NCBI RefSeq assembly: GCF_003347015.1
Contig: NZ_PNFB01000002.1
Span: 62,001 to 126,000, forward strand
DNA: 64,000 nucleotides
Reading direction: 5' to 3'
Source: Brachybacterium sp. YJGR34
Lineage (GTDB): Bacteria; Actinomycetota; Actinomycetes; Actinomycetales; Dermabacteraceae
How positions within the stretch are numbered: position 1 is the stretch's first letter; the number at the start of each line of letters is the position of its first letter. Below the pieces are notes generated by a model. It was given only the letters and a program-made list of their open reading frames with translations. It did not search any database and was not told the origin of the DNA. Below are positions 1 to 64,000 of this stretch, piece after piece. The translations under genes were made by a program, and so were the position numbers.

Positions 1-299
1 GCACCCGGATCTCCCTGATCATGGTGGCGGTGACGCTGTGCGCCCTGACGGTCGCCGTCACCGGTCCGCTGTCCTTCGTGGCCTTCCTGTCCGGGCCGAT
101 CGCGCGCGGCATCGTGGGCCGCCCCAGCTTCCCCGTGGCGGCCGCGGTCGGCGCCGCGATCGTGCTGGCCGCCGACGTCGTGGGCCAGAACCTGCTGCCT
201 GCCGCGGCGCTGCCGGCCGGCGTCGTCTCCGGAGCCCTCGGCGCCCCGATCCTGCTGTGGATCCTCACCCGTCCCTCGACCTCCACCACCGGAAGGTGA
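1..299 (+). CDS. Ferric-siderophore ABC transporter permease, FecCD family (C-terminal fragment)
   Basis: The reading frame is open from the window edge (codons in phase from base 3) and ends at 297-299, leaving about 98 C-terminal residues. They contain alternating hydrophobic segments and the FecCD-type stretch SFVAFLSGPIARGIVG, which resembles the conserved cytoplasmic loop of BtuC/FecD permeases, followed by a last membrane helix ending in LLWILTRPS. The family forms the membrane channel of iron-siderophore or vitamin B12 importers. The next gene, 9 bases downstream, begins with the matching ATPase, so the two form one uptake unit. The N-terminus and the binding protein lie outside the window. 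Confidence 0.85.
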   Translation, partial: TRISLIMVAVTLCALTVAVTGPLSFVAFLSGPIARGIVGRPSFPVAAAVGAAIVLAADVVGQNLLPAAALPAGVVSGALGAPILLWILTRPSTSTTGR

Positions 300-308
300 C
301 CGCGCCCC

Positions 309-2153
309 ATGGCCGTGATCGATGCGAAGCACCTGACCCTGGCGTACGACCGCCGGGAGATCGTCCACGACCTCAGCCTCACCCTGCCCGAGGGGCGGAT
401 CACGATCATCGTGGGCGCCAACGGCAGCGGGAAGTCCACGCTGCTGCGCGGGCTCTCCCGGCTGCTGCCGCCGCGGGGCGGGTCGGTGCTCCTGGACGGG
501 CGGGACCTCCATGCGCTGCGCGGCAAGGAGCTCGCCCGCCGCCTGGGCCTGCTTCCCCAGACGCCGGTCGCGCCCGACGGCGTCAGCGTCCGCGAGCTGG
601 TCTCCCGCGGTCGCTTCCCCCACCAGGGCCTCATCCCCCAGTGGAGCGAGGACGACGAGCGTGCGGTGGCCCGGGCCCTGGCCGCCACCCGCACCGACGC
701 GCTCCAGGACCGCCTGCTCGAGGAGCTCTCCGGCGGGCAGCGCCAGCGGGTCTGGATCGCCATGGCGCTCGCCCAGGAGACCGACGTGCTGCTGCTGGAC
801 GAGCCCACCACCTATCTCGACGTCACCCACCAGCTCGAGGTGCTCGACGTGGTCCGCGACCTCAACCGCGAGCGCGGCACCACCGTCGGCATCGTCCTGC
901 ACGACCTCAACCTCGCCGCCCGCTATGCCGATCACCTGGTCGCCGTCCGGGACGGCGAGATCCACTCCGAGGGCACCCCGGCGCAGGTCATCACCGAGCA
1001 GATGGCCCACGAGGTCTTCGCCCTGCGCGCCCTCGTCGCCCCCGACCCCGTCACCGGCACCCCGATGGTGCTGCCGCTGGGTCGCGACCGCACCGCACCG
1101 ACCCACCACCACGAGGAGGACCCCATGTCCACCACGGCCCAGAGCGCCGCCGTGCTCGTCCCGGCGCTCGAGCACAGCGCCATGCTCGCCTTCGACCTCG
1201 CCGTCGTCGCCCGTGAGGCGCTGGGCCCGTCCCTGGTGCGCCTCACCCTCGCCGGCGAGGAGCTCGCGCACTTCGGCACCGGCTCGCATCCGCTGGACCT
1301 GCGGATCAAGCTGATCATCCCCGGTCCCCGGAACACCGCTGACCACTTCGCGGCCGTCCGCCCCGGGGCCCTCCTCGACCCGGAGAGCCACGGCGAGTGG
1401 TACCGCAGCTGGCTGCAGATCGATCCCGCGGACCGCGGCTGGATGCGCACCTACACCGTGCGCGCCCAGCGCGCCGCGGGTCATCCCGGCAATGTCTCGG
1501 AGCATCCCGAGATCGACGTGGACTTCGTGCTGCACCTCGAGGAGGACCAGGTGCCCGGGCACGGCGTCGCCGCACGTTGGGCGCACGGGGCGCAGGTCGG
1601 CGACCGGATCACCATGCTGGGCCCGAACCGGGCGCTGGTGGGCCCCGAGTACGGCGGCATCGAGTTCCGCCCCGGCACCGCGCGGACGGTGCTGCTGGTG
1701 GGCGACGAGACGGCGGTGCCCGCCCTCGGCTCGATCCTCGAGGCCCTGCCGCCGACGATCAGCGGCCACGCCCTGCTCGAGGTCCCCGAGGCCGGCGACG
1801 CGCAGGACCTGCTGACCCGCTCCGGGGTGCAGGTGACCTGGCTGGCGCGTGAGGGCCGCCCCCACGGCGAGCTGCTGGACGCGGCCGTGCGGCGCCTGAT
1901 GAGCGAGAACGCCCAGGCGTTCCGGTCGACCGCGGCGGAGTCCGGCGCCGCGGAGGGCGAGCTCGAGGACGTCGACATCGACGAGACCATCCTGTGGGAG
2001 ACCACCACCGGTCACGGCACCTTCTACGCGTGGCTGGCGGGCGAGGCGGGGGTCATCAAGGCTCTGCGCCGCCACCTGGTCAGCGAGCTGGGCCTGGACC
2101 GCCAGCAAGTCTCCTTCATGGGGTACTGGCGCGCCGGGCGGCCCGAGAACTGA
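309..2153 (+). CDS. Fused siderophore ABC ATPase and siderophore-interacting FAD reductase
   Basis: One uninterrupted 614-codon frame joins two proteins that are normally separate. Residues 1 to about 255 are a FecE-type ABC ATPase: Walker A GANGSGKS at 36-43, signature LSGGQ at 140-144, Walker B with D164-E165. From residue 273 onward is a siderophore-interacting protein (SIP/ViuB family), with the FAD motif RTYTVR at 380-385, GDETA in the NAD(P)H domain and a closing GYWR motif. Such reductases release iron from ferric siderophores in the cytoplasm. Met273 (ATG at 1125) is preceded by a strong GAGGAGG at 1113-1119, five bases away, so a free SIP protein may also be made. An ancestral stop between two genes seems to have been lost; a sequencing error cannot be excluded. 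Confidence 0.9.
   Translation: MAVIDAKHLTLAYDRREIVHDLSLTLPEGRITIIVGANGSGKSTLLRGLSRLLPPRGGSVLLDGRDLHALRGKELARRLGLLPQTPVAPDGVSVRELVSRGRFPHQGLIPQWSEDDERAVARALAATRTDALQDRLLEELSGGQRQRVWIAMALAQETDVLLLDEPTTYLDVTHQLEVLDVVRDLNRERGTTVGIVLHDLNLAARYADHLVAVRDGEIHSEGTPAQVITEQMAHEVFALRALVAPDPVTGTPMVLPLGRDRTAPTHHHEEDPMSTTAQSAAVLVPALEHSAMLAFDLAVVAREALGPSLVRLTLAGEELAHFGTGSHPLDLRIKLIIPGPRNTADHFAAVRPGALLDPESHGEWYRSWLQIDPADRGWMRTYTVRAQRAAGHPGNVSEHPEIDVDFVLHLEEDQVPGHGVAARWAHGAQVGDRITMLGPNRALVGPEYGGIEFRPGTARTVLLVGDETAVPALGSILEALPPTISGHALLEVPEAGDAQDLLTRSGVQVTWLAREGRPHGELLDAAVRRLMSENAQAFRSTAAESGAAEGELEDVDIDETILWETTTGHGTFYAWLAGEAGVIKALRRHLVSELGLDRQQVSFMGYWRAGRPEN
1113..1127 (+). promoter_or_regulatory. Internal ribosome-binding site and in-frame ATG inside the ATPase-SIP fusion
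   Basis: GAGGAGG at 1113-1119 lies five bases before an in-frame ATG at 1125, exactly where the SIP domain begins. It is stronger than what precedes the ATG at 309. This supports separate translation of a 342-residue SIP protein in addition to, or instead of, the 614-residue fusion. Confidence 0.6.
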
Positions 2154-2173
2154 GGACCCGCTGCCGGGCCGGA

Positions 2174-2196
2174 GGCCGTGGGAGGATCCCGCGGCC
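2174..2196 (+). terminator. Hairpin after the siderophore genes
   Basis: A 10-bp stem (GGCCGTGGGA against TCCCGCGGCC, one G-T pair) closes a GGA loop 20 bases after the stop codon of the ATPase-SIP gene. There is no T run. It separates iron uptake from the glycopolymer locus. Confidence 0.5.
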
Positions 2197-2285
2197 GGCT
2201 CCCCGCCCGTGGCAGGATTGCTCGATGCCCCGGCGCCGGACGGCGGGGCACGACCCTCGACCCCGAGAGAATGAGGTGCCCGCGC

Positions 2286-4064
2286 GTGAAGGCGATCAGC
2301 GTCAAGAAGGCGGCGACGATGCTGTCGCTGTGGCCGGCGGCCGTGAACCTGCTGTCCGTGGTGGCGGTGCTGGTCGTGGCCGCGTCCGCGGGATCCCCGG
2401 CGGCGATCCTCGCGCCGCTGGTCCCGCTGGCGATCATCCTCTGGCGCCAGCGCCGCACCCTGCGCCGCCGGCCCAAGGGCGTGGGCGGCCTGGGCCGCTA
2501 CGCGACCAGCCGCTTCCTGCTCATCGCCGCCGCCGGCGCCCAGCTGCTCCTCTCCGGGAGCGCCGGAGCGCTCGGGATCATCGCCTGCGCGGCCGCGCTG
2601 GTGGTGCTCGTCGCGGAGCCGATCCTCCGCGCCACCAACGGTGTGGCCGTCCCCTACGCGGCGGGCTTCCCCGGTCACGAGGCCCGACGCCGCGCCCGCT
2701 TCCGCTACGGCTGGATCTTCCCGCTCGACGTGCTCGCGCTGACCGCGCTGCTGCTGGCGGTCCTCGCCCCGGTCCCGCTGCTGGTGGCGAGCCTGCTGCT
2801 CTCCCTGCTCGCGGCCGCTCTGGCGGTGGGCGCGGGGCTCGACATCATCGGGCGGATCCGCGCCCGACGCGCCTTCCAGGCCCGCCTCGAGGAGCACCTG
2901 ACCGCGCTCGGGCCCGTGTTCTACGTGTACTGGGACGCCCCGGCGCGCTCGGCCTTCCAGGTCTCCATGTGGCTGCCCTACCTCGAACGCCTCGGGGTGC
3001 CGTTCGTGCTGGTGGTGCGCTCGGTGGCCACCTTCCGCCAGCTCGCGGCCGTGACCGAGCAGCCACTGGTGCTGCGCCGGTCGCTCAGCGACCTGGACGC
3101 GCTCATGGTGCCCTCGGTCCGCGGCGTGTTCTACGTCAACAACTCGATGCGCAACAACCACATGGTGCGCTACTCGGCGCTGACCCACATCCAGCTGCTG
3201 CACGGCGAGTCGGACAAGGCCTCGAGCGCCACCCCGATCATCAAGATGTACGACCGCGACTTCGTCGCCGGCCAGGCCGCCATCGACCGCTTCGAGACCT
3301 TCGACGTGCCGATGCCCGCGGACATCTTCCGCATCGTCGGCCGCCCCCAGGTGGAGGACGTCGAGGGGGAGCGCGGCGCGATCGGCGCGCTCGAGGAGCC
3401 GAGCGTCCTGTACGCGCCCACCTGGCTGGGCTACCAGGAGGAGACCAACTACTCCTCGCTGCCGGCCGGGCCGTCGATCGTGCGGGCGCTGCTGGACCGC
3501 GGCTGCCGGGTGGTTTTCCGGCCCCACCCCTACAGCTCCCGGTCCCCGGAGCTGCGGGCGGCCTGCCGGGAGATCCGCGAGATGCTCGCGGACGATGCCG
3601 CCGCCACCGGTCGCGAGCACCTCTTCGGCGCGGTGGCTGAGAAGGAGATGAGCGTCGTGGACTGCTTCAACGCGGCCGACGCCATGATCTCCGACGTCTC
3701 CGCCGTGGTGGGGGACTTCCTGCACTCGGGCAAGCCGCTGGCGATGGTCTCCCCGCGCACCGGCGCCGAGGAGTTCGTCGCGACGTTCCCCATGGCCCGC
3801 GCCGCCTACGTGCTCGTCGCCGAGGACGGGGCGGTGACGAATCTCCAGGAGGGGCTGACTGCCCTGCTCGCCTCCGACCCGCGCCGCGAGGAGCGGCTGC
3901 GGTGGGCCACCTACTACCTCGGCGACATCCCGCGCGACGGGTACGCGGAGCGCTTCGTGCAGGTCGCGCGGCAGGAGCTGGGTCTGGATCCGGTCCCGAC
4001 GAGGGACCCCGCGGAGACCGGCCGGGAGGCCTCGCCGGAGGTCGCCCCGGAGCGCACGCCCTGA
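2286..4064 (+). CDS. CDP-glycerol/ribitol phosphotransferase-like protein with membrane N-terminus
   Basis: A 592-residue protein of the CDP-glycerol:poly(glycerophosphate) glycerophosphotransferase family (TagF/TarL-like), which transfers polyol phosphate from CDP-polyol to a growing teichoic acid. The first 200 residues are largely hydrophobic and carry several membrane segments. The catalytic region has HGESDK at 306-311, the position of the family's HGTPLK-type motif, FRPHPY near 410 and SDVSAV at 469-474 for binding the nucleotide. GTG at 2286 is chosen as start because the protein begins there with a basic segment; ATG at 2271 is in frame and possible. A shorter paralogue lies at 11815-13095. 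Substrate (glycerol or ribitol) cannot be read from sequence, but the cytidylyltransferase nearby favours ribitol. Confidence 0.82.
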   Translation: MKAISVKKAATMLSLWPAAVNLLSVVAVLVVAASAGSPAAILAPLVPLAIILWRQRRTLRRRPKGVGGLGRYATSRFLLIAAAGAQLLLSGSAGALGIIACAAALVVLVAEPILRATNGVAVPYAAGFPGHEARRRARFRYGWIFPLDVLALTALLLAVLAPVPLLVASLLLSLLAAALAVGAGLDIIGRIRARRAFQARLEEHLTALGPVFYVYWDAPARSAFQVSMWLPYLERLGVPFVLVVRSVATFRQLAAVTEQPLVLRRSLSDLDALMVPSVRGVFYVNNSMRNNHMVRYSALTHIQLLHGESDKASSATPIIKMYDRDFVAGQAAIDRFETFDVPMPADIFRIVGRPQVEDVEGERGAIGALEEPSVLYAPTWLGYQEETNYSSLPAGPSIVRALLDRGCRVVFRPHPYSSRSPELRAACREIREMLADDAAATGREHLFGAVAEKEMSVVDCFNAADAMISDVSAVVGDFLHSGKPLAMVSPRTGAEEFVATFPMARAAYVLVAEDGAVTNLQEGLTALLASDPRREERLRWATYYLGDIPRDGYAERFVQVARQELGLDPVPTRDPAETGREASPEVAPERTP

Positions 4065-4110
4065 TCCCGAGCCGCCCAGCGCCCCTCCCGGGAGCGCGGG
4101 GCGGCGATGC

Positions 4111-4116
4111 TACGCT
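4111..4116 (+). promoter_or_regulatory. -10 element upstream of the TarS-like gene
   Basis: TACGCT fits the actinobacterial TANNNT pattern and sits about 108 bases before the start at 4224, giving a leader of roughly 100 bases. The -35 is not clear. Confidence 0.4.
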
Positions 4117-4223
4117 TCGCGTCATTGTCCGCTACGGCCGTCGTACTGCACCGGGGCGGAGCGGCCCCGCGGGGGTCGATGGGACCCCGCAGCGATGGCC
4201 GAGAATGTCGAGGTCCCCGAGGA

Positions 4224-6230
4224 ATGACACCCCAGGTCACCGTGATCGTTCCGGTCTACAACTCCGTGAACTACGTGCGTGAGTCGATCAACTCCGCCCG
4301 GGAGCAGACCATCGCGCCGGAGGAGGTCGAGATCCTCGCGGTCGACGACGGCTCCACCGACGGCAGCGACGCCGTGCTCGCCGAGCTCGCGGCGCAGGAC
4401 CCGCGGATCACGGTCCTGACCCAGGAGAACTCCGGCACCCCGGGCGGAGCCCGCAACCCGGCCATCGACCGGGCCACGGGGGAGTTCCTCTTCTTCCTCG
4501 ACTCCGACGACGTGCTCACCCCCGATGCGCTGCGCAGCATGGTCACCACCGCCCAGCAGGAGGGATCGGACGTGGTGCTGGGCAAGCTCGCCAGCATGGA
4601 CGGCCGCAAGGCGCCCTCGAGCATGTTCACCAGGACGGTGCTGGACGCCGACGTCGTGCGGGACAAGATCTTCAACACCCTGGGGCCCACCAAGCTGATC
4701 CGTCGGGAGCTCGTCGAGCGCCTCGGCGTGCGCTTCCCCACCGATCAGAAGGTGGGGGAGGACCAGCCGTTCATAGCCGCGGTCTATCTCAGCGCCCGGA
4801 AGATCTCGGTGCTCGCGGACAAGGACTACTACCTCATCCGCCACCGCGCCGAGGGCGACAACATGACCCTCTCCCCCCGCTCCGCGGCGGACTACGTCCG
4901 GACCGCCTCCCGCTGCGCGCTGGCCATCGAGACGTACACCGAGCCGGGGGAGAAGCGCGAGCTGCTCCTGCGCCGGCCCTTCGGCTGGTCCATGAAGTCC
5001 GCGCTCTCGCCGCGCTGGCGGAAGCTCGACCGCCCCGCGCAGGAGCGGGCCGCGCAGGAGTTCCGCGAGACGATCGGCCACCTGTACACGCCCACGCTCC
5101 GCGCTCTCCTCGCCGAGCAGACCCGGCTCCAGCTGGACCTGCTGAGGGCCGGGGACCTCGACGGCCTGGACGCCTACATCGCCTACGCCGCGCAGAACCC
5201 TGACCGGCGGATCGTCTGGAGCGGGGGAGCGTTCCGCCTGGGCCTGCCCCCGGAGCTCGCCGCCGGGATCCCCGAGGAGCTCCGCGAGGTCTCCGCGCCG
5301 CGGATGACCACGCGCCTGGAGGACCTCCGGATCGAGGGCGGGCAGCTGCAGGTCGGCGCGAGCGTCCGCATCCCGGAGCTCGACGGGACGCCGGAGGGGC
5401 TCGGCATCCGCGCCCGCCTGCGCAGCTCCGAGCTCGTGCAGGACCTCGAGGTGACCGCCGAGGACCTCACCGCCCCCGCCACCCTCACGGCGCGCACGGG
5501 AGACCTGCGCAAGGGCGTGTGGGACCTGTTCACGGTGGTGCGCTTCGGGGAGGTCGAGACGGAGCTGCGCCTGGGCGCCGACCGTGTGGGCACCCTCGCC
5601 CCGGACGGGGTCTCGAATCTCGCCGAGGACCCCGCCGCCGGCGACCGGCTCATCGCCTACTTCACGCAGGGTCCCGGGAACCTCTCGGTGGACCGCGGTG
5701 GGATGCTCAAGCGGCACCTCGTGGGGGCCGCCTGCCTGGGCCTGACCCTCGACGAGAACGGGCGCGCGCTGATGCTGGTGCAGACCACTCGGCCACCGGC
5801 GGCCGGGGACGAGTACTTCTGCCGGCTCACCGGTGCCGTGGAGCACGGCGGCCGGCAGCTGCTGCCGAGCCTGCGGCTCGGTGACCGCCTGCTGGGCCTC
5901 CGCCTGCCCGTGACCGCACAGATGATCGGCGCCACCGTGGAGGTGAGCTCGGTGCTGGGCGGCGTGCGCGCCCCGCTGCCCGCCGCGGGGTCCGAGCACT
6001 GGCCCGCCCGCGCCGCCGGCTTCGGCCTGGTGGCCGACGACGCCGGGGTGCTCACCGTGACCGCCCCCTCGGCACGCCCCGCGGAGCGCGAGGTCGACTG
6101 GTTCACGCCCACGCGGTCGCTGCGCACCCGGGTGGTGGGCAGCCGCACCGTGGCGGCGGTGCGCTCGGCCCCGCTGCTCGGCCCCGTGCTCGAGCGCGCC
6201 GTGCGCCGCCTGCGGAGGGACCGCTCGTGA
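4224..6230 (+). CDS. TarS-like teichoic acid glycosyltransferase (GT2)
   Basis: A 668-residue family 2 glycosyltransferase. The GT-A fold occupies about residues 1-230, with VTVIVPVYN at the start, the metal-binding DSDD at 93-96 and GEDQ at 178-181, where Asp180 corresponds to the catalytic base of TarS. GRKAPSSMF and LGPTKLIRRE also match the TarS/TarP pattern. A long helical and beta-rich C-terminal half follows, as in TarS, whose tail mediates trimerisation. TarS adds beta-GlcNAc to poly-ribitol-phosphate wall teichoic acid, so a decorating role on the same kind of polymer is inferred; the sugar is unknown. ATG at 4224 is used because the GT-A fold starts there. The stop overlaps the next start by four bases (GTGA). 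Confidence 0.85.
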   Translation: MTPQVTVIVPVYNSVNYVRESINSAREQTIAPEEVEILAVDDGSTDGSDAVLAELAAQDPRITVLTQENSGTPGGARNPAIDRATGEFLFFLDSDDVLTPDALRSMVTTAQQEGSDVVLGKLASMDGRKAPSSMFTRTVLDADVVRDKIFNTLGPTKLIRRELVERLGVRFPTDQKVGEDQPFIAAVYLSARKISVLADKDYYLIRHRAEGDNMTLSPRSAADYVRTASRCALAIETYTEPGEKRELLLRRPFGWSMKSALSPRWRKLDRPAQERAAQEFRETIGHLYTPTLRALLAEQTRLQLDLLRAGDLDGLDAYIAYAAQNPDRRIVWSGGAFRLGLPPELAAGIPEELREVSAPRMTTRLEDLRIEGGQLQVGASVRIPELDGTPEGLGIRARLRSSELVQDLEVTAEDLTAPATLTARTGDLRKGVWDLFTVVRFGEVETELRLGADRVGTLAPDGVSNLAEDPAAGDRLIAYFTQGPGNLSVDRGGMLKRHLVGAACLGLTLDENGRALMLVQTTRPPAAGDEYFCRLTGAVEHGGRQLLPSLRLGDRLLGLRLPVTAQMIGATVEVSSVLGGVRAPLPAAGSEHWPARAAGFGLVADDAGVLTVTAPSARPAEREVDWFTPTRSLRTRVVGSRTVAAVRSAPLLGPVLERAVRRLRRDRS

Positions 6231-7033
6231 GGCCGCCGATCCCGACGTTCTGGTGGCGATGGAAGTACCCCCACCGGCTCAACTTCGGCGACGAGATCAC
6301 CCCGGAGCTCGTCGAGCGACTCACCGGACGGCGCGTGACCTGGGCGAGCCCTGCGCGCTGCGACCTGGTGGGCGCCGGCTCCGTGATGCAGATGGTGCTG
6401 CGGAAGCGGGAGCGGAACCGTCCCCGCATCTGGGGCAGCGGCTTCATCAGCGCCGGGACCGTCGCGGGGGAGCCGGTGGACCTGGACGTGCTCGCTGTGC
6501 GGGGCCGATCGACGCTCGAGAGGGTGGTGCCGCCGCGAACCGGCGAGATCGCTCTCGGCGACCCCGGTCTGCTTGCGCCGATCCTCCTGGACGGCGCGGT
6601 CCGCAAGCGCTACTCGCTCGGTGTGATCCCGCACTACCGCGACGCCGCCTCACCGGTGGTGGAGCGGATGCGGCGCCTGGGCACCGAGGTGCGCGTGATC
6701 GACGTCGCCTGGACCCCGCAGGAGGTGGCCCGCGAGATCGCCGCCTGCGACGCCGTGATCTCCTCGAGCCTGCACGGGCTGATCTTCTCCGACGCCCTGG
6801 GCGTCCCCAACGCCCACATCCGCCTGGGCGACCAGCTCAAGGGCGGTCTGTACAAGTTCCACGACTACTACTCGGCGTTCTCGGTCGCGGACCGCTACCG
6901 CCAGTACGAGGAGCCGGCCGGGGGAGCCTCCAGCGCCGGGGAGGTCGTCGAGGCCGTCTGCGGCGCCTATGTCGAGCCCACGGGCCTGCGCGCCCTGCAG
7001 GAGGGGCTGGCGACGGCGGTGAGCGACCTCTGA
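6227..7033 (+). CDS. Polysaccharide pyruvyl transferase family protein
   Basis: A 268-residue protein of the polysaccharide pyruvyl transferase family (CsaB/WafH-like), which adds ketal-linked pyruvate from phosphoenolpyruvate to glycans. Diagnostic stretches are NFGDEITPEL near residue 19, a glycine-rich WGSGF in the middle and SSSLHGLIFSDALGVP near 180-195, the conserved SLHG loop. It is translated from GTG overlapping the TarS-like stop codon, so both are probably co-expressed and act on the same cell-wall glycopolymer. Pyruvate would add negative charge. The acceptor cannot be named from sequence. Confidence 0.85.
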   Translation: MRPPIPTFWWRWKYPHRLNFGDEITPELVERLTGRRVTWASPARCDLVGAGSVMQMVLRKRERNRPRIWGSGFISAGTVAGEPVDLDVLAVRGRSTLERVVPPRTGEIALGDPGLLAPILLDGAVRKRYSLGVIPHYRDAASPVVERMRRLGTEVRVIDVAWTPQEVAREIAACDAVISSSLHGLIFSDALGVPNAHIRLGDQLKGGLYKFHDYYSAFSVADRYRQYEEPAGGASSAGEVVEAVCGAYVEPTGLRALQEGLATAVSDL

Positions 7034-7085
7034 CGGGCCGACGTGGCGAGGATCGCGCCTGCTGTCCCGACCGGAGGCGCGGTCG

Positions 7086-7091
7086 TACCAT
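7086..7091 (+). promoter_or_regulatory. -10 element upstream of the glycopolymer exporter genes
   Basis: TACCAT lies in the 169-base gap before the permease start at 7203 and would give a leader of about 105 bases rich in GC inverted repeats. Read as a possible separate promoter for the exporter and acyltransferase genes. Confidence 0.35.
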
Positions 7092-7202
7092 GGAACGTCC
7101 CGCGCCGCGGGGCGCGTCCGCGCGGGGTGACCGCGGCGGCGCCGCGCCCCCGCGGGCACGGATGACGCCGAGATGTCCCCGCGGGGAGACGGGAGTGGAA
7201 GC

Positions 7203-8150
7203 GTGACGGACCTTCGCAGCGGACCCACCGGGTCGCCGCTCGTGCCGCCTCCGATGGAGCGCACCCTCGACCCGGCCGCGGTGAACCGCGCCGCCGAGGC
7301 CAGCGGTCTCGAGCAGATCGGCGTGCGCCCGGGCCTCCTGCGCTATCTCAAGGACCTGTGGACCCGACGCTCCTTCATCCAGGTGCTCGCCGTCTCGAAG
7401 GCCCAGGCGGAGAACCAGAACACCTATCTCGGGCAGGTGTGGGCGCTGCTCTCCCCGCTGCTGAACGCCCTGGTCTACGTCGTCATCTTCGGCTTCATCC
7501 TGCAGGTGGGCCGGGCCGGCATCGAGAACACGATCGCGTTCATCGTGGTCGGTGTGTTCATGTTCCGCTTCTTCGAGCGCTCGGTGATGGCCGGGGCGCA
7601 CTCGATCAACCACAACCTCGCCCTGGTGCGCTCGGTGAAGTTCCCGCGCGCCGTGCTGCCGATCGCCGGGGTCCTCGCCGAGCTCGCGTCCCTCGGGCCG
7701 GCGCTGGTGGTGATGGTCCTGATCTCCTATCTCTCCGGCTTCCTGCCGATCGCCGGACGGGTCACGATCGACGTGTACTGGCTGCTGCTGCCCGCGGCGG
7801 TGGCCCTGCTGTGGATCTTCTCCACCGGCTGCGCCTTCCTCGTGGCCCGCTGGGTCGCGCTGACCCCGGACCTCGACAACCTCCTGCCCCACATCATGCG
7901 CGTGCTCATGTACGCCTCCGGCGTGATCTTCTCCGTGGACCGCTACCTGGGCGACTTCAGCTGGGGCTGGATCGTGGAGTACCAGCCGGTCGCGGTGTAC
8001 CTCTACCTGGTGCGCTCCTCGATCCTCGACGAGCCCGCCTATCCGCCGGACCTGTCGATGTGGCTGCTGGGCATCGGCTGGGCGGCGCTGTTCGTGATCG
8101 CCGGGTTCCTGGTGTTCTGGCGCGGAGAGGAGCGCTACGGTCGTGACTGA
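7203..8150 (+). CDS. tagG: ABC-2 type teichoic acid/polysaccharide export permease (TagG-like)
   Basis: A 315-residue ABC-2 permease with about six membrane helices after a 60-residue cytoplasmic N-terminus. The stretch LGQVWALLSPLLNALVYVVI is typical of TagG/Wzm/RfbA permeases. With the ATPase encoded next (overlap of 8 bases) it forms the complex that flips the lipid-linked polymer across the membrane. GTG at 7203, preceded by GGGAG and GGAAG, is chosen over an upstream GTG at 7173 because the family N-terminus begins there. Confidence 0.88.
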   Translation: MTDLRSGPTGSPLVPPPMERTLDPAAVNRAAEASGLEQIGVRPGLLRYLKDLWTRRSFIQVLAVSKAQAENQNTYLGQVWALLSPLLNALVYVVIFGFILQVGRAGIENTIAFIVVGVFMFRFFERSVMAGAHSINHNLALVRSVKFPRAVLPIAGVLAELASLGPALVVMVLISYLSGFLPIAGRVTIDVYWLLLPAAVALLWIFSTGCAFLVARWVALTPDLDNLLPHIMRVLMYASGVIFSVDRYLGDFSWGWIVEYQPVAVYLYLVRSSILDEPAYPPDLSMWLLGIGWAALFVIAGFLVFWRGEERYGRD

Positions 8151-9003
8151 TATCGAGGAGGTCGACTTCGAGGTCGACCAGGAGGACCTGGACGCCGCGC
8201 CCGTGCCGGCCGGCTCCGGCACCGGGGGGCTGAGCCTGCTGGTCAACGACCTGCACGTCACCTATCGGGTGTTCGGCGCGAAGAAGGTGGGGCACGGCCC
8301 CGGGCGCAAGCAGGGCACCATCGGGCGCCTGCTGAGCCGCGGGGCCCGCCAGCCCGCGGTCCGCGAGGTCAAGGCGATCCGGGGCATCAGCTTCGCCGCC
8401 GACCACGGCGAGTCCATCGGCATCATCGGGGTCAACGGCTCCGGGAAGTCGACCCTCCTGCGGGCGATCGCGGGGCTCATCCCCCCGGCGTCCGGCACCG
8501 TGCACGTGGCGAGCAGCCCGGCCCTGCTGGGCGTCAACGCGGTGCTCATGAAGGACCTCACCGGCGAGCGCAACATCATGATCGGCTCCCTCGCGATGGG
8601 GCTGACGAAGGCGGAGGTCAAGCAGCGCTACCAGGAGATCGTCGACTTCGCCGAGATCGGCGACTTCGTGAACCTGCCGATGAAGGCGTACTCCTCCGGC
8701 ATGGGCGCGAGGCTGCGGTTCGCGATCTCCGCCTCCACGGTGCCGGACATCCTCATGATCGACGAGGCGCTCGCCACGGGCGACGCGGGATTCCGCGCCA
8801 AGAGCAAGGCGAAGATGGCCGAGATCCGCGAGTCCGCGGGCACGGTGTTCCTGGTCAGCCACTCGTTGGCGACGATCAAGTCCATGTGCACGCGGGTGCT
8901 GTGGGTGCACGAGGGCAAGCTGGTCATGGACGGCCCCCCGGACGTGGTGTGCGCGCGGTACAAGCGGTTCGTGGAGCAGAGCAGGAAGCGAGCGACGGCA
9001 TGA
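8143..9003 (+). CDS. tagH: Teichoic acid export ATP-binding protein (TagH-like)
   Basis: A 286-residue ABC ATPase of the TagH/Wzt type. Walker A GVNGSGKS spans 96-103, the signature is the divergent YSSGMGARLRF from 183, and Walker B ends at D207-E208 within MIDEALATGD, all typical of polysaccharide-exporting ATPases. The first 30 residues are acidic and the core is preceded by a basic linker, also usual in TagH. There is no C-terminal carbohydrate-binding domain. It pairs with the permease at 7203-8150 and its stop overlaps the acyltransferase start (ATGA). Confidence 0.9.
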   Translation: MTDIEEVDFEVDQEDLDAAPVPAGSGTGGLSLLVNDLHVTYRVFGAKKVGHGPGRKQGTIGRLLSRGARQPAVREVKAIRGISFAADHGESIGIIGVNGSGKSTLLRAIAGLIPPASGTVHVASSPALLGVNAVLMKDLTGERNIMIGSLAMGLTKAEVKQRYQEIVDFAEIGDFVNLPMKAYSSGMGARLRFAISASTVPDILMIDEALATGDAGFRAKSKAKMAEIRESAGTVFLVSHSLATIKSMCTRVLWVHEGKLVMDGPPDVVCARYKRFVEQSRKRATA

Positions 9004-10202
9004 CCGCCCGCGGTGCCCCGCGCCGCCGCGTCGAGATCGTCGACTGCTACCGGCTGCTCGCGGCCCTCGCCGTGGTGGCCTTCCACTACCTGTACAACGG
9101 GATCAAGAACGGCAAGATCGACAGCATCGACCACTCGTCGCTGGCGGAGGTCGCCCGCTGGGGATATCTCGGCGTGGATCTGTTCTTCGTGATCAGCGGG
9201 TACGTGATCGTGGCCTCGGTCGTCGGCAAGGACGCGCGGCGCTTCGCCACCGGCCGTGCCCTGCGGCTGTACCCCGCCTTCTGGGCGGGGATGCTGATCA
9301 CCACGGCCTTCGCGATGATCCTGGGCGGCGAGCGGATGGACGTGACCGGTCCGCAGTTCCTGGCGAACCTCACCATGGTCCCCAAGCTGCTGGACCAGCC
9401 GCTGATCGACGGCGTGTACTGGACGCTGCTCTACGAGCTGAGGTTCTACCTGCTGATCCTCGCGCTGGTCCTGCTGCGGCAGGGCCACCGCCTGCCGGCC
9501 CTCATGCCGGCCTGGGCGATCGGCATGTTCGTCCTCGACGTCATCGACCCGAGCATCTCCTCGGTGCTGCCCTACCTCGGCGGGTACTACCTGTGGTTCG
9601 CGGGCGGCGCCGTCATCGCGATCATCGCCCGCGACGGGTGGAGCCTCTACCGTGCCGCGGGCCTGCTGGCCGCCTACCTCCCCGCCACCGACTTCGAGCT
9701 CTCGACGAAGTCGATCCTGGCCACGGTCCTCTACCTGCTGATGCTGGCCACCCTGATCCCCGCGGTCCGGGACCTGCGGATCCCCGGCTCGGCGACGGCC
9801 GGCGCGCTCACCTACCCGCTGTACCTGCTCCATGCGCACATCGGCTACATGCTCCTGGCGACCTACGCGACCGAGCAGACGAAGTGGTTCGCCTACGGAG
9901 CGGTGACCGCCGTGGTGCTCGCGATGGCGTACGGGCTGCACCTGCTCGTCGAGCGCAATCCCGCGATGCGCCGGTTCTGGGCGTGGCTCTTCGACGCCAC
10001 GCTGGGGCGCGGCGTGGACCTGCTGCAGGGAGCCGTCGACCGGGCGCTGGAGTCGGGGAGCACCCCCGGCACAGCGGGTCCGGTCATGCCGGCGCTCGCC
10101 GGGCTCCCGGCGTCCTCGGCCGCGGCGTCGGAAGCCATCGGGATGGAGCCGTCGCTCGCTCCTGCACCCCGGACCGAGAAGGAGCCCGCCGGCCGCCGCT
10201 GA
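9000..10202 (+). CDS. Acyltransferase family 3 (OafA/YrhL-like) membrane protein
   Basis: A 400-residue multi-helix protein of acyltransferase family 3. The first helix has VVAFHY with His29, the family's essential histidine, and the second carries LGVDLFFVISGY, the hallmark of OafA/NolX-type O-acyltransferases. About ten hydrophobic segments follow, then a proline/alanine-rich cytoplasmic tail from about 340. These enzymes acylate (often acetylate) surface glycans. ATG at 9000 overlaps the tagH stop codon by four bases, placing it in the export operon and suggesting that the exported glycopolymer is its substrate. Confidence 0.85.
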   Translation: MTARGAPRRRVEIVDCYRLLAALAVVAFHYLYNGIKNGKIDSIDHSSLAEVARWGYLGVDLFFVISGYVIVASVVGKDARRFATGRALRLYPAFWAGMLITTAFAMILGGERMDVTGPQFLANLTMVPKLLDQPLIDGVYWTLLYELRFYLLILALVLLRQGHRLPALMPAWAIGMFVLDVIDPSISSVLPYLGGYYLWFAGGAVIAIIARDGWSLYRAAGLLAAYLPATDFELSTKSILATVLYLLMLATLIPAVRDLRIPGSATAGALTYPLYLLHAHIGYMLLATYATEQTKWFAYGAVTAVVLAMAYGLHLLVERNPAMRRFWAWLFDATLGRGVDLLQGAVDRALESGSTPGTAGPVMPALAGLPASSAAASEAIGMEPSLAPAPRTEKEPAGRR

Positions 10203-10222
10203 GGAGCGGGGCCGACGGGCTC
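10182..10222. terminator. Hairpin between convergent acyltransferase and SDR genes
   Basis: GAGCCCG at 10182-10188 pairs with CGGGCTC at 10216-10222, with additional GGCC/GGCC pairing inside. It spans the acyltransferase stop and lies just before the SDR stop, so it could serve both strands. Confidence 0.4.
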
Positions 10223-10238
10223 GGTGGGGCAGGCGGGA

Positions 10239-10946
10239 TCACTGCCGCACGACGATGTTCTCCGAGTCGATGAATCGGCCGACGGGCGAGGACAGCGTGT
10301 AGATGACCTGCGCGACGTGCTCGGGCTGCATGATCGTGGAGGGGTCCTCCTCGGGTGCCAGCGTGCGGCGCAGCGCGGTCGCCGTCCGGCCGGGGGAGAG
10401 GCAGACCACGCGCGTGCCGTAGATCGCGAGCTCCTCGCGCATCACCTGGCTCATGTTGATCACGGCCGCCTTCGAGGCGGAGTAGGTGAGCCAGCCCGAG
10501 CGTCCGTTGATGCCCGCGGTGGAGGCGATGTTCACGATCAGCTCGAAGCGGTTGCCGCGGTTCAGCAGCGTCTTGACGATGGTGAACGGCGCGTAGAGGT
10601 TCACGCTCATCGTCTTCTCGAAGTCGGCCATCTTCACCTGCTGGAGCGGCACGGGGTTGGTGTACCCGGCATTGTTGACCAGGATGTCGATGGACCCGAC
10701 CTCGTCGTGAGCGCTCTTGACGGCCTTCTTCAGCGCCTCGCGGTCGCCGACGTCGACCCGCACCGGGACCACCTTGCGGCCGATCGGGAGCTGGGCCTCC
10801 AGCTCCGCGACCGCCGCGTCGAAGTCCTCGGACTCGCGGGCGAACATCACCACGGTCGTGATCTCGTCGTGCTGGAGGATGAAGCGGCGCACGGTCTCGA
10901 GTCCGATCCCGCGGGAGGCGCCGGTCACCAGGGCAGTCTTACTCAT
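10239..10946 (-). CDS. SDR oxidoreductase, probable ribulose-5-phosphate reductase for CDP-ribitol
   Basis: A 235-residue short-chain dehydrogenase with the nucleotide motif TGASRGIG at 8-15, NNAG at 91-94 and the catalytic Tyr155 and Lys159 in YSASK. It starts 8 bases inside the end of the cytidylyltransferase gene. In Haemophilus Bcs1/Acs1, an IspD-type CDP-ribitol pyrophosphorylase is fused to an SDR that reduces ribulose 5-phosphate; here the same two modules are separate but translationally coupled. On that basis I infer NADPH-dependent reduction of ribulose 5-phosphate to ribitol 5-phosphate. Functionally this would replace the unrelated TarJ. Confidence 0.78.
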   Translation of the reverse strand: MSKTALVTGASRGIGLETVRRFILQHDEITTVVMFARESEDFDAAVAELEAQLPIGRKVVPVRVDVGDREALKKAVKSAHDEVGSIDILVNNAGYTNPVPLQQVKMADFEKTMSVNLYAPFTIVKTLLNRGNRFELIVNIASTAGINGRSGWLTYSASKAAVINMSQVMREELAIYGTRVVCLSPGRTATALRRTLAPEEDPSTIMQPEHVAQVIYTLSSPVGRFIDSENIVVRQ

Positions 10947-11625
10947 CGTCGTCCTCCTCGGGCCGCAGGAGGAACCCTGCCATCTTCAGATCCGTGCTGG
11001 TGGTCACCTTGAAGTTCTCGTCGGAGCCGTCGACGAAGTGGACGGGGAACCCGCTGTCGGCGACCAGGGTCGCGTCCTCGGTGTACTCGATCCCCTCGGC
11101 GCGCGCCCGGTCGTGGGACTGCTGGAGGGCGGGCTTCGAGAACTTCTGCGGGAGCTGGACGTTGCGCAGCCGGTCCCGCTCCAGGGAGCCGGTGACGGCC
11201 GCGGTCTCCGGGTCCACCGGAGCCACGGTGAAGGAGATCTTCGACATCAGCGAGACGTTCTCGTGCTCGGAGTCGATCAGGCGCTGGAAGTCCGTGGTGC
11301 GCACCAGCGGGCGTGCCGACTCGTGGATGATCACGTCCTCGTTCGTGCAGTGCGGGATCATCGCCGCGACCGAGGAGTGGCGGGAGTGGCCCGCCTCGAC
11401 GAGGGTGACGGGGGTCGAGATCGCGTAGGCCTCGAGGACCTCCTCGATCTGCGTCCTCCAGTGGGGAGGGTAGTTCACGACGATCTGCGAGATCTGCTCG
11501 ACCCGGTCCGCGGTGACGAGCGCGTAGACGAGGATCGGGATGCCGCGGAGCTTGAGGAGCTGCTTGGGCTGATCCGCCCCGGTGCGACTGCCTATCCCAC
11601 CGTTGAGGAGGATGAGTGAGTACAT
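10939..11625 (-). CDS. tarI: Ribitol-5-phosphate cytidylyltransferase-like (TarI/IspD family)
   Basis: A 228-residue IspD/TarI-family nucleotidyltransferase. The N-terminus has GGIGSR at 9-14 and PKQ at 20-22, the CTP-binding signature, and the C-terminal part holds the dimerisation and substrate loops. Family members make CDP-ribitol (TarI) or CDP-methylerythritol (IspD). The teichoic acid setting and the coupled SDR argue for TarI. It has an acidic C-terminal tail (EEDDDE). A weak ribosome-binding site, GGAAG, precedes the ATG at 11625. Confidence 0.82.
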   Translation of the reverse strand: MYSLILLNGGIGSRTGADQPKQLLKLRGIPILVYALVTADRVEQISQIVVNYPPHWRTQIEEVLEAYAISTPVTLVEAGHSRHSSVAAMIPHCTNEDVIIHESARPLVRTTDFQRLIDSEHENVSLMSKISFTVAPVDPETAAVTGSLERDRLRNVQLPQKFSKPALQQSHDRARAEGIEYTEDATLVADSGFPVHFVDGSDENFKVTTSTDLKMAGFLLRPEEDDDE

Positions 11626-11662
11626 GGAGGACTTCCTTCGTGCGGGGCGCGGCGCCGCGGTC

Positions 11663-11744
11663 CCAGGGCCGAGCCCTGGTCCGGGGCGCCGCTTCCGTCG
11701 AGTTCACCGGGACGTCATCTGCGTGTCCCGCGCCGTTCACTCTA
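11663..11744 (-). promoter_or_regulatory. Leader and promoter of the tarI-SDR operon
   Basis: On the minus strand a -10 element TAGAGT (plus-strand 11739-11744) gives a leader of about 107 bases. The leader contains a 7-bp hairpin, CCAGGGC and GCCCTGG around CGA (11663-11679), about 40 bases before the start codon. Whether it regulates expression is unknown. Confidence 0.4.
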
Positions 11745-11814
11745 CAAGTCGACTCCGGGAAACCTGGACGCCACGCGGGACGGCTCTCGCCGCCGGGTGC
11801 GCCCGCGGGCCGGC

Positions 11815-13095
11815 TCAGCGGGTCGGGTCCGCGGGAGCTCCTCCGGCCCCGTGCCCGGCGCCGTCGCCCGACTCGTGGGCGCGGATGCGCGCCCACAGCT
11901 CGTCGCGGCGGGCCGAGAGGTGGCGGCAGGCGTCCAGGAAGCGCTGCATCGAGGCGCCGGGGGTGGTGTCTCCGAGGTAGTACTCGGTCAGCTCCCGCCG
12001 CTCCTCGAAGCGCGTGTCGTGGGCGATCAGGTCCCCGGCGAGGTGCCCCACCTGCCCCGCCTCGGACTCCGCGAGCCGCGGCACCGCGCCGAGCAGCTCG
12101 GTGGCGGCGTCGTGGGCCTCGGGGTCGGAGGAGCGCGTGATGATCAGCGGGCGCGTGGTCAGCAGCCAGTCGTTGGCCACGGCGGAGACGTCGCACAGCA
12201 GCAGGTCCGCCTCGGCGAAGTCCTCCTGCAGCGTGCGGCCCTCGCTCACGCGGCCGCCGCCGGCGGCGAGCTCGGAGCGCACCGCGGCATCCGCCTCGCC
12301 GAAGGCGGGGACGCGCACACCGGTCAGCGGGTGCGGGCGGTACAGCACGTCCAGTCCCTCCGCGAGCAGCGCGCGGACCGCCGTCACCCCGTGAGTGTGC
12401 AGCGAGCTGTATCCCACCGAGGCCTGGCCGCCCTCCCAGGTGGGGGCGTAGAGCACGACGGGACGCCCGTTCGGCCGCGGGGAGCGGGGGACCCGCTCCA
12501 GGTCCAGCGCGGGGCGGCCCACGGGGATCGCCCGCGCGGGGGCGTCGAACAGGGAGGTGTAGCGCTCCAGCCGGTCGATCGCCGCCTGTCCGGCGACCAG
12601 CGAGTAGTCGTAGGCCTTGACCTGGTTGGAGACCGAGACCGACTTGTCCGAGTCCCCGTGCAGGATCGACACGTGGATCGCGGAGCGCGAGCGCAGGGCG
12701 GCGGTGTTGAGGGGATTGAAGTTGACGTAGAGGACGAGCTTGGTGTCGCTGCGCAGGATGATCGCATCGAGCGTCGCGTCCAGGGCGATCGTGACCACCG
12801 GCAGGCCCGACTCCTCGCGGAGCGCGGCGGCGGTCCGGGAGTCCATGCAGACGATGGTCACGCCCTGGGCGGCGTGCAGCTCCCGCAGCGGTCCGTACCA
12901 GCCGCGCAGCTGGTAGAGGCTGTCCGCGGTGTCGGGGAAGTACACGATGACGTCGCCCTCGAGGGAGGCGTCGCGCAGCGCCTCGTCGTCCCCGAGCCCG
13001 TCCGGCATGCCGCCCGGCAACAGGCGGTACCGGCGCAGGAGCCGTCCGCCCAGGCTGCGGACCCGGCGCCGCAGGGAGTTCCCGCGCGCCGCCAT
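11815..13095 (-). CDS. CDP-glycerol/ribitol phosphotransferase family protein (soluble paralogue)
   Basis: A 426-residue member of the CDP-glycerol glycerophosphotransferase family, paralogous to the protein at 2286-4064. Shared blocks are HGDSDK at 146-151, the following VAGQAAIDRLE stretch, YRPHP and DVSAVANDW in the C-terminal third. It has no membrane N-terminus but a basic amphipathic start rich in Arg, as in peripheral TagB/TagF enzymes. ATG at 13095 follows GGGAGG at good spacing and lies two bases after the stop of the upstream gene. Together the two paralogues could act as primase and polymerase of a teichoic acid backbone; which is which is not decidable here. Confidence 0.85.
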   Translation of the reverse strand: MAARGNSLRRRVRSLGGRLLRRYRLLPGGMPDGLGDDEALRDASLEGDVIVYFPDTADSLYQLRGWYGPLRELHAAQGVTIVCMDSRTAAALREESGLPVVTIALDATLDAIILRSDTKLVLYVNFNPLNTAALRSRSAIHVSILHGDSDKSVSVSNQVKAYDYSLVAGQAAIDRLERYTSLFDAPARAIPVGRPALDLERVPRSPRPNGRPVVLYAPTWEGGQASVGYSSLHTHGVTAVRALLAEGLDVLYRPHPLTGVRVPAFGEADAAVRSELAAGGGRVSEGRTLQEDFAEADLLLCDVSAVANDWLLTTRPLIITRSSDPEAHDAATELLGAVPRLAESEAGQVGHLAGDLIAHDTRFEERRELTEYYLGDTTPGASMQRFLDACRHLSARRDELWARIRAHESGDGAGHGAGGAPADPTR

Positions 13096-13097
13096 GC

Positions 13098-14816
13098 TCA
13101 GGCACCTCCCGTCGGCCGGGCGCCCGGGGAGCTCGCGAACACCTTCTGCCAGGACTCGGTCGTGGTGTGGCGCGGCAGCGCCCGGCGGTAGCTGCGACGC
13201 AGGCTCGACCAGCGCACGGCCATCGACAGGTGCGAGCGCAGGGTGCGCGCGAGGGCGTGCCGCGCGACGGATCCGCGCACCTCGACGGCGGAGAGAGTCT
13301 CCCCGTCCGCTCCCGTGAGCAGATAGGCGTCGGCCCCCAGCGTGGTGCGCCAGTGCAGGGAGTCGGCGGGCAGCGCCACCACGATCCGCGGCGCGGTGTC
13401 GGGGCGGAGCAGTCGGGCCGCGGCGCGGGCGAGGGCGCGCGGCAGGGGCAGCGGGCGCCGCCGGGTGGCCGTCAGCTCGACGGTGGGCGCGGTCGCCGCC
13501 CGACCCGCGGCGACCGCCCGGGCCCCGTCGCTGCGAGCCCGCGCGAGATCCCTCCCCAGCCAGTCCTCGGGGCCGGCGCGGAAGGCATCGATCCCCTCCT
13601 CCCACAGCTCGGCCGTCAGCAGGTGCCCGGCGAGGACGTGCTTGAGCTGATGGGCCAGCGAGGAGACCAGCACCCCGCGGCCCGCCCCGTACGCCGCGGC
13701 GATCGCCAGGCGGTTGCGGTGCAGCACGCGCGCGGTCCACGTGGTCTGGGTGCGGAACGGGGTCCAGGGCGGGTGGTGGACCGAGGTGCCGGGCAGCACC
13801 GCATGGTCGTAGCCGCGACGGGTCGCGCGCAGCCCGTACTCGGCGTCGTCCCATTTCAGGAACAGCGGCGCGGGCAGGCCCAGATCGGTGAACGCGTGCG
13901 GGGGGAAGAGGCTGGCCCACCAGCCGGTGTAGTTCGCGTCGCGTCGCGGCATGAGGTCGTCCCAGTCCGCCGGAGTGGTCCCGGCCAGGTCGATCCCGTC
14001 CTGCACGCGGGTGGCGGAGCGCCACTGGAAGGAGCCGGGCCGCACGGCCTCGGCGAGGGCGACCAGGCGGGTGGGCTCCGCCGAGGAGAACAGCGGGGAG
14101 CCGACGATGGTGGGCCGCGCGGCGAGCGCCTGATAGGTGAGCATCCGGCGCAGCGACTCCTCGCCGAGGATCGCGTCGTCGTCGGAGAAGAGCACGGCGG
14201 CGCGCGGATCCTCGGCCGCCTCCAGCATCCCGCGGGCGTAGCCCCCGGAGCCGCCCAGGTTCTCCTGGGTCACCAGGCGGATGCCCTCGTGCTCGGCGCG
14301 CAGCCGGGTGAAGGCCGCGTTCCCGGCCAGGGTGCCGCCCTGGTCGACCACGACGACGCCGCGCACCGGCCGCATCCGGGCGAAGCGCCGCGCCTGCGCC
14401 GTCGCATCGGCCTCCCGCCGGTAGGTGGGCATCACGACGGTCACGGGCGGCAGGGGGGCGTCCCGCTCGGTGCTCCAGCGCACGGCGTGCGCCGCGCCGG
14501 TCAGCCACAGCCAGTCCTGCGCCAGGGCGTCCCCCTCCAGCGCATGGCGTCCGGCGGGGAGCTCGGCCAGGCGCACGGTGCGGCCCGCGCGAGCGCCCCA
14601 CAGCACACCCCGCCCGCCCTCGAGGACCAGATGCACGGGGGAGTCCCGGAGCACGGGGCGCCACGTGGCCAGGGGGAGGACCTGGTCCCAGACGGGGACG
14701 GCGGGGCCCAGGCGGGAGGACTGGAGGAGGAGCTCCGTCCGGTGCGCTCCGGGAGCCTGCCCGTCCTCGGCACGGGGTGCGCTCGGTGCTGCGGTGCCGG
14801 TCCGCACTGCCTGCAT
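13098..14816 (-). CDS. GlfT2-like galactofuranosyltransferase (GT2)
   Basis: A 572-residue protein with a beta-sandwich N-terminus of about 120 residues, a GT-A domain beginning TVVMPTYRR near 126, the metal-binding DDD at 212-214 and WDDAEYG at 322-328 followed by HHPPW, then a helical C-terminal region. This arrangement is that of mycobacterial GlfT2, the UDP-galactofuranose transferase. Galactofuranose (or another sugar) would be added to the cell-wall polymer. ATG at 14816 is preceded by GAGGAGG four bases upstream, which fixes the start. It forms a two-gene operon with the phosphotransferase at 11815-13095 and is divergent from the SMC-like ATPase gene. Confidence 0.85.
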   Translation of the reverse strand: MQAVRTGTAAPSAPRAEDGQAPGAHRTELLLQSSRLGPAVPVWDQVLPLATWRPVLRDSPVHLVLEGGRGVLWGARAGRTVRLAELPAGRHALEGDALAQDWLWLTGAAHAVRWSTERDAPLPPVTVVMPTYRREADATAQARRFARMRPVRGVVVVDQGGTLAGNAAFTRLRAEHEGIRLVTQENLGGSGGYARGMLEAAEDPRAAVLFSDDDAILGEESLRRMLTYQALAARPTIVGSPLFSSAEPTRLVALAEAVRPGSFQWRSATRVQDGIDLAGTTPADWDDLMPRRDANYTGWWASLFPPHAFTDLGLPAPLFLKWDDAEYGLRATRRGYDHAVLPGTSVHHPPWTPFRTQTTWTARVLHRNRLAIAAAYGAGRGVLVSSLAHQLKHVLAGHLLTAELWEEGIDAFRAGPEDWLGRDLARARSDGARAVAAGRAATAPTVELTATRRRPLPLPRALARAAARLLRPDTAPRIVVALPADSLHWRTTLGADAYLLTGADGETLSAVEVRGSVARHALARTLRSHLSMAVRWSSLRRSYRRALPRHTTTESWQKVFASSPGARPTGGA

Positions 14817-14927
14817 CGGACCTCCTCGACGATCCCAGACCGGTCCTGCAGCGGTGGCCGCGGGCGGTCGGGAGGCGCGCTGCGGGACTCGATGACGACA
14901 TCGCCCGGGCGCCCGAGCGACCTTCGG

Positions 14928-14933
14928 ACTATA
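14928..14933 (-). promoter_or_regulatory. -10 element of the GlfT2-like operon
   Basis: On the minus strand TATAGT, the best -10 match in the region, lies about 110 bases before the start at 14816. The local sequence is AT-richer than its surroundings. The divergent SMC gene has its own -10 at 15033. Confidence 0.5.
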
Positions 14934-15032
14934 CCAACGTGAATTCTGGATGAACGGAGAGTGGCGCGATGCAGCGCTCCGCGGCGCGGCACGGAGCGGT
15001 CGGCGATGCCGCGCGCCGTGAGGACCTGCCGG

Positions 15033-15038
15033 TACTCT
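15033..15038 (+). promoter_or_regulatory. -10 element giving a leaderless mRNA for the JetC-like ATPase
   Basis: TACTCT ends six bases before GTG at 15045. Transcription would start at or within a base of the start codon, which explains the lack of a ribosome-binding site there. Confidence 0.55.
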
Positions 15039-15044
15039 GCTGGG

Positions 15045-18000
15045 GTGACTTCCGCACCTGAGGCCCTCGATCTCCCGGGCGTGCCCGAGACCGGCGCGCC
15101 GGCCGCTCCCGCCGCCGACCCCGATCACCCGCATCCGGGACAGTGGCGCCTGGTCCACGCCCAGGTCTCCAACTGGGGGACCTTCCACGGCACCCATGAC
15201 CTGGCCGTCTCCCCCAAGGGGTTCTTCCTCACGGGAGGACCCGGCACCGGCAAGTCCACCCTGCTGGATGCGATCAGCGCCCTGCTGACCCCGCCGCGCA
15301 CCCTGCAGTTCAACGCCGCCGCCTCCGACGCCGGCCCGGCGCGCTCGAAGTACCGCCGCACGGTCGCGAGCTACGTCCGCGGCGCCTGGGCGATGCATTA
15401 TGACCAGGCCACCGGCGAGTTCAGTCAGGAGGTGCTGCGCGAGAAGACGACGCTGTCGGTGCTCACGCTGCGCTACGCCGACGGCCTCGGCGGCACCGTC
15501 CAGCTCTCGCGCCTGCTGCTGCTCCACGCCGGTCACAGCGCGGACTCCGACGTCCGGAGCCTGTACGTCATCGCCCGGAAGCCCCTGGACGTGACGGATC
15601 TGCGCCAGTTCGTCTCCACCCAGATCGAGGGCAAGGCGCTCGAGGCCGCCCATCCGGGCACCGAGACCTTCCGCCAGTTCCGCGAGTACCGCGCCGCGTT
15701 CAGCCAGCTGCTGGGCATCCCGGACGAGAAGGCGCTGGGGCTGCTGCACAAGATCCAGTCCGCCAAGGAGCTCGGCGACGTCAACGCCCTCCTGCGCGAC
15801 TACATGCTCGACGCCCCGCGCACCTTCGACCTCGCCGATCAGGCGCTCGCGAACTTCCACAACCTCTCCGAGGTCTACGAGGCGCTGGTGACCGCGCGCG
15901 AGCAGCGGGAGCTGCTGCGCGGCCTGCGCGAGAACCACGAGGGCTGGGCCTCGATGCGTGAGCGCGGCGGCGAGCTGGTGGACCGCCGCGCGGACATCGA
16001 CGTCTTCGCCGCCCAGCACCTGGTGCGCCTGCTCGGCGACGAGACCGACCGCCTGCAGCTGGAGCGGGACCGGCTCGAGGCCCAGCAGCGCCGCCTCACC
16101 CAGGACGTCACCGAGGCGCGCGCGGACCTCTCCCAGCTCAAGGAGCAGCGTCGGCGCGCCGGCGGCGGCGAGATCGACGACTGGAAGCAGCAGATCGCCG
16201 GGCTCGAGGTGGAGCGGGAGCGCCGTCGCGAGCGCGCCACCGAGTTCGCCTCCCAGCTGGCCACGCTCGAGCTGCGCACCCCCGCCGGGGAGGACATGTT
16301 CCTCGCCCTACAGCGCGAGGTGAGCGCGCTGCGCGAGTCCCTCGAGGCCGAGGAGGCGGGGTCCGACGGCGCCCGCTGGGAGGCGGAGGCGCAGGTGCGC
16401 GAGCTGGGGGAGATCCTCTCCCGGACCCGCGGCGAGCTCGCCTCGCTGACCTCCCGCGCCTCGAACCTGCACTCCGAGGACGTGGCGCTGCGCGACCACA
16501 TCGCCGCCGAGGTGGGCATCGCCCCCACGGAGCTGCCCTTCGCCGCCGAGCTGCTGCAGGTGCGCGCCGGCGAGGAGGAGTGGACCGCCGCGGCGGAGCA
16601 GGCCCTGCGCGGTCTGGCCCGCTCGATCCTGGTCCCGGATCGGGTCTATCGCGAGGTCGCCGCCGTCATCGACCGCACCAAGCTGCGTCGCCGCATCTCC
16701 TACAACCGGGTCAACACCGATCTGCGCCGGCCCGACCGGGCGCTGGACGAGCGCTCCCTCGCCGCGAAGCTCGAGGTCAAGGACGGCGAGTTCCACGTCT
16801 GGCTGAGCCACGAGATCGCCTCCCGGATGGACTACACCTGCGCGGACACCCTCGAGGAGTTCACGCGGCTGCACCGCGCCGTGCTGCGCTCGGGGCAGAT
16901 CAAGCACTCGGCGACCCGGCACGAGAAGAACGCCGACCGCCAGATCAACGACCGCTCCCAGTGGGTGCTGGGCTTCGACAACCGGGCCAAGCGCGCCGTG
17001 TTCGAGGCCGAGCGCACCCGCGCCGAGCAGGCCCTGTTCGAGGCCCAGGCCCGCCGCAAGGACGTCGAGGCCGAGCGGGAGCGGCGGCGCGAGAGGCTCT
17101 TCGCGCTCCAGGCGATCAGCACAGTGACCTGGGACGACATCGATGCCGCCTCGGTGGCGCGGCGGGTGGCGAACCTGCGCGAGATGGTGCGCGCCGCGGA
17201 GGACGGCTCCGCCGCGCTGAGTGAGCTGGCCCGGCAGATCGAGGAGGTCGAGCAGTCCATCGCGGACTCCGACGAGGAGCTGCTGGAGGTGGTGCGCCGC
17301 GCCGGCAAGCTGGGCGAGCAGACCGAGCGGGCGGCGGAGCGCCTGGAGGAGGCGCGCGAGCGCGTGGCCGAGTCCACGCTGGCCCCGGAGGTCGAGGCGG
17401 AGCTGTCCGAGCGCTTCCGCGCGATCTCCGAGACCCTCGTGCTGTCCACCATCGACCAGGTCACCAAGGACGCCTCGGCCACCCTCGACGCCGAGCTGAT
17501 GGACCTCACCCGCCGCACCTCCCGCGCCGAGGAGGACATGCGCACCGCGATGCGGGAGTTCTCCCGGCGCTGGCCCGCGCAGGCCGGGGACACGGCCCCC
17601 ACCCTGGAGGGCGTCGACGACTACCTCGGCATCCTGCAGCGGATCGAGGAGGAGAAGCTCCCCGAGGTCGAGGACCGCTTCTTCGAGTTCTTCACGGGCA
17701 ACACCCTGGGCGATGTGCAGGCGCTGGCCACGGCCATCGCCCGCGAGCCCGCTGAGATCCGCAAGCGCCTCCAGCGCATCAACGCCCTGCTCGCCCAGGT
17801 CGAGTTCCACTCCGGCCGGTACCTGCAGCTGTCGATGCGGCCCGTCCACCTCGCCGCCCTCGACGACTTCAAGCGCGCCCTGGAGGAGGCCGTCGCGCAC
17901 ACCGCGCTGAACGACATCTCCCGCGATCGCGATCTCGCCGAGGAGCGCTTCCTGTCCCTGCGCCACCTGATGGATCTCATCGGGTCCGCGCGCACCCGGG

Positions 18001-18428
18001 AGGACCAGGTCTCGCGGGTCATCCTCGACGTCCGCCGGCACGTGCACTTCCACGCCGAGGAGGTCGACGCCGAGGGCACCGTGGTCCACGCCCACGAGTC
18101 CGGCGGTCCGCTCTCGGGCGGCCAGAACGAGCGCCTGGCCACCTTCTGCCTCGCCGCGGCGCTGCGCTACCAGCTGGCCGGCACCGGGCAGCAAGTCCCG
18201 CGCTACGCGCCGATCATCATCGACGAGGCCTTCTCCAAGGGCGCCGGCAAGTTCATCACGGCCGCGATGGAGTCCTTCCGCCACTTCGGCTTCCAGGTGA
18301 TCCTCGCCAATCCGGGCAAGAACCCGCAGGCCCTCGCCCCGTTCATCGGCGGCGTCGGCGTGGTGTCCATCGCCCAGGACCGCTACTCCTCGGTCTCGCC
18401 GGTGCAGTTCGTGCCGGTGGAAGACTGA
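15045..18428 (+). CDS. JetC/MksB-like SMC ATPase without Wadjet partners
   Basis: A 1127-residue SMC-type ATPase. The N-terminal head has GGPGTGKST (64-72) after NWGTFHG, and the stretch LHKIQSAKELGDVNALLRDY, which is typical of JetC/MksB. Long charged coiled coils (about 330-470 and 650-860) flank a hinge-like globular segment (about 480-640). The C-terminal head has signature LSGGQNERL from 1023 and Walker B with D1060-E1061, so it should hydrolyse ATP. In Wadjet/MksBEFG, this subunit works with JetA, JetB and the JetD nuclease to recognise and cleave plasmids. No DUF3375, DUF4194 or JetD-like gene lies within 10 kb on either side, so this is an orphan copy with partners elsewhere, lost, or different. 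Confidence 0.85.
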   Translation: MTSAPEALDLPGVPETGAPAAPAADPDHPHPGQWRLVHAQVSNWGTFHGTHDLAVSPKGFFLTGGPGTGKSTLLDAISALLTPPRTLQFNAAASDAGPARSKYRRTVASYVRGAWAMHYDQATGEFSQEVLREKTTLSVLTLRYADGLGGTVQLSRLLLLHAGHSADSDVRSLYVIARKPLDVTDLRQFVSTQIEGKALEAAHPGTETFRQFREYRAAFSQLLGIPDEKALGLLHKIQSAKELGDVNALLRDYMLDAPRTFDLADQALANFHNLSEVYEALVTAREQRELLRGLRENHEGWASMRERGGELVDRRADIDVFAAQHLVRLLGDETDRLQLERDRLEAQQRRLTQDVTEARADLSQLKEQRRRAGGGEIDDWKQQIAGLEVERERRRERATEFASQLATLELRTPAGEDMFLALQREVSALRESLEAEEAGSDGARWEAEAQVRELGEILSRTRGELASLTSRASNLHSEDVALRDHIAAEVGIAPTELPFAAELLQVRAGEEEWTAAAEQALRGLARSILVPDRVYREVAAVIDRTKLRRRISYNRVNTDLRRPDRALDERSLAAKLEVKDGEFHVWLSHEIASRMDYTCADTLEEFTRLHRAVLRSGQIKHSATRHEKNADRQINDRSQWVLGFDNRAKRAVFEAERTRAEQALFEAQARRKDVEAERERRRERLFALQAISTVTWDDIDAASVARRVANLREMVRAAEDGSAALSELARQIEEVEQSIADSDEELLEVVRRAGKLGEQTERAAERLEEARERVAESTLAPEVEAELSERFRAISETLVLSTIDQVTKDASATLDAELMDLTRRTSRAEEDMRTAMREFSRRWPAQAGDTAPTLEGVDDYLGILQRIEEEKLPEVEDRFFEFFTGNTLGDVQALATAIAREPAEIRKRLQRINALLAQVEFHSGRYLQLSMRPVHLAALDDFKRALEEAVAHTALNDISRDRDLAEERFLSLRHLMDLIGSARTREDQVSRVILDVRRHVHFHAEEVDAEGTVVHAHESGGPLSGGQNERLATFCLAAALRYQLAGTGQQVPRYAPIIIDEAFSKGAGKFITAAMESFRHFGFQVILANPGKNPQALAPFIGGVGVVSIAQDRYSSVSPVQFVPVED

Positions 18429-18488
18429 TCGGCGTGCCGCGGAGGGACGAGCCGGCAGGAGCTCGGGCGATGCGGCCGTGCTGAGCGC

Positions 18489-18514
18489 CCGGCGCCCGGG
18501 GCACCGGGTGCCGG
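18489..18514 (+). terminator. Hairpin downstream of the JetC-like gene
   Basis: An 11-bp stem with one G-T pair (18489-18499 against 18504-18514) and a GGCA loop follows the stop by 60 bases. No T run. A separate promoter for the next gene follows. Confidence 0.45.
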
Positions 18515-18563
18515 TTCCGCGCGATGGGGAGTTCTCCCCATCGGCAGGATCGGCGGGCGCCGG

Positions 18564-18569
18564 TACCCT
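18564..18569 (+). promoter_or_regulatory. -10 element of the 159-residue unknown gene
   Basis: TACCCT, about 80 bases before the start at 18649, with a leader of roughly 73 bases ending in a strong ribosome-binding site. Confidence 0.4.
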
Positions 18570-18648
18570 GGATGCCCTCCGTTCCGATCCGGCGGAGCAG
18601 TGGGACGCCGCACGAGTCGGCGAGGAGATCGGAGAGAGGAGGCCAGCG

Positions 18649-19128
18649 ATGTCGGCGAGCCCTCCTCCCCTCGAGGTGCATCCGGGCGAGAGCGCCACCC
18701 ACCACCGCATCCGGGACCTGCTGGGCCGGGTCACCGCCGCGCTGCTCGCGGAGCAGCCGGCGCTGGGCGTCTTCGCGGAGCACCGGCCTGCGCGCGACCG
18801 CTCCTCGGGGAGCACCTGGCGGGGCGCGCAGACCCTCTGCCACGTCAGCCCGCTGCTGGCGAGCACGAGGGCGCCCGAGGCCGGCGAGGACGGGGCCGGG
18901 CGGCTGCTCGCCGCCGCCGAGGCCGTCGCGGCGCGCGGCGGCCTGCATCGTCGCTCGGAGCAGGTGCTCCAGGGCGTCTCGAGCGTCTCCTGGACCGATG
19001 CTGGTGGGGACCTGCTGGAGGTGGTGGTCGGCGTGCGCGTCGCGGTGCGCGCGATCAGCGCTCCCTTCGCGCCCGAGGGCCCCGCGGCGCCGAGGACCGT
19101 CCGTCCGGCCGGGCTGACCGCCCGCTGA
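18649..19128 (+). CDS. Uncharacterised 159-residue protein
   Basis: I do not recognise this family. ATG at 18649 has an excellent ribosome-binding site (GGAGAGAGGAGG at 18631-18642, six bases away), which supports a real gene. The product is soluble, with an amphipathic helical first half (HHRIRDLLGRVTAALLAEQ), a middle with HRRSEQVLQGV and a predicted beta strand DLLEVVVGVRVAVRAIS near the end, resembling the end of an Asp23- or UPF-type small alpha/beta domain. It follows the JetC-like gene on the same strand but is not similar to JetA, JetB or JetD and has its own promoter, so a functional link is unproven. The stop codon lies in an 11-base tandem repeat. Confidence 0.6.
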   Translation: MSASPPPLEVHPGESATHHRIRDLLGRVTAALLAEQPALGVFAEHRPARDRSSGSTWRGAQTLCHVSPLLASTRAPEAGEDGAGRLLAAAEAVAARGGLHRRSEQVLQGVSSVSWTDAGGDLLEVVVGVRVAVRAISAPFAPEGPAAPRTVRPAGLTAR

Positions 19129-19143
19129 CCGCCCGCTGACCGC
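19111..19143. repeat. Three tandem 11-base repeats at a gene end
   Basis: CCGCTGACCGC occurs twice in tandem (19122-19143), preceded by one variant copy beginning GGGCTGACCGC. The TGA of the middle copy is the stop codon of the 159-residue gene, and the next copy supplies a second out-of-register TGA. Confidence 0.7.
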
Positions 19144-19222
19144 ACCCTCCGTGACGGCCGCCGGGTCGCGCGCGGACCGGTCCGAGCCGCTCCGGGGTCA
19201 GGGTCCGCGGCGCCCCGATTGC

Positions 19223-19228
19223 TAGTCT
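19223..19228 (+). promoter_or_regulatory. -10 element giving a leaderless mRNA for the CshA-like protein
   Basis: TAGTCT ends six bases before GTG at 19235, the geometry seen at several other genes here. Confidence 0.55.
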
Positions 19229-19234
19229 GGGCCG

Positions 19235-21199
19235 GTGCTCGAGCCGTCGCCGCGTCCTCGCCCGCGCCCCGGCCCCTCCCGGCCGGTCGCGCGGCTCGCC
19301 GCGCTGGCCGCCTCCGGGGCGCTGGCGCTGTCGCTCTCGCTGCCGGCCTCGGCCCTCGGTGAGGACGGACCCTTCGAGTTCCCCGTCGAGTCGGACGCGC
19401 TGGCGATGATCCCGGGATCGGCCACCCGCCTCCCGCTGGACGGTCTGATCCAGGACGATCTCGAGGCGGAGGTCGTTCCGGACTCCGCCCGCCTGGCCAT
19501 CCCGGAGGACGTCGCCGAGAGCGCCCGCGCCCCCATGGAGCTCGAGGACGACGGCCGGTCGATCGTGGTCTCCGGGGAGGGGACCTGGTCGCTGCTGGGC
19601 ACGGACCTCGTGTTCACCCCGCTGGTCGGGGTGGAGGGTCCGAGCTCCCCGATCGCGCTGACCATCGAGTCCGTCCAGGGGGTGAGGTCCCTGCCCGTCA
19701 CGCTCACGCCCGATCTGCTCGAGCTCGAGGAGATCTCCGCGCACGGCTCCGCCGACGAGCCCACCTCCATCGCCCTCGAGGGCGGCGTCCCGTCCGGGGG
19801 CACCGTGCACCTGGAGCTCGCGGGGCTGCCGGCCGGCTCGACGGTCACCGCCGACGGCAGCCGGGCGATCGTCCCGGACCAGGGGCTGTGGCAGCTCTCG
19901 GCCGACGGCGGCACGCTCCGCCACACGCCGGCCGCCCCGGGCCTGGGCCGCCAGGTCGATCCGGTCCGGCTCGCCGTCACGGACGAGGAGGGGACGGTGG
20001 TGAGCGCGGCGGAGGTCTCCCTCACGGTGCCGATCATCTCCGACCTCGACTGGTCCGCCCCCTTCGGCGAGGACATCCTGTTCGTCGTCGGCGAGGGACA
20101 GCAGTACGTCGACCCCTCCACCCTGCGCCTGCAGCCTCTCGGCGGCGTCACCGAGGCGGAGTCCGCGACCGACGGCACCCGAGTGGTGATCCACGGCGAG
20201 GGCACCTGGGCGCTGGACCGCGAGAGCGCCACCGTGCGCTTCACCCCGGAGAGCGATCAGGTGCGCGAGACCGCCCCGATGGGGATCGTGGGCGGCGACG
20301 GTGAGGGCGCGTCGGCCTCCACCGCGCTGCTGAGCACCGCCTACCCGATCCTGCGGGACCGCTCCCTGGCCGGGATCCCCGGGCGGGAGCTCAGCTTCGA
20401 CCTCAGCACCGGGATCCGGGACGTGCGCTCGGACTCGCTCCGCTTCGATCCGGAGGCGGTCCCCGAGGGCGGCACGCTCTCCGAGGACCGCACCGAGCTG
20501 GTGGTCGAGGGGGAGGGGACCTGGACGATCGATCTCGCCAGCCGCTCGCTGGTGATGACTCCCGAGGAGTCGTTCACCGGGACCGCCGCATCGGTGGGGA
20601 TCACCGCCCGCGGGGTCTACGCGGACAATCCCGTGGAGGCGACCTTCGAGGCCACCTTCTCGCCGGTCATCGCGACCCTGCGCGACGACGAGGGACGCAC
20701 CGCGCCCCGGGCCCCGATCACCGTCGACGTGCTCGGCAACGACACCGCCGGCAGCGGCTCCCAGCCGCTCGAGCCCGAGTCGGTGGAGCTGAGCTCGCTG
20801 GCGGCCACCAACATCACCGAGCTCGACGAGGGCCGCGGGACGCGCCTGGTGATCCCGGGGGAGGGGGAGTACACCGTGGGGGCGAACGGGGCGATCACCT
20901 TCACCCCGGAGCAGGGGTTCACGGGGCGCACCACGCCGATCGCCTATCACGTGCGGGACTCCGCCGGCATCCCGGCCACGGCGAACCTCGTGGTCGACGT
21001 CGACCCCGAGTTCGCCGCGAGCACCGAGCAGGGCGCCGACGTCGCCGGCATCAACAGCCTGCTGGTGGGGTTGACCCCCGCCTCGCCGGGCACCGCGATC
21101 GTCTTCGGCACCATCGTGCTGCTGCTGCTCTACAGCGGCGGCGTGTCCCTGTGGATCGGGCTGCGCATGGAGGCCGACCGTCGGGCGTGGGAGGACTGA
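19235..21199 (+). CDS. Secreted surface protein with CshA-type fibril-like repeats and C-terminal membrane anchor
   Basis: A 654-residue exported protein. A long Arg/Pro-rich n-region is followed by a hydrophobic signal (LAALAASGALALSLSLPASA), with cleavage probably near residue 43. The body holds about five repeats in which GEGTW or GEGEY is followed 10-15 residues later by a strand ending F/M-TP and, in the best copies, EQGFTG (near 555) and ESFTG: the pattern of CshA-type fibril repeats and related bacterial Ig-like adhesin modules. A single membrane helix near 620-640 is followed by a short charged tail; there is no LPXTG. Probably a membrane-anchored wall-spanning adhesin or structural protein. 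Confidence 0.75.
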   Translation: MLEPSPRPRPRPGPSRPVARLAALAASGALALSLSLPASALGEDGPFEFPVESDALAMIPGSATRLPLDGLIQDDLEAEVVPDSARLAIPEDVAESARAPMELEDDGRSIVVSGEGTWSLLGTDLVFTPLVGVEGPSSPIALTIESVQGVRSLPVTLTPDLLELEEISAHGSADEPTSIALEGGVPSGGTVHLELAGLPAGSTVTADGSRAIVPDQGLWQLSADGGTLRHTPAAPGLGRQVDPVRLAVTDEEGTVVSAAEVSLTVPIISDLDWSAPFGEDILFVVGEGQQYVDPSTLRLQPLGGVTEAESATDGTRVVIHGEGTWALDRESATVRFTPESDQVRETAPMGIVGGDGEGASASTALLSTAYPILRDRSLAGIPGRELSFDLSTGIRDVRSDSLRFDPEAVPEGGTLSEDRTELVVEGEGTWTIDLASRSLVMTPEESFTGTAASVGITARGVYADNPVEATFEATFSPVIATLRDDEGRTAPRAPITVDVLGNDTAGSGSQPLEPESVELSSLAATNITELDEGRGTRLVIPGEGEYTVGANGAITFTPEQGFTGRTTPIAYHVRDSAGIPATANLVVDVDPEFAASTEQGADVAGINSLLVGLTPASPGTAIVFGTIVLLLLYSGGVSLWIGLRMEADRRAWED

Positions 21200-21224
21200 G
21201 AGGTCGACAGGGCCCCCGGGCCCG

Positions 21225-21842
21225 TCAGCAGCCCTCGGGGGACTCGACCGGCTGGGCGAGGGCCTCGGTGGCCGCGGCCTCGTCGATCAGGCCCGTGAAC
21301 CCGGTGCCCAGCAGCAGGTCCACCTCGGAGCCCTCCCGGCTCTCGTCGAGGCGCAGCTGCGCCGGGGCGTCCTCGCCGGTGACCTGCGCGGCCACGGACC
21401 GGGCCGCGAGATAGGCCGAGGGTCCGAAGACGACGGTCGCCGGACCGCTGGACTGCCGGGTGTTGCCGGGATCGCCCACCGCGTAGCCGCGCCCGGCGAG
21501 ATCCTCGGTGACGGATCCGGCCAGGCCGGTGCGGGTGGTGCCGTTGAGGACGGTCACGCTGACCTCGCCGGGCGGGAGGGGCACGGCGCCGTCCTCGGGG
21601 CAGGTGATCCCCGAGGGGGCGGACTCGAAGGTCTTCTGGGAGATCACGCCGGGCTCGTCGACGGGCTCCTGGAGGTCCTTCACGGCGTAGGCCCCGATGC
21701 CGATCAGCACGATCGAGAGGATGGAGAAGAAGGCCAGCTGCGTCGCCCGCAGACGGCGCGTCCGGCGCAGCCGCTGATCGCGGCGGCGGACGTCGTCGGC
21801 GGAGCGGCCGTAGGGGTGGGCATCGCGATGGGAGGAGGGCAT
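21225..21842 (-). CDS. LytR C-terminal domain protein
   Basis: A 205-residue protein with a basic cytoplasmic N-terminus of about 35 residues, one membrane helix (FFSILSIVLIGIGAYAV), and an extracytoplasmic LytR_C domain beginning VSVTVLNGTTRTGLAG, the family's characteristic VLNG motif. LytR_C often follows LytR-CpsA-Psr phosphotransferases that attach glycopolymers to peptidoglycan; here it stands alone without the catalytic LCP domain. Two cysteines, one near the strand SGITCPEDG and the last residue but none between, could form a disulfide. It lies 13 bases downstream of the hexosaminidase gene and is likely co-transcribed with it. Confidence 0.8.
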   Translation of the reverse strand: MPSSHRDAHPYGRSADDVRRRDQRLRRTRRLRATQLAFFSILSIVLIGIGAYAVKDLQEPVDEPGVISQKTFESAPSGITCPEDGAVPLPPGEVSVTVLNGTTRTGLAGSVTEDLAGRGYAVGDPGNTRQSSGPATVVFGPSAYLAARSVAAQVTGEDAPAQLRLDESREGSEVDLLLGTGFTGLIDEAAATEALAQPVESPEGC

Positions 21843-21855
21843 CGTGGCGAGTCGT

Positions 21856-23268
21856 TCAGTCGAGGGGACGATAGCGGATGCCGAAGGCGTCGAGCCGGGG
21901 CAGGTGGGCGCGCAGACGCTCCTCGAACTGCTCCCAGGTCTGCTCCGGGGAGCCCCAGGCGCGTTCGGCGAGGGCGCACAGCCGGGGGAAGGCCATGTAC
22001 TGGAAGCTCTCGGCGTCGGGCAGGTACTCGGACCACAGCTGGGCCTGGACGCCCAGGATCAGCCGCCGCTGCTCCTCGGTGAGCGACGGCGGCTCGAGCG
22101 GCGCGGTGTAGACGTCCTCGACCGAGAGCACGGGGCCGGGGATCGCCGGCGGCTCGTGGGCGGGGGAGGCCTGGTAGTAGTTGAGATACGTCTGGTCATG
22201 GGTGGAGATGATGGTGCGGAAGCCGCGCCGCACGGAGCGCTTCACGCCGGCGGCCTCCCGCCAGTTCATGACGATGGTGTCGTCGGGCAGGCGGGTCTCG
22301 AGCACCTCGTCCCAGCCGACGATCCGCTTGCCGTGCTCGGCCAGGACCTCGGCGGCGAAGCGGGTGAAGCGGCCCTGGATCTCCGAGAAGCGGGTCAGGC
22401 CCCACTCGTTGAGGCGGCTGCGGGCGGCGGAGGAGCGCTCCCACTCCCCGCGCGGGCACTCGTCGCCGCCGATGTGGACGTACGGGCCGGGGAAGATCGC
22501 CGCCACCTGGGTCAGGACGTCCCGCACGAAGTCGAAGACGACATCGGACACCCCGAGGACGTGATCGGAGATCCCCCAGACCTCGCGCACGCCGATCTGC
22601 TGCTCCGGGACGTTGCCGAGCTCGGGATAGCTGGCGATCGCGGCCTGCATGTGGCCGGGCAGGTCGATCTCCGGCACGATCTGCACGCCGCGGCGGCGGG
22701 CGTACTCCACGAGCCCCTCGAGCTCCTGCGCGGTGTAGTAGCCCCCGTGGCGGGTGCCGTCGAACCGCCAGGTCTCGGCCCCGCCGTCCATGCTCCCCAC
22801 GAGGGTCTGCTCCCGCCAGGCCCCGATCTCGGTGAGCCGCGGATAGCCCTTGATCTCGATCCGCCAGCCCTGGTCGTCGGTCAGGTGCAGGTGCAGGACG
22901 TTCAGCCGGTGCAGCGCCATCGCGTCGATGAAGGTCTCGATCTCCGCGATCGGGAGGAAGTGGCGGGCCACGTCCAGGTGGAGGCCGCGCCACGCGTAGC
23001 GGGGCCGGTCCGCGATGGTCACGCAGGGGATGGAGCCGTTCGTGCCGGTGACGATCTGGGCGAAGGTGTTGCGGCCGTCCGCCAGCGCGGCCTCGCTGCC
23101 CGCGGCGAGGTTCGCTCCGCGGGGGGAGATCGACAGGGTGTACTCCGCGGCGTCCAGCTCGTCGTTGACCCCCACGGAGAGCTCCTCCCAGGGGTCCTGC
23201 GTCTCCCACGCCCCCTCCGACCAGATGACCGACTGCGGCAGCGGGACGAGGGCGAGCGGGTCTGTCAT
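21856..23268 (-). CDS. Beta-N-acetylhexosaminidase (GH20)
   Basis: A 470-residue family 20 glycoside hydrolase. The N-terminal GH20b-like domain (to about 130) precedes a TIM barrel with HLHLTDDQGWR, PEIDLPGHMQAA and the catalytic pair in HIGGDE, where Asp orients the substrate acetamido group and Glu is the acid. The later tryptophan motif GVQAQLWSEYL fits the active-site wall. It removes terminal GlcNAc or GalNAc from glycans. No signal peptide is visible, so it probably acts in the cytoplasm on imported or recycled oligosaccharides. ATG at 23268 is preceded by AGGAGG, which fixes the start and rejects the longer frame. Confidence 0.9.
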   Translation of the reverse strand: MTDPLALVPLPQSVIWSEGAWETQDPWEELSVGVNDELDAAEYTLSISPRGANLAAGSEAALADGRNTFAQIVTGTNGSIPCVTIADRPRYAWRGLHLDVARHFLPIAEIETFIDAMALHRLNVLHLHLTDDQGWRIEIKGYPRLTEIGAWREQTLVGSMDGGAETWRFDGTRHGGYYTAQELEGLVEYARRRGVQIVPEIDLPGHMQAAIASYPELGNVPEQQIGVREVWGISDHVLGVSDVVFDFVRDVLTQVAAIFPGPYVHIGGDECPRGEWERSSAARSRLNEWGLTRFSEIQGRFTRFAAEVLAEHGKRIVGWDEVLETRLPDDTIVMNWREAAGVKRSVRRGFRTIISTHDQTYLNYYQASPAHEPPAIPGPVLSVEDVYTAPLEPPSLTEEQRRLILGVQAQLWSEYLPDAESFQYMAFPRLCALAERAWGSPEQTWEQFEERLRAHLPRLDAFGIRYRPLD

Positions 23269-23378
23269 CAGTTCCTCCTGGGCGGCGACGCCGAACGAGA
23301 TCCTGATCAGTCTGCCACGGAGAGATGGGTCACGGCGTCCCGGCACGCGCCCTCGAGACGAGCTCGTCCCGGACGCAC

Positions 23379-23411
23379 GGGAGCCCGGTCGGCGGTGCCG
23401 ACCGGGCTCCC
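23379..23411 (-). terminator. 14-bp perfect hairpin downstream of the NlpC/P60 gene
   Basis: GGGAGCCCGGTCGG (23379-23392) pairs perfectly with CCGACCGGGCTCCC (23398-23411) around a 5-base loop. It lies in the 231-base gap after the NlpC/P60 stop and before the hexosaminidase gene. No T run. Confidence 0.65.
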
Positions 23412-23499
23412 TCACGGGTCCTGCCCCTTCCCGTGGACGCCGAGGCGTCGAGCAGGTCACCGTGGTCCTGGATCCGTCTCCTGCGCGGAGGCTCGTGCC

Positions 23500-24627
23500 T
23501 CAGCGATAGGTGACGAAGACGTGCGGTGCGCTCCAGATCGAGCGCTCGACCACCTGCTGGCGCGAGCCGGAGGCGTCGATGATCCGGCCGTTGCCGAGGT
23601 AGATCCCCATGTGGCCGTAGTCGTTGCCGGTGAAGGCCACCAGGTCGCCGGGCTGCGCCTCGGACTGCGCGATGATGCGCCCGCCGAAGGTGTACCCCTT
23701 GGCGGTCTTCCGCGGCAGGTCGATGCCCGCCTGGTTGTACGCGTGGTACACCAGGCCCGAGCAGTCGAAGCCGCCCGCCGGGGAGGAGCCGCCCCAGACG
23801 TAGCCCACGCCGAGCTGTGCGCGGGCGGCGCTGATGACCGCGGCGCCGTTCACGCTGCCGGTGCTCGCGGAGCCCTGGTCGTCGCGGCCCGTGGCGCCTG
23901 CGGAGAGGCGGACGTCGCCGGCCAGGGCGCTCCAGGTCCGGGTGCCCACCACGGTGTCCACGCGGAGGCCGGCGGCGGTCTGCAGCGCCCGTACCGCGGA
24001 GGCGGTGCGGGGACCGAAGACACCGTCGACCGCGAGCGAGGCGCCCGAGGCGTTGAGCTCCTTCTGCAGGGTGCTCACCGCCCCGCCGCGATCGCCCTGG
24101 CGCAGGGTCTGCCCGGAGGCGGAGGTCTCCGAGGACGAGCTCGAGGAGGTCAGCGAGCCCCACGTGAGCGGGCCCACCACGCCGTCCACGCCGATGCCGG
24201 CGGAGCGCTGCTGGGACTTCACGGCCTGCAGGGTCCGGGCGCCGAGGACGCCGTCGGTCGCGAGCGAGGCCCCGTGTGCGTTCAGCCGCTGCTGCAGGTA
24301 GGTCACCGCCGAGCCGCGGGAGCCGAGGCGGAGCGTCTGCGCGGTGTGCGAGGACTGGGTGGCGGGAGCCGGTGCGGCGGACACCGGAGCGGCCGGGGCC
24401 GGCGTGGCCGGGGCCGGAGCGGCGCCGCGGACGGCCCCGTGGGCGGAGGTCGGGGCGGAGGACTGGGCGGTGGCGGCGGCGGACCCGGCCAGCGCCGCGG
24501 TGGCGGAGACGGCGCCGAGGGCGGCGACTCCTCCGACTCCCCGGCCCACCGGGGCGGCGAGCCCTCGGTAGTCGATGACGGCACGGCCGGCGGCCCGGTG
24601 CGTGCCTCGTGGTGCGGTGCGGAACAT
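23500..24627 (-). CDS. Secreted NlpC/P60 endopeptidase with two peptidoglycan-binding domains
   Basis: A 375-residue exported peptidoglycan hydrolase. A signal-like hydrophobic stretch (about 27-55) and an Ala/Pro linker lead to two PG_binding_1 domains (about 97-155 and 175-235, each with DGV(L/F)G(A/P)RT) and a C-terminal NlpC/P60 domain with catalytic Cys289 in GGFDCSGLV and His339 in DYGHMGIYLG. These enzymes cut the stem peptide, usually after D-Glu. ATG at 24627 gives a twin-Arg-poor, basic n-region. The long 5' region with palindromes suggests regulated expression, as for other NlpC/P60 genes in actinobacteria. Confidence 0.88.
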   Translation of the reverse strand: MFRTAPRGTHRAAGRAVIDYRGLAAPVGRGVGGVAALGAVSATAALAGSAAATAQSSAPTSAHGAVRGAAPAPATPAPAAPVSAAPAPATQSSHTAQTLRLGSRGSAVTYLQQRLNAHGASLATDGVLGARTLQAVKSQQRSAGIGVDGVVGPLTWGSLTSSSSSSETSASGQTLRQGDRGGAVSTLQKELNASGASLAVDGVFGPRTASAVRALQTAAGLRVDTVVGTRTWSALAGDVRLSAGATGRDDQGSASTGSVNGAAVISAARAQLGVGYVWGGSSPAGGFDCSGLVYHAYNQAGIDLPRKTAKGYTFGGRIIAQSEAQPGDLVAFTGNDYGHMGIYLGNGRIIDASGSRQQVVERSIWSAPHVFVTYR

Positions 24628-24891
24628 CGGGGTATCGCTTTCTCCGTCGCCGCACAGGTGCGTCCGCGGCGCGAGGCGCCTCGCGCGCACGAGCACTGCG
24701 CCCGTCACACAGGGAAGAGGAGGAAGACCCGAGCCGGTGACGGGGAGGCGGCAGCACGGGGCGTGCCCCGGGAACAGGCGGCACTGCCGTCGACTGTATG
24801 TCCCCTGAACCCGGCCTCCCCAGAGGGATTTGCCCGCCCAACACGGCGTCTTTACGAAGAATTTGCACTATTTCGCGAAATGGCGCCGTGT
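24628..24891 (-). promoter_or_regulatory. Long AT-richer upstream region of the NlpC/P60 gene with dyads
   Basis: This part of the 382-base gap holds no gene I can support. On the minus strand a -10 candidate TACAGT (plus-strand 24793-24798) would give a leader of about 158 bases, which contains an 18-bp perfect palindrome at 24669-24686. Further upstream an 8-bp inverted repeat, ACACGGCG at 24841-24848 and CGCCGTGT at 24884-24891, encloses an unusually AT-rich segment with the 12-bp palindrome ATTTCGCGAAAT at 24870-24881. These look like protein-binding sites. I could not match the leader to the ydaO-type c-di-AMP riboswitch. Confidence 0.45.
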
Positions 24892-24962
24892 CGGGCTTGA
24901 GAATCGAGAAACAGCGAGGTAGTTACGCCGTTGTTATTCGCTGGGTGTCCGGGGACGACGAA

Positions 24963-25000
24963 AGAGCCGCGGGAGAGTCTCTCGACTCTCCCGCGGCTCT
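24963..25000 (-). terminator. 15-bp perfect terminator hairpin of tRNA-Pro
   Basis: Positions 24963-24977 pair perfectly with 24986-25000 around an 8-base loop; on the minus strand the stem ends in CTCTTT. It lies 10 bases beyond the tRNA 3' end. Confidence 0.8.
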
Positions 25001-25007
25001 CGACTCC

Positions 25008-25083
<76 letters not shown>

Positions 25084-25139
25084 GAGGGTTCCCGCCGAAG
25101 CGGCTCACCGAGGAGCAACTTTACCAGGCGTTCGGGGGC

Positions 25140-26078
25140 TCAGGGGTGCGCGAGGGGCCTCGGGGCGCGCAACGTGAGCAAGGTCGCCTCCGGCGGGGTG
25201 AGCAGGCGGTAGTCCGAGTACGGGCTCGCCCCCATCCCGGCGCTGACGTTCAGCGGGACACCCTTCCACGTGGACGCCCCCCGGGCCTGGCGGCGCGGCA
25301 GGTCGCAGTTGGTCACCAGCGCGCCGATCCCGGGCAGCCGCAGCTGGCCCCCGTGCGTGTGGCCGGCCAGCATGAGATCCGCGCCGTCGGCCGCGAAGGC
25401 GTCGAGCACCCGCCGGTAGGGGGCGTGCGCGACGGCCACGCGCAGCACGTTGCCGTGCTCGGGCGCGGGCGGCTCGGGGTCCGGGCGCGGCGGCATCTCG
25501 TCCCGCTCCAGATGTGGGTCGTCGACGCCCACCAGGCGCACCTCCAGCCCGCCCAGCTCGATGCTCGCGCGGGTGTTGGTGAGGTCCTTCCAGCCGAACT
25601 CCGTGAGCCGGCGTACCAGCTCCCCGGTGGGGAGCGTGGGGTCGCGCGGCTCGGTGATCCCCGCGGGGCGGGGATCGGGCAGAAGGTAGCGGGCAGGATT
25701 CTTCGGATGCGGGGCGAAGAGGTCGTTGGAGCCGAGGACGAAGGCGCCGGGGCGCGCCAGCAGGGGAGCGAGGGCCTCGGCGAGGATCGGCACCGAGGCG
25801 GCCGAGGCGATGTTGTCCCCGGTGTCGATCACCAGGTGCGGGTTCAGGGTCGCCAGGTGCTCGAGGAAGGCCAGCTTGTGCGGCTGCCGGGGCATCAGAT
25901 GGATGTCGCTGATGTGCAGCACGCGCCGGGTGCGGGCGCCGGGCGGCAGGATCCGCAGCTCCACCTCGCGCAGGGTGTACCGGTGGATCTCGACGTGACG
26001 GGCCCAGATGTGCGCGGCCGCGGCGGCGCCTGCGCCGAGGGCCCCGGCGGTGGCCGCCGCGGCGGTGAGCGGTCGCAC
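25140..26078 (-). CDS. Membrane-anchored metallophosphoesterase
   Basis: A 312-residue calcineurin-type phosphoesterase. An N-terminal hydrophobic segment (TAAAATAGALGAGAAAAAH) probably anchors it. Metal-binding motifs appear in order: DIH in HISDIHLMP, GD in IDTGDN, a variant GSND in place of GNHD, H in VAHAP and GHTHGGQ. YkuE/Rv3683-type proteins of this family are proposed to act on envelope phospho-substrates or UDP-linked lipids. GTG at 26078 begins one base after the PBP stop codon, so translation is coupled to the PBP gene, the same pairing as ponA2-Rv3683 in Mycobacterium (recalled, not checked). Confidence 0.87.
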   Translation of the reverse strand: MRPLTAAAATAGALGAGAAAAAHIWARHVEIHRYTLREVELRILPPGARTRRVLHISDIHLMPRQPHKLAFLEHLATLNPHLVIDTGDNIASAASVPILAEALAPLLARPGAFVLGSNDLFAPHPKNPARYLLPDPRPAGITEPRDPTLPTGELVRRLTEFGWKDLTNTRASIELGGLEVRLVGVDDPHLERDEMPPRPDPEPPAPEHGNVLRVAVAHAPYRRVLDAFAADGADLMLAGHTHGGQLRLPGIGALVTNCDLPRRQARGASTWKGVPLNVSAGMGASPYSDYRLLTPPEATLLTLRAPRPLAHP

Positions 26079-26079
26079 C

Positions 26080-28482
26080 TCAGCCCCGGCCGCTGGACTG
26101 GCGGATGACGACGCTCTGCCCCTCGGGCAGTGCGGTCCCCGGTCCCGGCTGCGTGCCGATGACGTACCACTGGCCGACGTCCTCCGAGCTCTCCTGCTCG
26201 ACCGAGGTCGTGTAGCCGGCCGCCTCGAGGGCGGCCTGGGCCTCGCTGAGCACCATGCCGGAGACGTCGGGCACGGTGCCCTTCTGGACGGCGTCCTGGC
26301 CCTCGGCGGGCTCGGCGCCGGCGGGCGCGGCCGGGAAGGGCTCGCTGGGCAGCCCCTCGTGGACACGGGTCATGTACTCCTGCCAGGTGGGCAGGGAGAC
26401 GGTGTTGCCCCAGACCTTCCCGCTGGTCAGCTCCTCGCCGTCGACCGGGAACCCGCCGGGGCGGATGTTGGCCTGCGGGTGGCCGAACCACACCGCGGTG
26501 GACATCTGGCGGGTGAAGCCCACGTACCAGGTGTGGAACTGCGAGCCGGAGGTGCCGGTCTTGCCGCCGGCGGTGTGGCCCGGGATGACCTTCCCCTTGC
26601 CGGTGGCCTTGGGGTCCTCGAGGTCCTGCTGGAGGGTCCACGCCATCGTGTCGGCGACCTCCTTCTCGACCGCCTGGTGGCACGCGGCGCCGGAGATCTC
26701 CATCGCCTCGCCGTTGCGGTCGGTCACCTCGGTGATCGCCTGCGGCGTGCAGTAGGTGCCGCCCGCGGCGTAGGTGGCGTAGGCGCTGGCCATGTCGAGG
26801 GCCGAGATCCGCAGCTCGCCGAGCACCACCACGGAGGGAGCCAGCTCGGTGCCGTAGAGCTCCTCGATCGGCGCCGAGTAGGTCGCGGGGTCGAAGGGGT
26901 TGTGGGTCGCGGGGACCACGCCGATGTCGCGGGCGCCCTCGGCGACATTGCACAGGTCGAGCTGGCGGGCCATGTTCGCGTAGGAGGTGTTGATCGAGAA
27001 CTTCGTGGAGTTCAGGACCGACTCCATGGGGGCGATCTGCACGGAGACCGCGTTGTCCGGGTTGTAGCCCGGGTTCTCGAACCAGCGGCCGCGGTGCAGG
27101 CACTGCGCGGGGAAGGTCTTCATCTCCTCGCGCGAGGTGCTGACCTTGTCGTCGATGGTGTGCCCGGTCTCCAGCCATTCCTGGAGCACGAAGGGCTTGA
27201 AGGTCGAGCCGACGGGGAAGCCGCTGCTGCCGCCGAGGGACTGGGGCACGTTGTAGTTGATCGCCGTCTCGCCCGGACCCGCCTCGGAGTACGGATTGAA
27301 GGTGCGGTTCTCCGCCATCGTGAGGATCTTGCCGGTGCCCGGCTCGACGGTCACGATCGAGTGGCCGAAGCCGCTCTCGGAGTCGCCGGGCACGCGGCGC
27401 TGCAGGATCTCGGTGGCCGCGTCCTGCGTCGCCGGGTCCAGCGTGGTGCGGATGGTCAGGCCGCCGCCGTAGAGCAGCTCGCGCCGCTCGTCGTAGGTCT
27501 CGGCGAAGGCCGGGTCGTTGAGCAGGGTCCGCGTGACGTAGTCGCAGAAGAAGCCGTCATCGCCCGCCTCGGCGCAGCCGGCCCGGACGTTCTTGATCTT
27601 GAGCATGTCCTCGACGGGCTGGGCGGTGTACTCGTCGTACTCCTCCTGGGTGATGAAGTCCTCGCGCAGCATGTCCCCCAGGACCTCGTTGCGACGCTTC
27701 TCGCCCGCCTCGGGATGGGCGACCGGGTCGTACTGGTTCGGACCGTTGGTGATCCCCGCCAGGAGCGCCGCCTCGCCGGGGGTCAGCTCCTTCGCACTCT
27801 TGGAGAAGTAGTGCTGTGCCCCGGTCTCCACGCCGTACTGCGAGGGGCCGAACTGCGCGACGTTGAGGTACCCGTTGAGGATCTCGTCCTTGGTCCACTT
27901 CTTCTCGAGCGAGATCGCGAGCTTCGCCTCGCGCAGCTTGCGCCCGTAGGTCGTCTCGGTCGCCTCTGCGATGTCCTCCTGGTCGCCGCGCTGGACGGCA
28001 TCCATCAGCAGGGCGTTCTTCACGTACTGCTGGGTGAGGGTCGATCCGCCCTGGGTGGCGCCGCCGGTGGCGTTCGAGACGAAGGCGCGCACCGTGCCCT
28101 TGGGGTCCATGCCGCCGTGCTCGTAGAAGCGGCGGTCCTCGACCGCGATCACCGCGTTCTGCATGTTCGGGGAGATCTCCTCGAGCGGCACCATGATGCG
28201 GTTCTCGGTGTAGAACGTGGCCAGCAGCGAGCCGTCGGCGGCCTCGATGCGGCTGGCCTCGTTCAGCGGCTCGACCTCGAGCTCGCTGGGGTAGGAGTCG
28301 AACAGCTCGACGCCGTCACGGGCGACGGCGGAGCTCGCGGACACCAGCGGCAGGAAGAAGGCGGCGAGCAGCACACCGGCCAGCGCCGAGACGGCGAGCA
28401 GTCCCAGCAGCAGGTAGATGGTCTGCGCCAGCGCGACGGGGAGCGAGCGTCCGGACGCGGGAGCGGGCGTGGTACGGGCCAT
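26080..28482 (-). CDS. Bifunctional class A penicillin-binding protein with PASTA domain (PonA2-like)
   Basis: An 800-residue class A PBP. After a membrane helix (about 18-46), the GT51 glycosyltransferase domain has the catalytic Glu115 in EDRRFYEHGG and QGGSTLTQQ. The transpeptidase has Ser426-X-X-Lys429 in GSTFKPF, SIN at 496-498 and KTG from Lys641. A single PASTA domain starts near 734 (VPDVSGM). It polymerises and cross-links peptidoglycan outside the membrane. The start at 28482 is set by a -10 element six bases upstream (leaderless). It is divergent from the WhiB gene and coupled to the metallophosphoesterase. Confidence 0.92.
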   Translation of the reverse strand: MARTTPAPASGRSLPVALAQTIYLLLGLLAVSALAGVLLAAFFLPLVSASSAVARDGVELFDSYPSELEVEPLNEASRIEAADGSLLATFYTENRIMVPLEEISPNMQNAVIAVEDRRFYEHGGMDPKGTVRAFVSNATGGATQGGSTLTQQYVKNALLMDAVQRGDQEDIAEATETTYGRKLREAKLAISLEKKWTKDEILNGYLNVAQFGPSQYGVETGAQHYFSKSAKELTPGEAALLAGITNGPNQYDPVAHPEAGEKRRNEVLGDMLREDFITQEEYDEYTAQPVEDMLKIKNVRAGCAEAGDDGFFCDYVTRTLLNDPAFAETYDERRELLYGGGLTIRTTLDPATQDAATEILQRRVPGDSESGFGHSIVTVEPGTGKILTMAENRTFNPYSEAGPGETAINYNVPQSLGGSSGFPVGSTFKPFVLQEWLETGHTIDDKVSTSREEMKTFPAQCLHRGRWFENPGYNPDNAVSVQIAPMESVLNSTKFSINTSYANMARQLDLCNVAEGARDIGVVPATHNPFDPATYSAPIEELYGTELAPSVVVLGELRISALDMASAYATYAAGGTYCTPQAITEVTDRNGEAMEISGAACHQAVEKEVADTMAWTLQQDLEDPKATGKGKVIPGHTAGGKTGTSGSQFHTWYVGFTRQMSTAVWFGHPQANIRPGGFPVDGEELTSGKVWGNTVSLPTWQEYMTRVHEGLPSEPFPAAPAGAEPAEGQDAVQKGTVPDVSGMVLSEAQAALEAAGYTTSVEQESSEDVGQWYVIGTQPGPGTALPEGQSVVIRQSSGRG

Positions 28483-28488
28483 GTTCAC

Positions 28489-28494
28489 ACAGTA
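28489..28494 (-). promoter_or_regulatory. -10 element giving a leaderless mRNA for the PBP gene
   Basis: On the minus strand TACTGT is followed by exactly six bases and the ATG at 28482. Confidence 0.55.
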
Positions 28495-28631
28495 CGGCGA
28501 GGCGCCGCCGGAGGCCATCGGACATGGCGCACGCGACGAATCGTGACCGCTCCGAGGCATGGCCCGCCGCGTGGGGGCGGCTCGCGGCGTCGGGCGGAGC
28601 GGCGCGTCGACCCCATAGCACACCGCGGGAG

Positions 28632-28653
28632 CGCCCGACCCGGGGGTCGGGCG
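28632..28653 (+). promoter_or_regulatory. Inverted repeat abutting the whiB promoter (operator or terminator)
   Basis: CGCCCGACC (28632-28640) and GGTCGGGCG (28645-28653) form a 9-bp perfect dyad with a CGGG centre, followed by TTTT on the plus strand. The T run overlaps the -35 of the whiB promoter. It can be read as a plus-strand intrinsic terminator with no obvious upstream gene, or as an operator next to the promoter. Confidence 0.5.
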
Positions 28654-28655
28654 TT

Positions 28656-28684
28656 TTGCGCTGTGGTGGTCGTCTCTCTACAGT
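28656..28684 (+). promoter_or_regulatory. whiB promoter
   Basis: TTGCGC at 28656-28661, a 17-base spacer, and TACAGT at 28679-28684. The predicted leader is about 45 bases and ends with GGGAAGGGGA before the ATG at 28736. The same TTGCGC -35 occurs in the promoter of the candidate RNA at 53758. Confidence 0.6.
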
Positions 28685-28735
28685 GGGTGCGAAGAACGGG
28701 TCAACGTCGATTCGGGATACGGGAAGGGGACGAGC

Positions 28736-29062
28736 ATGACCATCGGGGGTGCTCAGATCACGAGCGATTCGAGCTGGGCGACGCGCGGAGCGTGCACGAC
28801 GATGGATCCGGACGGATTCTTCGTGCAGGGGAAGGAGCAGCACGCGCTGAAATCGGCGTGCGGCGCCTGCCCGGTGCGCACCGAATGCCTCGCCGACGCG
28901 CTCGACAACCGGGTCGACTTCGGCGTCTGGGGCGGGATGACCGAGCGCGAGCGGCGCCGCCTGCTGCGCCGCAACCCCGAGGTGAGCGACTGGACCGCCG
29001 TGCTGCGGCGCGCCGAGCAGGAGTCCGCCGGTGACCCGCCCACCGGTAGGCTCGCCCCATGA
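28736..29062 (+). CDS. WhiB-family iron-sulfur regulator
   Basis: A 108-residue WhiB-like protein. The four iron-sulfur ligands are Cys20, Cys42, Cys45 and Cys51 (CGACPVRTEC), followed by the GVWGG turn at 63-67 and a basic RERRRLLRR helix that contacts DNA or sigma factor. WhiB proteins bind a 4Fe-4S cluster, partner the principal sigma factor and respond to oxygen, nitric oxide or redox. Position next to a divergent PBP gene matches whiB4-ponA2 in Mycobacterium as I recall it, but sequence alone does not fix the paralogue. Its stop overlaps the next ATG by three bases. Confidence 0.92.
   Translation: MTIGGAQITSDSSWATRGACTTMDPDGFFVQGKEQHALKSACGACPVRTECLADALDNRVDFGVWGGMTERERRRLLRRNPEVSDWTAVLRRAEQESAGDPPTGRLAP
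29047..29052 (+). promoter_or_regulatory. -10 element giving a leaderless mRNA for the DUF4177 gene
   Basis: TAGGCT, inside the end of whiB, ends six bases before the ATG at 29059. Confidence 0.45.
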
Positions 29063-29229
29063 GCACTGTCACCCGCTGGGAGTACCTGACCGTTCCGCTG
29101 CTGATCCACGCGACCAAGCAGATCCTCGACAACTACGGCGAGGAGGGCTGGGAGCTGGTCCAGGTGGTGCCGGGGCCCAATCCGGAGAACCTCGTCGCCT
29201 ACCTCAAGCGCCCCCGCGCGGAGGGCTGA
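29059..29229 (+). CDS. DUF4177-type small protein
   Basis: A 56-residue protein starting MSTVTRWEYLTVPLL, with the DUF4177-type core WEYLT followed by EEGWELVQVV. This short alpha/beta protein is conserved beside WhiB and RidA genes in actinobacteria; its function is unknown. The ATG overlaps the whiB stop codon, and the next gene begins three bases after its own stop, so whiB, this gene, ridA and the hydrolase probably form one operon, with an extra leaderless promoter here. Confidence 0.8.
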   Translation: MSTVTRWEYLTVPLLIHATKQILDNYGEEGWELVQVVPGPNPENLVAYLKRPRAEG

Positions 29230-29232
29230 GCG

Positions 29233-29763
29233 ATGCCCGCCGCGGCTGCCGAGGGCGCCCGCAGCGCCCGGATCCGTGCCCGGCTCGAGGAGCTGGGCCT
29301 GTCCCTGCCCGCCGTCGCCGCACCGGTCGCCGCCTATGTCCCGGCCGTCGCGAGCGGGCGTCACGTCCACACCTCGGGCCAGCTGCCCTTCGTCGACGGC
29401 GCGCTGCCGACCACCGGCAAGGTCGGCGCGGAGGTCACCCCGGAGCGGGCCGCCGAGCTCGCCGCGGTCTGCTGCCTCAACGCCCTCGCGGCGGTCGAGG
29501 CGCTGGTGGGGGACCTGGATCGTGTCACCGGCGTGGTGAAGGTGACCGGGTACGTCGCCTCCGCGGCGCACTTCACCGCCCAGCCCGCGGTGATCAACGG
29601 GGCCAGCGAGCTGCTGGGTGCCGTGTTCGGCGCCGCCGGCACCCACGCCCGGGCCGCCGTCGGTGTGGCCGTGCTCCCGCTGGACGCCCCGGTCGAGCTG
29701 GATCTGCTCGTGGAGCTCGACGAGGCGATCGAGCGCGACGGCGTCGCCGCGCCGTCGGCCTGA
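29233..29763 (+). CDS. RidA family (YjgF-like) deaminase
   Basis: A 176-residue RidA/YjgF-family protein, of the larger Atu1372-like branch. It has the HTSGQLPFVDG entrance strand, KVGAEVTPERAAELAAVCCLNALAA helix and a C-terminal VGVAVLPLDAPVELD strand; the canonical catalytic Arg of RidA (in the CxR motif) is not obvious, as in related YjgF-like subfamilies. RidA hydrolyses reactive enamines/imines made by PLP enzymes. It starts three bases after the DUF4177 stop. Confidence 0.85.
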   Translation: MPAAAAEGARSARIRARLEELGLSLPAVAAPVAAYVPAVASGRHVHTSGQLPFVDGALPTTGKVGAEVTPERAAELAAVCCLNALAAVEALVGDLDRVTGVVKVTGYVASAAHFTAQPAVINGASELLGAVFGAAGTHARAAVGVAVLPLDAPVELDLLVELDEAIERDGVAAPSA

Positions 29764-29773
29764 GCGCGAGCGC

Positions 29774-30601
29774 ATGGAAGGCAGGGAGCAGGACCCGCCG
29801 ACGGACCCCGAGGAGCCGCGGGTCGAGCTGATCGCCGTCCGCGCGGACAATCCCGGCCCGATGACCCTGGACGGGACCGTCAGCTATGTGCTGCGGGACG
29901 GGGAGCAGGCCTGGGTGGTCGACCCCGGACCCAAGGATCCCGAGCATCTCGCCGAGCTGCTGCTGCGCAGCGGTGATGGCGCACGCCCCGCCGGCGTGCT
30001 CGTCACGCACCGGCACGCCGACCACTCCGCGGGGGCGGCCACGCTCTCGCGCCAGCTGGCCGCCCGCAGCGGTCGCGAGGTGCCGCTGTGGGCCGCCGAC
30101 CAGTCCGCCGTCCCCGGCTCCCGGCCGCTGCCGGCCGCCCTGATGGGTGGCGGCGGGGTGGTGGCGCACGTCGTCCATCTTCCCGGCCACACGGCGGACT
30201 CGGTGGGGCTGCTGGTCGCGGGTGGGCGCCTGCTCAGCGGGGACACGCTGCTGGGCGGGTCCTCGACCGTGATCGTGCCCGAGGACGGCGGATCGCTCAC
30301 CGACTACCTGCAGTCCCTCGCCATCCTGCGGGCGATGGCGATCGACGGTCGGATCGGATCGATCCATCCGGGGCACGGCCCCGCCCTGGAGTCGCCGTTG
30401 GACGCCCTCGCGGCGATCGAGCAGGCCATCGCGCATCGCCATGAACGGATCGAGCAGGTGCGCCGGGCACGCACCGCCGGGGTGCTCACCCTGGACCGTC
30501 TGCTGCGCTCCGTCTACGGCCCGGACCTGCCCGAGCCGCTGCGGGAGCCCGCCCGCTGGAACCTGCGCGCCACCCTCGACCATCTCGCCGAGGGGCACTG
30601 A
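29774..30601 (+). CDS. MBL-fold hydrolase (LACTB2-like)
   Basis: A 275-residue metallo-beta-lactamase-fold enzyme. Metal ligands are in THRHADHSAG, LPGHTADS, SGDTLLGG and HPGHGP; the first motif has the HxHxDH order typical of glyoxalase II-like and LACTB2-like hydrolases. A winged-helix-like C-terminal tail (from about 220) follows, as in LACTB2, whose human member is an endoribonuclease. The substrate here is unknown. ATG at 29774 lies ten bases after ridA. Confidence 0.85.
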   Translation: MEGREQDPPTDPEEPRVELIAVRADNPGPMTLDGTVSYVLRDGEQAWVVDPGPKDPEHLAELLLRSGDGARPAGVLVTHRHADHSAGAATLSRQLAARSGREVPLWAADQSAVPGSRPLPAALMGGGGVVAHVVHLPGHTADSVGLLVAGGRLLSGDTLLGGSSTVIVPEDGGSLTDYLQSLAILRAMAIDGRIGSIHPGHGPALESPLDALAAIEQAIAHRHERIEQVRRARTAGVLTLDRLLRSVYGPDLPEPLREPARWNLRATLDHLAEGH

Positions 30602-30638
30602 GCCATCGGCGCCGGGCTCGTCGGGCCCGGAACGCACC

Positions 30639-30678
30639 GATCCCCGGCGCCTTTCCGTCGAGGGAGGCGCCGGGGATC
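30639..30678. terminator. Bidirectional 14-bp hairpin between convergent MBL hydrolase and glxR
   Basis: GATCCCCGGCGCCT (30639-30652) pairs perfectly with AGGCGCCGGGGATC (30665-30678). It sits midway between two converging stop codons. Confidence 0.75.
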
Positions 30679-30691
30679 CGGTGGGGTGCGC

Positions 30692-31369
30692 TCAGCGGGC
30701 GCGGCGGCGCAGGCGCTCCACGTCGACGATGAGCACGGCGCGGGCCTCCAGACGAATCCACCCGCGCGAGGCGAAGTCCGCCAGGGCCTTGTTCACCGTC
30801 TCGCGGGAGGCGCCGACCAGCTGGGCGAGCTCCTCCTGCGTGAGACCGTGGGCGACCATCACGCCGTCGTCGGTCTGCCGGCCGAAGCGCTGGGCGAGAT
30901 CGAGGACGTTCTTGGCCACGCGGCCGGGGACGTCCGCGAAGACCAGGTCGGCCAGGGACTCGTTGGTCTTGCGCAGGCGCCGGGCCAGCGAGGCGAGCAG
31001 ATGGCGGCCCACCTCCGGGCGCTGGGCGAGGACCCGGTAGAGGTCCTGCTGCGAGAGGGAGTAGAGGGTCGACTCCGCGACCACGGTCGCGGTCGCGTTG
31101 CGCGGTGCCGGGTCGAAGAGCGACAGCTCGCCGAGGGTCTCCCCGGGGCCGAGCACCGCCAGCAGGTTCTCGCGACCGTCTCCCGAGGCATGGCCGACCT
31201 TGACCTTGCCCGAGCCGATGATGAAGAGCCGGTCACCCGGATCCCCCTCACGGAAGATGATCGCGCTGCGGTGGTAGTCCTCCTGCTTCATCGATCCCAG
31301 CACGGCCTGCTTGCCGTCCTCGTCGAGCGCGGCGAACAGCGGCGATGACCGTACGATGTTCTCGTCCAC
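30692..31369 (-). CDS. glxR: CRP/FNR-family regulator (GlxR-like)
   Basis: A 225-residue CRP-family regulator. The cyclic-nucleotide domain (about 10-125) has REGDPGDRLFIIGSGKVKV and GELSLFDPAPRNATATV, the phosphate-binding cassette of cAMP-binding members. The winged HTH has GLTQEELAQLVGASRETVNK near 173-192. Length and sequence resemble actinobacterial GlxR/Crp, a global regulator of carbon use and respiration. GTG at 31369 is preceded by AGGAGG four bases away. Two inverted TGTGACC half-sites lie just downstream of its own predicted start site, suggesting autoregulation. Confidence 0.9.
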   Translation of the reverse strand: MDENIVRSSPLFAALDEDGKQAVLGSMKQEDYHRSAIIFREGDPGDRLFIIGSGKVKVGHASGDGRENLLAVLGPGETLGELSLFDPAPRNATATVVAESTLYSLSQQDLYRVLAQRPEVGRHLLASLARRLRKTNESLADLVFADVPGRVAKNVLDLAQRFGRQTDDGVMVAHGLTQEELAQLVGASRETVNKALADFASRGWIRLEARAVLIVDVERLRRRAR

Positions 31370-31421
31370 GGAACCTCCTGATGGTGGGGTCCCGACGACC
31401 GGGACCGAGCTGTGCAGTCGA

Positions 31422-31459
31422 TGTGACCGTCGCCACGAGCAGCGGTGGTGGCGGTCACA
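31422..31459. promoter_or_regulatory. Pair of inverted GlxR/CRP-like sites between glxR and nth
   Basis: TGTGACCG at 31422-31429 and its exact complement CGGTCACA at 31452-31459 form a dyad; each, with its weaker partner half, resembles TGTGA-N6-TCACA (centres about 22 bases apart). Divergent -10 elements overlap next to it: TATCGT at 31474-31479 for nth and TAGTGT at 31470-31475 (minus strand) for glxR. Confidence 0.55.
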
Positions 31460-31520
31460 TGATGGGCAAACACTATCGTGATCATGGGCCGGAGGCCCAT
31501 CACGCGCCGGAGGAGGAGCT

Positions 31521-32219
31521 GTGCAGATGTCGAGGCAGGCCCCGTCGAGCCCCGCCCGAGACCTGCCGGGGCCCCCGGCCGACGCCGCCGCCGTCGCCCT
31601 CCGCCTCGCCGAGGAGCACCCCGGCGCACGCACCGAGCTCGACCATCGCAGCGCCGGGGAACTGCTGGTCGCGACGGTGCTCTCGGCCCAGACGACCGAC
31701 GTGCGCGTCAATCAGGTCACCCCTGGTCTCTTCGCGCGCTGGCCCGATGCCGCCGCACTCGCCGCCGCCGATGAGGAAGATCTCACCGCGGTGGTGCGAC
31801 CGCTCGGGATGGGCGCCACCCGGGCGCGTCGCCTCATCGCCCTGGGCCGGGCCCTGGTCGAGCGGCACGGGGGAGAGGTCCCCGACGATCAGGACGCGCT
31901 CGAGGCGCTGCCGGGCGTCGGCCGCAAGACCGCCCACGTGGTGCGCGGTGTGTGGTTCGGCCGCTCCCTGCTCGCCGTGGACACCCACGTGGGCCGGCTG
32001 GCCCGCCGACTGGGCTGGACCGCGCGGACCGCGCCGGAGAAGGTCGAGCAGGACGTGGTCGGGCGCCTGGCGGCCGACGGCACGGGCGCACCCGCGGAGG
32101 ACCTCACGCTGCTGGGGCTCCGGCTCATCCTCCACGGCCGACGGGTCTGCACCGCGCGGGCGCCCCGCTGCTCGGAGTGCGTCCTGGCCGATCTCTGCCC
32201 GAGCGCGGGCGTCGCATGA
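31521..32219 (+). CDS. nth: Endonuclease III
   Basis: A 232-residue (230 if ATG 31527 is used) endonuclease III, a bifunctional DNA glycosylase/AP lyase for oxidised pyrimidines. Numbered from the ATG at 31527, the helix-hairpin-helix LPGVGRK ends with catalytic Lys134, Asp152 lies 18 residues later in VDTHVGR, and the 4Fe-4S loop is Cys208, Cys215, Cys218 and Cys224 (C-X6-C-X2-C-X5-C). GTG at 31521 and ATG at 31527 both follow AGGAGGAG and cannot be separated. The stop overlaps the NUDIX start (ATGA). Confidence 0.93.
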   Translation: MQMSRQAPSSPARDLPGPPADAAAVALRLAEEHPGARTELDHRSAGELLVATVLSAQTTDVRVNQVTPGLFARWPDAAALAAADEEDLTAVVRPLGMGATRARRLIALGRALVERHGGEVPDDQDALEALPGVGRKTAHVVRGVWFGRSLLAVDTHVGRLARRLGWTARTAPEKVEQDVVGRLAADGTGAPAEDLTLLGLRLILHGRRVCTARAPRCSECVLADLCPSAGVA

Positions 32220-32899
32220 GCCCGGATCCGCTGAGCCCCGTCCCGCGCTTTCTGGCCCCGCTCGCCGAGCGCGCGCGCCGCGGCGAGGTGCTGCTCTCCC
32301 GCGACGCCGACCCGCGGGACCCGCCGCCGACGCCCGATCCGATGCGCCGCAGCGCCGTGCTCGTCCACATCGCCGGCACCGCGCTCGAGGACGCGCAGCT
32401 GGTGCTCGAGGAGCGGGGGCACGCCCTGCGCTCCCAGCCCGGCCAGTTCTCCCTGCCCGGTGGCGGGCAGGACCCCGACGACCGGGACGCCGTGCACACC
32501 GCGCTGCGGGAGGCGCACGAGGAGACCGGGCTGGATCCCGCCGGGGTGCGGGTGCTCGGGGCCTTCGCGCCGATCCCGATGCCCTGGCGCGGGCATCGGG
32601 TGACCCCGGTGCTCAGCTGGTCGCCCGCCGTGCCGGAGCTGGGCGTGCAGGATCCGATCGAGGTGGAGCGCGTGGTCTGGGCCGCGCTGACCGGTCCCGG
32701 CTCGCTCACCGATCCGGCGCACCGGGCGCGGGGGCTGCTGGACGGCGTGGGGGTCGGCCCTGTCTTCGCCCTGCCCCGGGACGCCTTCGTCTGGGGCTTC
32801 ACCGCGATGCTCCTGGACACGGTGCTGGCCGGCCTGGGGCTGGAGCCCGTCCCCGGCACCGCGCCGGCGCGGGAGATCCCCGCCGAGCGGCGTCGCTGA
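32216..32899 (+). CDS. CoA pyrophosphatase-like NUDIX hydrolase
   Basis: A 227-residue NUDIX protein. The stretch LVLEERGHALRSQPGQFSLP followed by GGGQDPDD and TALREAHEETGL matches the UPF0035/NudL signature that marks CoA pyrophosphatases. In the NUDIX box the first Glu position is Arg (spacing G-X5-R-X7-REAHEETG), as is common in NudL-type enzymes where Asp residues compensate. It would hydrolyse CoA derivatives to phosphopantetheine and 3',5'-ADP. Translation is coupled to nth by a four-base overlap, the conserved nth-NUDIX pairing of actinobacteria. Confidence 0.87.
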   Translation: MSPDPLSPVPRFLAPLAERARRGEVLLSRDADPRDPPPTPDPMRRSAVLVHIAGTALEDAQLVLEERGHALRSQPGQFSLPGGGQDPDDRDAVHTALREAHEETGLDPAGVRVLGAFAPIPMPWRGHRVTPVLSWSPAVPELGVQDPIEVERVVWAALTGPGSLTDPAHRARGLLDGVGVGPVFALPRDAFVWGFTAMLLDTVLAGLGLEPVPGTAPAREIPAERRR

Positions 32900-32962
32900 A
32901 CCGGCTCCGGTGGCTCGGGTCACCCGGCTCGAGCGAGGTCCCCCACGGCGGTCCGCGCACGA

Positions 32963-32968
32963 TAGACT
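32963..32968 (+). promoter_or_regulatory. -10 element of the cold-shock gene with long leader
   Basis: TAGACT gives a predicted leader of about 120 bases before GTG at 33095. Long structured leaders are usual for cold-shock protein mRNAs. Confidence 0.5.
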
Positions 32969-33094
32969 GGATCGTTGCCGGACGGTCTCCGGCAGCCCCT
33001 CGGGGTGGACGCGGAACGGCCGGCACGGACGCTCCGCGCGCCTCGGGACCCCGAGCAGCAGACCGACGATCAGCAGACAAGGAATGGGATCCAG

Positions 33095-33481
33095 GTGCCA
33101 CGCGGCAAGGTGAAGTTCTACGACGCCGAGAAGGGCTTCGGCTTCCTCCTCGACGAGGAGGATGGTCAGAGCGTGTACGTGCACGCCACCAACCTGCCCG
33201 AGGGCGTCACGGCCCTCCGTCCCGGCGCCCGGGTCGAGTTCGACATGGTCGACGGCCGTCGCGGCCCGCAGGTGCTCTCGATGCGGATGCTCGAGCCCGC
33301 CCCGTCGGTCACCCGCGCCCGCCGGCCGAAGCCGGACGAGATGGCCGACGTGGTCGAGGACCTCATCCGTCTGCTCGACGACGCCTCCAACGGCCTCCGC
33401 CAGGGGCGCTACCCCGACCGCGGGCACTCCCAGAAGATCTCCACCGTCCTCCGTGCCGTCGCCGACAATTTCGAGGCCTGA
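33095..33481 (+). CDS. Cold-shock domain protein with C-terminal extension
   Basis: A 128-residue protein. Residues 1-68 are a cold-shock domain with RNP1 KGFGFL and an RNP2-like VYVHATNL; a 60-residue helical extension (DEMADVVEDLIRLLDDASNG) follows, typical of the larger actinobacterial Csp relatives. It would bind single-stranded RNA/DNA and act as an RNA chaperone. GTG at 33095 is used, with AAGGA upstream, because the domain starts immediately. The DUF3027 gene begins four bases after its stop. Confidence 0.9.
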   Translation: MPRGKVKFYDAEKGFGFLLDEEDGQSVYVHATNLPEGVTALRPGARVEFDMVDGRRGPQVLSMRMLEPAPSVTRARRPKPDEMADVVEDLIRLLDDASNGLRQGRYPDRGHSQKISTVLRAVADNFEA

Positions 33482-33485
33482 GCCC

Positions 33486-34418
33486 ATGACGTCATCGACC
33501 GCCGCCGCCCGCCGCCCCCGCACCGCACGTCCCAAGCTGGACGCGGTCGCGGCCGGTGCCGTCGATCTCGCCCGCGAGGCCCTGCTCGAGGTCACCGAGC
33601 CCGGGCAGGTCGGTGAGCACCAGCGCGTCGAGATCGCCGGCGAGCGACTGGTCACCCACGTCTTCGCGTGCACGATGCCCGGCTACGCCGGCTGGTCGTG
33701 GGTGGCGGTGCTGGCCCGCGCCCCGCGCGCCAAGGTCCCCACCGTCGCCGAGACCGCGCTCCTGCCCGGCGAGGACGCGATCCTCGCGCCGGCGTGGGAG
33801 CCCTGGTCGGAGCGGCTGAAGCCCTCGGACGTCGGGGCCGACGACCTGCTGCCCTACCGCGGCCAGGACGAGCGCCTCGAGCAGGGGTACGAGGCCACCG
33901 ACGACGAGGACGCCGATCGCGTCGCGCAGTGGGAGCTGGGCCTGGGCCGTGCCCGCGTGCTCTCCCCCGAGGGCCGCTCCGAGGCGGCCGAGCGCTGGCT
34001 GGAGGGCGAGTTCGGTCCGCGCCAGGTCTCGACCCGCGGGCGCCGCGGCACGGTCGCTGCCTCCTGCGCCAGCTGCGGCTTCCTCATGAAGCTCTCCGGC
34101 TCCCTGCGCCAGGAGTTCGGGGTGTGCACCAACGAGTGGTCCCCGGCCGACGGGAAGGTCGTCCACCTCGGTTTCGGCTGCGGCGCGCATTCGGAGACCG
34201 GCCAGGAGGACGACGAGCCCGAGATCCCGCGCGCGAGCGGCGTGGTGGTCGACGAGCTCGAGGTCGACGTCGTGCCCGCGGGCGGCACGCAGGACGCCGC
34301 TCCCGCGGAGGCGGCCGAGGCGGCGGCGGCCACCGATGCCGCAGCGGACGGCAGCGCTGCCGCGGCCGCCGAGGACACCGAGGCCTCGTCCCCGGAGGCC
34401 GACGCCCCCGACGCCTGA
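33486..34418 (+). CDS. DUF3027 protein
   Basis: A 310-residue member of DUF3027, an actinobacterial family of unknown function conserved next to cold-shock genes. Visible features are a globular domain with GYAGWSWVAVLARAPR, the acidic DQ/DE-rich middle, and two cysteine pairs (CASC and, 20 and 36 residues later, FGVC and GCGAH) that look like a zinc-binding site. The last 70 residues are an Ala/Asp/Glu-rich disordered tail. The gene follows csp by four bases and probably shares its mRNA. Confidence 0.82.
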   Translation: MTSSTAAARRPRTARPKLDAVAAGAVDLAREALLEVTEPGQVGEHQRVEIAGERLVTHVFACTMPGYAGWSWVAVLARAPRAKVPTVAETALLPGEDAILAPAWEPWSERLKPSDVGADDLLPYRGQDERLEQGYEATDDEDADRVAQWELGLGRARVLSPEGRSEAAERWLEGEFGPRQVSTRGRRGTVAASCASCGFLMKLSGSLRQEFGVCTNEWSPADGKVVHLGFGCGAHSETGQEDDEPEIPRASGVVVDELEVDVVPAGGTQDAAPAEAAEAAAATDAAADGSAAAAAEDTEASSPEADAPDA

Positions 34419-34438
34419 GCGCACCCGCCCTCGTCCTC

Positions 34439-34471
34439 AGCGCCCCGTCTCCGTCCCGGAGCCGGGGCGCT
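34439..34471. terminator. Strong hairpin between convergent DUF3027 and holB genes
   Basis: AGCGCCCCG pairs with CGGGGCGCT, and inside, after one mismatch, CTCCG pairs with CGGAG around a TCC loop: 14 paired bases in all. Confidence 0.7.
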
Positions 34472-34505
34472 GCTGGGTGCTGGGCGGCGATGCGTCGAGC
34501 CTGTC

Positions 34506-34537
34506 GCCCGGGCCCGGGCCCGGACCCGGGCCCGGGT
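34506..34537. repeat. CCCGGG simple repeat next to the holB stop
   Basis: Five CCCGGG-type units, interrupted once by GGACCC, run up to the holB stop codon at 34537. Each unit is itself a palindrome, so the tract can fold several ways. Confidence 0.6.
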
Positions 34538-35709
34538 CAGCGCAGGGACAGGGCGATGCGCGCCAGGAGCGCCTCGATCGCGAGCAGCGGAGGCACGTTC
34601 CCGGCGATCCGCCGCCGGGCCTCCTGCACCGCCTCCAGCAGGTCGAGCGTGACGTGCGCGGATCCGGCGCCGGCCACCTCGTCGATCTCCCGGGACACGT
34701 CGACGTTCACGAGCTCGGACTGCGCGCCCAGCTGGCGGCTGAGCACGTCGCGCAGCACCGAGTGCACGTCCAGCAGGTACCGGTCCAGCACATCGCGCAC
34801 CAGGCGGGTCTGGCGCCGTTTGGCGTCCTCCTCCAGCTGGCGCAGCTGCGAGCGCAGCGCGGGCGGGACCTTCCCGTCCTCGATCCCGGCCGAGCGCAGG
34901 AAGCGCTCCTTCTCCTCGGCCGCGACGAGGTCCGCGTGCTCCTTCGCCTCCGCGGTCGCGCGATCGAGGAGCGACTGGGCGGCGAGCACCGCCTGTCCCG
35001 CCCCGCGCAGCGACAGCAGGGTGCGGGCGGACTCCTCCCGGGCGGCCAGGGCGCCCTCCTGGGTCGCATAGCGCAGGGCGAGGCCGATGTGCCCCTGGGC
35101 GGCGCGCGCCGCCCGGATCGCGAGCTGCTCGTCCACGCCGTCGCGGCGCCGCAGCAGCTCGGCGACCACCGCGGCGGAGGGGATGGACAGGGTGACCTGG
35201 CGGCAGCGGGAGCGGATGGTCGGGGCGAGATCCTCCGCGGAGGGGGCGCAGAGCATCCAGACGGTCGACGGGGGCGGCTCTTCGATGGACTTCAGCAGCA
35301 CGTTGAAGGTGCCGGCGCTCATCCGGTCCGCGTCCTCGACGATCAGCACCCGGTGCCTCCCGGTGGCGGGCGCCCGCTGCGCCGTCATCACCAGCGAGCG
35401 CACCTCCTCCTTCGCGATGGACAGCTTGTCCGTCGCGACCACGGTGACGTCCGGGTGGGTGGAGGCGAGCGTGGTGCGGCACGCCGTGCACCGCCCGCAG
35501 CCGGTGCCCTGCTCGCACTGCAGCGTGGCGGCGAAGGCCCGCGCCGCGGTGGACCGGCCGGAGCCGGGCGGTCCGGTGATCAGCCAGGCCTGCGCGAGGG
35601 AGCCCTCCGGGGAGGCGGCGCGGCGGAACTGCGCGACGGCGGCGTCCTGGCCCACGACGTCGGCCCAGACGCCGGCGGGGGCGGCCGTGCCCGCGGCGGG
35701 CGCGCTCAC
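34537..35709 (-). CDS. holB: DNA polymerase III delta' subunit
   Basis: A 390-residue clamp-loader subunit. The AAA+ domain has a Walker A variant GPPGSGRS (Arg52 in place of Lys), a four-cysteine zinc module (CEQGTGCGRCTAC), the DADRM Walker B region and SRC in IRSRCR, the sensor/arginine-finger motif. Delta' acts as a stator in loading the beta clamp and need not hydrolyse ATP, which fits the altered P-loop. GTG at 35709 overlaps the tmk stop (GTGA), the widespread tmk-holB arrangement. Confidence 0.92.
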   Translation of the reverse strand: MSAPAAGTAAPAGVWADVVGQDAAVAQFRRAASPEGSLAQAWLITGPPGSGRSTAARAFAATLQCEQGTGCGRCTACRTTLASTHPDVTVVATDKLSIAKEEVRSLVMTAQRAPATGRHRVLIVEDADRMSAGTFNVLLKSIEEPPPSTVWMLCAPSAEDLAPTIRSRCRQVTLSIPSAAVVAELLRRRDGVDEQLAIRAARAAQGHIGLALRYATQEGALAAREESARTLLSLRGAGQAVLAAQSLLDRATAEAKEHADLVAAEEKERFLRSAGIEDGKVPPALRSQLRQLEEDAKRRQTRLVRDVLDRYLLDVHSVLRDVLSRQLGAQSELVNVDVSREIDEVAGAGSAHVTLDLLEAVQEARRRIAGNVPPLLAIEALLARIALSLR

Positions 35710-36437
35710 GCCTCGTCCCGGTGCCGCGGGGGCGCGGCCCGCGGGGCGGTGGGATCGAACAGGCTCAGCACCTCCGCGACGGCCTCGAGCACCGCGGCGT
35801 GGACCTGCTCGCGCGGGAGGGTCCCGTCGATCACGGTGAAGCGCTCGGGGTCCGCCGCGGCGAGGTCCAGGAACTCCTGGCGGACGGCGCCGTGGAACTC
35901 GAGCCCGGCCTGCTCGAGGCGGTCCCGGCCGGCGGGCTCCCGGCGCTCGTCGAGCGTGTCCGCCGGGACGTCGAGCAGGATCGTGCGATGGGGGAGCAGG
36001 CCGTCGACCGCCCACAGCGAGAGGGAGGCGATGTCGTCCTGGTCCAGATCGCGCCCGGCGCCCTGATAGGCGATGGAGGAGTCGAGGTAGCGGTCGCTGA
36101 GCACCAGGCCGCCACGGGCGAGATGCGGGCGGACCAGGGTCTCCACGTGGTGTGCGCGGTCGGCGGCGTACAGCAGCGCCTCCGCCCGCGCCTCGACCTC
36201 CTGACCGTGCAGCAGCAGCTCGCGGAGCCGCCGGCCCAGCTCCGTGCCGCCCGGCTCGCGGGTGGTGAGGATGAGGTCCTCCGCGACGGAGCGCTCGGTG
36301 ACCAGGTGCTCCCGCAGCATGCGGATCTGGGTGGTCTTGCCGGCGCTGTCACCGCCCTCGAAGGAGATGAAGGCACCGCGCTGGGGTGAGCGCGGGGAGG
36401 GGACGCGCAGCGCGCGGGCGGTCTCCAGGAGGCTCAT
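35706..36437 (-). CDS. tmk: Thymidylate kinase
   Basis: A 243-residue dTMP kinase that makes dTDP for DNA synthesis. The P-loop FEGGDSAGKTTQ, the substrate motif SDRYLDSSIAYQGAGR and the lid region with GRDRLE identify it. The first 20 residues before the P-loop domain are an extra basic segment. ATG at 36437 has GGGAGGAG upstream and overlaps the stop of the oxidoreductase gene. Confidence 0.93.
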   Translation of the reverse strand: MSLLETARALRVPSPRSPQRGAFISFEGGDSAGKTTQIRMLREHLVTERSVAEDLILTTREPGGTELGRRLRELLLHGQEVEARAEALLYAADRAHHVETLVRPHLARGGLVLSDRYLDSSIAYQGAGRDLDQDDIASLSLWAVDGLLPHRTILLDVPADTLDERREPAGRDRLEQAGLEFHGAVRQEFLDLAAADPERFTVIDGTLPREQVHAAVLEAVAEVLSLFDPTAPRAAPPRHRDEA

Positions 36438-37510
36438 GCCGACTCCTCCCCGGGGTAGACCACGCCGAGCTCGGCGCGCACGGCATCCATCGTGGACATC
36501 ACGCTGAGGGTGTCGTACCAGCTCATCAGCGGTGACTCGAGCTCCCCGGCGGTGATCCGGCGAGCGGACTCCGCGATCTCGTAGGCCATGCCGTCTCCGG
36601 GCGCACCGGGGTGGGAGAAGGAGGCCGAGCGGCCGTCCAGCAGGGTCACGGTGAGGGTGCCGGGGGCGAAGAAGGCCCCGGAGAGGTGGGCGGAGCCGGC
36701 CGTGCCGCTGACCACCGCCTGGGTGGGGGTGCGCGCGTTCAGGGTGGAGGACAGGCGCGCCCGCCCGCCGTCGGCCCCGCGCGCGAGCAGCGCGACGTAC
36801 GCATCGACACCGGTGGAGGTCAGATCGCCGCGCACGGCGAGGTCCGTGAGATCGCCCAGGACCATCTGCGCGAAGGAGAGCGGGTAGACGCCGAGGTCGA
36901 GCAGGGCGCCGCCACCGAGCTCCGGCGCGTACATGCGGTGCGCGGGGTCCTCGGGGAAGGACTGCCCGTGGTCCGCCGCGACCTCGACGATCTCGCCGAG
37001 CATCCCGCTCGCGAGCACCTGACGCAGCACGTCGTACTGCGGCAGGAAACGGGCCCACATCGCCTCCATCGCGAAGACGCCGCGCCGCTGGGCGAGGTCC
37101 AGCAGCTCGCGGGCCTGACCGGAGTTCAGGGTGAAGGCCTTCTCGACCAGCACCGGCACGCCGGCCTCGAGCACGGGACGGGCCAGGGCGTGGTGCTGGG
37201 CGTGCGGGGAGGCGATGTACACGGCGTCCAGGCCACCGGCGGCGAGCATGTCCTCGACGGCGTCGAAGGACCGCTCGATCCCGTGCCGGGCGGCGAAGGC
37301 CCCGGCCCGCTCCGCGGAACGGGAGACGACGGAGGCCACGCGGGAGGCGGTCGCCCGGTGCGCGGTGGCCGTGAACTGGTCGCCGATGTGGCCGGGGGAG
37401 ATCACGCCCCAGCGCAGCCCCGGCGCGGCGGCCGGATCGAGGACGGTGGAGGCGGGCAGGGTGAGAGTCGGCTCCCCTGCGGCGTCCCGGGTCTCAGCGG
37501 TCTGGTTCAT
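36434..37510 (-). CDS. Gfo/Idh/MocA family oxidoreductase
   Basis: A 358-residue NAD(P)-dependent oxidoreductase. The Rossmann domain has WGVISPGHIGDQF near 34-46 and the conserved EKAF (EKP variant) near 123; the C-terminal domain has GGGALLDLGVYPLSF, the catalytic-region signature of Gfo/Idh/MocA enzymes. Close relatives oxidise sugars, inositols or trans-dihydrodiols. The substrate is unknown; the sugar ABC operon just downstream in genome order, on the same strand, hints at carbohydrate use. Confidence 0.87.
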   Translation of the reverse strand: MNQTAETRDAAGEPTLTLPASTVLDPAAAPGLRWGVISPGHIGDQFTATAHRATASRVASVVSRSAERAGAFAARHGIERSFDAVEDMLAAGGLDAVYIASPHAQHHALARPVLEAGVPVLVEKAFTLNSGQARELLDLAQRRGVFAMEAMWARFLPQYDVLRQVLASGMLGEIVEVAADHGQSFPEDPAHRMYAPELGGGALLDLGVYPLSFAQMVLGDLTDLAVRGDLTSTGVDAYVALLARGADGGRARLSSTLNARTPTQAVVSGTAGSAHLSGAFFAPGTLTVTLLDGRSASFSHPGAPGDGMAYEIAESARRITAGELESPLMSWYDTLSVMSTMDAVRAELGVVYPGEESA

Positions 37511-37605
37511 GGGTCCAATCTATCGAGCGCCTCCGACATCGCGAGGGACCCCGGGCCCCTGTGGAGGGCGGTCCGCCGTGGGCGGAATTCCGGGGTGCCT
37601 CCCCG

Positions 37606-38460
37606 CTACCCCTTGACACTGCCGGCGGTCATGCCGCGCACCAGGAACCGCTGGAGCCCGAAGAACACCAGCATCGGCACGACCATCGAGATGAAGGCGC
37701 CCGCGGTGAGCAGCTCCGCGCCCTGACCCTGGGTGCCCAGCATCTGCTGCAGGCTCACGATGATCGTGGTGTTCTCCCCGCCGCCGAGGAACAGCTTGGC
37801 GATGAGCAGGTCGTTCCACACCCACAGGAACTGCAGGGTGGCGAAGGCGGCGATCGCGGGGGAGGACATCGGGGCCACCAGGCGCCAGAAGGTCTGGAAG
37901 TGCGAGGCGCCGTCGATCTTCGCGCTCTCGACCACGGAGGAGGGCAGGGTCGACATGTAGTTGCGCAGCGTGTAGATCGCCAGCGGCATGCCGAAGCCGG
38001 TGTGCAGCATCCACACCGCCACGAACTGCCCGTTGATCCCCAGGCCCCGTGGCCCCAGCAGGTCCAGCATCGGCTGGAAGGCGACCTGGATCGGCACCAC
38101 CATCACGGCGACGATCATGATGAACAGGACGTCCTTGCCGCGGAAGCGGAGGAAGGTGAAGGCGTAGGCGGCGAAGGCCGCGAACATGATCGGCAGCACG
38201 GTGGCGGGCACCGCGACCACGATCGAGTTGACCAGCGATCCGCCGATGGAGGGATCGCCCAGCACGGTCGCGTAGTTCCCGAGCGTCCAGCCGCCCTCCC
38301 ACAGCGCGGTCCACCAGCCGGTGGTGGCCGCGGCCTCCCGGGTGCGCAGGCTGGTCACGAGCAGCCCGAGGGTCGGGATCGTCCACAGCACGGCCAGCAG
38401 CGGCATGGCGATCATCGCCGCCGGTGAGCGCTTGCGCCCGTCCTGCATGCGCCCGGTCAT
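37606..38460 (-). CDS. Carbohydrate ABC transporter permease (MalG-like)
   Basis: A 284-residue inner permease with six membrane helices and the ABC permease loop ESAKIDGASHFQTFWRLVAP (EAA motif). It ends in GSVKG-like basic residues. ATG at 38460 overlaps the MalF-like stop codon. Together with the other two genes it forms a sugar importer of the CUT1 class; the ATPase is not encoded here and is probably a shared MsiK-type protein, as in other actinobacteria. Confidence 0.9.
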   Translation of the reverse strand: MTGRMQDGRKRSPAAMIAMPLLAVLWTIPTLGLLVTSLRTREAAATTGWWTALWEGGWTLGNYATVLGDPSIGGSLVNSIVVAVPATVLPIMFAAFAAYAFTFLRFRGKDVLFIMIVAVMVVPIQVAFQPMLDLLGPRGLGINGQFVAVWMLHTGFGMPLAIYTLRNYMSTLPSSVVESAKIDGASHFQTFWRLVAPMSSPAIAAFATLQFLWVWNDLLIAKLFLGGGENTTIIVSLQQMLGTQGQGAELLTAGAFISMVVPMLVFFGLQRFLVRGMTAGSVKG

Positions 38461-39611
38461 CGGCCCGCCTCCTGGTTCCTGAAGCTCTTGACCTGATAGA
38501 CGAGCACCGGCAGCACCAGCAGCAGGAGCACGACCACCACGGCGGAGGCCTGACCGGCCTGCTGGTCGGTGAACAGCTTCCGGAAGAACAGGTTCGCGAT
38601 GACGTCCGTGTCGTACAGGCCGTTGGTGGTCACGTAGATGACGTCGAAGACCTTCAGCACCAGGATCAGCACGGTGATGAGCACGGCGACGAGGGTGGTC
38701 CGCACCTGCGGGAAGACGATCTGCCAGAAGATCCGCACCTCGCTCGCGCCGTCCATGCGACCGGCCTCGACCGTGTCCTCGGGGACGGCCTTGATCGCCG
38801 AGCTCAGCAGCACCATCGCGAAGCCCGTCTGGAGCCAGATGAGGATCACCATCAGCAGCAGGGAGTTCAGGCGTCCGGTGGAGATCTGGTACCACGGCTG
38901 CGGATCCATGCCCAGGGTGGTGACCACGGCGTTGAGCAGGCCCGTCTGCGGGTCGCCGGGGGAGTCGTAGGCGTACACCAGTCCCCAGATGGTCGCGGCC
39001 CCCACGAAGCTGATGGCCATCGGCAGGAAGATCATCGACTTCGCCGCCCGCTCACCGCCCGCCGAGAGCTTGTCCGCGAGCACCGCGACGGCCAGGCCGA
39101 AGGACACGGTGACCACCGGGACCACGAGGATCCACAGCAGGTTGTTGAGCATCGCCGACCAGAAGGCGGAGCTGGAGAAGATCGCCGCGTAGTTGTCCAG
39201 TCCCACCCAGTCCGTGGAGTCGTCGTTCGCGAAGGAGTACACGACCGTCTGGACCGTGGGGTAGAGCAGGAAGATGCCGATGAGGCTGAAGCCGGGCAGC
39301 AGGAAGGCGTAGGGGATGAGCCCCTCCGACAGCCGCGCGGGGAAGCCCTCGATGCACAGGTTCACGAAGGTGAAGAACACGATCGAGCCGCCGATGCCGA
39401 CCACCAGGCCGAGGATCCCGATGAGGATCCCCGAGCCCAGGAACCACTGCGGGTAGTAGGCGCAGGCGAGGAAGGCGTTGCACACCAGCCACGCCGTGAC
39501 CACCATGCCGACCGCGCCGATCAGCACCTGCAGCGGACGGGCCGGGGAGCTGCCGCGCGTGCGCGGGGCGGCCGGGGCCGCTCCCTTCCCGGAGAGCGTC
39601 CCGGTGGTCAC
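38457..39611 (-). CDS. Carbohydrate ABC transporter permease (MalF-like) with extended N-terminus
   Basis: A 384-residue permease. The C-terminal 270 residues are a usual MalF core with EAGRMDGASEVRIFWQIVFP as EAA loop. Ahead of it, about 90 extra residues carry two further hydrophobic segments (from LIGAVGMVVTAWLVCNAFLA), an N-terminal extension seen in some CUT1 permeases. GTG at 39611 overlaps the binding-protein stop (GTGA). Confidence 0.9.
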   Translation of the reverse strand: MTTGTLSGKGAAPAAPRTRGSSPARPLQVLIGAVGMVVTAWLVCNAFLACAYYPQWFLGSGILIGILGLVVGIGGSIVFFTFVNLCIEGFPARLSEGLIPYAFLLPGFSLIGIFLLYPTVQTVVYSFANDDSTDWVGLDNYAAIFSSSAFWSAMLNNLLWILVVPVVTVSFGLAVAVLADKLSAGGERAAKSMIFLPMAISFVGAATIWGLVYAYDSPGDPQTGLLNAVVTTLGMDPQPWYQISTGRLNSLLLMVILIWLQTGFAMVLLSSAIKAVPEDTVEAGRMDGASEVRIFWQIVFPQVRTTLVAVLITVLILVLKVFDVIYVTTNGLYDTDVIANLFFRKLFTDQQAGQASAVVVVLLLLVLPVLVYQVKSFRNQEAGR

Positions 39612-40954
39612 TCGGGCCACCCCGCCTCGATCTCGTCGCACACCTGCTGGGCGGTCTTCTCGTCCTGCAGCCACTGGACCATGCCGGTCCAGAAGGAGCC
39701 GCCGCCCACGGAGGTGGGCATGAGGTCCGAGCCGTCGTAGCGGAAGACCTGCGCGCCGGAGGCGATCTCGGCGACCTGTCGGGTGATCTCGTCGGAGTAC
39801 CGGGTGAGGTCGAAGGTGCGGTGGGGGCTCAGCCAGCCGCCCGCCCCGGCCCACTCGCCGCCGAAGGCGTCGGAGCTGAGGAAGTCCATCACCGCCACGG
39901 TGTCGTCGTTGAGGCGGAACAGGGCGGCGAGGTCCCCGCCGCCCAGGATCGGCTGGCCGTCGAAGCCGCCCTCCCAGGTGGGCATCGCGTACACCCCGAT
40001 CTCCTCGTCCATGTTCGCCTGGATGTCCTCGGGGTAGAAGCCGGTGACGAAGTTGCCCTGCCGCACCAGCATCGCCTGGGGCGGGTCGGTGAACTGGGCC
40101 AGCGGCGCCTCGGAGAACGGGGTGTTGATGATCGAGGTGGTGCCGCCCAGCACGTTGCCCTCGCCCTTGAGCAGGTCGCCGACGAGATCGAAGACCTCGA
40201 TCACCTCGGGGGCGTTGAAGGGGATCCGGTGCTTGACCCAGTCGTCGTAGACGACCGGGCCGTGGACCCGCAGCATGAACTCCTCGATCCAGTCGGTGCC
40301 CACCCATCCGGTCGCCTGGTCGGCGGCCCAGCCGTCGGACCACGGCGCGATGCCGTCGGCCCTGATCCGGTCGGTGATCTCGTAGAGCTCCTGCATGGTG
40401 GCCGGGTCGGTCGCGTATCCGGCCTCCTCGTAGGCGCGGCGCGGGTACCAGATCAGGGACTTGCAGGCCATCCGCATCGGCGCGCCGTAGACGCGGCCCT
40501 GGTAGCGGGCGGAGTCCAGGAAGCCGGGGATCAGGGTGGAGGCCAGCTGGTCGTAGTCGAGGTAGACGTCGATGGGGACCACCATCCCCTTCGCGGCCAG
40601 GTCGAACATGCCGCCGGGCTGCGGGAACAGGGCGATGTCCGGGGCGTCGCCGGCGCCGGCTCGCTGCTGGATGGTGTTGGGGAAGTCGGTGTCCGCGGTG
40701 TACTGGATCGTGATGCCCGTGTCCTCCTCGAAGGCGGCGAGGGAGGCCTCGAAGCCCTCCTGCTCCTGACCGCCGAACTGTCCGAGGATCGTCACGGTGC
40801 CCGTGCCGGGGGTGTCCCCCGGGGTGTACCGCTCGGTCGCCGCACCCCCCGTGCCGCCGTCGGGGTCGGGATTCTGCAGGCATCCGGTCATCCCGAGCGC
40901 GGCGGTCGCCGCGGCTGTGGACAGGACCGCGCGCCGGCGGGGGCGTCGCTCCAT
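39608..40954 (-). CDS. Sugar-binding lipoprotein of the CUT1 ABC transporter (probable Tat substrate)
   Basis: A 448-residue extracellular solute-binding protein, family 1. The signal peptide has a twin-arginine run RRRAVLS at 6-12 and a lipobox ending at Cys25 (GMTGC), so it is probably Tat-exported and lipid-anchored. The fold follows with GTVTILGQFGGQEQEGFEA and a ligand-binding cleft rich in Trp and Asp (EIGVYAMPTWEGG). The substrate is likely an oligosaccharide but cannot be named. ATG at 40954 follows AAGGAG; longer in-frame starts lack support. A GlxR-type site overlaps its promoter. Confidence 0.88.
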   Translation of the reverse strand: MERRPRRRAVLSTAAATAALGMTGCLQNPDPDGGTGGAATERYTPGDTPGTGTVTILGQFGGQEQEGFEASLAAFEEDTGITIQYTADTDFPNTIQQRAGAGDAPDIALFPQPGGMFDLAAKGMVVPIDVYLDYDQLASTLIPGFLDSARYQGRVYGAPMRMACKSLIWYPRRAYEEAGYATDPATMQELYEITDRIRADGIAPWSDGWAADQATGWVGTDWIEEFMLRVHGPVVYDDWVKHRIPFNAPEVIEVFDLVGDLLKGEGNVLGGTTSIINTPFSEAPLAQFTDPPQAMLVRQGNFVTGFYPEDIQANMDEEIGVYAMPTWEGGFDGQPILGGGDLAALFRLNDDTVAVMDFLSSDAFGGEWAGAGGWLSPHRTFDLTRYSDEITRQVAEIASGAQVFRYDGSDLMPTSVGGGSFWTGMVQWLQDEKTAQQVCDEIEAGWPE

Positions 40955-40978
40955 GATCACTCCTTCGTGGGTCACCGA

Positions 40979-40997
40979 TGTGCTCCTGGTCACAGTA
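40979..40997 (-). promoter_or_regulatory. GlxR/CRP-type site overlapping the -10 of the sugar ABC operon
   Basis: TGTGC-N6-TCACA (40979-40994) matches TGTGA-N6-TCACA at 9 of 10 positions. It overlaps the minus-strand -10 TACTGT (plus-strand 40992-40997), which would start transcription about 32 bases before the ATG. That position suggests repression by the GlxR protein encoded at 30692. Confidence 0.55.
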
Positions 40998-41085
40998 TGC
41001 CCCGTGTCCAGCGCGGCGCGACGGATCGGGTCCCGCGGCGCGCCCGATCGGGGCGTCGGCGCGTCGACGGGGTCCGGAGCGCGCA

Positions 41086-41125
41086 CGAGGACGGGCACGG
41101 ACCGTTCGGTCCGTGCCCGTCCTCG
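41086..41125 (-). terminator. 18-bp perfect terminator hairpin of topA
   Basis: Positions 41086-41103 pair without mismatch with 41108-41125 around a GTTC loop. It lies 40 bases beyond the topA stop codon. No T run follows. Confidence 0.75.
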
Positions 41126-41164
41126 GCCCTCAGCGGGACCCGGTGCGGCGCCGTGCGCCGCCGG

Positions 41165-43885
41165 TCACTCCTTCGCGGAAGCCTTCTTCGCGGGAGCCTT
41201 CTTCGCCGGGGCCTTCTTGCGCGTGGTGGTGCGCTTCGCGGCGGGCTTCTTGGCCGGCCCCTTGGCGCGCTTCTCCGCGAGCTTCTCGATCGCGACCTTC
41301 TCGGTGATCTCCTCGACCTTCTCCGTCGAGCGCAGCGAGACGTTGGTGGTTCCGTCGGTGATGTACGGGCCGAAACGGCCGTCCTTGATGACGATCGGCT
41401 TCTCGCTGGTGGGGTCGGTGCCGAGCTCCTTGAGCGGGGGCTTGGCGGCGGCCCGTCCGCGCGTCTTGGGCTGGGCGTAGATCGCCAGGGCCTGCTCGAG
41501 GGTGATCGAGAAGATCTGCTCCTCGGACTCCAGGGAGCGGGAGTCCGTGCCCTTCTTGAGGTACGGGCCGTAGCGGCCGTTCTGGGCGGTGATCTCGGTG
41601 CCGTCCTCGGTGGTTCCGACCACGCGCGGCAGGTGCAGCACCTTCAGCGCGTCCTCGAGGGTCACGGTGGACAGGTCCATCGACGCCAGCAGCGAGCCGG
41701 TGCGCGGCTTGGGCTGCTTGGACTTGGGGACCTTCTTGCCGCCGGTCTCCTCCGGCTCCGGGAGGACCTCGGTGACGTAGGGGCCGAAGCGGCCGTCCTT
41801 GGCGATGATCTCGTGCCCGGTCTCCGGATCGGTGCCCAGCACGCGGCCGTCGTCCTTGGCCCGCTCCAGGAGCTGCTCGCCGATCTCGACGGTCAGCTCG
41901 TCCGGGGCGATCTCGTCGTTGACGGGGGCGCGCTGCGGGGTGCCCCCCTCGACGAGCTCGCCGTTCTCGTCCCGCGCCAGGCGCTCGATGTAGGCGCCGT
42001 AGCGGCCCACGCGCAGGGTGATGCCGTCGCCGATCTCGATGCTGTTGATCGCCCGGGCATCGATGTCGCCGAGGTCGTCGACCATGGGCTTGAGGCCGAT
42101 GGGGCCGTCGGTCCCGTCGGAGAGGTAGAAGTTGCGCAGGTAGTCCGCGCGCCCCAGTTCGCCCTGGGCCATGCGGTCCAGCTGCTGCTCCATCTGGGCC
42201 GTGAAGTCGTAGTCGATGAAGGCGCCGAAGTGCTCCTCCAGCAGCCGCACCACCGCGAAGGCGGTCCAGCTGGGCACCAGCGCGGTGCCGCGGCGCAGCA
42301 CGTAGCCGCGGTCCTGGACGGTGGCGACGGTCGAGGCGTAGGTCGAGGGTCGGCCGATGCCGCGCTCCTCGAGGGCACGCACCAGCGAGGCCTCGGTGAA
42401 GCGCGGGGGCGGGGTGGTGGAGTGGCCGTCGGGCGTCAGCTCGCGGGTGGCCAGCTCCTGCCCCTCCTCCATCTGCGGCAGGCGCTTGTCCCCGGTCTCG
42501 TCGTTGCCGTAGCGGGAGGCGTCGCGCCCCTCCTCGTAGGCGGCGAGGAAGCCGCGGAAGGTGATCACGGTGCCGGCGGCGCGGAAGGTGGCGCGGCGGC
42601 CCTCGCGCTCCAGCAGCAGCTCGACCGTCGAGGTCGTGCCCTTGGCGTCGGCCATCTGCGAGGCGACGGTGCGCTTCCAGATCAGCTCGTAGAGGCGGAA
42701 CTCGTCCCCGGAGAGCTGCCCGGCGACCTCGGCGGGGGTGCGGAAGTGATCACCCGCGGGCCGGATCGCCTCGTGCGCCTCCTGCGCGGCCTGCGACTTG
42801 TTCTGGTAGTGGCGGGGCTTGTCCGGCACGTACTGCGCGCCGTACAGCTCCGCGGCCTGGGCGCGGGAGGCCCGGATCGCCTCGCCGGAGAGCGTCACCG
42901 AGTCGGTGCGCATGTAGGTGATGTAGCCGTTCTCGTACAGCGACTGCGCCACCCGCATCGCCTGGCGGGCGCCGAGGCGGAGCTTGCGCGAGGCCTCCTG
43001 CTGCAGCGAGGAGGTGGTGAAGGGCGCGGCCGGGCGGCGCGTGTAGGGCTTGGAGTCCAGCGCGGTCACGCGCGCCGGGGCGTCGGTCAGCGCCTCGACC
43101 AGGACCCGGGTCGACTCCTCGGTGAGCACGGTCGCCTCGGCGGCCTTCGGCTTCAGGGAGCCGTCGTCGGCGAAGTCGCTGCCGGTGGCGACGCGCGCGC
43201 CGTCCACGGTCGCGATCTTCGCGGTGAACTGCCCGCCGTCAGCGGCGAAGGTGCCGGTCACGTCCCAGTAGTCGGCGGCGACGAAGGCCATCCGCTCGCG
43301 CTCGCGCTCGACCACCAGCCGGGTGGCGACGGACTGCACGCGCCCTGCGGAGAGGGACGGCTTGATCTTGCGCCACAGCACCGGGGAGAGCTCGAAGCCC
43401 ACCAGGCGGTCCAGGATGCGGCGGGTCTCCTGGGCGTCGACCAGGTCGGTGTCGATCTCGCGGGTGTTCTCGAGCGCCCCGAGGATCGCGTCCCGGGTGA
43501 TCTCGTGGAAGACCATGCGCTTGACCGGGAGGCTCTTCTTGGGCTTGAGGGTCTCCAGCAGATGCCAGGCGATGGCCTCTCCCTCGCGGTCCTCATCGGT
43601 GGCGAGGTAGAGGGTGTCGGCGTCCTTGAGGGACTTCTTGAGGTCCGCGACCGTCTTCTTCTTGTCGGGGGAGACGATGTAGTACGGGTCGAAGTCGTTC
43701 TCGACGTCGACGCCGAACTTGCCGTACGGCCCCTTCTTCATCTCCGCGGGGAGGTCGCGGGGCACCGGGATGTCCCGGATGTGCCCCACCGAGGCCTTCA
43801 CGTCGTACTCATCGCCCAGGTATCGCCCGATGGTCCGCGCCTTCGCCGGGGACTCGACGATCACCAGATGCCGTCCGCCAGTCAC
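41165..43885 (-). CDS. topA: DNA topoisomerase I
   Basis: A 906-residue type IA topoisomerase that relaxes negative supercoils. The Toprim domain has LVIVESPAKARTI and the acidic DEDREGE; the active-site Tyr324 is in YITYMRTDS. Several C-terminal repeats with DGRFGPYVTE or NGRYGPYLKK are the actinobacterial type; there are no zinc fingers. The last 45 residues are a lysine/alanine-rich basic tail (KKAPAKKAPAKK), which in mycobacterial TopA promotes strand passage. GTG at 43885 follows GGAAGGA. Confidence 0.95.
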   Translation of the reverse strand: MTGGRHLVIVESPAKARTIGRYLGDEYDVKASVGHIRDIPVPRDLPAEMKKGPYGKFGVDVENDFDPYYIVSPDKKKTVADLKKSLKDADTLYLATDEDREGEAIAWHLLETLKPKKSLPVKRMVFHEITRDAILGALENTREIDTDLVDAQETRRILDRLVGFELSPVLWRKIKPSLSAGRVQSVATRLVVERERERMAFVAADYWDVTGTFAADGGQFTAKIATVDGARVATGSDFADDGSLKPKAAEATVLTEESTRVLVEALTDAPARVTALDSKPYTRRPAAPFTTSSLQQEASRKLRLGARQAMRVAQSLYENGYITYMRTDSVTLSGEAIRASRAQAAELYGAQYVPDKPRHYQNKSQAAQEAHEAIRPAGDHFRTPAEVAGQLSGDEFRLYELIWKRTVASQMADAKGTTSTVELLLEREGRRATFRAAGTVITFRGFLAAYEEGRDASRYGNDETGDKRLPQMEEGQELATRELTPDGHSTTPPPRFTEASLVRALEERGIGRPSTYASTVATVQDRGYVLRRGTALVPSWTAFAVVRLLEEHFGAFIDYDFTAQMEQQLDRMAQGELGRADYLRNFYLSDGTDGPIGLKPMVDDLGDIDARAINSIEIGDGITLRVGRYGAYIERLARDENGELVEGGTPQRAPVNDEIAPDELTVEIGEQLLERAKDDGRVLGTDPETGHEIIAKDGRFGPYVTEVLPEPEETGGKKVPKSKQPKPRTGSLLASMDLSTVTLEDALKVLHLPRVVGTTEDGTEITAQNGRYGPYLKKGTDSRSLESEEQIFSITLEQALAIYAQPKTRGRAAAKPPLKELGTDPTSEKPIVIKDGRFGPYITDGTTNVSLRSTEKVEEITEKVAIEKLAEKRAKGPAKKPAAKRTTTRKKAPAKKAPAKKASAKE

Positions 43886-43981
43886 GTTGCAGTGTCCTTC
43901 CTCGCCGCGTCACGTCGCGGCCCGTTCGCGGTGGCCGCTGGCCGGGGTGCACCGTTCGCACCCTCGGCGCTCGGCGACTGC

Positions 43982-44932
43982 TCACGGTACACGGTCGCCG
44001 GGACGGCCCCGGTGTGAGATCGGCGGGCGCAGCAGGAGCACCAGGGACATCCAGGCGGCCGCGCAGCCGGCGATCACCGCGGCCGTGGCCGCGAAGGCGT
44101 CGAGCTGCGCGGCGGCGTCCTCGAGGTCCAGCGGGCGCGGCAGGTTCGCGATGCCGAGCGCGCCGATCGCGAGCCCCGCCGCCCCGGCGAGCGCGAGCAC
44201 CGCGGCCGTCGCGATCTCGGCCGGCGGCGACGAGGCCGCGCCCACCCCCGGGCCGCCGCCGCGGCGCCGGCGCCCGTGGTCGGGACGCCGCGCGGCGCGG
44301 ACGAGACGGCGCCGGGCGGCGACCCCCTGCACCGCCAGCACCAGGAAGGTCCAGCCGGCCACGACGAGGAGACCGCCGACGACGTCGCTGGGACGATGCC
44401 AGCCCACCACGAGGGTGCCGATCCCGGCCGCGGCGGTCCACAGCGCACCCAGCGGGGCGAGCACCACCCGGGCGCGGCCGGAGGCCAGCACCAGCGCGAC
44501 CATCGCGGTCGCGGCGAGGGTGGTGTGCCCGGAGGGGAAGGAGTTCGGGGTGATCTCGATCCCCGGCCCCAGCGCCTCCCGGTCGACCAGCACGTGCTTG
44601 ATCAGCTGGGTGGTGAGGTTCGCGCCGAGGATCAGGACGGACAGCGGCAGCAGCAGGGCCGTGCGCCGCCGGAGCAGCACCAGCAGCACGGTGGCGGCGA
44701 GGAGAGCCCCGATCACCGGCATGCTGACGGTCTCGACCGCCAGCTCGGCGTACTGCGAGAGCGGGCCGTCATGGGCCTGCGCGCCGGAGAGCGTGAGCTG
44801 GTCCAGCCGCTGCCCGCTCGCGGTGCCCACCGCGGTCCGGGCCAGCAGCACGACCGCCGCGGCGCAGACGGCGGCGGCGAGCAGGGCCAGCAGGGGCCGG
44901 AGCCGCCCGCCGCCGGCGCCCTCGGCGCTCAC
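43982..44932 (-). CDS. PAP2-superfamily phosphatase, membrane protein
   Basis: A 316-residue polytopic protein. The phosphatase motifs are KHVLVDRE (motif 1), NSFPSGHTT (motif 2 with the general-acid His) and GWHRPSDVVGG (motif 3 with the nucleophilic His). Family members dephosphorylate lipid phosphates such as undecaprenyl pyrophosphate or phosphatidic acid at the outer face of the membrane. GTG at 44932 overlaps the methyltransferase stop (GTGA). Two additional helices follow the catalytic core. Confidence 0.87.
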   Translation of the reverse strand: MSAEGAGGGRLRPLLALLAAAVCAAAVVLLARTAVGTASGQRLDQLTLSGAQAHDGPLSQYAELAVETVSMPVIGALLAATVLLVLLRRRTALLLPLSVLILGANLTTQLIKHVLVDREALGPGIEITPNSFPSGHTTLAATAMVALVLASGRARVVLAPLGALWTAAAGIGTLVVGWHRPSDVVGGLLVVAGWTFLVLAVQGVAARRRLVRAARRPDHGRRRRGGGPGVGAASSPPAEIATAAVLALAGAAGLAIGALGIANLPRPLDLEDAAAQLDAFAATAAVIAGCAAAWMSLVLLLRPPISHRGRPGDRVP

Positions 44933-46527
44933 AGCGTCACCATCTGCGTGATCACCAGGTCGCGCACCGCGGGCAGCAGCCGCTCGCGGGCCTCGTCCTC
45001 GTCGGCGTCGGTGAGCGCGCAGACCGCGGCGAGGACCTGGCCGAGGGTGAGGGTCCCGTCCAGCGCCCCGACGGTCGCGGCCAGCAGCTGGTCCGCCGGC
45101 ACGGCACGCGCGAAGCCGGCGCCCTGCACGAGCTCGATGAGCATCGGGTCCCACTGCCCCGGGGTGAGGTGCCGCCGCTCGACGACGTCCGCGGCGCGCA
45201 CGGGACGGGTGCCGGCCAGGGCCGTGTCGTCCAGCGCGGCGAGGCGGTCCAGGGCGAGCATCCCGGCGCCGAGGTGCTCGGCGAGGGACCCGCTGCCGGT
45301 GCCCGCGATCCGCTCGGTGCGCAGCACCCCCGCGCGCTCGCCGGCCCCGTCGGCGGGGCGGCGCAGCAGCAGGTAGCCGAAGCCGATCGCGGCGACCCCG
45401 CGGGCCGCGAAGTCGTCGAGCCAGGCGCCCAGCAGGCCCGCCCAGCCCGGGTCGCGGTCGGTGAGGCCGCCGTCGCGGGCCCAGGTCTCCGCGTACTGCG
45501 CGGGATCCTCCTGCTCGCGCTGGATCACCCAGGCGTCCACGCCGTCGGCTCGCGCGTCCTCGAGCCAGGCGCGGGGATGCGCGTCCCACGGCTCCTCCTC
45601 GCCGATCTCCCAGTTGCCCAGCAGCACGGCGCGCCCTCCGGGGGCCAGATGGCCGGGCAGCGTGCGCAGCAGCTCGGCCAGCAGGGTGTCCCCGGCACGG
45701 CCGCCGTCGCGATAGGTCCAGCGGGTCCCGTCGTCCTCCGCGCCGCGCGGGGTGATGACGAAGGGCGGGTTGGAGACGATCAGGTCGAAGCGCTCCCCGG
45801 CGACCGGCTCCAGCAGCGAACCGCGGCGCAGCTCGATCTCCACGTCGTTGAGCGCGGCGTTGAGCGCGGCGAAGGCCAGCGCGCGCTCCGAGAGGTCGGT
45901 GGCCACCACGTGCTCGGCGTGCCGAGCGGCGTGCAGGGCCTGGATCCCGCTGCCGCAGCCGAGGTCCAGCACGCGCCCCACCCGCTCCCGCGGCGCGATC
46001 CGGGCCAGGGTCAGCGAGGCGCCGCCCACGCCGAGCACGTGCTCGCCGTGCAGGGCGCGCCCGGTGGCGAGCTCCGAGAGGTCCGAGGCGATCCACCAGG
46101 AGATCTCTCCGGCGTCGTCCCGCGCGGCATACGGGGTGAGGTCCACCAGCGCGCGCAGCGGGGTGTCCGGGTCGTCGGGGACGTGATCGTCGAGCCCGCG
46201 GGGGCCGGGGTCCGCGGCGGGGCCGACGAGGCCCGTCCGGAGCGCGCCGTCGACGCCGAGGGCGGGCAGGGCGGTCCCGACCCGGGAGCGCGGCACGACG
46301 CCCCCGAGGGCGAACAGCGTGAAGAGCACCGCGGCCGGGTCGTCGCTCCCGTGCAGGACGCGACGGGCGGGGACCGGGTCCTCGCGGCGGAGCGCGGCCA
46401 GCGGCACCGGGCCCAGCAGCTCCTCGGTGCGCTCGGCCGTGTAGGGGGCGGCCGCGAGGTCCGTGCGCAGGGCCGCGACCTCCTCGGGGGCGAGGCGCGG
46501 CGGCGCCGGGGGAGAGTCGGTCCTCAT
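44929..46527 (-). CDS. Class I methyltransferase with N-terminal domain (DUF7059-type)
   Basis: A 532-residue protein. About 150 N-terminal residues form an accessory domain, then a Rossmann methyltransferase with LDLGCGSGIQALHA (SAM) and SNPPF (NPPY-type motif), the signature of N5-glutamine or base N-methyltransferases (HemK, RlmG, TrmN6). A helical C-terminal domain of about 170 residues follows. The target is not known; related actinobacterial proteins are annotated as putative release-factor or rRNA methyltransferases. ATG at 46527 has a CACAAT seven bases upstream, possibly another leaderless -10. Confidence 0.8.
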   Translation of the reverse strand: MRTDSPPAPPRLAPEEVAALRTDLAAAPYTAERTEELLGPVPLAALRREDPVPARRVLHGSDDPAAVLFTLFALGGVVPRSRVGTALPALGVDGALRTGLVGPAADPGPRGLDDHVPDDPDTPLRALVDLTPYAARDDAGEISWWIASDLSELATGRALHGEHVLGVGGASLTLARIAPRERVGRVLDLGCGSGIQALHAARHAEHVVATDLSERALAFAALNAALNDVEIELRRGSLLEPVAGERFDLIVSNPPFVITPRGAEDDGTRWTYRDGGRAGDTLLAELLRTLPGHLAPGGRAVLLGNWEIGEEEPWDAHPRAWLEDARADGVDAWVIQREQEDPAQYAETWARDGGLTDRDPGWAGLLGAWLDDFAARGVAAIGFGYLLLRRPADGAGERAGVLRTERIAGTGSGSLAEHLGAGMLALDRLAALDDTALAGTRPVRAADVVERRHLTPGQWDPMLIELVQGAGFARAVPADQLLAATVGALDGTLTLGQVLAAVCALTDADEDEARERLLPAVRDLVITQMVTL

Positions 46528-46622
46528 GGCTACGATTGTGCCCCAGGCGCCTGGACCCGATCGGGAGACCAGGTGCAGGAGATGCACAGGTCCGGTGGGC
46601 GCGGGCGGGAAACGGGGAGCGG

Positions 46623-49076
46623 ATGCGGGCAGGACGGGCGGAGGAGCTCCTCGCCGACCTCTCGGCGCCGCCCACCCGGCGCACCTGTCTCACCCACCTC
46701 GAACGCCGTCCTGCCCGGGCGGGACGGCGCGGGGAGTTCCCCGAGTGGGTGGATCCGCGGCTGCTGCACCATCTGGCCGAACGGGGCATCACCGCGCCGT
46801 GGATCCACCAGGAGCAGGCCGCACGGCTCGCCCATGCGGGCCGCCACGCGGTGCTCGCGACCGCGACCGCCTCGGGCAAGTCCCTCGCCTACCTGCTGCC
46901 GGTCCTGACCTCCCTGGGCGCGCGCGAGCTCGACATCGAGGCGCCGCGGGCCACCGCCCTGTACCTCGCACCCACCAAGGCGCTCGCCGGGGACCAGCTG
47001 ACCAACATCACCGCGATGGCCGACGGCGCCGGGATCCGTGACGCCCGGGTGGCCCTCTACGACGGGGACACCCCCGCCGAGCAGCGGCGCTGGGTGCGGC
47101 GGCACGGCACCATGGTGCTCACCAATCCGGACATGCTGCACTTCGGCATCCTTCCCGGCCACGAGCAGTGGGCGCACTTCTTCCGGGCGCTGCGCTATGT
47201 GGTGATCGACGAGTGCCACAGCTATCGGGGCGTCTTCGGCAGCCACGTCGCGATGGTGCTGCGGCGCCTGCGGAGGATCGCCGCCCACTACCGGGCCTCG
47301 CCCACCTTCGTGCTGGCCTCGGCGACCACCGCGCATCCGGAGCTGTCCGCCGCCCGTCTGATCGGCGAGGACGTGACGGCCGTGACCGAGGACGGCTCCC
47401 CGCGCGCCGGGGTGACCATCGGGCTGTGGGAGCCGGGGACCCGCACCCGCGTCGACGGACGCGGCGATCCGGCGCACTGGACCGGCGGCGACCGCGCCGG
47501 GCCGTCCGACGGCGCCGAGGAGGACCCTTCGGCGGGGGCGCGGCGGAGCGAGGACCCCCTGCGCCGCTCCGCGACCAGCGAGGCCGCCGCCCTCCTCGCC
47601 GATCTCGTCGAGCGCGGCGTGCAGACCCTCGTCTTCGCGCGCTCCCGCCGCGGCGCGGAGCTGGTCTCCAGCGGCGCACGCCGCCTGCTCACCCAGAAGG
47701 CCGAGCACACGGCCGCGCCCGCTCTCGCCGCGCGCGCCGAGCGCATCGCCGCCTATCGCGGCGGCTACCTCGCCCGGGAGCGGAGGGAGCTCGAGGACGC
47801 CCTGCGCTCCGGCGAGCTGACGGCCCTGGCCTCGACGAACGCTCTCGAGCTGGGCATCGACATCGCCGGTCTCGACGCGGTCGTGGTCGCCGGCTGGCCC
47901 GGCACCCGCGCCTCGCTCTGGCAGCAGTTCGGCCGGGCCGGGCGGAAGCAGGACGCCGACGGCGGGGCGCTGGCCCTGTTCGTCGCCCGCGAGGACCCGC
48001 TGGACACCTACGTGGTCCACCATCCCGAGACGGTCCTCGGGGCGGAGGTCGAGGCCGCCGTGTTCGACCCTGCCAACCCGTACGTGATGACCCCGCACCT
48101 GTGCGCGGCGGCCTCCGAGCTCGCGATCCGCGACGGCGAGGAGGGCATCTTCGGCCCCACCGCCCGGGAGCTGCTGACCACCCTCGCCGCACGCGGCGTG
48201 CTCCGGCAGCGGGAGACGGGCTGGTACTGGACGCTGTCCGAGTCCGCGCACGAGCTCACCGACCTGCGCGGCAGCGGCGGCGAGCCGGTGCGGATCGTCG
48301 AGCGGTCCAGCGGCGCGCTGCTGGGGACGGTGGACGCCGCGAGCGCCCACACCCAGGTGCACGACGGCGCCGTCTACCTCCATCAGGGCGCCAGCTACGT
48401 CGTCGACCACCTGGACGTGGAGCAGGCGGTCGCCTTCGTCCATCGCGAGGACCCGCTGCACACCACCCATCCGCAGTCCGCCTCCACCCTGCGGATCCGG
48501 CAGGTCGACCGCGAGGTCGAGTGGGAGCAGGGGATCCGACTGTGCTTCGGCACCGTCGACGTCACCGACCAGGTCACCGGCTACCAGGTGCGGGACGTGT
48601 TCACCCAGGCCGTGCTGGCCCAGCACCCGCTCGACCTGCCGCCGCGCACCCTCACCACCAAGGCCGTGTGGTGGGTGATCCCGCAGGAGACCGCCGATGC
48701 CGCGGAGATCCCCGGCGAGGAGCTGCCCGGCGCGTTGCACGCCGCGGAGCACGCCGCGATCTCGATGCTGCCGCTGCTGGCGACGTGCGATCGCTGGGAC
48801 ATCGGCGGCCTCTCCGCGGCGCAGCACGAGGACACCGGTGCGCCGACGATCTTCGTCTACGACGGCGCGCCCGGGGGAGCGGGTTTCGCCGAGCGCGGCG
48901 CCGACGACGCCGCGGCCTGGGTGCGGGCGACCGCGGACATGATCGGCGACTGCCCCTGCGAGAGCGGCTGCCCCGCCTGCGTGGTCTCCCCCAAGTGCGG
49001 CAACGGCAACGAGCCGCTGTCCAAGCGGCAGGCCGAGCGGCTGCTCGCCCTGCTGCGCCCGCGCGCGGAGCACTGA
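46623..49076 (+). CDS. MrfA-like superfamily 2 helicase with zinc C-terminus
   Basis: An 817-residue DEAD/DEAH helicase. Motif I is ATATASGKS with Lys86, motif II DECH at 196-199, motif III SATT, motif VI QQFGRAGR. The C-terminal domain carries Cys777, Cys779, Cys783, Cys786 and Cys792, the four/five-cysteine zinc site of MrfA (formerly YprA), a 3'-5' DNA helicase for repair of mitomycin-type adducts. The partner nuclease MrfB is not nearby. The same helicase precedes the tad genes in Mycobacterium (Rv3649), as I recall. A GGGGAG ribosome-binding site fits ATG 46623. Confidence 0.9.
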   Translation: MRAGRAEELLADLSAPPTRRTCLTHLERRPARAGRRGEFPEWVDPRLLHHLAERGITAPWIHQEQAARLAHAGRHAVLATATASGKSLAYLLPVLTSLGARELDIEAPRATALYLAPTKALAGDQLTNITAMADGAGIRDARVALYDGDTPAEQRRWVRRHGTMVLTNPDMLHFGILPGHEQWAHFFRALRYVVIDECHSYRGVFGSHVAMVLRRLRRIAAHYRASPTFVLASATTAHPELSAARLIGEDVTAVTEDGSPRAGVTIGLWEPGTRTRVDGRGDPAHWTGGDRAGPSDGAEEDPSAGARRSEDPLRRSATSEAAALLADLVERGVQTLVFARSRRGAELVSSGARRLLTQKAEHTAAPALAARAERIAAYRGGYLARERRELEDALRSGELTALASTNALELGIDIAGLDAVVVAGWPGTRASLWQQFGRAGRKQDADGGALALFVAREDPLDTYVVHHPETVLGAEVEAAVFDPANPYVMTPHLCAAASELAIRDGEEGIFGPTARELLTTLAARGVLRQRETGWYWTLSESAHELTDLRGSGGEPVRIVERSSGALLGTVDAASAHTQVHDGAVYLHQGASYVVDHLDVEQAVAFVHREDPLHTTHPQSASTLRIRQVDREVEWEQGIRLCFGTVDVTDQVTGYQVRDVFTQAVLAQHPLDLPPRTLTTKAVWWVIPQETADAAEIPGEELPGALHAAEHAAISMLPLLATCDRWDIGGLSAAQHEDTGAPTIFVYDGAPGGAGFAERGADDAAAWVRATADMIGDCPCESGCPACVVSPKCGNGNEPLSKRQAERLLALLRPRAEH

Positions 49077-49093
49077 CGGCGCGGTCCCGCCGC

Positions 49094-49426
49094 TCACGGC
49101 AGGTCCGCCGGTCCGGGGCCGGCGCGCGAACGTGCCGTCGCCGCGGGCAGCGGGGCGGCCTCGACCCGGGTGCGCACCAGCACGTCCCACTCCCGCCGTG
49201 TGCAGCTGACCAGCTCGGCGCCGTTACGCGCGGCGACCTCCTCGGCGACGGCGCAGGGCCGGCCGGAGGCCGCGGCCAGCGCGTCCGCCCCGGCGAGGGA
49301 GGCCAGGTCCGCGGCGGTCTCCGCGCGGGCCTGGGCGAGCAGGCCGGCGCCCAGCAGCGACAGGGCCGCCGCGGCGGCCGCGCCGGCGCCGGACCAGGCC
49401 AGCACCGAGGCGGCCGAGGTGCTCAT
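49094..49426 (-). CDS. TadE-like minor pseudopilin (Rv3654c type)
   Basis: A 110-residue protein with one N-terminal hydrophobic helix (SVLAWSGAGAAAAAALSLLG) followed by RAETAADLASLAGADALAAA, the characteristic of the TadE-like proteins encoded in the helicase-tad neighbourhood. Two cysteines may form a disulfide. It would be a minor structural component of the Flp/Tad apparatus. Its start overlaps the preceding TadE stop (ATGA). Confidence 0.8.
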   Translation of the reverse strand: MSTSAASVLAWSGAGAAAAAALSLLGAGLLAQARAETAADLASLAGADALAAASGRPCAVAEEVAARNGAELVSCTRREWDVLVRTRVEAAPLPAATARSRAGPGPADLP

Positions 49427-49818
49427 GGTGCTCCTCCCTCGAGCAGATGCGGCTCCTGGCGGGCCACGGCGTCGGCCGAGAGCCGCCAGCTCGCTCCGGA
49501 CAGGACGCCGGCGGGCGCCTGCAGCGTCCGCGACGCCTCGACGCGCACCCAGGGTCCGGACCCCGAGATCTCGACCGCCGTGCCGTCCCCGCCGATCCGC
49601 TGCGCGACGGCGACCGCGGTGGCGGAGTCCTCCCCGCGGGCGAGCTCCCGGGCGGCGCCGCGCGCCGCGCTCTCGAGCCGCAGCTGGCCGGCAAGACCCG
49701 CACCGCACAGGAGGACCACCACGACCATCGCCACCACCACGGGCAGCACGATCGCCGTCTCCGCGGTGGCGGACCCCCGGTCGCCCCGCAGGCGGGACGA
49801 CCGGGCGGACCGCGTCAT
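49423..49818 (-). CDS. TadE-family pseudopilin
   Basis: A 131-residue TadE-like protein. After a short basic segment, RGSATAETAIVLPVVVAM is the prepilin-like cleavage and helix motif (Glu at +5 after the Gly), followed by a domain with ESAARGAARELARGED. TadE-type pseudopilins prime or extend Flp pili and are processed by the prepilin peptidase TadV, which is not in the window. The ATG shares one base with the flp stop (TGATG). Confidence 0.85.
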   Translation of the reverse strand: MTRSARSSRLRGDRGSATAETAIVLPVVVAMVVVVLLCGAGLAGQLRLESAARGAARELARGEDSATAVAVAQRIGGDGTAVEISGSGPWVRVEASRTLQAPAGVLSGASWRLSADAVARQEPHLLEGGAP

Positions 49819-50018
49819 CACAGCCCCTGGGACAGCGCCGAGGTGATGATCCCCAGCAGCATCTCGCGGACCTCGCCCGAGGCCAGCAGGGCGACCAGCA
49901 CGGCGGCGAAGCCGCAGGCGGCGAGCACCGTGATCGCGTACTCGGCCGTGGACGCCCCGGTCTCGTCCCGCAGCGCGGCCGCGAGGCGCCGGCGCATCCG
50001 GTTCTTCGTGGGATTCAT
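49818..50018 (-). CDS. Flp-type pilin (DUF4244)
   Basis: A 66-residue major pilin. A basic 18-residue leader ends in DETG, the likely cleavage site, followed by ASTAEYAITVLAACGFAAVL with Glu+5 and Tyr+6 of class IVb pilins. ATG at 50018 follows AAGGAGGAG three bases upstream; the longer frame to 50150 has no start signal. It is the building block of the Flp/Tad pilus. Confidence 0.88.
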   Translation of the reverse strand: MNPTKNRMRRRLAAALRDETGASTAEYAITVLAACGFAAVLVALLASGEVREMLLGIITSALSQGL

Positions 50019-50177
50019 GATCTCCTCCTTCATCGTCCGGACGGCGATCACCGTCCGTTCGCGGCACGGGCCGCGGGGGCCGGGGCGGCGGACGCCGTCC
50101 CGGGTGGCAGCCGCAGCTGCCCGCGCCGACCCGTGGCGGGGCCGGCGCACCGGGCTCTCGCCCGGTGGACTGCGTGC

Positions 50178-51263
50178 TCAGGGCGGCGGGGCCCCGAGGG
50201 CGAAGGTGCCGCCCAGCAGGGAGATCACCGTGGGGATGATCCCCAGCACCACGAAGGCGGGAAGCAGCGCGAGACCCGTCGGCAGCACGAGGCGCACGCC
50301 GAGCTGTGCTGCCAGCACCTCGGACTCGCGAGCCCTGCCCCGCCGGGCGTCCCGCGCCGCGGTCCGCAGCACCCCGGCGAGGTCCGCCCCGGAGCGCTCG
50401 GCGAGGACCGCGGAGCGTCCCAGGGTCTCCAACGGGCCGGGCAGCTCCCGGGCGGCGAGGGCCGCGGGCATCCCGGCCGCCAGCGCCCCGGCCAGGCGGG
50501 CGAGGCGAGTGGCCTCCGGGCCCGGCGGGAGGGCCTCGGCGACGGCGCCGACGGACGGGCCGAGCGGCAGCCCGGACTCCAGCGCCCCCGCGATCAGCTC
50601 GAGGAGCAGCGAGGGATCCACACCCCGGCCCGCCGGAGGATCCGCGCGGCGGACGAGGCGGCGCATCCACCACCAGCCCAGCACGGTCAGCGCGCCGCCC
50701 GCGATCGCCAGGTGGCGGCCCACGCCGGAGCTGGTCAGCAGGTGCAGCGGATCGCCGCCCAGGAGGGCGCCGAGGCCGATCCCGGCCAGCGGCAGCACCA
50801 GCAGGATCCGAGCCGTCGAGCGCGGCCCGGCGAAGGCGCTGCGGCGGGCCTGTGCGGCGTCGTGCAGGTCGCGCAGGGCCTCGGCGAGGTTCTGCAGCAT
50901 GCCCGCCGTGGGCGCGCCGGTCCGTTCGCACACGGCCAGGACCGCCCCCAGCGCGTCGATGCCCGCCGTCCCCTGCAGGGAGCCCGTGGCGGCGCGGCGG
51001 GGATCGGCGCCCGCGGCGCCGGCGCGGGCGAGGTCGCGCAGCTCGCCGTCCGGCAGGGTGCCCGCGACCGCGCCCCAGGCCCGGCGGATGCCCGCCCCGG
51101 AGCCGATGACGGTGGCCAGCTCCTCCACCAAGCGAGCGAGCTCGAGCGGACCGGTCGCGGTGCGCCGGGCAGGACGGTCGGGCCGCGCGAGCGCGGGGCG
51201 TCGCATCGGCGGAGCGAGCACCCACGCCAGCAGCAGGGCCAGGGGCAGCAGGGCGAGGCTCAT
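50178..51263 (-). CDS. Fused TadB-TadC pilus platform protein
   Basis: A 361-residue membrane protein that contains two GspF/T2SSF units. The first (about 40-200) has RLVEELATVIGSGAGIRRAW and ends with two hydrophobic segments; the second (205-361) has LLLELIAGALESGLPLGPSV, a QLGVRLVLPTGLALLP helix and a final helix. Most Tad systems, including mycobacterial Rv3658c and Rv3657c, encode TadB and TadC separately; here they are one chain. They anchor the CpaF motor in the membrane. ATG at 51263 overlaps the cpaF stop. Confidence 0.85.
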   Translation of the reverse strand: MSLALLPLALLLAWVLAPPMRRPALARPDRPARRTATGPLELARLVEELATVIGSGAGIRRAWGAVAGTLPDGELRDLARAGAAGADPRRAATGSLQGTAGIDALGAVLAVCERTGAPTAGMLQNLAEALRDLHDAAQARRSAFAGPRSTARILLVLPLAGIGLGALLGGDPLHLLTSSGVGRHLAIAGGALTVLGWWWMRRLVRRADPPAGRGVDPSLLLELIAGALESGLPLGPSVGAVAEALPPGPEATRLARLAGALAAGMPAALAARELPGPLETLGRSAVLAERSGADLAGVLRTAARDARRGRARESEVLAAQLGVRLVLPTGLALLPAFVVLGIIPTVISLLGGTFALGAPPP

Positions 51264-52492
51264 GACGACCTCCGACCCGGTCCGCGGTCCCGGCGCGGCG
51301 CCCCGTCCCGCACGGCGGAGCGGTCCCGGTCGCGCAGCCGCGCGGCGAGCGCCGCGGCCCCGGGCCCCTCGAGCAGGCGCCCGCGGTCCGCGCGCAGCGC
51401 CGTCCGCGTGCGCAGAGCGCCGTCCGCATCCCGGTCCAGCAGCGCGATCTCCTCGAGGGCGCGGACGCCCTCGTGCCGCCCCAGGTGCACCACGACCTCG
51501 AGGGCGCTGGCCACCTGCGCCGCGAGCGCGCCGCGGTCCAGGCCGCCGAGCGCACCGAGCGCCTCGAGCCGGGCGGGGACATCGGCCGCGGTGTTCGCAT
51601 GGACGGTCCCGCAGCCGCCCTCGTGCCCGGTGTTCAGGGCCTGCAGCAGCTCCCGGATCTCACCGCCGCGGCACTCGCCCAGCACGATCCGGTCCGGCCG
51701 CATCCGCAGGCTCTGGCGCACCAGCGCGGTGAGGTCCACCTCGCCGGCGCCCTCGCTGTTGGCGTGCCGGGACTGCAGGTGGACCACGTGCGGGTGGTCG
51801 ACGGAGAGCTCGAGCACGTCCTCGACCACGACCAGCCGCTCGGCCGGCGCCGCCTCGCGCAGCATCGCCGCCAGCAGCGTCGACTTCCCGCTCCCCGTGC
51901 CGCCGGTGACGAGGAAGGGGACCCGGGCGCCGACGATCGCGGCGAGCACCCGACGGGAGTCCGGTCCGATCGCGCCCAGCTGCTCGAGGTCGTCGAGTCC
52001 CAGACGCCGGCGCGCGGGCAGACGCAGCGAGAGGATCGCCCCGCCCGGCGAGAGCGGAGGCAGCACGGCGTGCACGCGGATGCCCGAGGGAAGGTGGGCG
52101 TCGGCCCAGGGCACGGCGTCGTCCAGGCGCCGGCCTCCGGCGGTCGCGAGGCGGACGGCGAGATCGCGAGCCTGCGCCGGGGCGAGATGCAGCTCCGCGC
52201 GGTGCAGACCGTCGGCGTCGTCCACCCAGACGGCGCCGTCGTCGTTGACCAGCACGTCGGTCACCCCGGGGGCGACCAGCGGCTCGAGCGGCCCGAGTCC
52301 GTCGATGTGCTCGCGCAGCCGGGCGGTGAGCTCGAGCGTCGCCGAGGCCCCGAGCACCCGCCCCTGACCGCGCAGCACCCGCAGGACGCGCGGCACGTCC
52401 ACCGTGCCGGGCGAGCGGACCAGGTCCTCCCGCACCTGCTCCAGGAGGACGGGGAGGTCCGGCGTGCTCTCGGCCGCGGCCGGGGCGCTCAT
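51260..52492 (-). CDS. cpaF: Tad/Flp pilus assembly ATPase (CpaF/TadA)
   Basis: A 410-residue secretion ATPase of the VirB11/CpaF group. Walker A is GGTGSGKST with Lys203; RMRPDRIVLGECRGGE contains Walker B, and GHEGGCGTVHAN is the HIS box. It powers assembly and retraction of the pilus in this motor class. The ATG at 52492 overlaps the ssd stop by four bases. Confidence 0.93.
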   Translation of the reverse strand: MSAPAAAESTPDLPVLLEQVREDLVRSPGTVDVPRVLRVLRGQGRVLGASATLELTARLREHIDGLGPLEPLVAPGVTDVLVNDDGAVWVDDADGLHRAELHLAPAQARDLAVRLATAGGRRLDDAVPWADAHLPSGIRVHAVLPPLSPGGAILSLRLPARRRLGLDDLEQLGAIGPDSRRVLAAIVGARVPFLVTGGTGSGKSTLLAAMLREAAPAERLVVVEDVLELSVDHPHVVHLQSRHANSEGAGEVDLTALVRQSLRMRPDRIVLGECRGGEIRELLQALNTGHEGGCGTVHANTAADVPARLEALGALGGLDRGALAAQVASALEVVVHLGRHEGVRALEEIALLDRDADGALRTRTALRADRGRLLEGPGAAALAARLRDRDRSAVRDGAPRRDRGPGRRSS

Positions 52493-53658
52493 GACCCCGC
52501 CTCCTCGTGGAGCTGCGCGAGCAGCTCGCGTGCGGCTCGATCGGCGCCGCGGCGGCGCACGTCCAGCAGCGGCACCGCGCCCCGGGGACCGTCGCGGAAG
52601 GAGGCCGCGCACGGCAGCGCCAGGTCCTCGGCCACCTCGGCGGGGAGCAGCCCGCCGCGGCGCCGCACGGCGATGCGGGCGAGGCCCGCCGGCAGCTCCC
52701 ACGCCTCCAGCCGGCGCCCGGCCGCCCGCACCGCGTGATCGGTGGACGGGACCACGACCAGGAGCCGGTCGAGGTGCTCGAGAGCGGCGGGGACCAGGGA
52801 GGCGCCCAGATCCACCACCACGGTCCCGCCGCCGGGGCCCAGTGCCGCCAGCACGCGGGGCAGGTCCTGCGCATCGGGTGCACCGTGCTCACGGGCGACC
52901 AGGAGCGAGACCTCGTCGACCCGGGGCAGGGCGTCCCGCAGCGCCTCGCCGTCGTCGGGACCCAGCCGCGCCGTCTCCTCCCAGCCGATGCCGCGCGCGG
53001 CGGGGGCCTCGACGAGGAGATCGAGGCCCCCGCCGAGAGGATCGGCGTCCACGAGCACCACGGGACCGTGGCGGCGCCCGGCCGCCGCCAGGCGGGCGGC
53101 GAGGCTGGAGGCGCCGGCACCGCCGCAGCCGCCGGTCACGCCGAGCAGCAGCGAGGAGCCGCGCGGGCGGGCGAGGGCGGCGAGGCGGGAGAGCAGCTCC
53201 TCGGAGCCGCCGGGCAGGGGGAGGACAGCGAGCGCCCCGGCCTCGAGGGCGCACCGCCACAGGGCGGCCGGGACCACCTGCTCCGCGGTGACCACGAGCA
53301 GCGGCGAGCGCTCGGCGGCCGCCCGGGACGGGTCGGCGAGCAGCGCGTCGCCGTCCAGGACGGTGCACACGCTCGCCCCCGCCGCGGCGTCGACGCCGAG
53401 GTCGAGGCCGGCGGCCGTGGCATGGTCCCGCACCTGCTCCCGCAGGGGTCCGTCGGTCCCCGACCACCGCACCCGGGCGCGGACCGGGACCGGCGCCGCG
53501 GGCACGGCCCCGGACGGCGGGGCGGCGCCGGGGAAGGGAGAGCGACGGCGGCGCGGAGAGCTGCGGGGGTGCTCCTCGGGCTCGGTCGGGACCGAGGCGC
53601 CGGGCAGGCCGGGCACTGCCTCCACGGAGCGGCGGAGCGGAGCGGATGTGCTGGTCAT
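52489..53658 (-). CDS. ssd: Septum site-determining protein Ssd / CpaE-like
   Basis: A 389-residue protein related to MinD/CpaE. After a Pro/Arg-rich first 60 residues and a receiver-like domain, the ATPase-like core begins VTGGCGGAGASSLAARLA; the deviant P-loop lacks the signature lysine of MinD (KGGxGKT). VLVDADPLGGGLDLL is the switch region. In mycobacteria Ssd affects septum formation and stress responses, and its gene heads the tad operon; CpaE homologues localise pili. Here too it starts the operon (ATG at 53658) running away from the candidate RNA. Confidence 0.87.
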   Translation of the reverse strand: MTSTSAPLRRSVEAVPGLPGASVPTEPEEHPRSSPRRRRSPFPGAAPPSGAVPAAPVPVRARVRWSGTDGPLREQVRDHATAAGLDLGVDAAAGASVCTVLDGDALLADPSRAAAERSPLLVVTAEQVVPAALWRCALEAGALAVLPLPGGSEELLSRLAALARPRGSSLLLGVTGGCGGAGASSLAARLAAAGRRHGPVVLVDADPLGGGLDLLVEAPAARGIGWEETARLGPDDGEALRDALPRVDEVSLLVAREHGAPDAQDLPRVLAALGPGGGTVVVDLGASLVPAALEHLDRLLVVVPSTDHAVRAAGRRLEAWELPAGLARIAVRRRGGLLPAEVAEDLALPCAASFRDGPRGAVPLLDVRRRGADRAARELLAQLHEEAGS

Positions 53659-53757
53659 GCCGCCATCGTGGCCGGCCGACGGGGCCGCGCCCAGAGGCCC
53701 CCGAGCGCCTGTGGACGAGGGGACGGTGGGGAGGAACGGTCACCGGGTTCGCGGTGC

Positions 53758-53786
53758 TTGCGCCCCCGCTCTCAGGGGCGTAGTGT
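53758..53786 (+). promoter_or_regulatory. Promoter of the candidate 6S-like RNA
   Basis: TTGCGC at 53758-53763, a 17-base spacer and TAGTGT at 53781-53786. No start codon follows in leaderless position (the GTG overlaps the -10), and no open frame longer than about 23 codons begins after it. Confidence 0.65.
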
Positions 53787-53792
53787 GATCTG

Positions 53793-53957
53793 CACAACGA
53801 CGAATACCGGCATCGGAACCCACGTACGACTGGTCCCCGCAACGGACCGGCTGTGAGGCGTCGACAGCGCCACCGCAGCCAGTGAACGTGTACGCCTGAT
53901 CCCGATGCAGAGGGCTCGTCTGGAGCGGCGCCGCGACTGAACGCGACGCCGCTCCTT
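53793..53957 (+). ncRNA. Candidate 6S-like small RNA (Ms1/scr3559-type position)
   Basis: In the 351-base gap between ssd and the exonuclease gene, a promoter and a terminator delimit about 165 bases. Three stems pair outer to inner: GACGA (53799) with TCGTC (53916), GCATCGG (53810) with CCGATGC (53902), CGTAC (53823) with GTACG (53890), separated by unpaired bubbles; inside are hairpins GGTCC/GGACC and GGCTG/CAGCC enclosing GGCG/CGCC. A rod with internal loops next to ssd is where the RNA-polymerase-binding RNA Ms1 (Mycobacterium) and scr3559 (Streptomyces) lie, as I recall. Sequence homology was not tested, and it is shorter than Ms1. Confidence 0.6.
53922..53955 (+). terminator. Terminator of the candidate RNA, facing the exonuclease gene
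   Basis: GGAGCGGCG pairs with CGCCGCTCC, then after one mismatch CGCG pairs with CGCG around ACTGAA. Followed by TT. It lies 54 bases before the convergent exonuclease stop and may serve both. Confidence 0.7.
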
Positions 53958-54009
53958 CATGTCTGCCCCCGAGCGGCCGGCGTGCCGCACGCCGGGCTGC
54001 GTGGCGACC

Positions 54010-54810
54010 TCAGAGGTCGAGGTCCACCACCACCGGCGCATGGTCCGAGGCGCCCTTGCCCTTGCGCTCCTCGCGGTCGATGAAGGATCCCGTCACCGCG
54101 GACTGCACGGCGGGGGAGCCGAGCACGAAGTCGATGCGCATGCCCTCCTTCTTCGGGAAGCGCAGCGCCTGGTAGTCCCAGTAGGTGTAGACCCCGGGCC
54201 CGGGATGCTCGGGGCGCACCACGTCCGCATAGCCGGCGTCCACCACGGCGCGGAAGGCCGCGCGCTCCGGCTCGGTGACATGGGTCTTCCCCTCGAAGGC
54301 CGCCACGTCCCAGACGTCCTCGTCGAGCGGGGCGACGTTGAAGTCGCCCACGAGCATCGTGCGGGAGCCCGCGTCCTCGGCGAGCGCACGCGCGCCCTCG
54401 GCGCGCAGCGCCTCGAGCCAGCGCAGCTTGTAGGCGTAGTGGGGATGATCCAGCTCGCGCCCGTTGGGGATGTACAGCGACCAGATCCGCAGGCCCTCGC
54501 CGACCACGCCGCCGAGGGCGCGCGCCTCGACCACGCCGGTCCCGTCCTCCGGCCAGGCGGGCACCGCCGGCAGCTCGGTGCGCACGTCCTCGAGCCCCAC
54601 CCGCGAGATCAGCGCCACGCCGTTCCACTGGTTCAGCCCGTGCGCGGCCACCTCGTACCCGGCCTCCTGCAGCGCCGTGAGGTCCAGCTGGTCGGGTCGG
54701 GCCTTCGTCTCCTGCAGGGCGAGCACGTCGACCTCGTGACGCTCGAGGAAGGCGAGGACCCGATCCATCCGGGCCCGCAGGGAATTGATGTTCCAGGTCG
54801 CGATGCGCAT
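54010..54810 (-). CDS. xth: Exodeoxyribonuclease III
   Basis: A 266-residue AP endonuclease/3'-5' exonuclease of the ExoIII family. Conserved residues are Asn7 in TWNINS, Glu34 in LQETKA, GDFN in MLVGDFNVAP, and Asp256-His257 in SDHAPV. It removes abasic sites and 3' blocking groups from DNA. ATG at 54810 has TAGGAT seven bases upstream and no clear ribosome-binding site, consistent with a leaderless message. Confidence 0.92.
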   Translation of the reverse strand: MRIATWNINSLRARMDRVLAFLERHEVDVLALQETKARPDQLDLTALQEAGYEVAAHGLNQWNGVALISRVGLEDVRTELPAVPAWPEDGTGVVEARALGGVVGEGLRIWSLYIPNGRELDHPHYAYKLRWLEALRAEGARALAEDAGSRTMLVGDFNVAPLDEDVWDVAAFEGKTHVTEPERAAFRAVVDAGYADVVRPEHPGPGVYTYWDYQALRFPKKEGMRIDFVLGSPAVQSAVTGSFIDREERKGKGASDHAPVVVDLDL

Positions 54811-54817
54811 GTTCCCG

Positions 54818-54823
54818 ATCCTA
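54818..54823 (-). promoter_or_regulatory. -10 element of xth (leaderless geometry)
   Basis: On the minus strand TAGGAT is followed by seven bases and the ATG at 54810. Confidence 0.5.
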
Positions 54824-54873
54824 CGGGGACGCGCCGACGCGCGCCCAGGGCGGGAGCGCGGTCCGGACAGTCG

Positions 54874-54879
54874 TAAACT
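54874..54879 (+). promoter_or_regulatory. -10 element giving a leaderless mRNA for the SDR at 54886
   Basis: TAAACT ends six bases before the ATG at 54886. It is one of the best consensus matches in the window. Confidence 0.6.
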
Positions 54880-54885
54880 CGGTCC

Positions 54886-55737
54886 ATGACGCGTGCACTC
54901 GTCACCGGATCCACCTCCGGCCTGGGCCTCGAGTTCGCCTGGCAGCTGGCCGGGACCGGGCACGATCTCGTGCTGGTCTCGCGCGACGAGGACCGGCTGC
55001 AGGCGGTCGCCGAGCAGATCCGGGACGTCCACTCCGTCACGGTCGAGATCCTGCCCGCGGACCTCTCCGACCGCGAGCAGCTCGAGCGGGTCGCGATCCG
55101 CCTCACCGATCCCGTGGACCGGGTGAGCTTCCTGGTCAACAACGCCGGCTACGGGCTGCGCGGCGGCTTCCTCGACGTGGGCATCGCGGACCACGAGAAG
55201 CAGATGGACACCCTCATGCGCGCGGTGCTGGTGCTCTCCCACGCCGCAGCGCGCACCATGGTGCAGCGCCGCCGGGGCGCGATCCTCAACGTCAGCTCGC
55301 TCGCGGGCTACACCACCGCGGGGCCCTACTCCGCGTCCAAGAGCTGGGTCACGGTCTTCACCGAGTCGCTCGCGATGGAGCTCAAGGGCACCGGGGTCAC
55401 CGCCACGGCGCTCCTGCCCGGCTTCGTGCAGACCGAGTTCCACGAGCGGGCCGCCATGAGCATGGACGGCCTGCCCCGGATCACCTGGCTCAAGGCGCCG
55501 TACGTCGTGGAGCAGGCGCTCAAGGACACGGCCCGGGGCGCCGTGCTGTCCATCCCCTCCGTGAAGTACCGCACCGCCGGGGAGTTCTCCCGCATCGCCC
55601 CCCGGCCGCTGGTGCGCGCCATGACCTCTCCGAACTGGTACCACCGGATGCAGGTGAGGTCGGTGCAGCGCTCCCGTCGGAAGGCCTCCCGCCGCACCCT
55701 CAACGCCCCCTGGCAGGGGGAGGAGGACGAGGGCTGA
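54886..55737 (+). CDS. SDR oxidoreductase
   Basis: A 283-residue short-chain dehydrogenase with TGSTSGLG at 7-14, NNAG at 85-88, Ser near 138 and the catalytic Tyr148 and Lys152 in YSASK. It belongs to the DltE-like or YqjQ-like group of extended C-terminal SDRs, with a basic tail of about 40 residues (RSVQRSRRKASRR). Substrate unknown. It is transcribed from its own promoter and ends 60 bases before the pyrE gene. Confidence 0.87.
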   Translation: MTRALVTGSTSGLGLEFAWQLAGTGHDLVLVSRDEDRLQAVAEQIRDVHSVTVEILPADLSDREQLERVAIRLTDPVDRVSFLVNNAGYGLRGGFLDVGIADHEKQMDTLMRAVLVLSHAAARTMVQRRRGAILNVSSLAGYTTAGPYSASKSWVTVFTESLAMELKGTGVTATALLPGFVQTEFHERAAMSMDGLPRITWLKAPYVVEQALKDTARGAVLSIPSVKYRTAGEFSRIAPRPLVRAMTSPNWYHRMQVRSVQRSRRKASRRTLNAPWQGEEDEG

Positions 55738-55785
55738 GCGGGGAGGCCACCCCGGCGGCGGCCGCGGCGGGCGGGTGCCGTCCAG

Positions 55786-55791
55786 TACCCT
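55786..55791 (+). promoter_or_regulatory. -10 element giving a leaderless mRNA for pyrE
   Basis: TACCCT ends six bases before the ATG at 55798. The gene has no ribosome-binding site. Confidence 0.6.
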
Positions 55792-55797
55792 GAGCGC

Positions 55798-56397
55798 ATG
55801 TCTGCCGAGAGCATCGCGCCCGCCCTGTCCCTGCCCGTCGACGAGGCGCGCGAGCGACTGCGCGTGCTGATCCGCGACCTCGCCGTCGTGCGCGGGCAGG
55901 TCACCCTCTCCTCGGGCGCGGAGGCCGATCACTACGTGGACCTGCGCCGCATCACCCTCCACCACGAGGCCGCGCCGCTGGTGGGACGCGTGATGCTGGA
56001 CCTTCTGCAGCGCGAGGGCCTGGTGCCGGGCATCGCGGCCGTGGGCGGGCTGACGCTCGGCGCGGACCCCGTGGCCGCCTCGATCCTGCACGCCTCCGCG
56101 GCGGACCCGGCGAGCGAGGCTCTGGATGCCTTCGTGGTGCGCAAGGCGAACAAGGCCCACGGCCTCCAGCGCCGCATCGAGGGCCCCGAGGTCTCGGGCC
56201 GCCGCGTGGTCGCCGTCGAGGACACCTCCACCACCGGAGGCAGCGTCCTGACCGCCTGCGAGGCGCTCGCCGAGGCCGGCGCCCGGATCGACGCCGTCGC
56301 GGTCATCGTCCACCGCGCCGACGCCTCGAAGCAGGCGGTCGAGGCCGCCGGGCATCGCTACGTCTCCGCCTTCGACATCTCCGAGCTCGAGATCTGA
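55798..56397 (+). CDS. pyrE: Orotate phosphoribosyltransferase
   Basis: A 199-residue phosphoribosyltransferase that converts orotate and PRPP to OMP in pyrimidine synthesis. The PRPP-binding signature is VVAVEDTSTTGGS near 138-150; the catalytic loop has RKANKAHGLQRRIEG, and SGAEADHYVDLRR is the start of the orotate pocket. Length is usual for the actinobacterial form. The other pyr genes are not nearby. Confidence 0.92.
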   Translation: MSAESIAPALSLPVDEARERLRVLIRDLAVVRGQVTLSSGAEADHYVDLRRITLHHEAAPLVGRVMLDLLQREGLVPGIAAVGGLTLGADPVAASILHASAADPASEALDAFVVRKANKAHGLQRRIEGPEVSGRRVVAVEDTSTTGGSVLTACEALAEAGARIDAVAVIVHRADASKQAVEAAGHRYVSAFDISELEI

Positions 56398-56491
56398 GCC
56401 GAGCGTCCGTGCATCCCGTCGAGCACGCGGGCCGGCGGGGACCCGGCGCGCCGGAGCGCGCGTCCGCCGGGGCCGAGGCGGGACTCACCCG

Positions 56492-57136
56492 ATGAGCGAG
56501 GAGCGTCCCGCGGAGCCCCGCGCCGTCGGCGTGGGCCCCCATCCCGAGCCCTGGCCCGACGACCCGCGGCTGGATCCCGTGCTGCTCGCGGAGGGCGACC
56601 GCCGCAACGTCGAGGATCGCTTCCGGTACTGGCGGCGCGAGGCGATCGTCGCCGAGCTCGACACCCGCCGGCACGCGGTGCACATCGCGATCGAGAACCT
56701 CGAGCACGACGCCAACATCGGCTCGGTGGTGCGCACCGCGAACGCCTTCGCCGTCGGCGCCTTCCACATCGTGGGCCGGCGCCGCTGGAACCGTCGCGGC
56801 GCCATGGTCACCGACCGCTACCAGCACGAGATCCATCATCCCGATGCCGCGCACCTGCGGGCCTGGGCCCGCGAGCAGGGCCGTCCGCTGGTCGCGATCG
56901 ACCTGGTCGAGGGTGCCCTGCCCATCGAGCGCACGGCTCTGCCGGAGAACGCGCTGCTGGTGGTGGGCCAGGAGGGGCCGGGCCTCAGCGAGGAGCTGCT
57001 GGAGGCCGCGGACCTCGTCGTCGGCATCACCCAGTTCGGCTCCACCCGCTCGATCAACGTGGCCGCCGCGGCCGCGATCGCCCTGCACAGCTGGGTGCTC
57101 CAGCACGCGGAGATCCCCGAGGGCCCGCTGCGCTGA
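56492..57136 (+). CDS. TrmH/SpoU-family RNA 2'-O-methyltransferase
   Basis: A 214-residue SPOUT methyltransferase. Motif 1 is ENLEHDANIGSVVRTANAF, where the Asn and Arg are catalytic; motif 2 is VVGQEGPGLSEE and motif 3 ITQFGSTRSINVAAAAAIAL, which form the trefoil knot that binds SAM. A 60-residue N-terminal extension precedes it. It would methylate a ribose in tRNA or rRNA; the site is unknown. It lies downstream of pyrE by 94 bases. Confidence 0.9.
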   Translation: MSEERPAEPRAVGVGPHPEPWPDDPRLDPVLLAEGDRRNVEDRFRYWRREAIVAELDTRRHAVHIAIENLEHDANIGSVVRTANAFAVGAFHIVGRRRWNRRGAMVTDRYQHEIHHPDAAHLRAWAREQGRPLVAIDLVEGALPIERTALPENALLVVGQEGPGLSEELLEAADLVVGITQFGSTRSINVAAAAAIALHSWVLQHAEIPEGPLR

Positions 57137-57243
57137 GGCCGCTGTCCGCCCAGGGACCGCGGCCGCGGCATCTCCGCGCGCTGTGGGACAATGGCTCGGA
57201 TCGAACGACCTCGTGCGGCGCCTCCGCTCCGCCGGTCGTCTCT

Positions 57244-57249
57244 TACTCT
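57244..57249 (+). promoter_or_regulatory. -10 candidate upstream of the aldolase gene
   Basis: TACTCT, 22 bases before ATG 57272; an alternative GACAAT lies at 57187-57192. The ribosome-binding site AAGGAG at 57258-57263 shows that this highly expressed gene is not leaderless. Confidence 0.4.
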
Positions 57250-57271
57250 CTTCAGCGAAGGAGAATGCCAC

Positions 57272-58300
<1,029 letters not shown>

Positions 58301-58337
58301 GCGGCGGGCCCGCCTGAGCGCGGCCCCGTCTCAGCCC

Positions 58338-58367
58338 AGGACCCCGGAGCGTCGGCTCCGGGGTCCT
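58338..58367. terminator. Bidirectional 13-bp perfect hairpin between fbaA and the DUF2516 gene
   Basis: AGGACCCCGGAGC (58338-58350) pairs with GCTCCGGGGTCCT (58355-58367) around GTCG, between two converging stop codons. Confidence 0.8.
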
Positions 58368-58374
58368 GTCGCGT

Positions 58375-58692
58375 TCACCAGCGATGGCCCTGGGCGCGCC
58401 CCATCACCCGCTTGAGGGCCGGCAGCACGTCCGCCAGGAAGATGCCGGCGATGATGATCCCGCCCAGCATGAACAGCATCGAGCTGCCGCGGCCCACCGG
58501 GTAGGGGATCGAGAGGAAGCCCAGCAGCACGGCCACGCCCGTCAGCACGCCCCAGAACACCTTGCTGCGCTTGTCCGCGGCGGTGTAGGCGTCCGCCCGG
58601 AAGCGCAGGGCGTTGACGAGGGCCCAGACCTCGACGGCCAGGAGCGCCAGGGAGAGCACGAGGAAGATCCACATCTGGATGAGGGCGATCAT
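58375..58692 (-). CDS. DUF2516 family membrane protein
   Basis: A 105-residue protein with three hydrophobic segments: IALIQMWIFLVLSLALLAVE, VFWGVLTGVAVLLGFLSI and SSMLFMLGGIIIAGIFLADV, with the conserved polar loop FRADAYTAADKRSK between the first two. This is the DUF2516 pattern of actinobacteria; its function is unknown. ATG at 58692 sits six bases after a TATCCT -10, so the message is probably leaderless and separate from the FUSC-like gene. Confidence 0.85.
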   Translation of the reverse strand: MIALIQMWIFLVLSLALLAVEVWALVNALRFRADAYTAADKRSKVFWGVLTGVAVLLGFLSIPYPVGRGSSMLFMLGGIIIAGIFLADVLPALKRVMGRAQGHRW

Positions 58693-58698
58693 CCCCTC

Positions 58699-58704
58699 AG
58701 GATA
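58699..58704 (-). promoter_or_regulatory. -10 element giving a leaderless mRNA for the DUF2516 gene
   Basis: On the minus strand TATCCT is followed by six bases and ATG 58692. Confidence 0.6.
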
Positions 58705-58751
58705 CGGGCCGGCCCTGGGCACCGCCGGGATCGCCGCGGCGGCTGCCCCGC

Positions 58752-60101
58752 TCAGCGGAGGCGGTCGGGATCCGAGCGGTCCGCGATCAGCAGCTCGATC
58801 GCCTCGGTGGTGGCCGGCGGCTCGAGGGCCCGCATCTCCTGGGTCATCGGCCGAGGGCCGATGGCATCGCCGTCCGCGGCGATGATCAGGCTGGGCAGGA
58901 ACTTCTTGGCCTCCGCCGCGCCGAGGCCGGTGGCCTGCAGCAGGTCGATCGCCAGGGAACGCAGCTGGATGGTCAGCGTGACGCCCTCGAAGTGGCCGGC
59001 CCGACCGGGACGCAGCCCCTCGTCGTTGCGCAGCAGCATCTCCGGGGTGAGATAGGAGCTGAACAGCCGCAGCGTGCGGCGTGCCTCGGTGAAGTCCACC
59101 TCCCGGTGGGAGACGGCGGCGGAGAGCTCCTGGACCGCGTCCCGGGCCGCGGAGAGCGCCTCGGCGAGCGTGGAGTGCGCATCGCCGTGCACGGCGTCGA
59201 GGAACTCGACCTCCCGTCTCGCGATCACCCGGATGTTGCGCATGGCCCGGTCGGAGCCCACCAGCAGGTGCCGCAGCCGGTCCACCTCCCCCGCATGGCG
59301 CAGCACGGCGGGGGAGAAGGTGGCCATCTCGTCGGCGACGTCGTTGGCGAGCTTCCACTCGTCGGTGTACTTCTGCGAGGAGTCGCGGATGCTCTTGAGC
59401 GCCGCCTGGGCCACGCCCCGGTCCCCGCTGCGCGCGGCCAGCGCGAGGCTCACCAGGGTGTCGTCGAGCTCCTGGTAGAAGGAGATCGCCGCCCGGCGCT
59501 GCAGGCGGCGTGGGTCCCCGGACAGCAGCAGATAGATGACGATCGCGACGCTCACCCCGGTCAGGGCGTCCAGCACCCGGCCGCCGGGCGTCATCCCCGG
59601 GGTGATCGGCATGATCATCACCAGCAGCGACTGGATGGCGACCTGGAACCCGAACAGATTGCTGGAGTCGATCAGCCGCGCCAGCATCCCGGCGACGACC
59701 ACCACCACGAAGATCTGCCAGGTCCCCGATCCGATCACCTCGCGAGCGAGCTCGCCCAGCGCCACCCCGAGCATCACCCCGCAGGCCATCTCGAGCATCT
59801 TGCGGATCTTCTTCTCGATGCCGAAGCCGATGATGATGAAGGCGACGATCGCGGAGAAGAACGGGAACTCGTGCCCCCAGATCAGGCCGCTGACGAAGTA
59901 GGCGAGGGAGGCGGCCAGGGCGGCACGCCCCACGGTCAGCGCGTCGTTCCGGGTCCGGTGGAAGCCCTGTGCGAACCATCGCCGGGCCGCGCCCCGCACC
60001 CGCTCCACGATCGGGAGCGAGGCGGTGGTGGTCGCACCGCCCACGCGCCCCGGTGCGGCCGGCGCCGCAGCGCCCTGCGCATCCGTCCGCCGGGCGCTCA
60101 C
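58752..60101 (-). CDS. FUSC-like (aromatic acid exporter family) membrane protein
   Basis: A 449-residue protein. The first 180 residues carry five or six membrane helices, with the family features ALAASLAYFVSGLIWGHEFPFFSAIVAF and IGFGIEKKIRKMLEMACGV, and the rest is a long helical cytoplasmic region. Members of the FUSC/ArAE group export aromatic acids or organic anions; the substrate here is unknown. GTG at 60101 overlaps the stop of the small upstream gene (GTGA), so the two are co-translated. Confidence 0.78.
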   Translation of the reverse strand: MSARRTDAQGAAAPAAPGRVGGATTTASLPIVERVRGAARRWFAQGFHRTRNDALTVGRAALAASLAYFVSGLIWGHEFPFFSAIVAFIIIGFGIEKKIRKMLEMACGVMLGVALGELAREVIGSGTWQIFVVVVVAGMLARLIDSSNLFGFQVAIQSLLVMIMPITPGMTPGGRVLDALTGVSVAIVIYLLLSGDPRRLQRRAAISFYQELDDTLVSLALAARSGDRGVAQAALKSIRDSSQKYTDEWKLANDVADEMATFSPAVLRHAGEVDRLRHLLVGSDRAMRNIRVIARREVEFLDAVHGDAHSTLAEALSAARDAVQELSAAVSHREVDFTEARRTLRLFSSYLTPEMLLRNDEGLRPGRAGHFEGVTLTIQLRSLAIDLLQATGLGAAEAKKFLPSLIIAADGDAIGPRPMTQEMRALEPPATTEAIELLIADRSDPDRLR

Positions 60102-60532
60102 GGGCGCACCGGGTCCTCGAGCCGCATCTGCAGCAGCTCCTCGAGCTGGAAGGTGTCGCCGTCGCGGGCGCCGCGGCCCACGATCAGCGGGGCGGGTCGC
60201 GGCTCGGGGGAGGCGCCCCGCAGCCGGGAGAGCAGGCCGCCGTCCACCCGCATCACGTAGTAACGGCCCTCGGCGTCCACCGCGAGCGAGCGATCGTGCT
60301 TGAGGTACCAGCCCTCCAGACCGGTGCGCACCGTGCCGGAGCCCGTGTACGGGCGCGCGCGCAGCGGGACCGGGCCGATGCCGGCGGCCAGGAAGCGCTC
60401 CACCCCCGCGCGGATCATCGCGGTCGCCCTCTCGTGCTCGGCCTCATGGGCGGCGCGGAGTGCCTGCTCCTTGGCCTCGATCACCTCCTGCCGGTGCCGG
60501 GACCACTGCTGTTGATCGCCCTGTGCGCTCAT
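60098..60532 (-). CDS. Uncharacterised 144-residue protein upstream of the FUSC-like gene
   Basis: I do not recognise this family. It is a soluble protein with a charged N-terminal helix (HRQEVIEAKEQALRAAHEAE) and a C-terminal alpha/beta part with GLEGWYLKHDRSLAVDAEG and a beta strand ending YYVMRVDG. ATG at 60532 is preferred over 60541 because AACAAT lies seven bases upstream and would give a leaderless message. Coupling to the FUSC-like protein suggests a cytosolic partner or regulator of that transporter, but nothing in the sequence proves it. Confidence 0.65.
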   Translation of the reverse strand: MSAQGDQQQWSRHRQEVIEAKEQALRAAHEAEHERATAMIRAGVERFLAAGIGPVPLRARPYTGSGTVRTGLEGWYLKHDRSLAVDAEGRYYVMRVDGGLLSRLRGASPEPRPAPLIVGRGARDGDTFQLEELLQMRLEDPVRP

Positions 60533-60649
60533 GGCCGCCATTGTTCCAGGTCCTCGCGGCGCCGCGGAGGACGAACGGGGATCAGGGCGTGCGGATGCCG
60601 TGTCGGTCTCGTGCAGGCGGCGCCGGGGGCGCCGCGGGCCGGTCCGGGC

Positions 60650-61786
60650 TCAGAGCTTCGCGGTTCGCGGGCGCTCCCCGTGCTCGCGAGAGATCACGAT
60701 CGGCTCCTGGGAGGCGTCGAGCCACACCTCGCCGGGTGCCTCGTCGCCCGTGCCGGCGGGCACCTGCACGCTCAGCGCGGCGTCGAGCGGGACCGCGCGG
60801 CGCACCACGGCCAGGGCGATCGGACCGAGGTCCACGTGCAGAGCGGCGGAGGTGACGGTGCCCACGACCTTCCCGTCGGACCCTCCCAGGCGCACCTGTC
60901 CGCCGGCGCCGGCAGGGACGTCCTGCGAGCCGTCGAGGTGGAGCATCACCAGGCGGCGCGGGGGCTGCCCGAGGTTCAGCACCTTCGCCACCGTCTCCTG
61001 ACCGCGGTAGCAGCCCTTGGTGGTGTGCACGGTGGTGCGCAGCAGGTCGAGCTCGTGCGGGATGGTGCGCTCGTCGACCTCGCGGACGGCGCGGGCGCGG
61101 TGGTCCGCGATCCGCAGCGCCTCCCAGGAGGTCATCCCGGCCAGGTGCCGCGTCTGCCAGGGCAGCTGCTCGATCCCGGCGGCCTCGAGGACGGTGAGCA
61201 CGGCGCCGACGGGATCCTCGGGGTCCGGTCCGTAGGCCACGCCGCCGGGGGCGAGGTGCGGCCACGGCTCCGACCAGATCGCGACCGGCTCCGGCAGGCC
61301 CAGCTCCGGGAGCACCTCGGCGGCGGGGGCGACGGCGCCGAGCACGCGCAGGTCGTCGCGGTCCACCAGCTCGACCCGCGCGGCGAAGCGCATCATCTCC
61401 AGATAGCTCCGCAGCCCGGCGCGCGCCCCGGGGTCGAGCACGAGCAGCAGGGCCTCCTCGTCGATCACCACGGCGGAGGCGAGGTGCTCGACGCGGCCCT
61501 GCGGGGAGAGCACGGCGAGCGAGGAGGAGGTGCCGACGGGCGTGCCGCTGAGCACCTGGGTGGTGACCGTGGTCATCCAGCTGCGGGCGTCGGCGCCGCG
61601 CACCTCGAGCAGCTCGTGATGGCCGAGGTCGACGACGGCGGTGCGGTCCAGCAGGTGCCGCTGCTCCCGCAGCGGGGCCCCGTAGTGGGCGGGGACCGGG
61701 GCGTCGGGACCCTCGCCGAGCACCGCCGAGGCGCTCAGCAGGGGGCGGATCGCGCGGAGGGGCTCCGCGCCGGCGGGCTCAGACAC
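60650..61786 (-). CDS. ygfZ: YgfZ/GcvT-domain iron-sulfur cluster repair protein
   Basis: A 378-residue folate-binding protein of the YgfZ family. The signature KGCYRGQE has Cys259 (KGCYxGQE), and the N-terminal GcvT-like domain contains VDLGHHELLEVRGADARSW. YgfZ uses a folate to help build or repair 4Fe-4S clusters of enzymes such as MiaB. GTG at 61786 lies within the end of the nitrobindin-like gene (8-base overlap), so both come from one message. Confidence 0.88.
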   Translation of the reverse strand: MSEPAGAEPLRAIRPLLSASAVLGEGPDAPVPAHYGAPLREQRHLLDRTAVVDLGHHELLEVRGADARSWMTTVTTQVLSGTPVGTSSSLAVLSPQGRVEHLASAVVIDEEALLLVLDPGARAGLRSYLEMMRFAARVELVDRDDLRVLGAVAPAAEVLPELGLPEPVAIWSEPWPHLAPGGVAYGPDPEDPVGAVLTVLEAAGIEQLPWQTRHLAGMTSWEALRIADHRARAVREVDERTIPHELDLLRTTVHTTKGCYRGQETVAKVLNLGQPPRRLVMLHLDGSQDVPAGAGGQVRLGGSDGKVVGTVTSAALHVDLGPIALAVVRRAVPLDAALSVQVPAGTGDEAPGEVWLDASQEPIVISREHGERPRTAKL

Positions 61787-62429
61787 GATGCAGCTCCAGG
61801 GAGAGATAGGGGGTCAGGGCGGTCTCGCCCGGGGCGCCGTCCGGCACCGGCGTGCGGCGCTCCCACAGCCACATCAGCCGGCCGCTGACGTAGCCGAACA
61901 TCCGCGCGGCGGTCACGACGGAGGTGCCCTCCGCGGCGGCGCCCGGGGCGGTCAGCGCGAGCTGCACGCGTGGCCCGCGCACCTCGCCGACCCAGTCCTC
62001 GGGCTCCTCGCCGCGCCGCTCCAGATGCACCTCGAGCGCGGAGGAGAGGGCGCTCGCGGGCGTCCCGGGCCGGGCGGACTCGGCCGCCGCGACGTCCTGA
62101 CCGGGCAGCAGATCGCCGACCCGCCACACGCCCTCCTCGCGGTGGAGCAGGCTGCGCTCCCCGGTGCCCGAGGGGGCAGGGGCGGGTGCGTCGTCGCGGG
62201 AGAAGGCGCTGGTGGGCGGGAGCGGAGCCGGGGCGTCGATCACGTGGATGCGCGAGACCCAGGACAGCGTGCCGTCTTCCTGCGCCGTGCAGTCCAGCTG
62301 CTGCTCGACGCGGCGCCCGGGAGCGCCGTCCTCGGTGCTCTGGAGGGCGCCGGAGCCCTCCCAGCTGCCGATCAACCAGGCCAGCGGGTACAGGGGGCGG
62401 GGGAGCGAGGGGTCGAGCGTGATGGGCAT
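61779..62429 (-). CDS. Nitrobindin/THAP4-like heme-binding beta-barrel protein
   Basis: A 216-residue protein of the nitrobindin (FABP-like, DUF1794) family. The entry GSWEGSG at 21-27 is the family's GxWxGxG motif, and the alternating strands end in LSLELHRV. Family members bind heme and isomerise peroxynitrite or bind nitric oxide. A 40-residue insertion rich in Pro/Ala sits in the barrel middle (APAPAPSGTGE). The start is at 62429, 17 bases after the small gene at 62446-62547, so they form one unit. Confidence 0.82.
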   Translation of the reverse strand: MPITLDPSLPRPLYPLAWLIGSWEGSGALQSTEDGAPGRRVEQQLDCTAQEDGTLSWVSRIHVIDAPAPLPPTSAFSRDDAPAPAPSGTGERSLLHREEGVWRVGDLLPGQDVAAAESARPGTPASALSSALEVHLERRGEEPEDWVGEVRGPRVQLALTAPGAAAEGTSVVTAARMFGYVSGRLMWLWERRTPVPDGAPGETALTPYLSLELHRV

Positions 62430-62445
62430 CGGTGCCGCTTCGGGC

Positions 62446-62547
62446 TCAGCGGTCGAACAGACGGGTGACCACGAGGACGGCGAAGGCGAGCGTCCCGAGG
62501 CCCACGAGCACGACGAGAGCGAGGAAGAACAGAGAGAGCGCGGACAT
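62446..62547 (-). CDS. 33-residue single-helix membrane peptide
   Basis: A very short gene not reported by gene finders: MSALSLFFLALVV begins a hydrophobic helix of about 24 residues that ends in TRLFDR before the stop. ATG at 62547 is preceded at six bases by TAGACT, the same leaderless geometry as longer genes in this region, and the nitrobindin-like gene follows by 16 bases. Function unknown; a small regulator or subunit of a membrane complex is possible. Confidence 0.65.
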   Translation of the reverse strand: MSALSLFFLALVVLVGLGTLAFAVLVVTRLFDR

Positions 62548-62553
62548 GCCGGC

Positions 62554-62559
62554 AGTCTA
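62554..62559 (-). promoter_or_regulatory. -10 element giving a leaderless mRNA for the 33-residue peptide operon
   Basis: On the minus strand TAGACT is followed by six bases and the ATG at 62547. Confidence 0.6.
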
Positions 62560-62584
62560 TCGTCCCGCACCCCCGGCGGGGGCC

Positions 62585-63334
62585 TCAGGGCAGGAGCGTC
62601 ACCACGAGGTGGGCGAGGACGCCCACGGTCGCGACCGGCACCGCGGCCACCGCGAGCGAGGGCACGGGCTCCTTCGCGACCAGGGAGGAGCCCACCAGCA
62701 GATGGGCGCTGGCGGCGGCGATCGCGGTCACCAGGCCCACCGGGACCGCTAGCAGCGGCGAGATGCCCGCGAGCACCACCGCGAGCACGGCCGTCACGGC
62801 GGTGCCGGCCACGGCGGACAGCGTGAAGCGCAGCCGGCCCGGCAGCGAGGTCGCGTCCAGCAGAAGGGTGGCCCCGAGCCCGGCGGCGATCGCCGTGATC
62901 AGGCTCGTGCCGCCGTGCTCGACGGCATTGGCCTGGGCGATCACCCAGGTGGCGGCGAGGGCGGAGACGAACACCCCGGCCACGGTGCCCGTGAGGGAGG
63001 CGGTGAGCCCGCGACGGTCCCGACGCACCATCTGGTGCGCGAAGGAGGCGAAGACCCCGACGGCGCACACCATCACCACCGCGGAGATCGCGGGGACGCG
63101 CTCGGGGGCGACGATGCTCGCCAGGGCGCCGAGCACGCCGGCGGCGATCACCACGATCCGGGTCCCCAGGGCGGAGGGGAGCTCGAGCAGGGTCGGCCAG
63201 GCGATGCCGATCAGCAGCGCGAGCAGCGCGACGGCGAGGGCCATCAGCAGCGGGGACAGGGCCCCGGTGAGCGAGACCAGCATCAGGAGCAGGGCGAGGG
63301 CCGCCCCGAGGGGAGCGCGCTCGGGAGCGGTCAC
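62585..63334 (-). CDS. Polytopic membrane protein of unknown function
   Basis: A 249-residue protein made almost entirely of about seven or eight hydrophobic segments (for example GAALALLLMLVSLTGALSPL), with short loops and one basic loop (RRDRRG) near the middle. GTG at 63334 follows GGGAGGACCT. I see no catalytic or transport motif and do not assign a family. It lies divergent from the mycothiol synthase gene, from which it is separated by 173 bases. Confidence 0.6.
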   Translation of the reverse strand: MTAPERAPLGAALALLLMLVSLTGALSPLLMALAVALLALLIGIAWPTLLELPSALGTRIVVIAAGVLGALASIVAPERVPAISAVVMVCAVGVFASFAHQMVRRDRRGLTASLTGTVAGVFVSALAATWVIAQANAVEHGGTSLITAIAAGLGATLLLDATSLPGRLRFTLSAVAGTAVTAVLAVVLAGISPLLAVPVGLVTAIAAASAHLLVGSSLVAKEPVPSLAVAAVPVATVGVLAHLVVTLLP

Positions 63335-63399
63335 AGGTCCTCCCTCGCTGTCGAATCCGGTCCGTCCACACCGTCGCCGGAGAGCGGTCTGACGGGCGC

Positions 63400-63405
63400 T
63401 ACAGT
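63400..63405 (+). promoter_or_regulatory. -10 candidate upstream of mycothiol synthase
   Basis: TACAGT, about 95 bases before ATG 63508; the gene itself has GGAAGGA as ribosome-binding site. Confidence 0.4.
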
Positions 63406-63507
63406 GTCAGTCTACGAGGGCCCGCAGGCTGCCACCTATTCGTCCCTCCTCGTGGCGCCCGCACGTGCCGTCGCAGCACCCCCACCGCCGAGTCCCGGAA
63501 GGACCTC

Positions 63508-64000
63508 ATGATCACGACGGCCGCTCTGACCCCGCCCCGGCGCGCAGCGGTCCGCTCCCTGGCCGAACTCGTCACGGCGCACGACGGCGCCGGCCCGCTG
63601 GACGAGGCCGCGCTGCTCGCCCTGGAGGACGATTCCGCCCTCCATCTGATCCTCGAGGATGCGTCCGCCGCGGGGCACCTGATCGGCTACGCGAGCGTGC
63701 TGACCGACGGCACGGTGCAGGGCATGGTGGACCCCGCGCAGCGGCGCCGCGGCCACGGCTCCGCGCTGCTCGCCGCGTCGCTCGAGCGTCGTCCCGACGC
63801 CGGCGTGTGGGCCCACGGCGCCCTGGAGGGGTCCCTCGCCTTCCTCGCCGCGGCCGGGCTGCACGAGACCCGTCGTCTGCTGACCCTGCGCCGCGCTCTC
63901 GGCGCGGATCATCCCGTGCCGCCCACCCCGTCCTCGACCCTCGAGGGGCTGATGCTGGACCGCTTCCGGGAGGACCGCGACGCGAGCGGCTGGGTGGCGG
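63508..64000 (+). CDS. mshD: Mycothiol synthase (N-terminal part)
   Basis: The frame from ATG 63508 runs to the window end, giving 164 N-terminal residues. The first GNAT domain has LIGYASVLTDGTVQGMVDP, the RRRGHGSALLAA acetyl-CoA loop and VWAHGALEGSLAFLAAAGLH, which matches the degenerate N-terminal half of MshD; the second, active half is outside. MshD acetylates cysteine-glucosaminyl-inositol in the last step of mycothiol synthesis, the actinobacterial redox thiol. GGAAGGA precedes the start. Confidence 0.85.
   Translation, partial: MITTAALTPPRRAAVRSLAELVTAHDGAGPLDEAALLALEDDSALHLILEDASAAGHLIGYASVLTDGTVQGMVDPAQRRRGHGSALLAASLERRPDAGVWAHGALEGSLAFLAAAGLHETRRLLTLRRALGADHPVPPTPSSTLEGLMLDRFREDRDASGWVA

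Follow-up and report, generated by a model that had tools for sequence, protein, structure and literature searches.

A conserved, predicted RNA gene between ssd and xthA

The window, a 64,000-nucleotide stretch of the Brachybacterium sp. YJGR34 genome, carries ssd and xthA as neighbouring genes on the minus strand, with a TadA-family ATPase gene following ssd. The entire gap between ssd and xthA spans positions 53659–54009; mechanical open reading frames run across it in the ORF listing, and a conserved RNA block on the plus strand occupies only 53793 to approximately 53963.

52489–53658, minus strand: ssd (CpaE-like, septum site-determining protein Ssd), divergent neighbour; TIGR03815, E 3e-41
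53758–53763, plus strand: −35 element TTGCGC; TTG in 28/28 and TTGC in 26/28 aligned loci
53781–53786, plus strand: −10 element TAGTGT; TAGTGT in 24/28 loci, spacer from −35 of 17 bases
53793–53963, plus strand: predicted Ms1-type RNA gene; R1 match of 198.6 bits (R1 trained with the window sequence), conservation profile and invariant columns
54010–54810, minus strand: xthA (exodeoxyribonuclease III), convergent neighbour; TIGR00633, E 6.5e-71

Here R1 is a covariance model whose training included the window sequence. The window Ssd protein scores 141.7 bits, below the TIGR03815 cut-off of 154.45, and automatic annotation may miss it for that reason. Because xthA converges on the RNA and the next plus-strand gene with a family match past xthA is an SDR gene at 54886, a leader role for downstream genes is unlikely.

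Positions 53740–53990, used as a query, matched 28 of 58 genomes (own included), all of them Brachybacterium. Mean identity to the window, taken in 10-base steps, starts at 0.34 ahead of the promoter, is 0.63–0.64 over the −35 block and 0.41 in the spacer, reaches 0.91–0.98 over 53780–53879, falls to 0.43 in a variable loop (53880–53889), returns to 0.70–0.93 over 53890–53959, and ends with 0.54 at 53960 and 0.37–0.39 beyond. The A at 53794 is invariant in all 28 aligned Brachybacterium loci. From the promoter and the terminator, the RNA would start approximately 7 bases 3′ of the −10 element and end at or just past the terminator (approximately 53958–53963), giving a predicted length of 166–171 bases (hereafter ~165).

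The promoter TTGCGC-N17-TAGTGT had been proposed in the initial annotation, and the proposal holds up: both elements are in place, and the spacer is 17 bases in 28/28 aligned Brachybacterium loci. The −35 element follows TTGCRY in 25 of these (TTGCGC in 13, TTGCAC in 6, TTGCGT in 5 and TTGCAT in 1), the remaining forms being TTGCTA, TTGTGC and TTGTCG in one locus each, and the −10 element reads TAGTGT in 24, TATGGT in 2, and TAATGT and TACTGT in 1 each. A generic sigma-70 scan of 53000–55000 under strict rules called no promoter, because TTGCGC/TAGTGT is too far from TTGACA/TATAAT. Outside Dermabacteraceae, TTGCG/TAGTGT was not seen before the model start in six loci (L065, L067, L068, L072, L118 and L125), in which GTACAAAGG- or GTAGACATGGAG-like strings recur between a few and some two dozen bases ahead of that start; the promoter or the start site may thus vary by lineage.

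Secondary structure and covariation

RNAalifold on a MAFFT alignment of 28 distinct Brachybacterium sequences reproduces the arrangement of the window RNA, with stems P1–P3 nested, hairpins P4 and P5, and the terminator.

53799–53803, plus strand: 5′ side of P1, paired in the window fold with 53916–53920 (plus strand), the 3′ side of P1
53810–53816, plus strand: 5′ side of P2, GCAUCGG, paired in the window fold with 53902–53908 (plus strand), the 3′ side CCGAUGC
53817–53822, plus strand: 5′ strand of the internal loop, AACCCA, invariant in 28/28; candidate RNA polymerase contact
53823–53827, plus strand: 5′ side of P3, CGUAC, paired with 53890–53894 (plus strand), the 3′ side GUACG
53832–53848, plus strand: hairpin P4, GGUCC-CCGCAAC-GGACC; 100% of cells paired, 4/5 pairs never vary
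53849–53880, plus strand: two-part hairpin P5; 5/12 pairs with double-sided changes
53895–53901, plus strand: 3′ strand of the internal loop, CCUGAUC; 6/7 letters invariant in 28, the last being C or A
53922–53955, plus strand: terminator hairpin of 9 + 4 pairs with tail CUUCAU; −27.3 kcal/mol, z −6.36

In this alignment, 97.8% of pair cells are standard and 16 of the 45 pairs change on both sides, a count that none of 500 shuffles reach. Slid-structure controls drop to 23–54% paired, in a comparison that favours the tested structure, as it was derived from the same alignment. The comparative fold agrees with the three nested stems and two inner hairpins that had been drawn from the single sequence, and the covariance of the stems across related genomes, put forward at the same time as a check, is borne out by double-sided changes in P1, P2 and P3. 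Double-sided changes fall on 2/5 pairs of P1, 2/6 alignment-structure pairs of P2 and 6/13 pairs of the terminator hairpin, and one P3 pair is G–C in 15 and A–U in 13 of the 28 loci; since four of the five P4 pairs never vary, covariation says little on P4 within the genus. The order-wide alignment A3 (25 sequences), which is fitted to a covariance model and hence leans towards the modelled structure, has 92.7% of cells paired and double-sided changes in 38 of 45 pairs, including 5/5 in P1 and 5/6 in P2. Counting wobble pairs in the 28 Brachybacterium sequences, 74 of 1254 pair cells are G–U as against 5 that are A–C, an excess that favours the plus strand.

The minimum free energy of 53790–53960 is −79.6 kcal/mol (z −4.15), and the RNA body without the terminator has a z of −2.39, with 4 of 200 shuffles folding as well. 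A large share of the raw folding signal thus comes from the terminator, and the evidence for the body is comparative. The body forms a long hairpin with an internal loop, the flanks of which are among the most conserved parts of the RNA.

The earlier description of a strong terminator stands for the 13-pair hairpin, which is conserved, and falls short for what follows it: the sequence after the hairpin is CUUCAUGU, with a weak T-run. A terminator scan of 53000–55000 that demands a T-run found no terminator, because the hairpin lacks one. The hairpin also faces the convergent xthA, with a weak minus-strand model match, and may end transcription in both directions.

Relation to Ms1

Two further covariance models were used, with E-values that are rough for all such models (short calibration): R2, from 25 members of the window's own order with no Ms1 sequence in training, and R3, from 53 sequences including Ms1-locus sequences of other orders. 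Among 20 regions around ssd, of which 18 belong to other orders, the Rfam Ms1 model RF02566 finds Ms1 in two, L112 and L113, both mycobacteria-like. In L112, R2 matches 3481–3717 on the minus strand (33.7 bits, E 9.1e-5 in 128 kb) where the Rfam model matches 3480–3780 on the minus strand (229.4 bits), and it matches the Ms1 of L113 with 30.8 bits (E 3.3e-4 in 128 kb); in both regions the two models agree on the strand and their 3′ ends differ by at most one base. At E < 0.01, R2 matches 14 of the 20 regions.

The letters common to the window RNA and Ms1 in the model alignment are ACCCACGCG ... UGCACGC.UGGUAACCG, with ACGCNUGNUM common to both on the 3′ side of the loop, and ACCCACG is also found in mycobacterial Ms1 and in Streptomyces-like loci. 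The two-part core motif sits inside the Rfam Ms1 match in both L112 and L113 and occurs in 14 of the 20 ssd regions, a count offered as illustration only, with no chance rate computed.

Over 20 whole genomes besides its own, R2 has a match at E ≤ 1 in 12, and the best match lies in the ssd region in 10 of these. The Ms1 match is the sole one in G338 (E 0.43) and comes second in G353 (E 0.19), behind a match elsewhere (E 0.086), and the sole match in G312 lies away from the ssd region. Of three Streptomyces-like genomes, two have no R2 match and one is matched only elsewhere. R3, which was trained on the two Rfam-defined Ms1 genes, reaches them in whole genomes with E-values of 1.2e-5 and 4.1e-4.

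RF02566 has no match in the window genome, misses both Streptomyces-like genomes tested, and exceeds its curated cut-off, a detection threshold rather than a biological criterion, in 2 of 15 genomes, both mycobacteria-like. Rfam at gathering score returns only a tRNA from the whole 64-kb window, and a permissive scan of 53500–54200 gives only chance-level matches (best E 0.39). The Rfam model is reported to detect only near relatives of mycobacteria, and Ms1, which is weakly conserved, was mapped via the names of neighbouring genes (PMC9130861).

Ms1 (RF02566; described in M. smegmatis, and as MTS2823 in M. tuberculosis) has the same orientation relative to ssd as the window RNA, and shares with it the core ACCCACG ... 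CGCNUGNUA around the internal loop and a terminator hairpin; a conserved promoter has been reported for it (PMC4191392). Ms1 is approximately 300 bases long and the R2 match spans 237 bases there, as opposed to 171 in the window. For scr3559, the Ms1 of S. coelicolor, the HAD-neighbour setting and the same core are found in Streptomyces-like genomes; it measures approximately 230 bases by Northern blot (PMC9130861), and the inner region around its core differs. The window RNA, put at ~165 bases and shorter than Ms1 in the initial annotation, has a predicted length of 166–171 against 230–300 published, a difference of approximately 60–135 bases. The kinship with Ms1 and scr3559 proposed in the initial annotation was based on position; it is supported by the R2 matches on Rfam-defined Ms1, the location near ssd and the covariation, and so now rests on sequence, structure, location and covariation.

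Gene order around the RNA

In L112 and L113 the order is ssd, 6C RNA, HAD hydrolase, Ms1, with the flanking genes identified in L112 (Ssd, TIGR03815, 355 bits; HAD-IB hydrolase, TIGR01490, 243.5 bits). The 6C RNA (RF01066) lies at 4918–4993 in L112, where it and Ms1 stand on either side of the HAD gene, and at 5170–5245 in L113; of 20 ssd loci from other orders, 14 (these two included) have it upstream of ssd, in the same orientation as that gene. The Streptomyces-like L115 similarly has a HAD gene and then the R2 match. The claim that Ms1 occupies the equivalent place is therefore right as to the ssd neighbourhood and the orientation, but not as to adjacency: mycobacterial Ms1 lies beyond a HAD hydrolase gene, which is not the case in the window, and it is the 6C RNA that adjoins ssd.

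A degenerate core pattern found 57 stretches, in genera that include Brachybacterium, Dermabacter, Helcobacillus, Cellulomonas, Actinotalea, Oerskovia, Sanguibacter, Ruania, Pseudactinotalea, Jonesia and Cellulosimicrobium, and R2 matches all 57, with full model coverage in 56 and truncation at a contig end in the other. In 27 of them a HAD-IB hydrolase match on the same strand precedes the RNA by 58–328 bases: 9/9 stretches in Cellulomonas, 5/5 in Oerskovia, 3/4 in Actinotalea, 2/3 in Sanguibacter, the single ones in Cellulosimicrobium and Jonesia, and others. This placement downstream of a HAD gene is the published Ms1 setting, Cellulomonas, Oerskovia, Actinotalea and Sanguibacter appear in Table 4 of the same study, and CpaE is among its updated synteny phrases (PMC9130861). 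Cellulomonas, Oerskovia, Actinotalea, Cellulosimicrobium, Ruania and Sanguibacter all have species with the window's exact core pattern and R2 matches, and, from genus and gene order, we infer that the RNAs in these six genera are the Ms1 candidates of Table 4 (PMC9130861). Most of these six have a HAD gene ahead of the RNA; no HAD match was found for Ruania or, outside the six, for Dermabacteraceae.

No HAD match was found near the RNA in the stretches of Ruania (two), Pseudactinotalea, Brachybacterium, Dermabacter and Helcobacillus. In the window genome, the window belongs to contig C22, and TIGR01490 is matched on three others (C39, C42 and C33). With ssd and tadA kept in the Ms1 orientation and HAD elsewhere, the window corresponds to the Ms1 neighbourhood minus the HAD gene, and the HAD-keeping relatives link the two arrangements.

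Upstream and divergent ssd accompanies the RNA in 36 of the 57 stretches. Thirteen lack an ssd match despite at least 1500 bases upstream, seven of them with TadA upstream and divergent, and eight have less than 1500 bases of upstream DNA. Three full-length R2 matches (L143 93–256, L154 7288–7447 and L188 6283–6446) have no Ssd, TadA, HAD or XthA match though at least 1500 bases lie upstream; the RNA may have been relocated there, or its neighbours may be too divergent for the queries.

R3 bears on location independently of any positional input to the search. Its training included Ms1-locus sequences, so that only untrained genomes count: 94 class matches less 13 genomes (own and 12 used in training) leave 81, of which 28 have no listed ssd position and 53 are checkable. 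Of these 53 matches, 45 are found 410–6241 bases upstream of ssd, in the orientation that leads away from the gene. Another 3 share the strand of ssd and lie within 10 kb, 5 fall on a different contig of the assembly, and no match is far off on the contig that carries ssd. These counts are to be read with the non-order training sequences having come from ssd regions, and with many of the tested genomes sharing a genus with a trained one.

We therefore consider it probable, at approximately 0.83, that the feature in the gap is the Ms1 gene of this Brachybacterium, its own transcription unit divergent from ssd, and that its product is, by homology, a core-polymerase RNA. The kind of RNA is known, and the Brachybacterium member appears undescribed: neither Dermabacteraceae nor Brachybacterium occurs in Table 4 or the main text of PMC9130861, and among the matches listed from the open-licence literature nothing joins Ms1 or 6S RNA with either name.

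Predicted mode of action and alternatives

By homology to Ms1, the separate unit divergent from ssd would give a stable RNA of ~165 bases that binds the RNA polymerase core, holding a pool of polymerase to be released once growth resumes. Closing the structure and making it rigid is the probable role of the outer stem P1 and of the inner hairpins P4 and P5, and the last hairpin would stop transcription. The internal loop AACCCA/CCUGAUC with its flanks is the natural candidate for the polymerase-core site; deleting the internal bubble from the M. smegmatis RNA reduced binding (PMC4191392), and the S. coelicolor Ms1 RNA associates with core without HrdB (PMC9130861). Polymerase binding, stationary-phase induction and the transcript ends are all predicted by this homology.

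A bolder proposal, for and against which we see about even odds, is that the short RNA is the minimal working Ms1, in which one near-invariant loop (with ACCCACG and CGCYUGNUA as its two sides) grips the core and has been kept over the class, the 300-base mycobacterial form being an expanded outlier, and that a model built outward from it finds single-copy Ms1 class-wide where Rfam fails.

The RNA could instead be an Ms1 homolog by descent with a 6S-like action, binding sigma-bound polymerase with a loop that mimics an open promoter, which we consider improbable. Its length of ~165 is within the 6S range of 150–210 quoted in PMC4191392, it has a long hairpin with an internal loop, and CoRP in Corynebacterium binds both polymerase forms (PMC11077062). 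Against this, its conserved letters are those of Ms1, a core binder in two genera, and its internal loop is small, at 6 and 7 bases. Typical 6S RNAs have a large central loop, above these 6 + 7 bases in size, and their conserved letters differ from those of the window RNA. RF00013 has no match in the window genome at E ≤ 10, a search in which it exceeded its cut-off in 4 of 14 control genomes, and identity with 6S RNA is rejected. The earlier label '6S-like' thus fits the overall shape, a long hairpin with internal loop and a similar length, and not the sequence family.

A trans-acting regulator that pairs with mRNAs and merely retains an Ms1-like fold is less probable still: the variable unpaired stretch 53881–53889 and the single-stranded loops would suit it, but the conserved unpaired letters are common to RNAs of other orders in the class, unlike typical target-pairing seeds. 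That the block is a cis-regulatory 5′ leader of ssd on the minus strand is very unlikely. Such an arrangement has a precedent in the 6C RNA, which Rfam types as cis-regulatory and which, in other orders, is found upstream of ssd in that gene's own orientation, opposite to the strand of the window RNA; 6C identity is nevertheless rejected, with no RF01066 match in the window at gathering score or on either strand of 53500–54200 at E ≤ 10. The minus-strand leader is rejected on the wobble counts, as the 74 G–U cells would there be C–A as against just 5 A–C cells, and on the plus-strand −35/−10 pair, conserved with fixed spacing; matches in other genera can also be 1–6 kb away from ssd, many beyond a HAD gene. 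Equally unlikely is a terminator-only stretch for xthA without an RNA product, for although the hairpin can form on the minus strand facing xthA (with the weak minus-strand match), conservation spans the promoter and 130 bases ahead of the hairpin, and xthA–ssd pairs exist without the conserved block.

As an Ms1, the Brachybacterium RNA would fill the place of the abundant polymerase-bound RNA, of which one per species has been proposed, with Micrococcus luteus named as an open case (PMC11077062); the lack of a 6S RNA match in the window genome is in line with this view. CoRP would have the same role, as an abundant polymerase-bound RNA in an actinobacterium, at approximately 500 bases and with close homologs found only in Corynebacterium (PMC11077062). 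The window RNA would give Dermabacteraceae such an RNA, and offers a small member for structure work and a short list of invariant bases to mutate.

Distribution and absence

Within the family, R1 matches 37 of 47 genomes at E ≤ 0.01, comprising 31 of 38 Brachybacterium (own included) and 6 of 9 in other genera, and in the order it matches 36 of 248 genomes at E ≤ 0.1, the weakest of them doubtful. At E ≤ 0.05, R3 matches 120 of the 396 order genomes and 94 of the 197 class genomes, always once per genome. Only 7 or 14 candidates were scored in each, so that a single match is limited evidence against a second copy, and the lack of a match does not prove that the RNA is absent. A model begun from the Brachybacterium RNA reaches Rfam-defined mycobacterial Ms1 and, in its widened form, gives single matches over many families. 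The compact member suggested for this genus has a predicted length of ~165 bases and is not confined to Brachybacterium, as related RNAs of similar model length are present elsewhere in the order, in further genera and families; an RNA restricted to the genus is rejected by the R1, R3 and core-pattern matches there. One locus, L161 (JAKBFW010000060.1, a MAG), is probably mislabelled: its record is titled Proteobacteria bacterium, and its RNA, HAD, ssd and tadA are arranged in the actinobacterial order.

Seven Brachybacterium genomes have no R1 match. In one of these, G005, the contig ends near ssd. The other six (G016, G025, G029, G031, G034 and G035; loci L194, L196, L195, L198, L190 and L199, respectively) are 99–100% complete and still have xthA and ssd as neighbours. 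As a check for failed detection, 11 ssd loci were searched with R2 unfiltered; L189 was matched (E 5.9e-10), and nothing else fell below E 0.077. Extrapolated from the Ssd match, the xthA–ssd gap is 76–186 bases in the six species without the RNA and 319–706 bases in the 25 measurable Brachybacterium loci with it. Measured to the longest possible ssd ORF, the gap is 90–401 versus 87–507 bases, ranges that overlap because this measure extends ORFs into the gap. Short gaps have been reported for groups without Ms1 (PMC9130861), which the Brachybacterium absences resemble; Corynebacterium, Bifidobacterium, Actinomyces and Brevibacterium are given in that study as lineages without Ms1. In a tree of xthA, many forks of which are weak, the six genomes without the RNA cluster, with one or two losses needed. 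These Brachybacterium genomes, in which the xthA–ssd pair lies closer together, make a natural absence of the RNA available.
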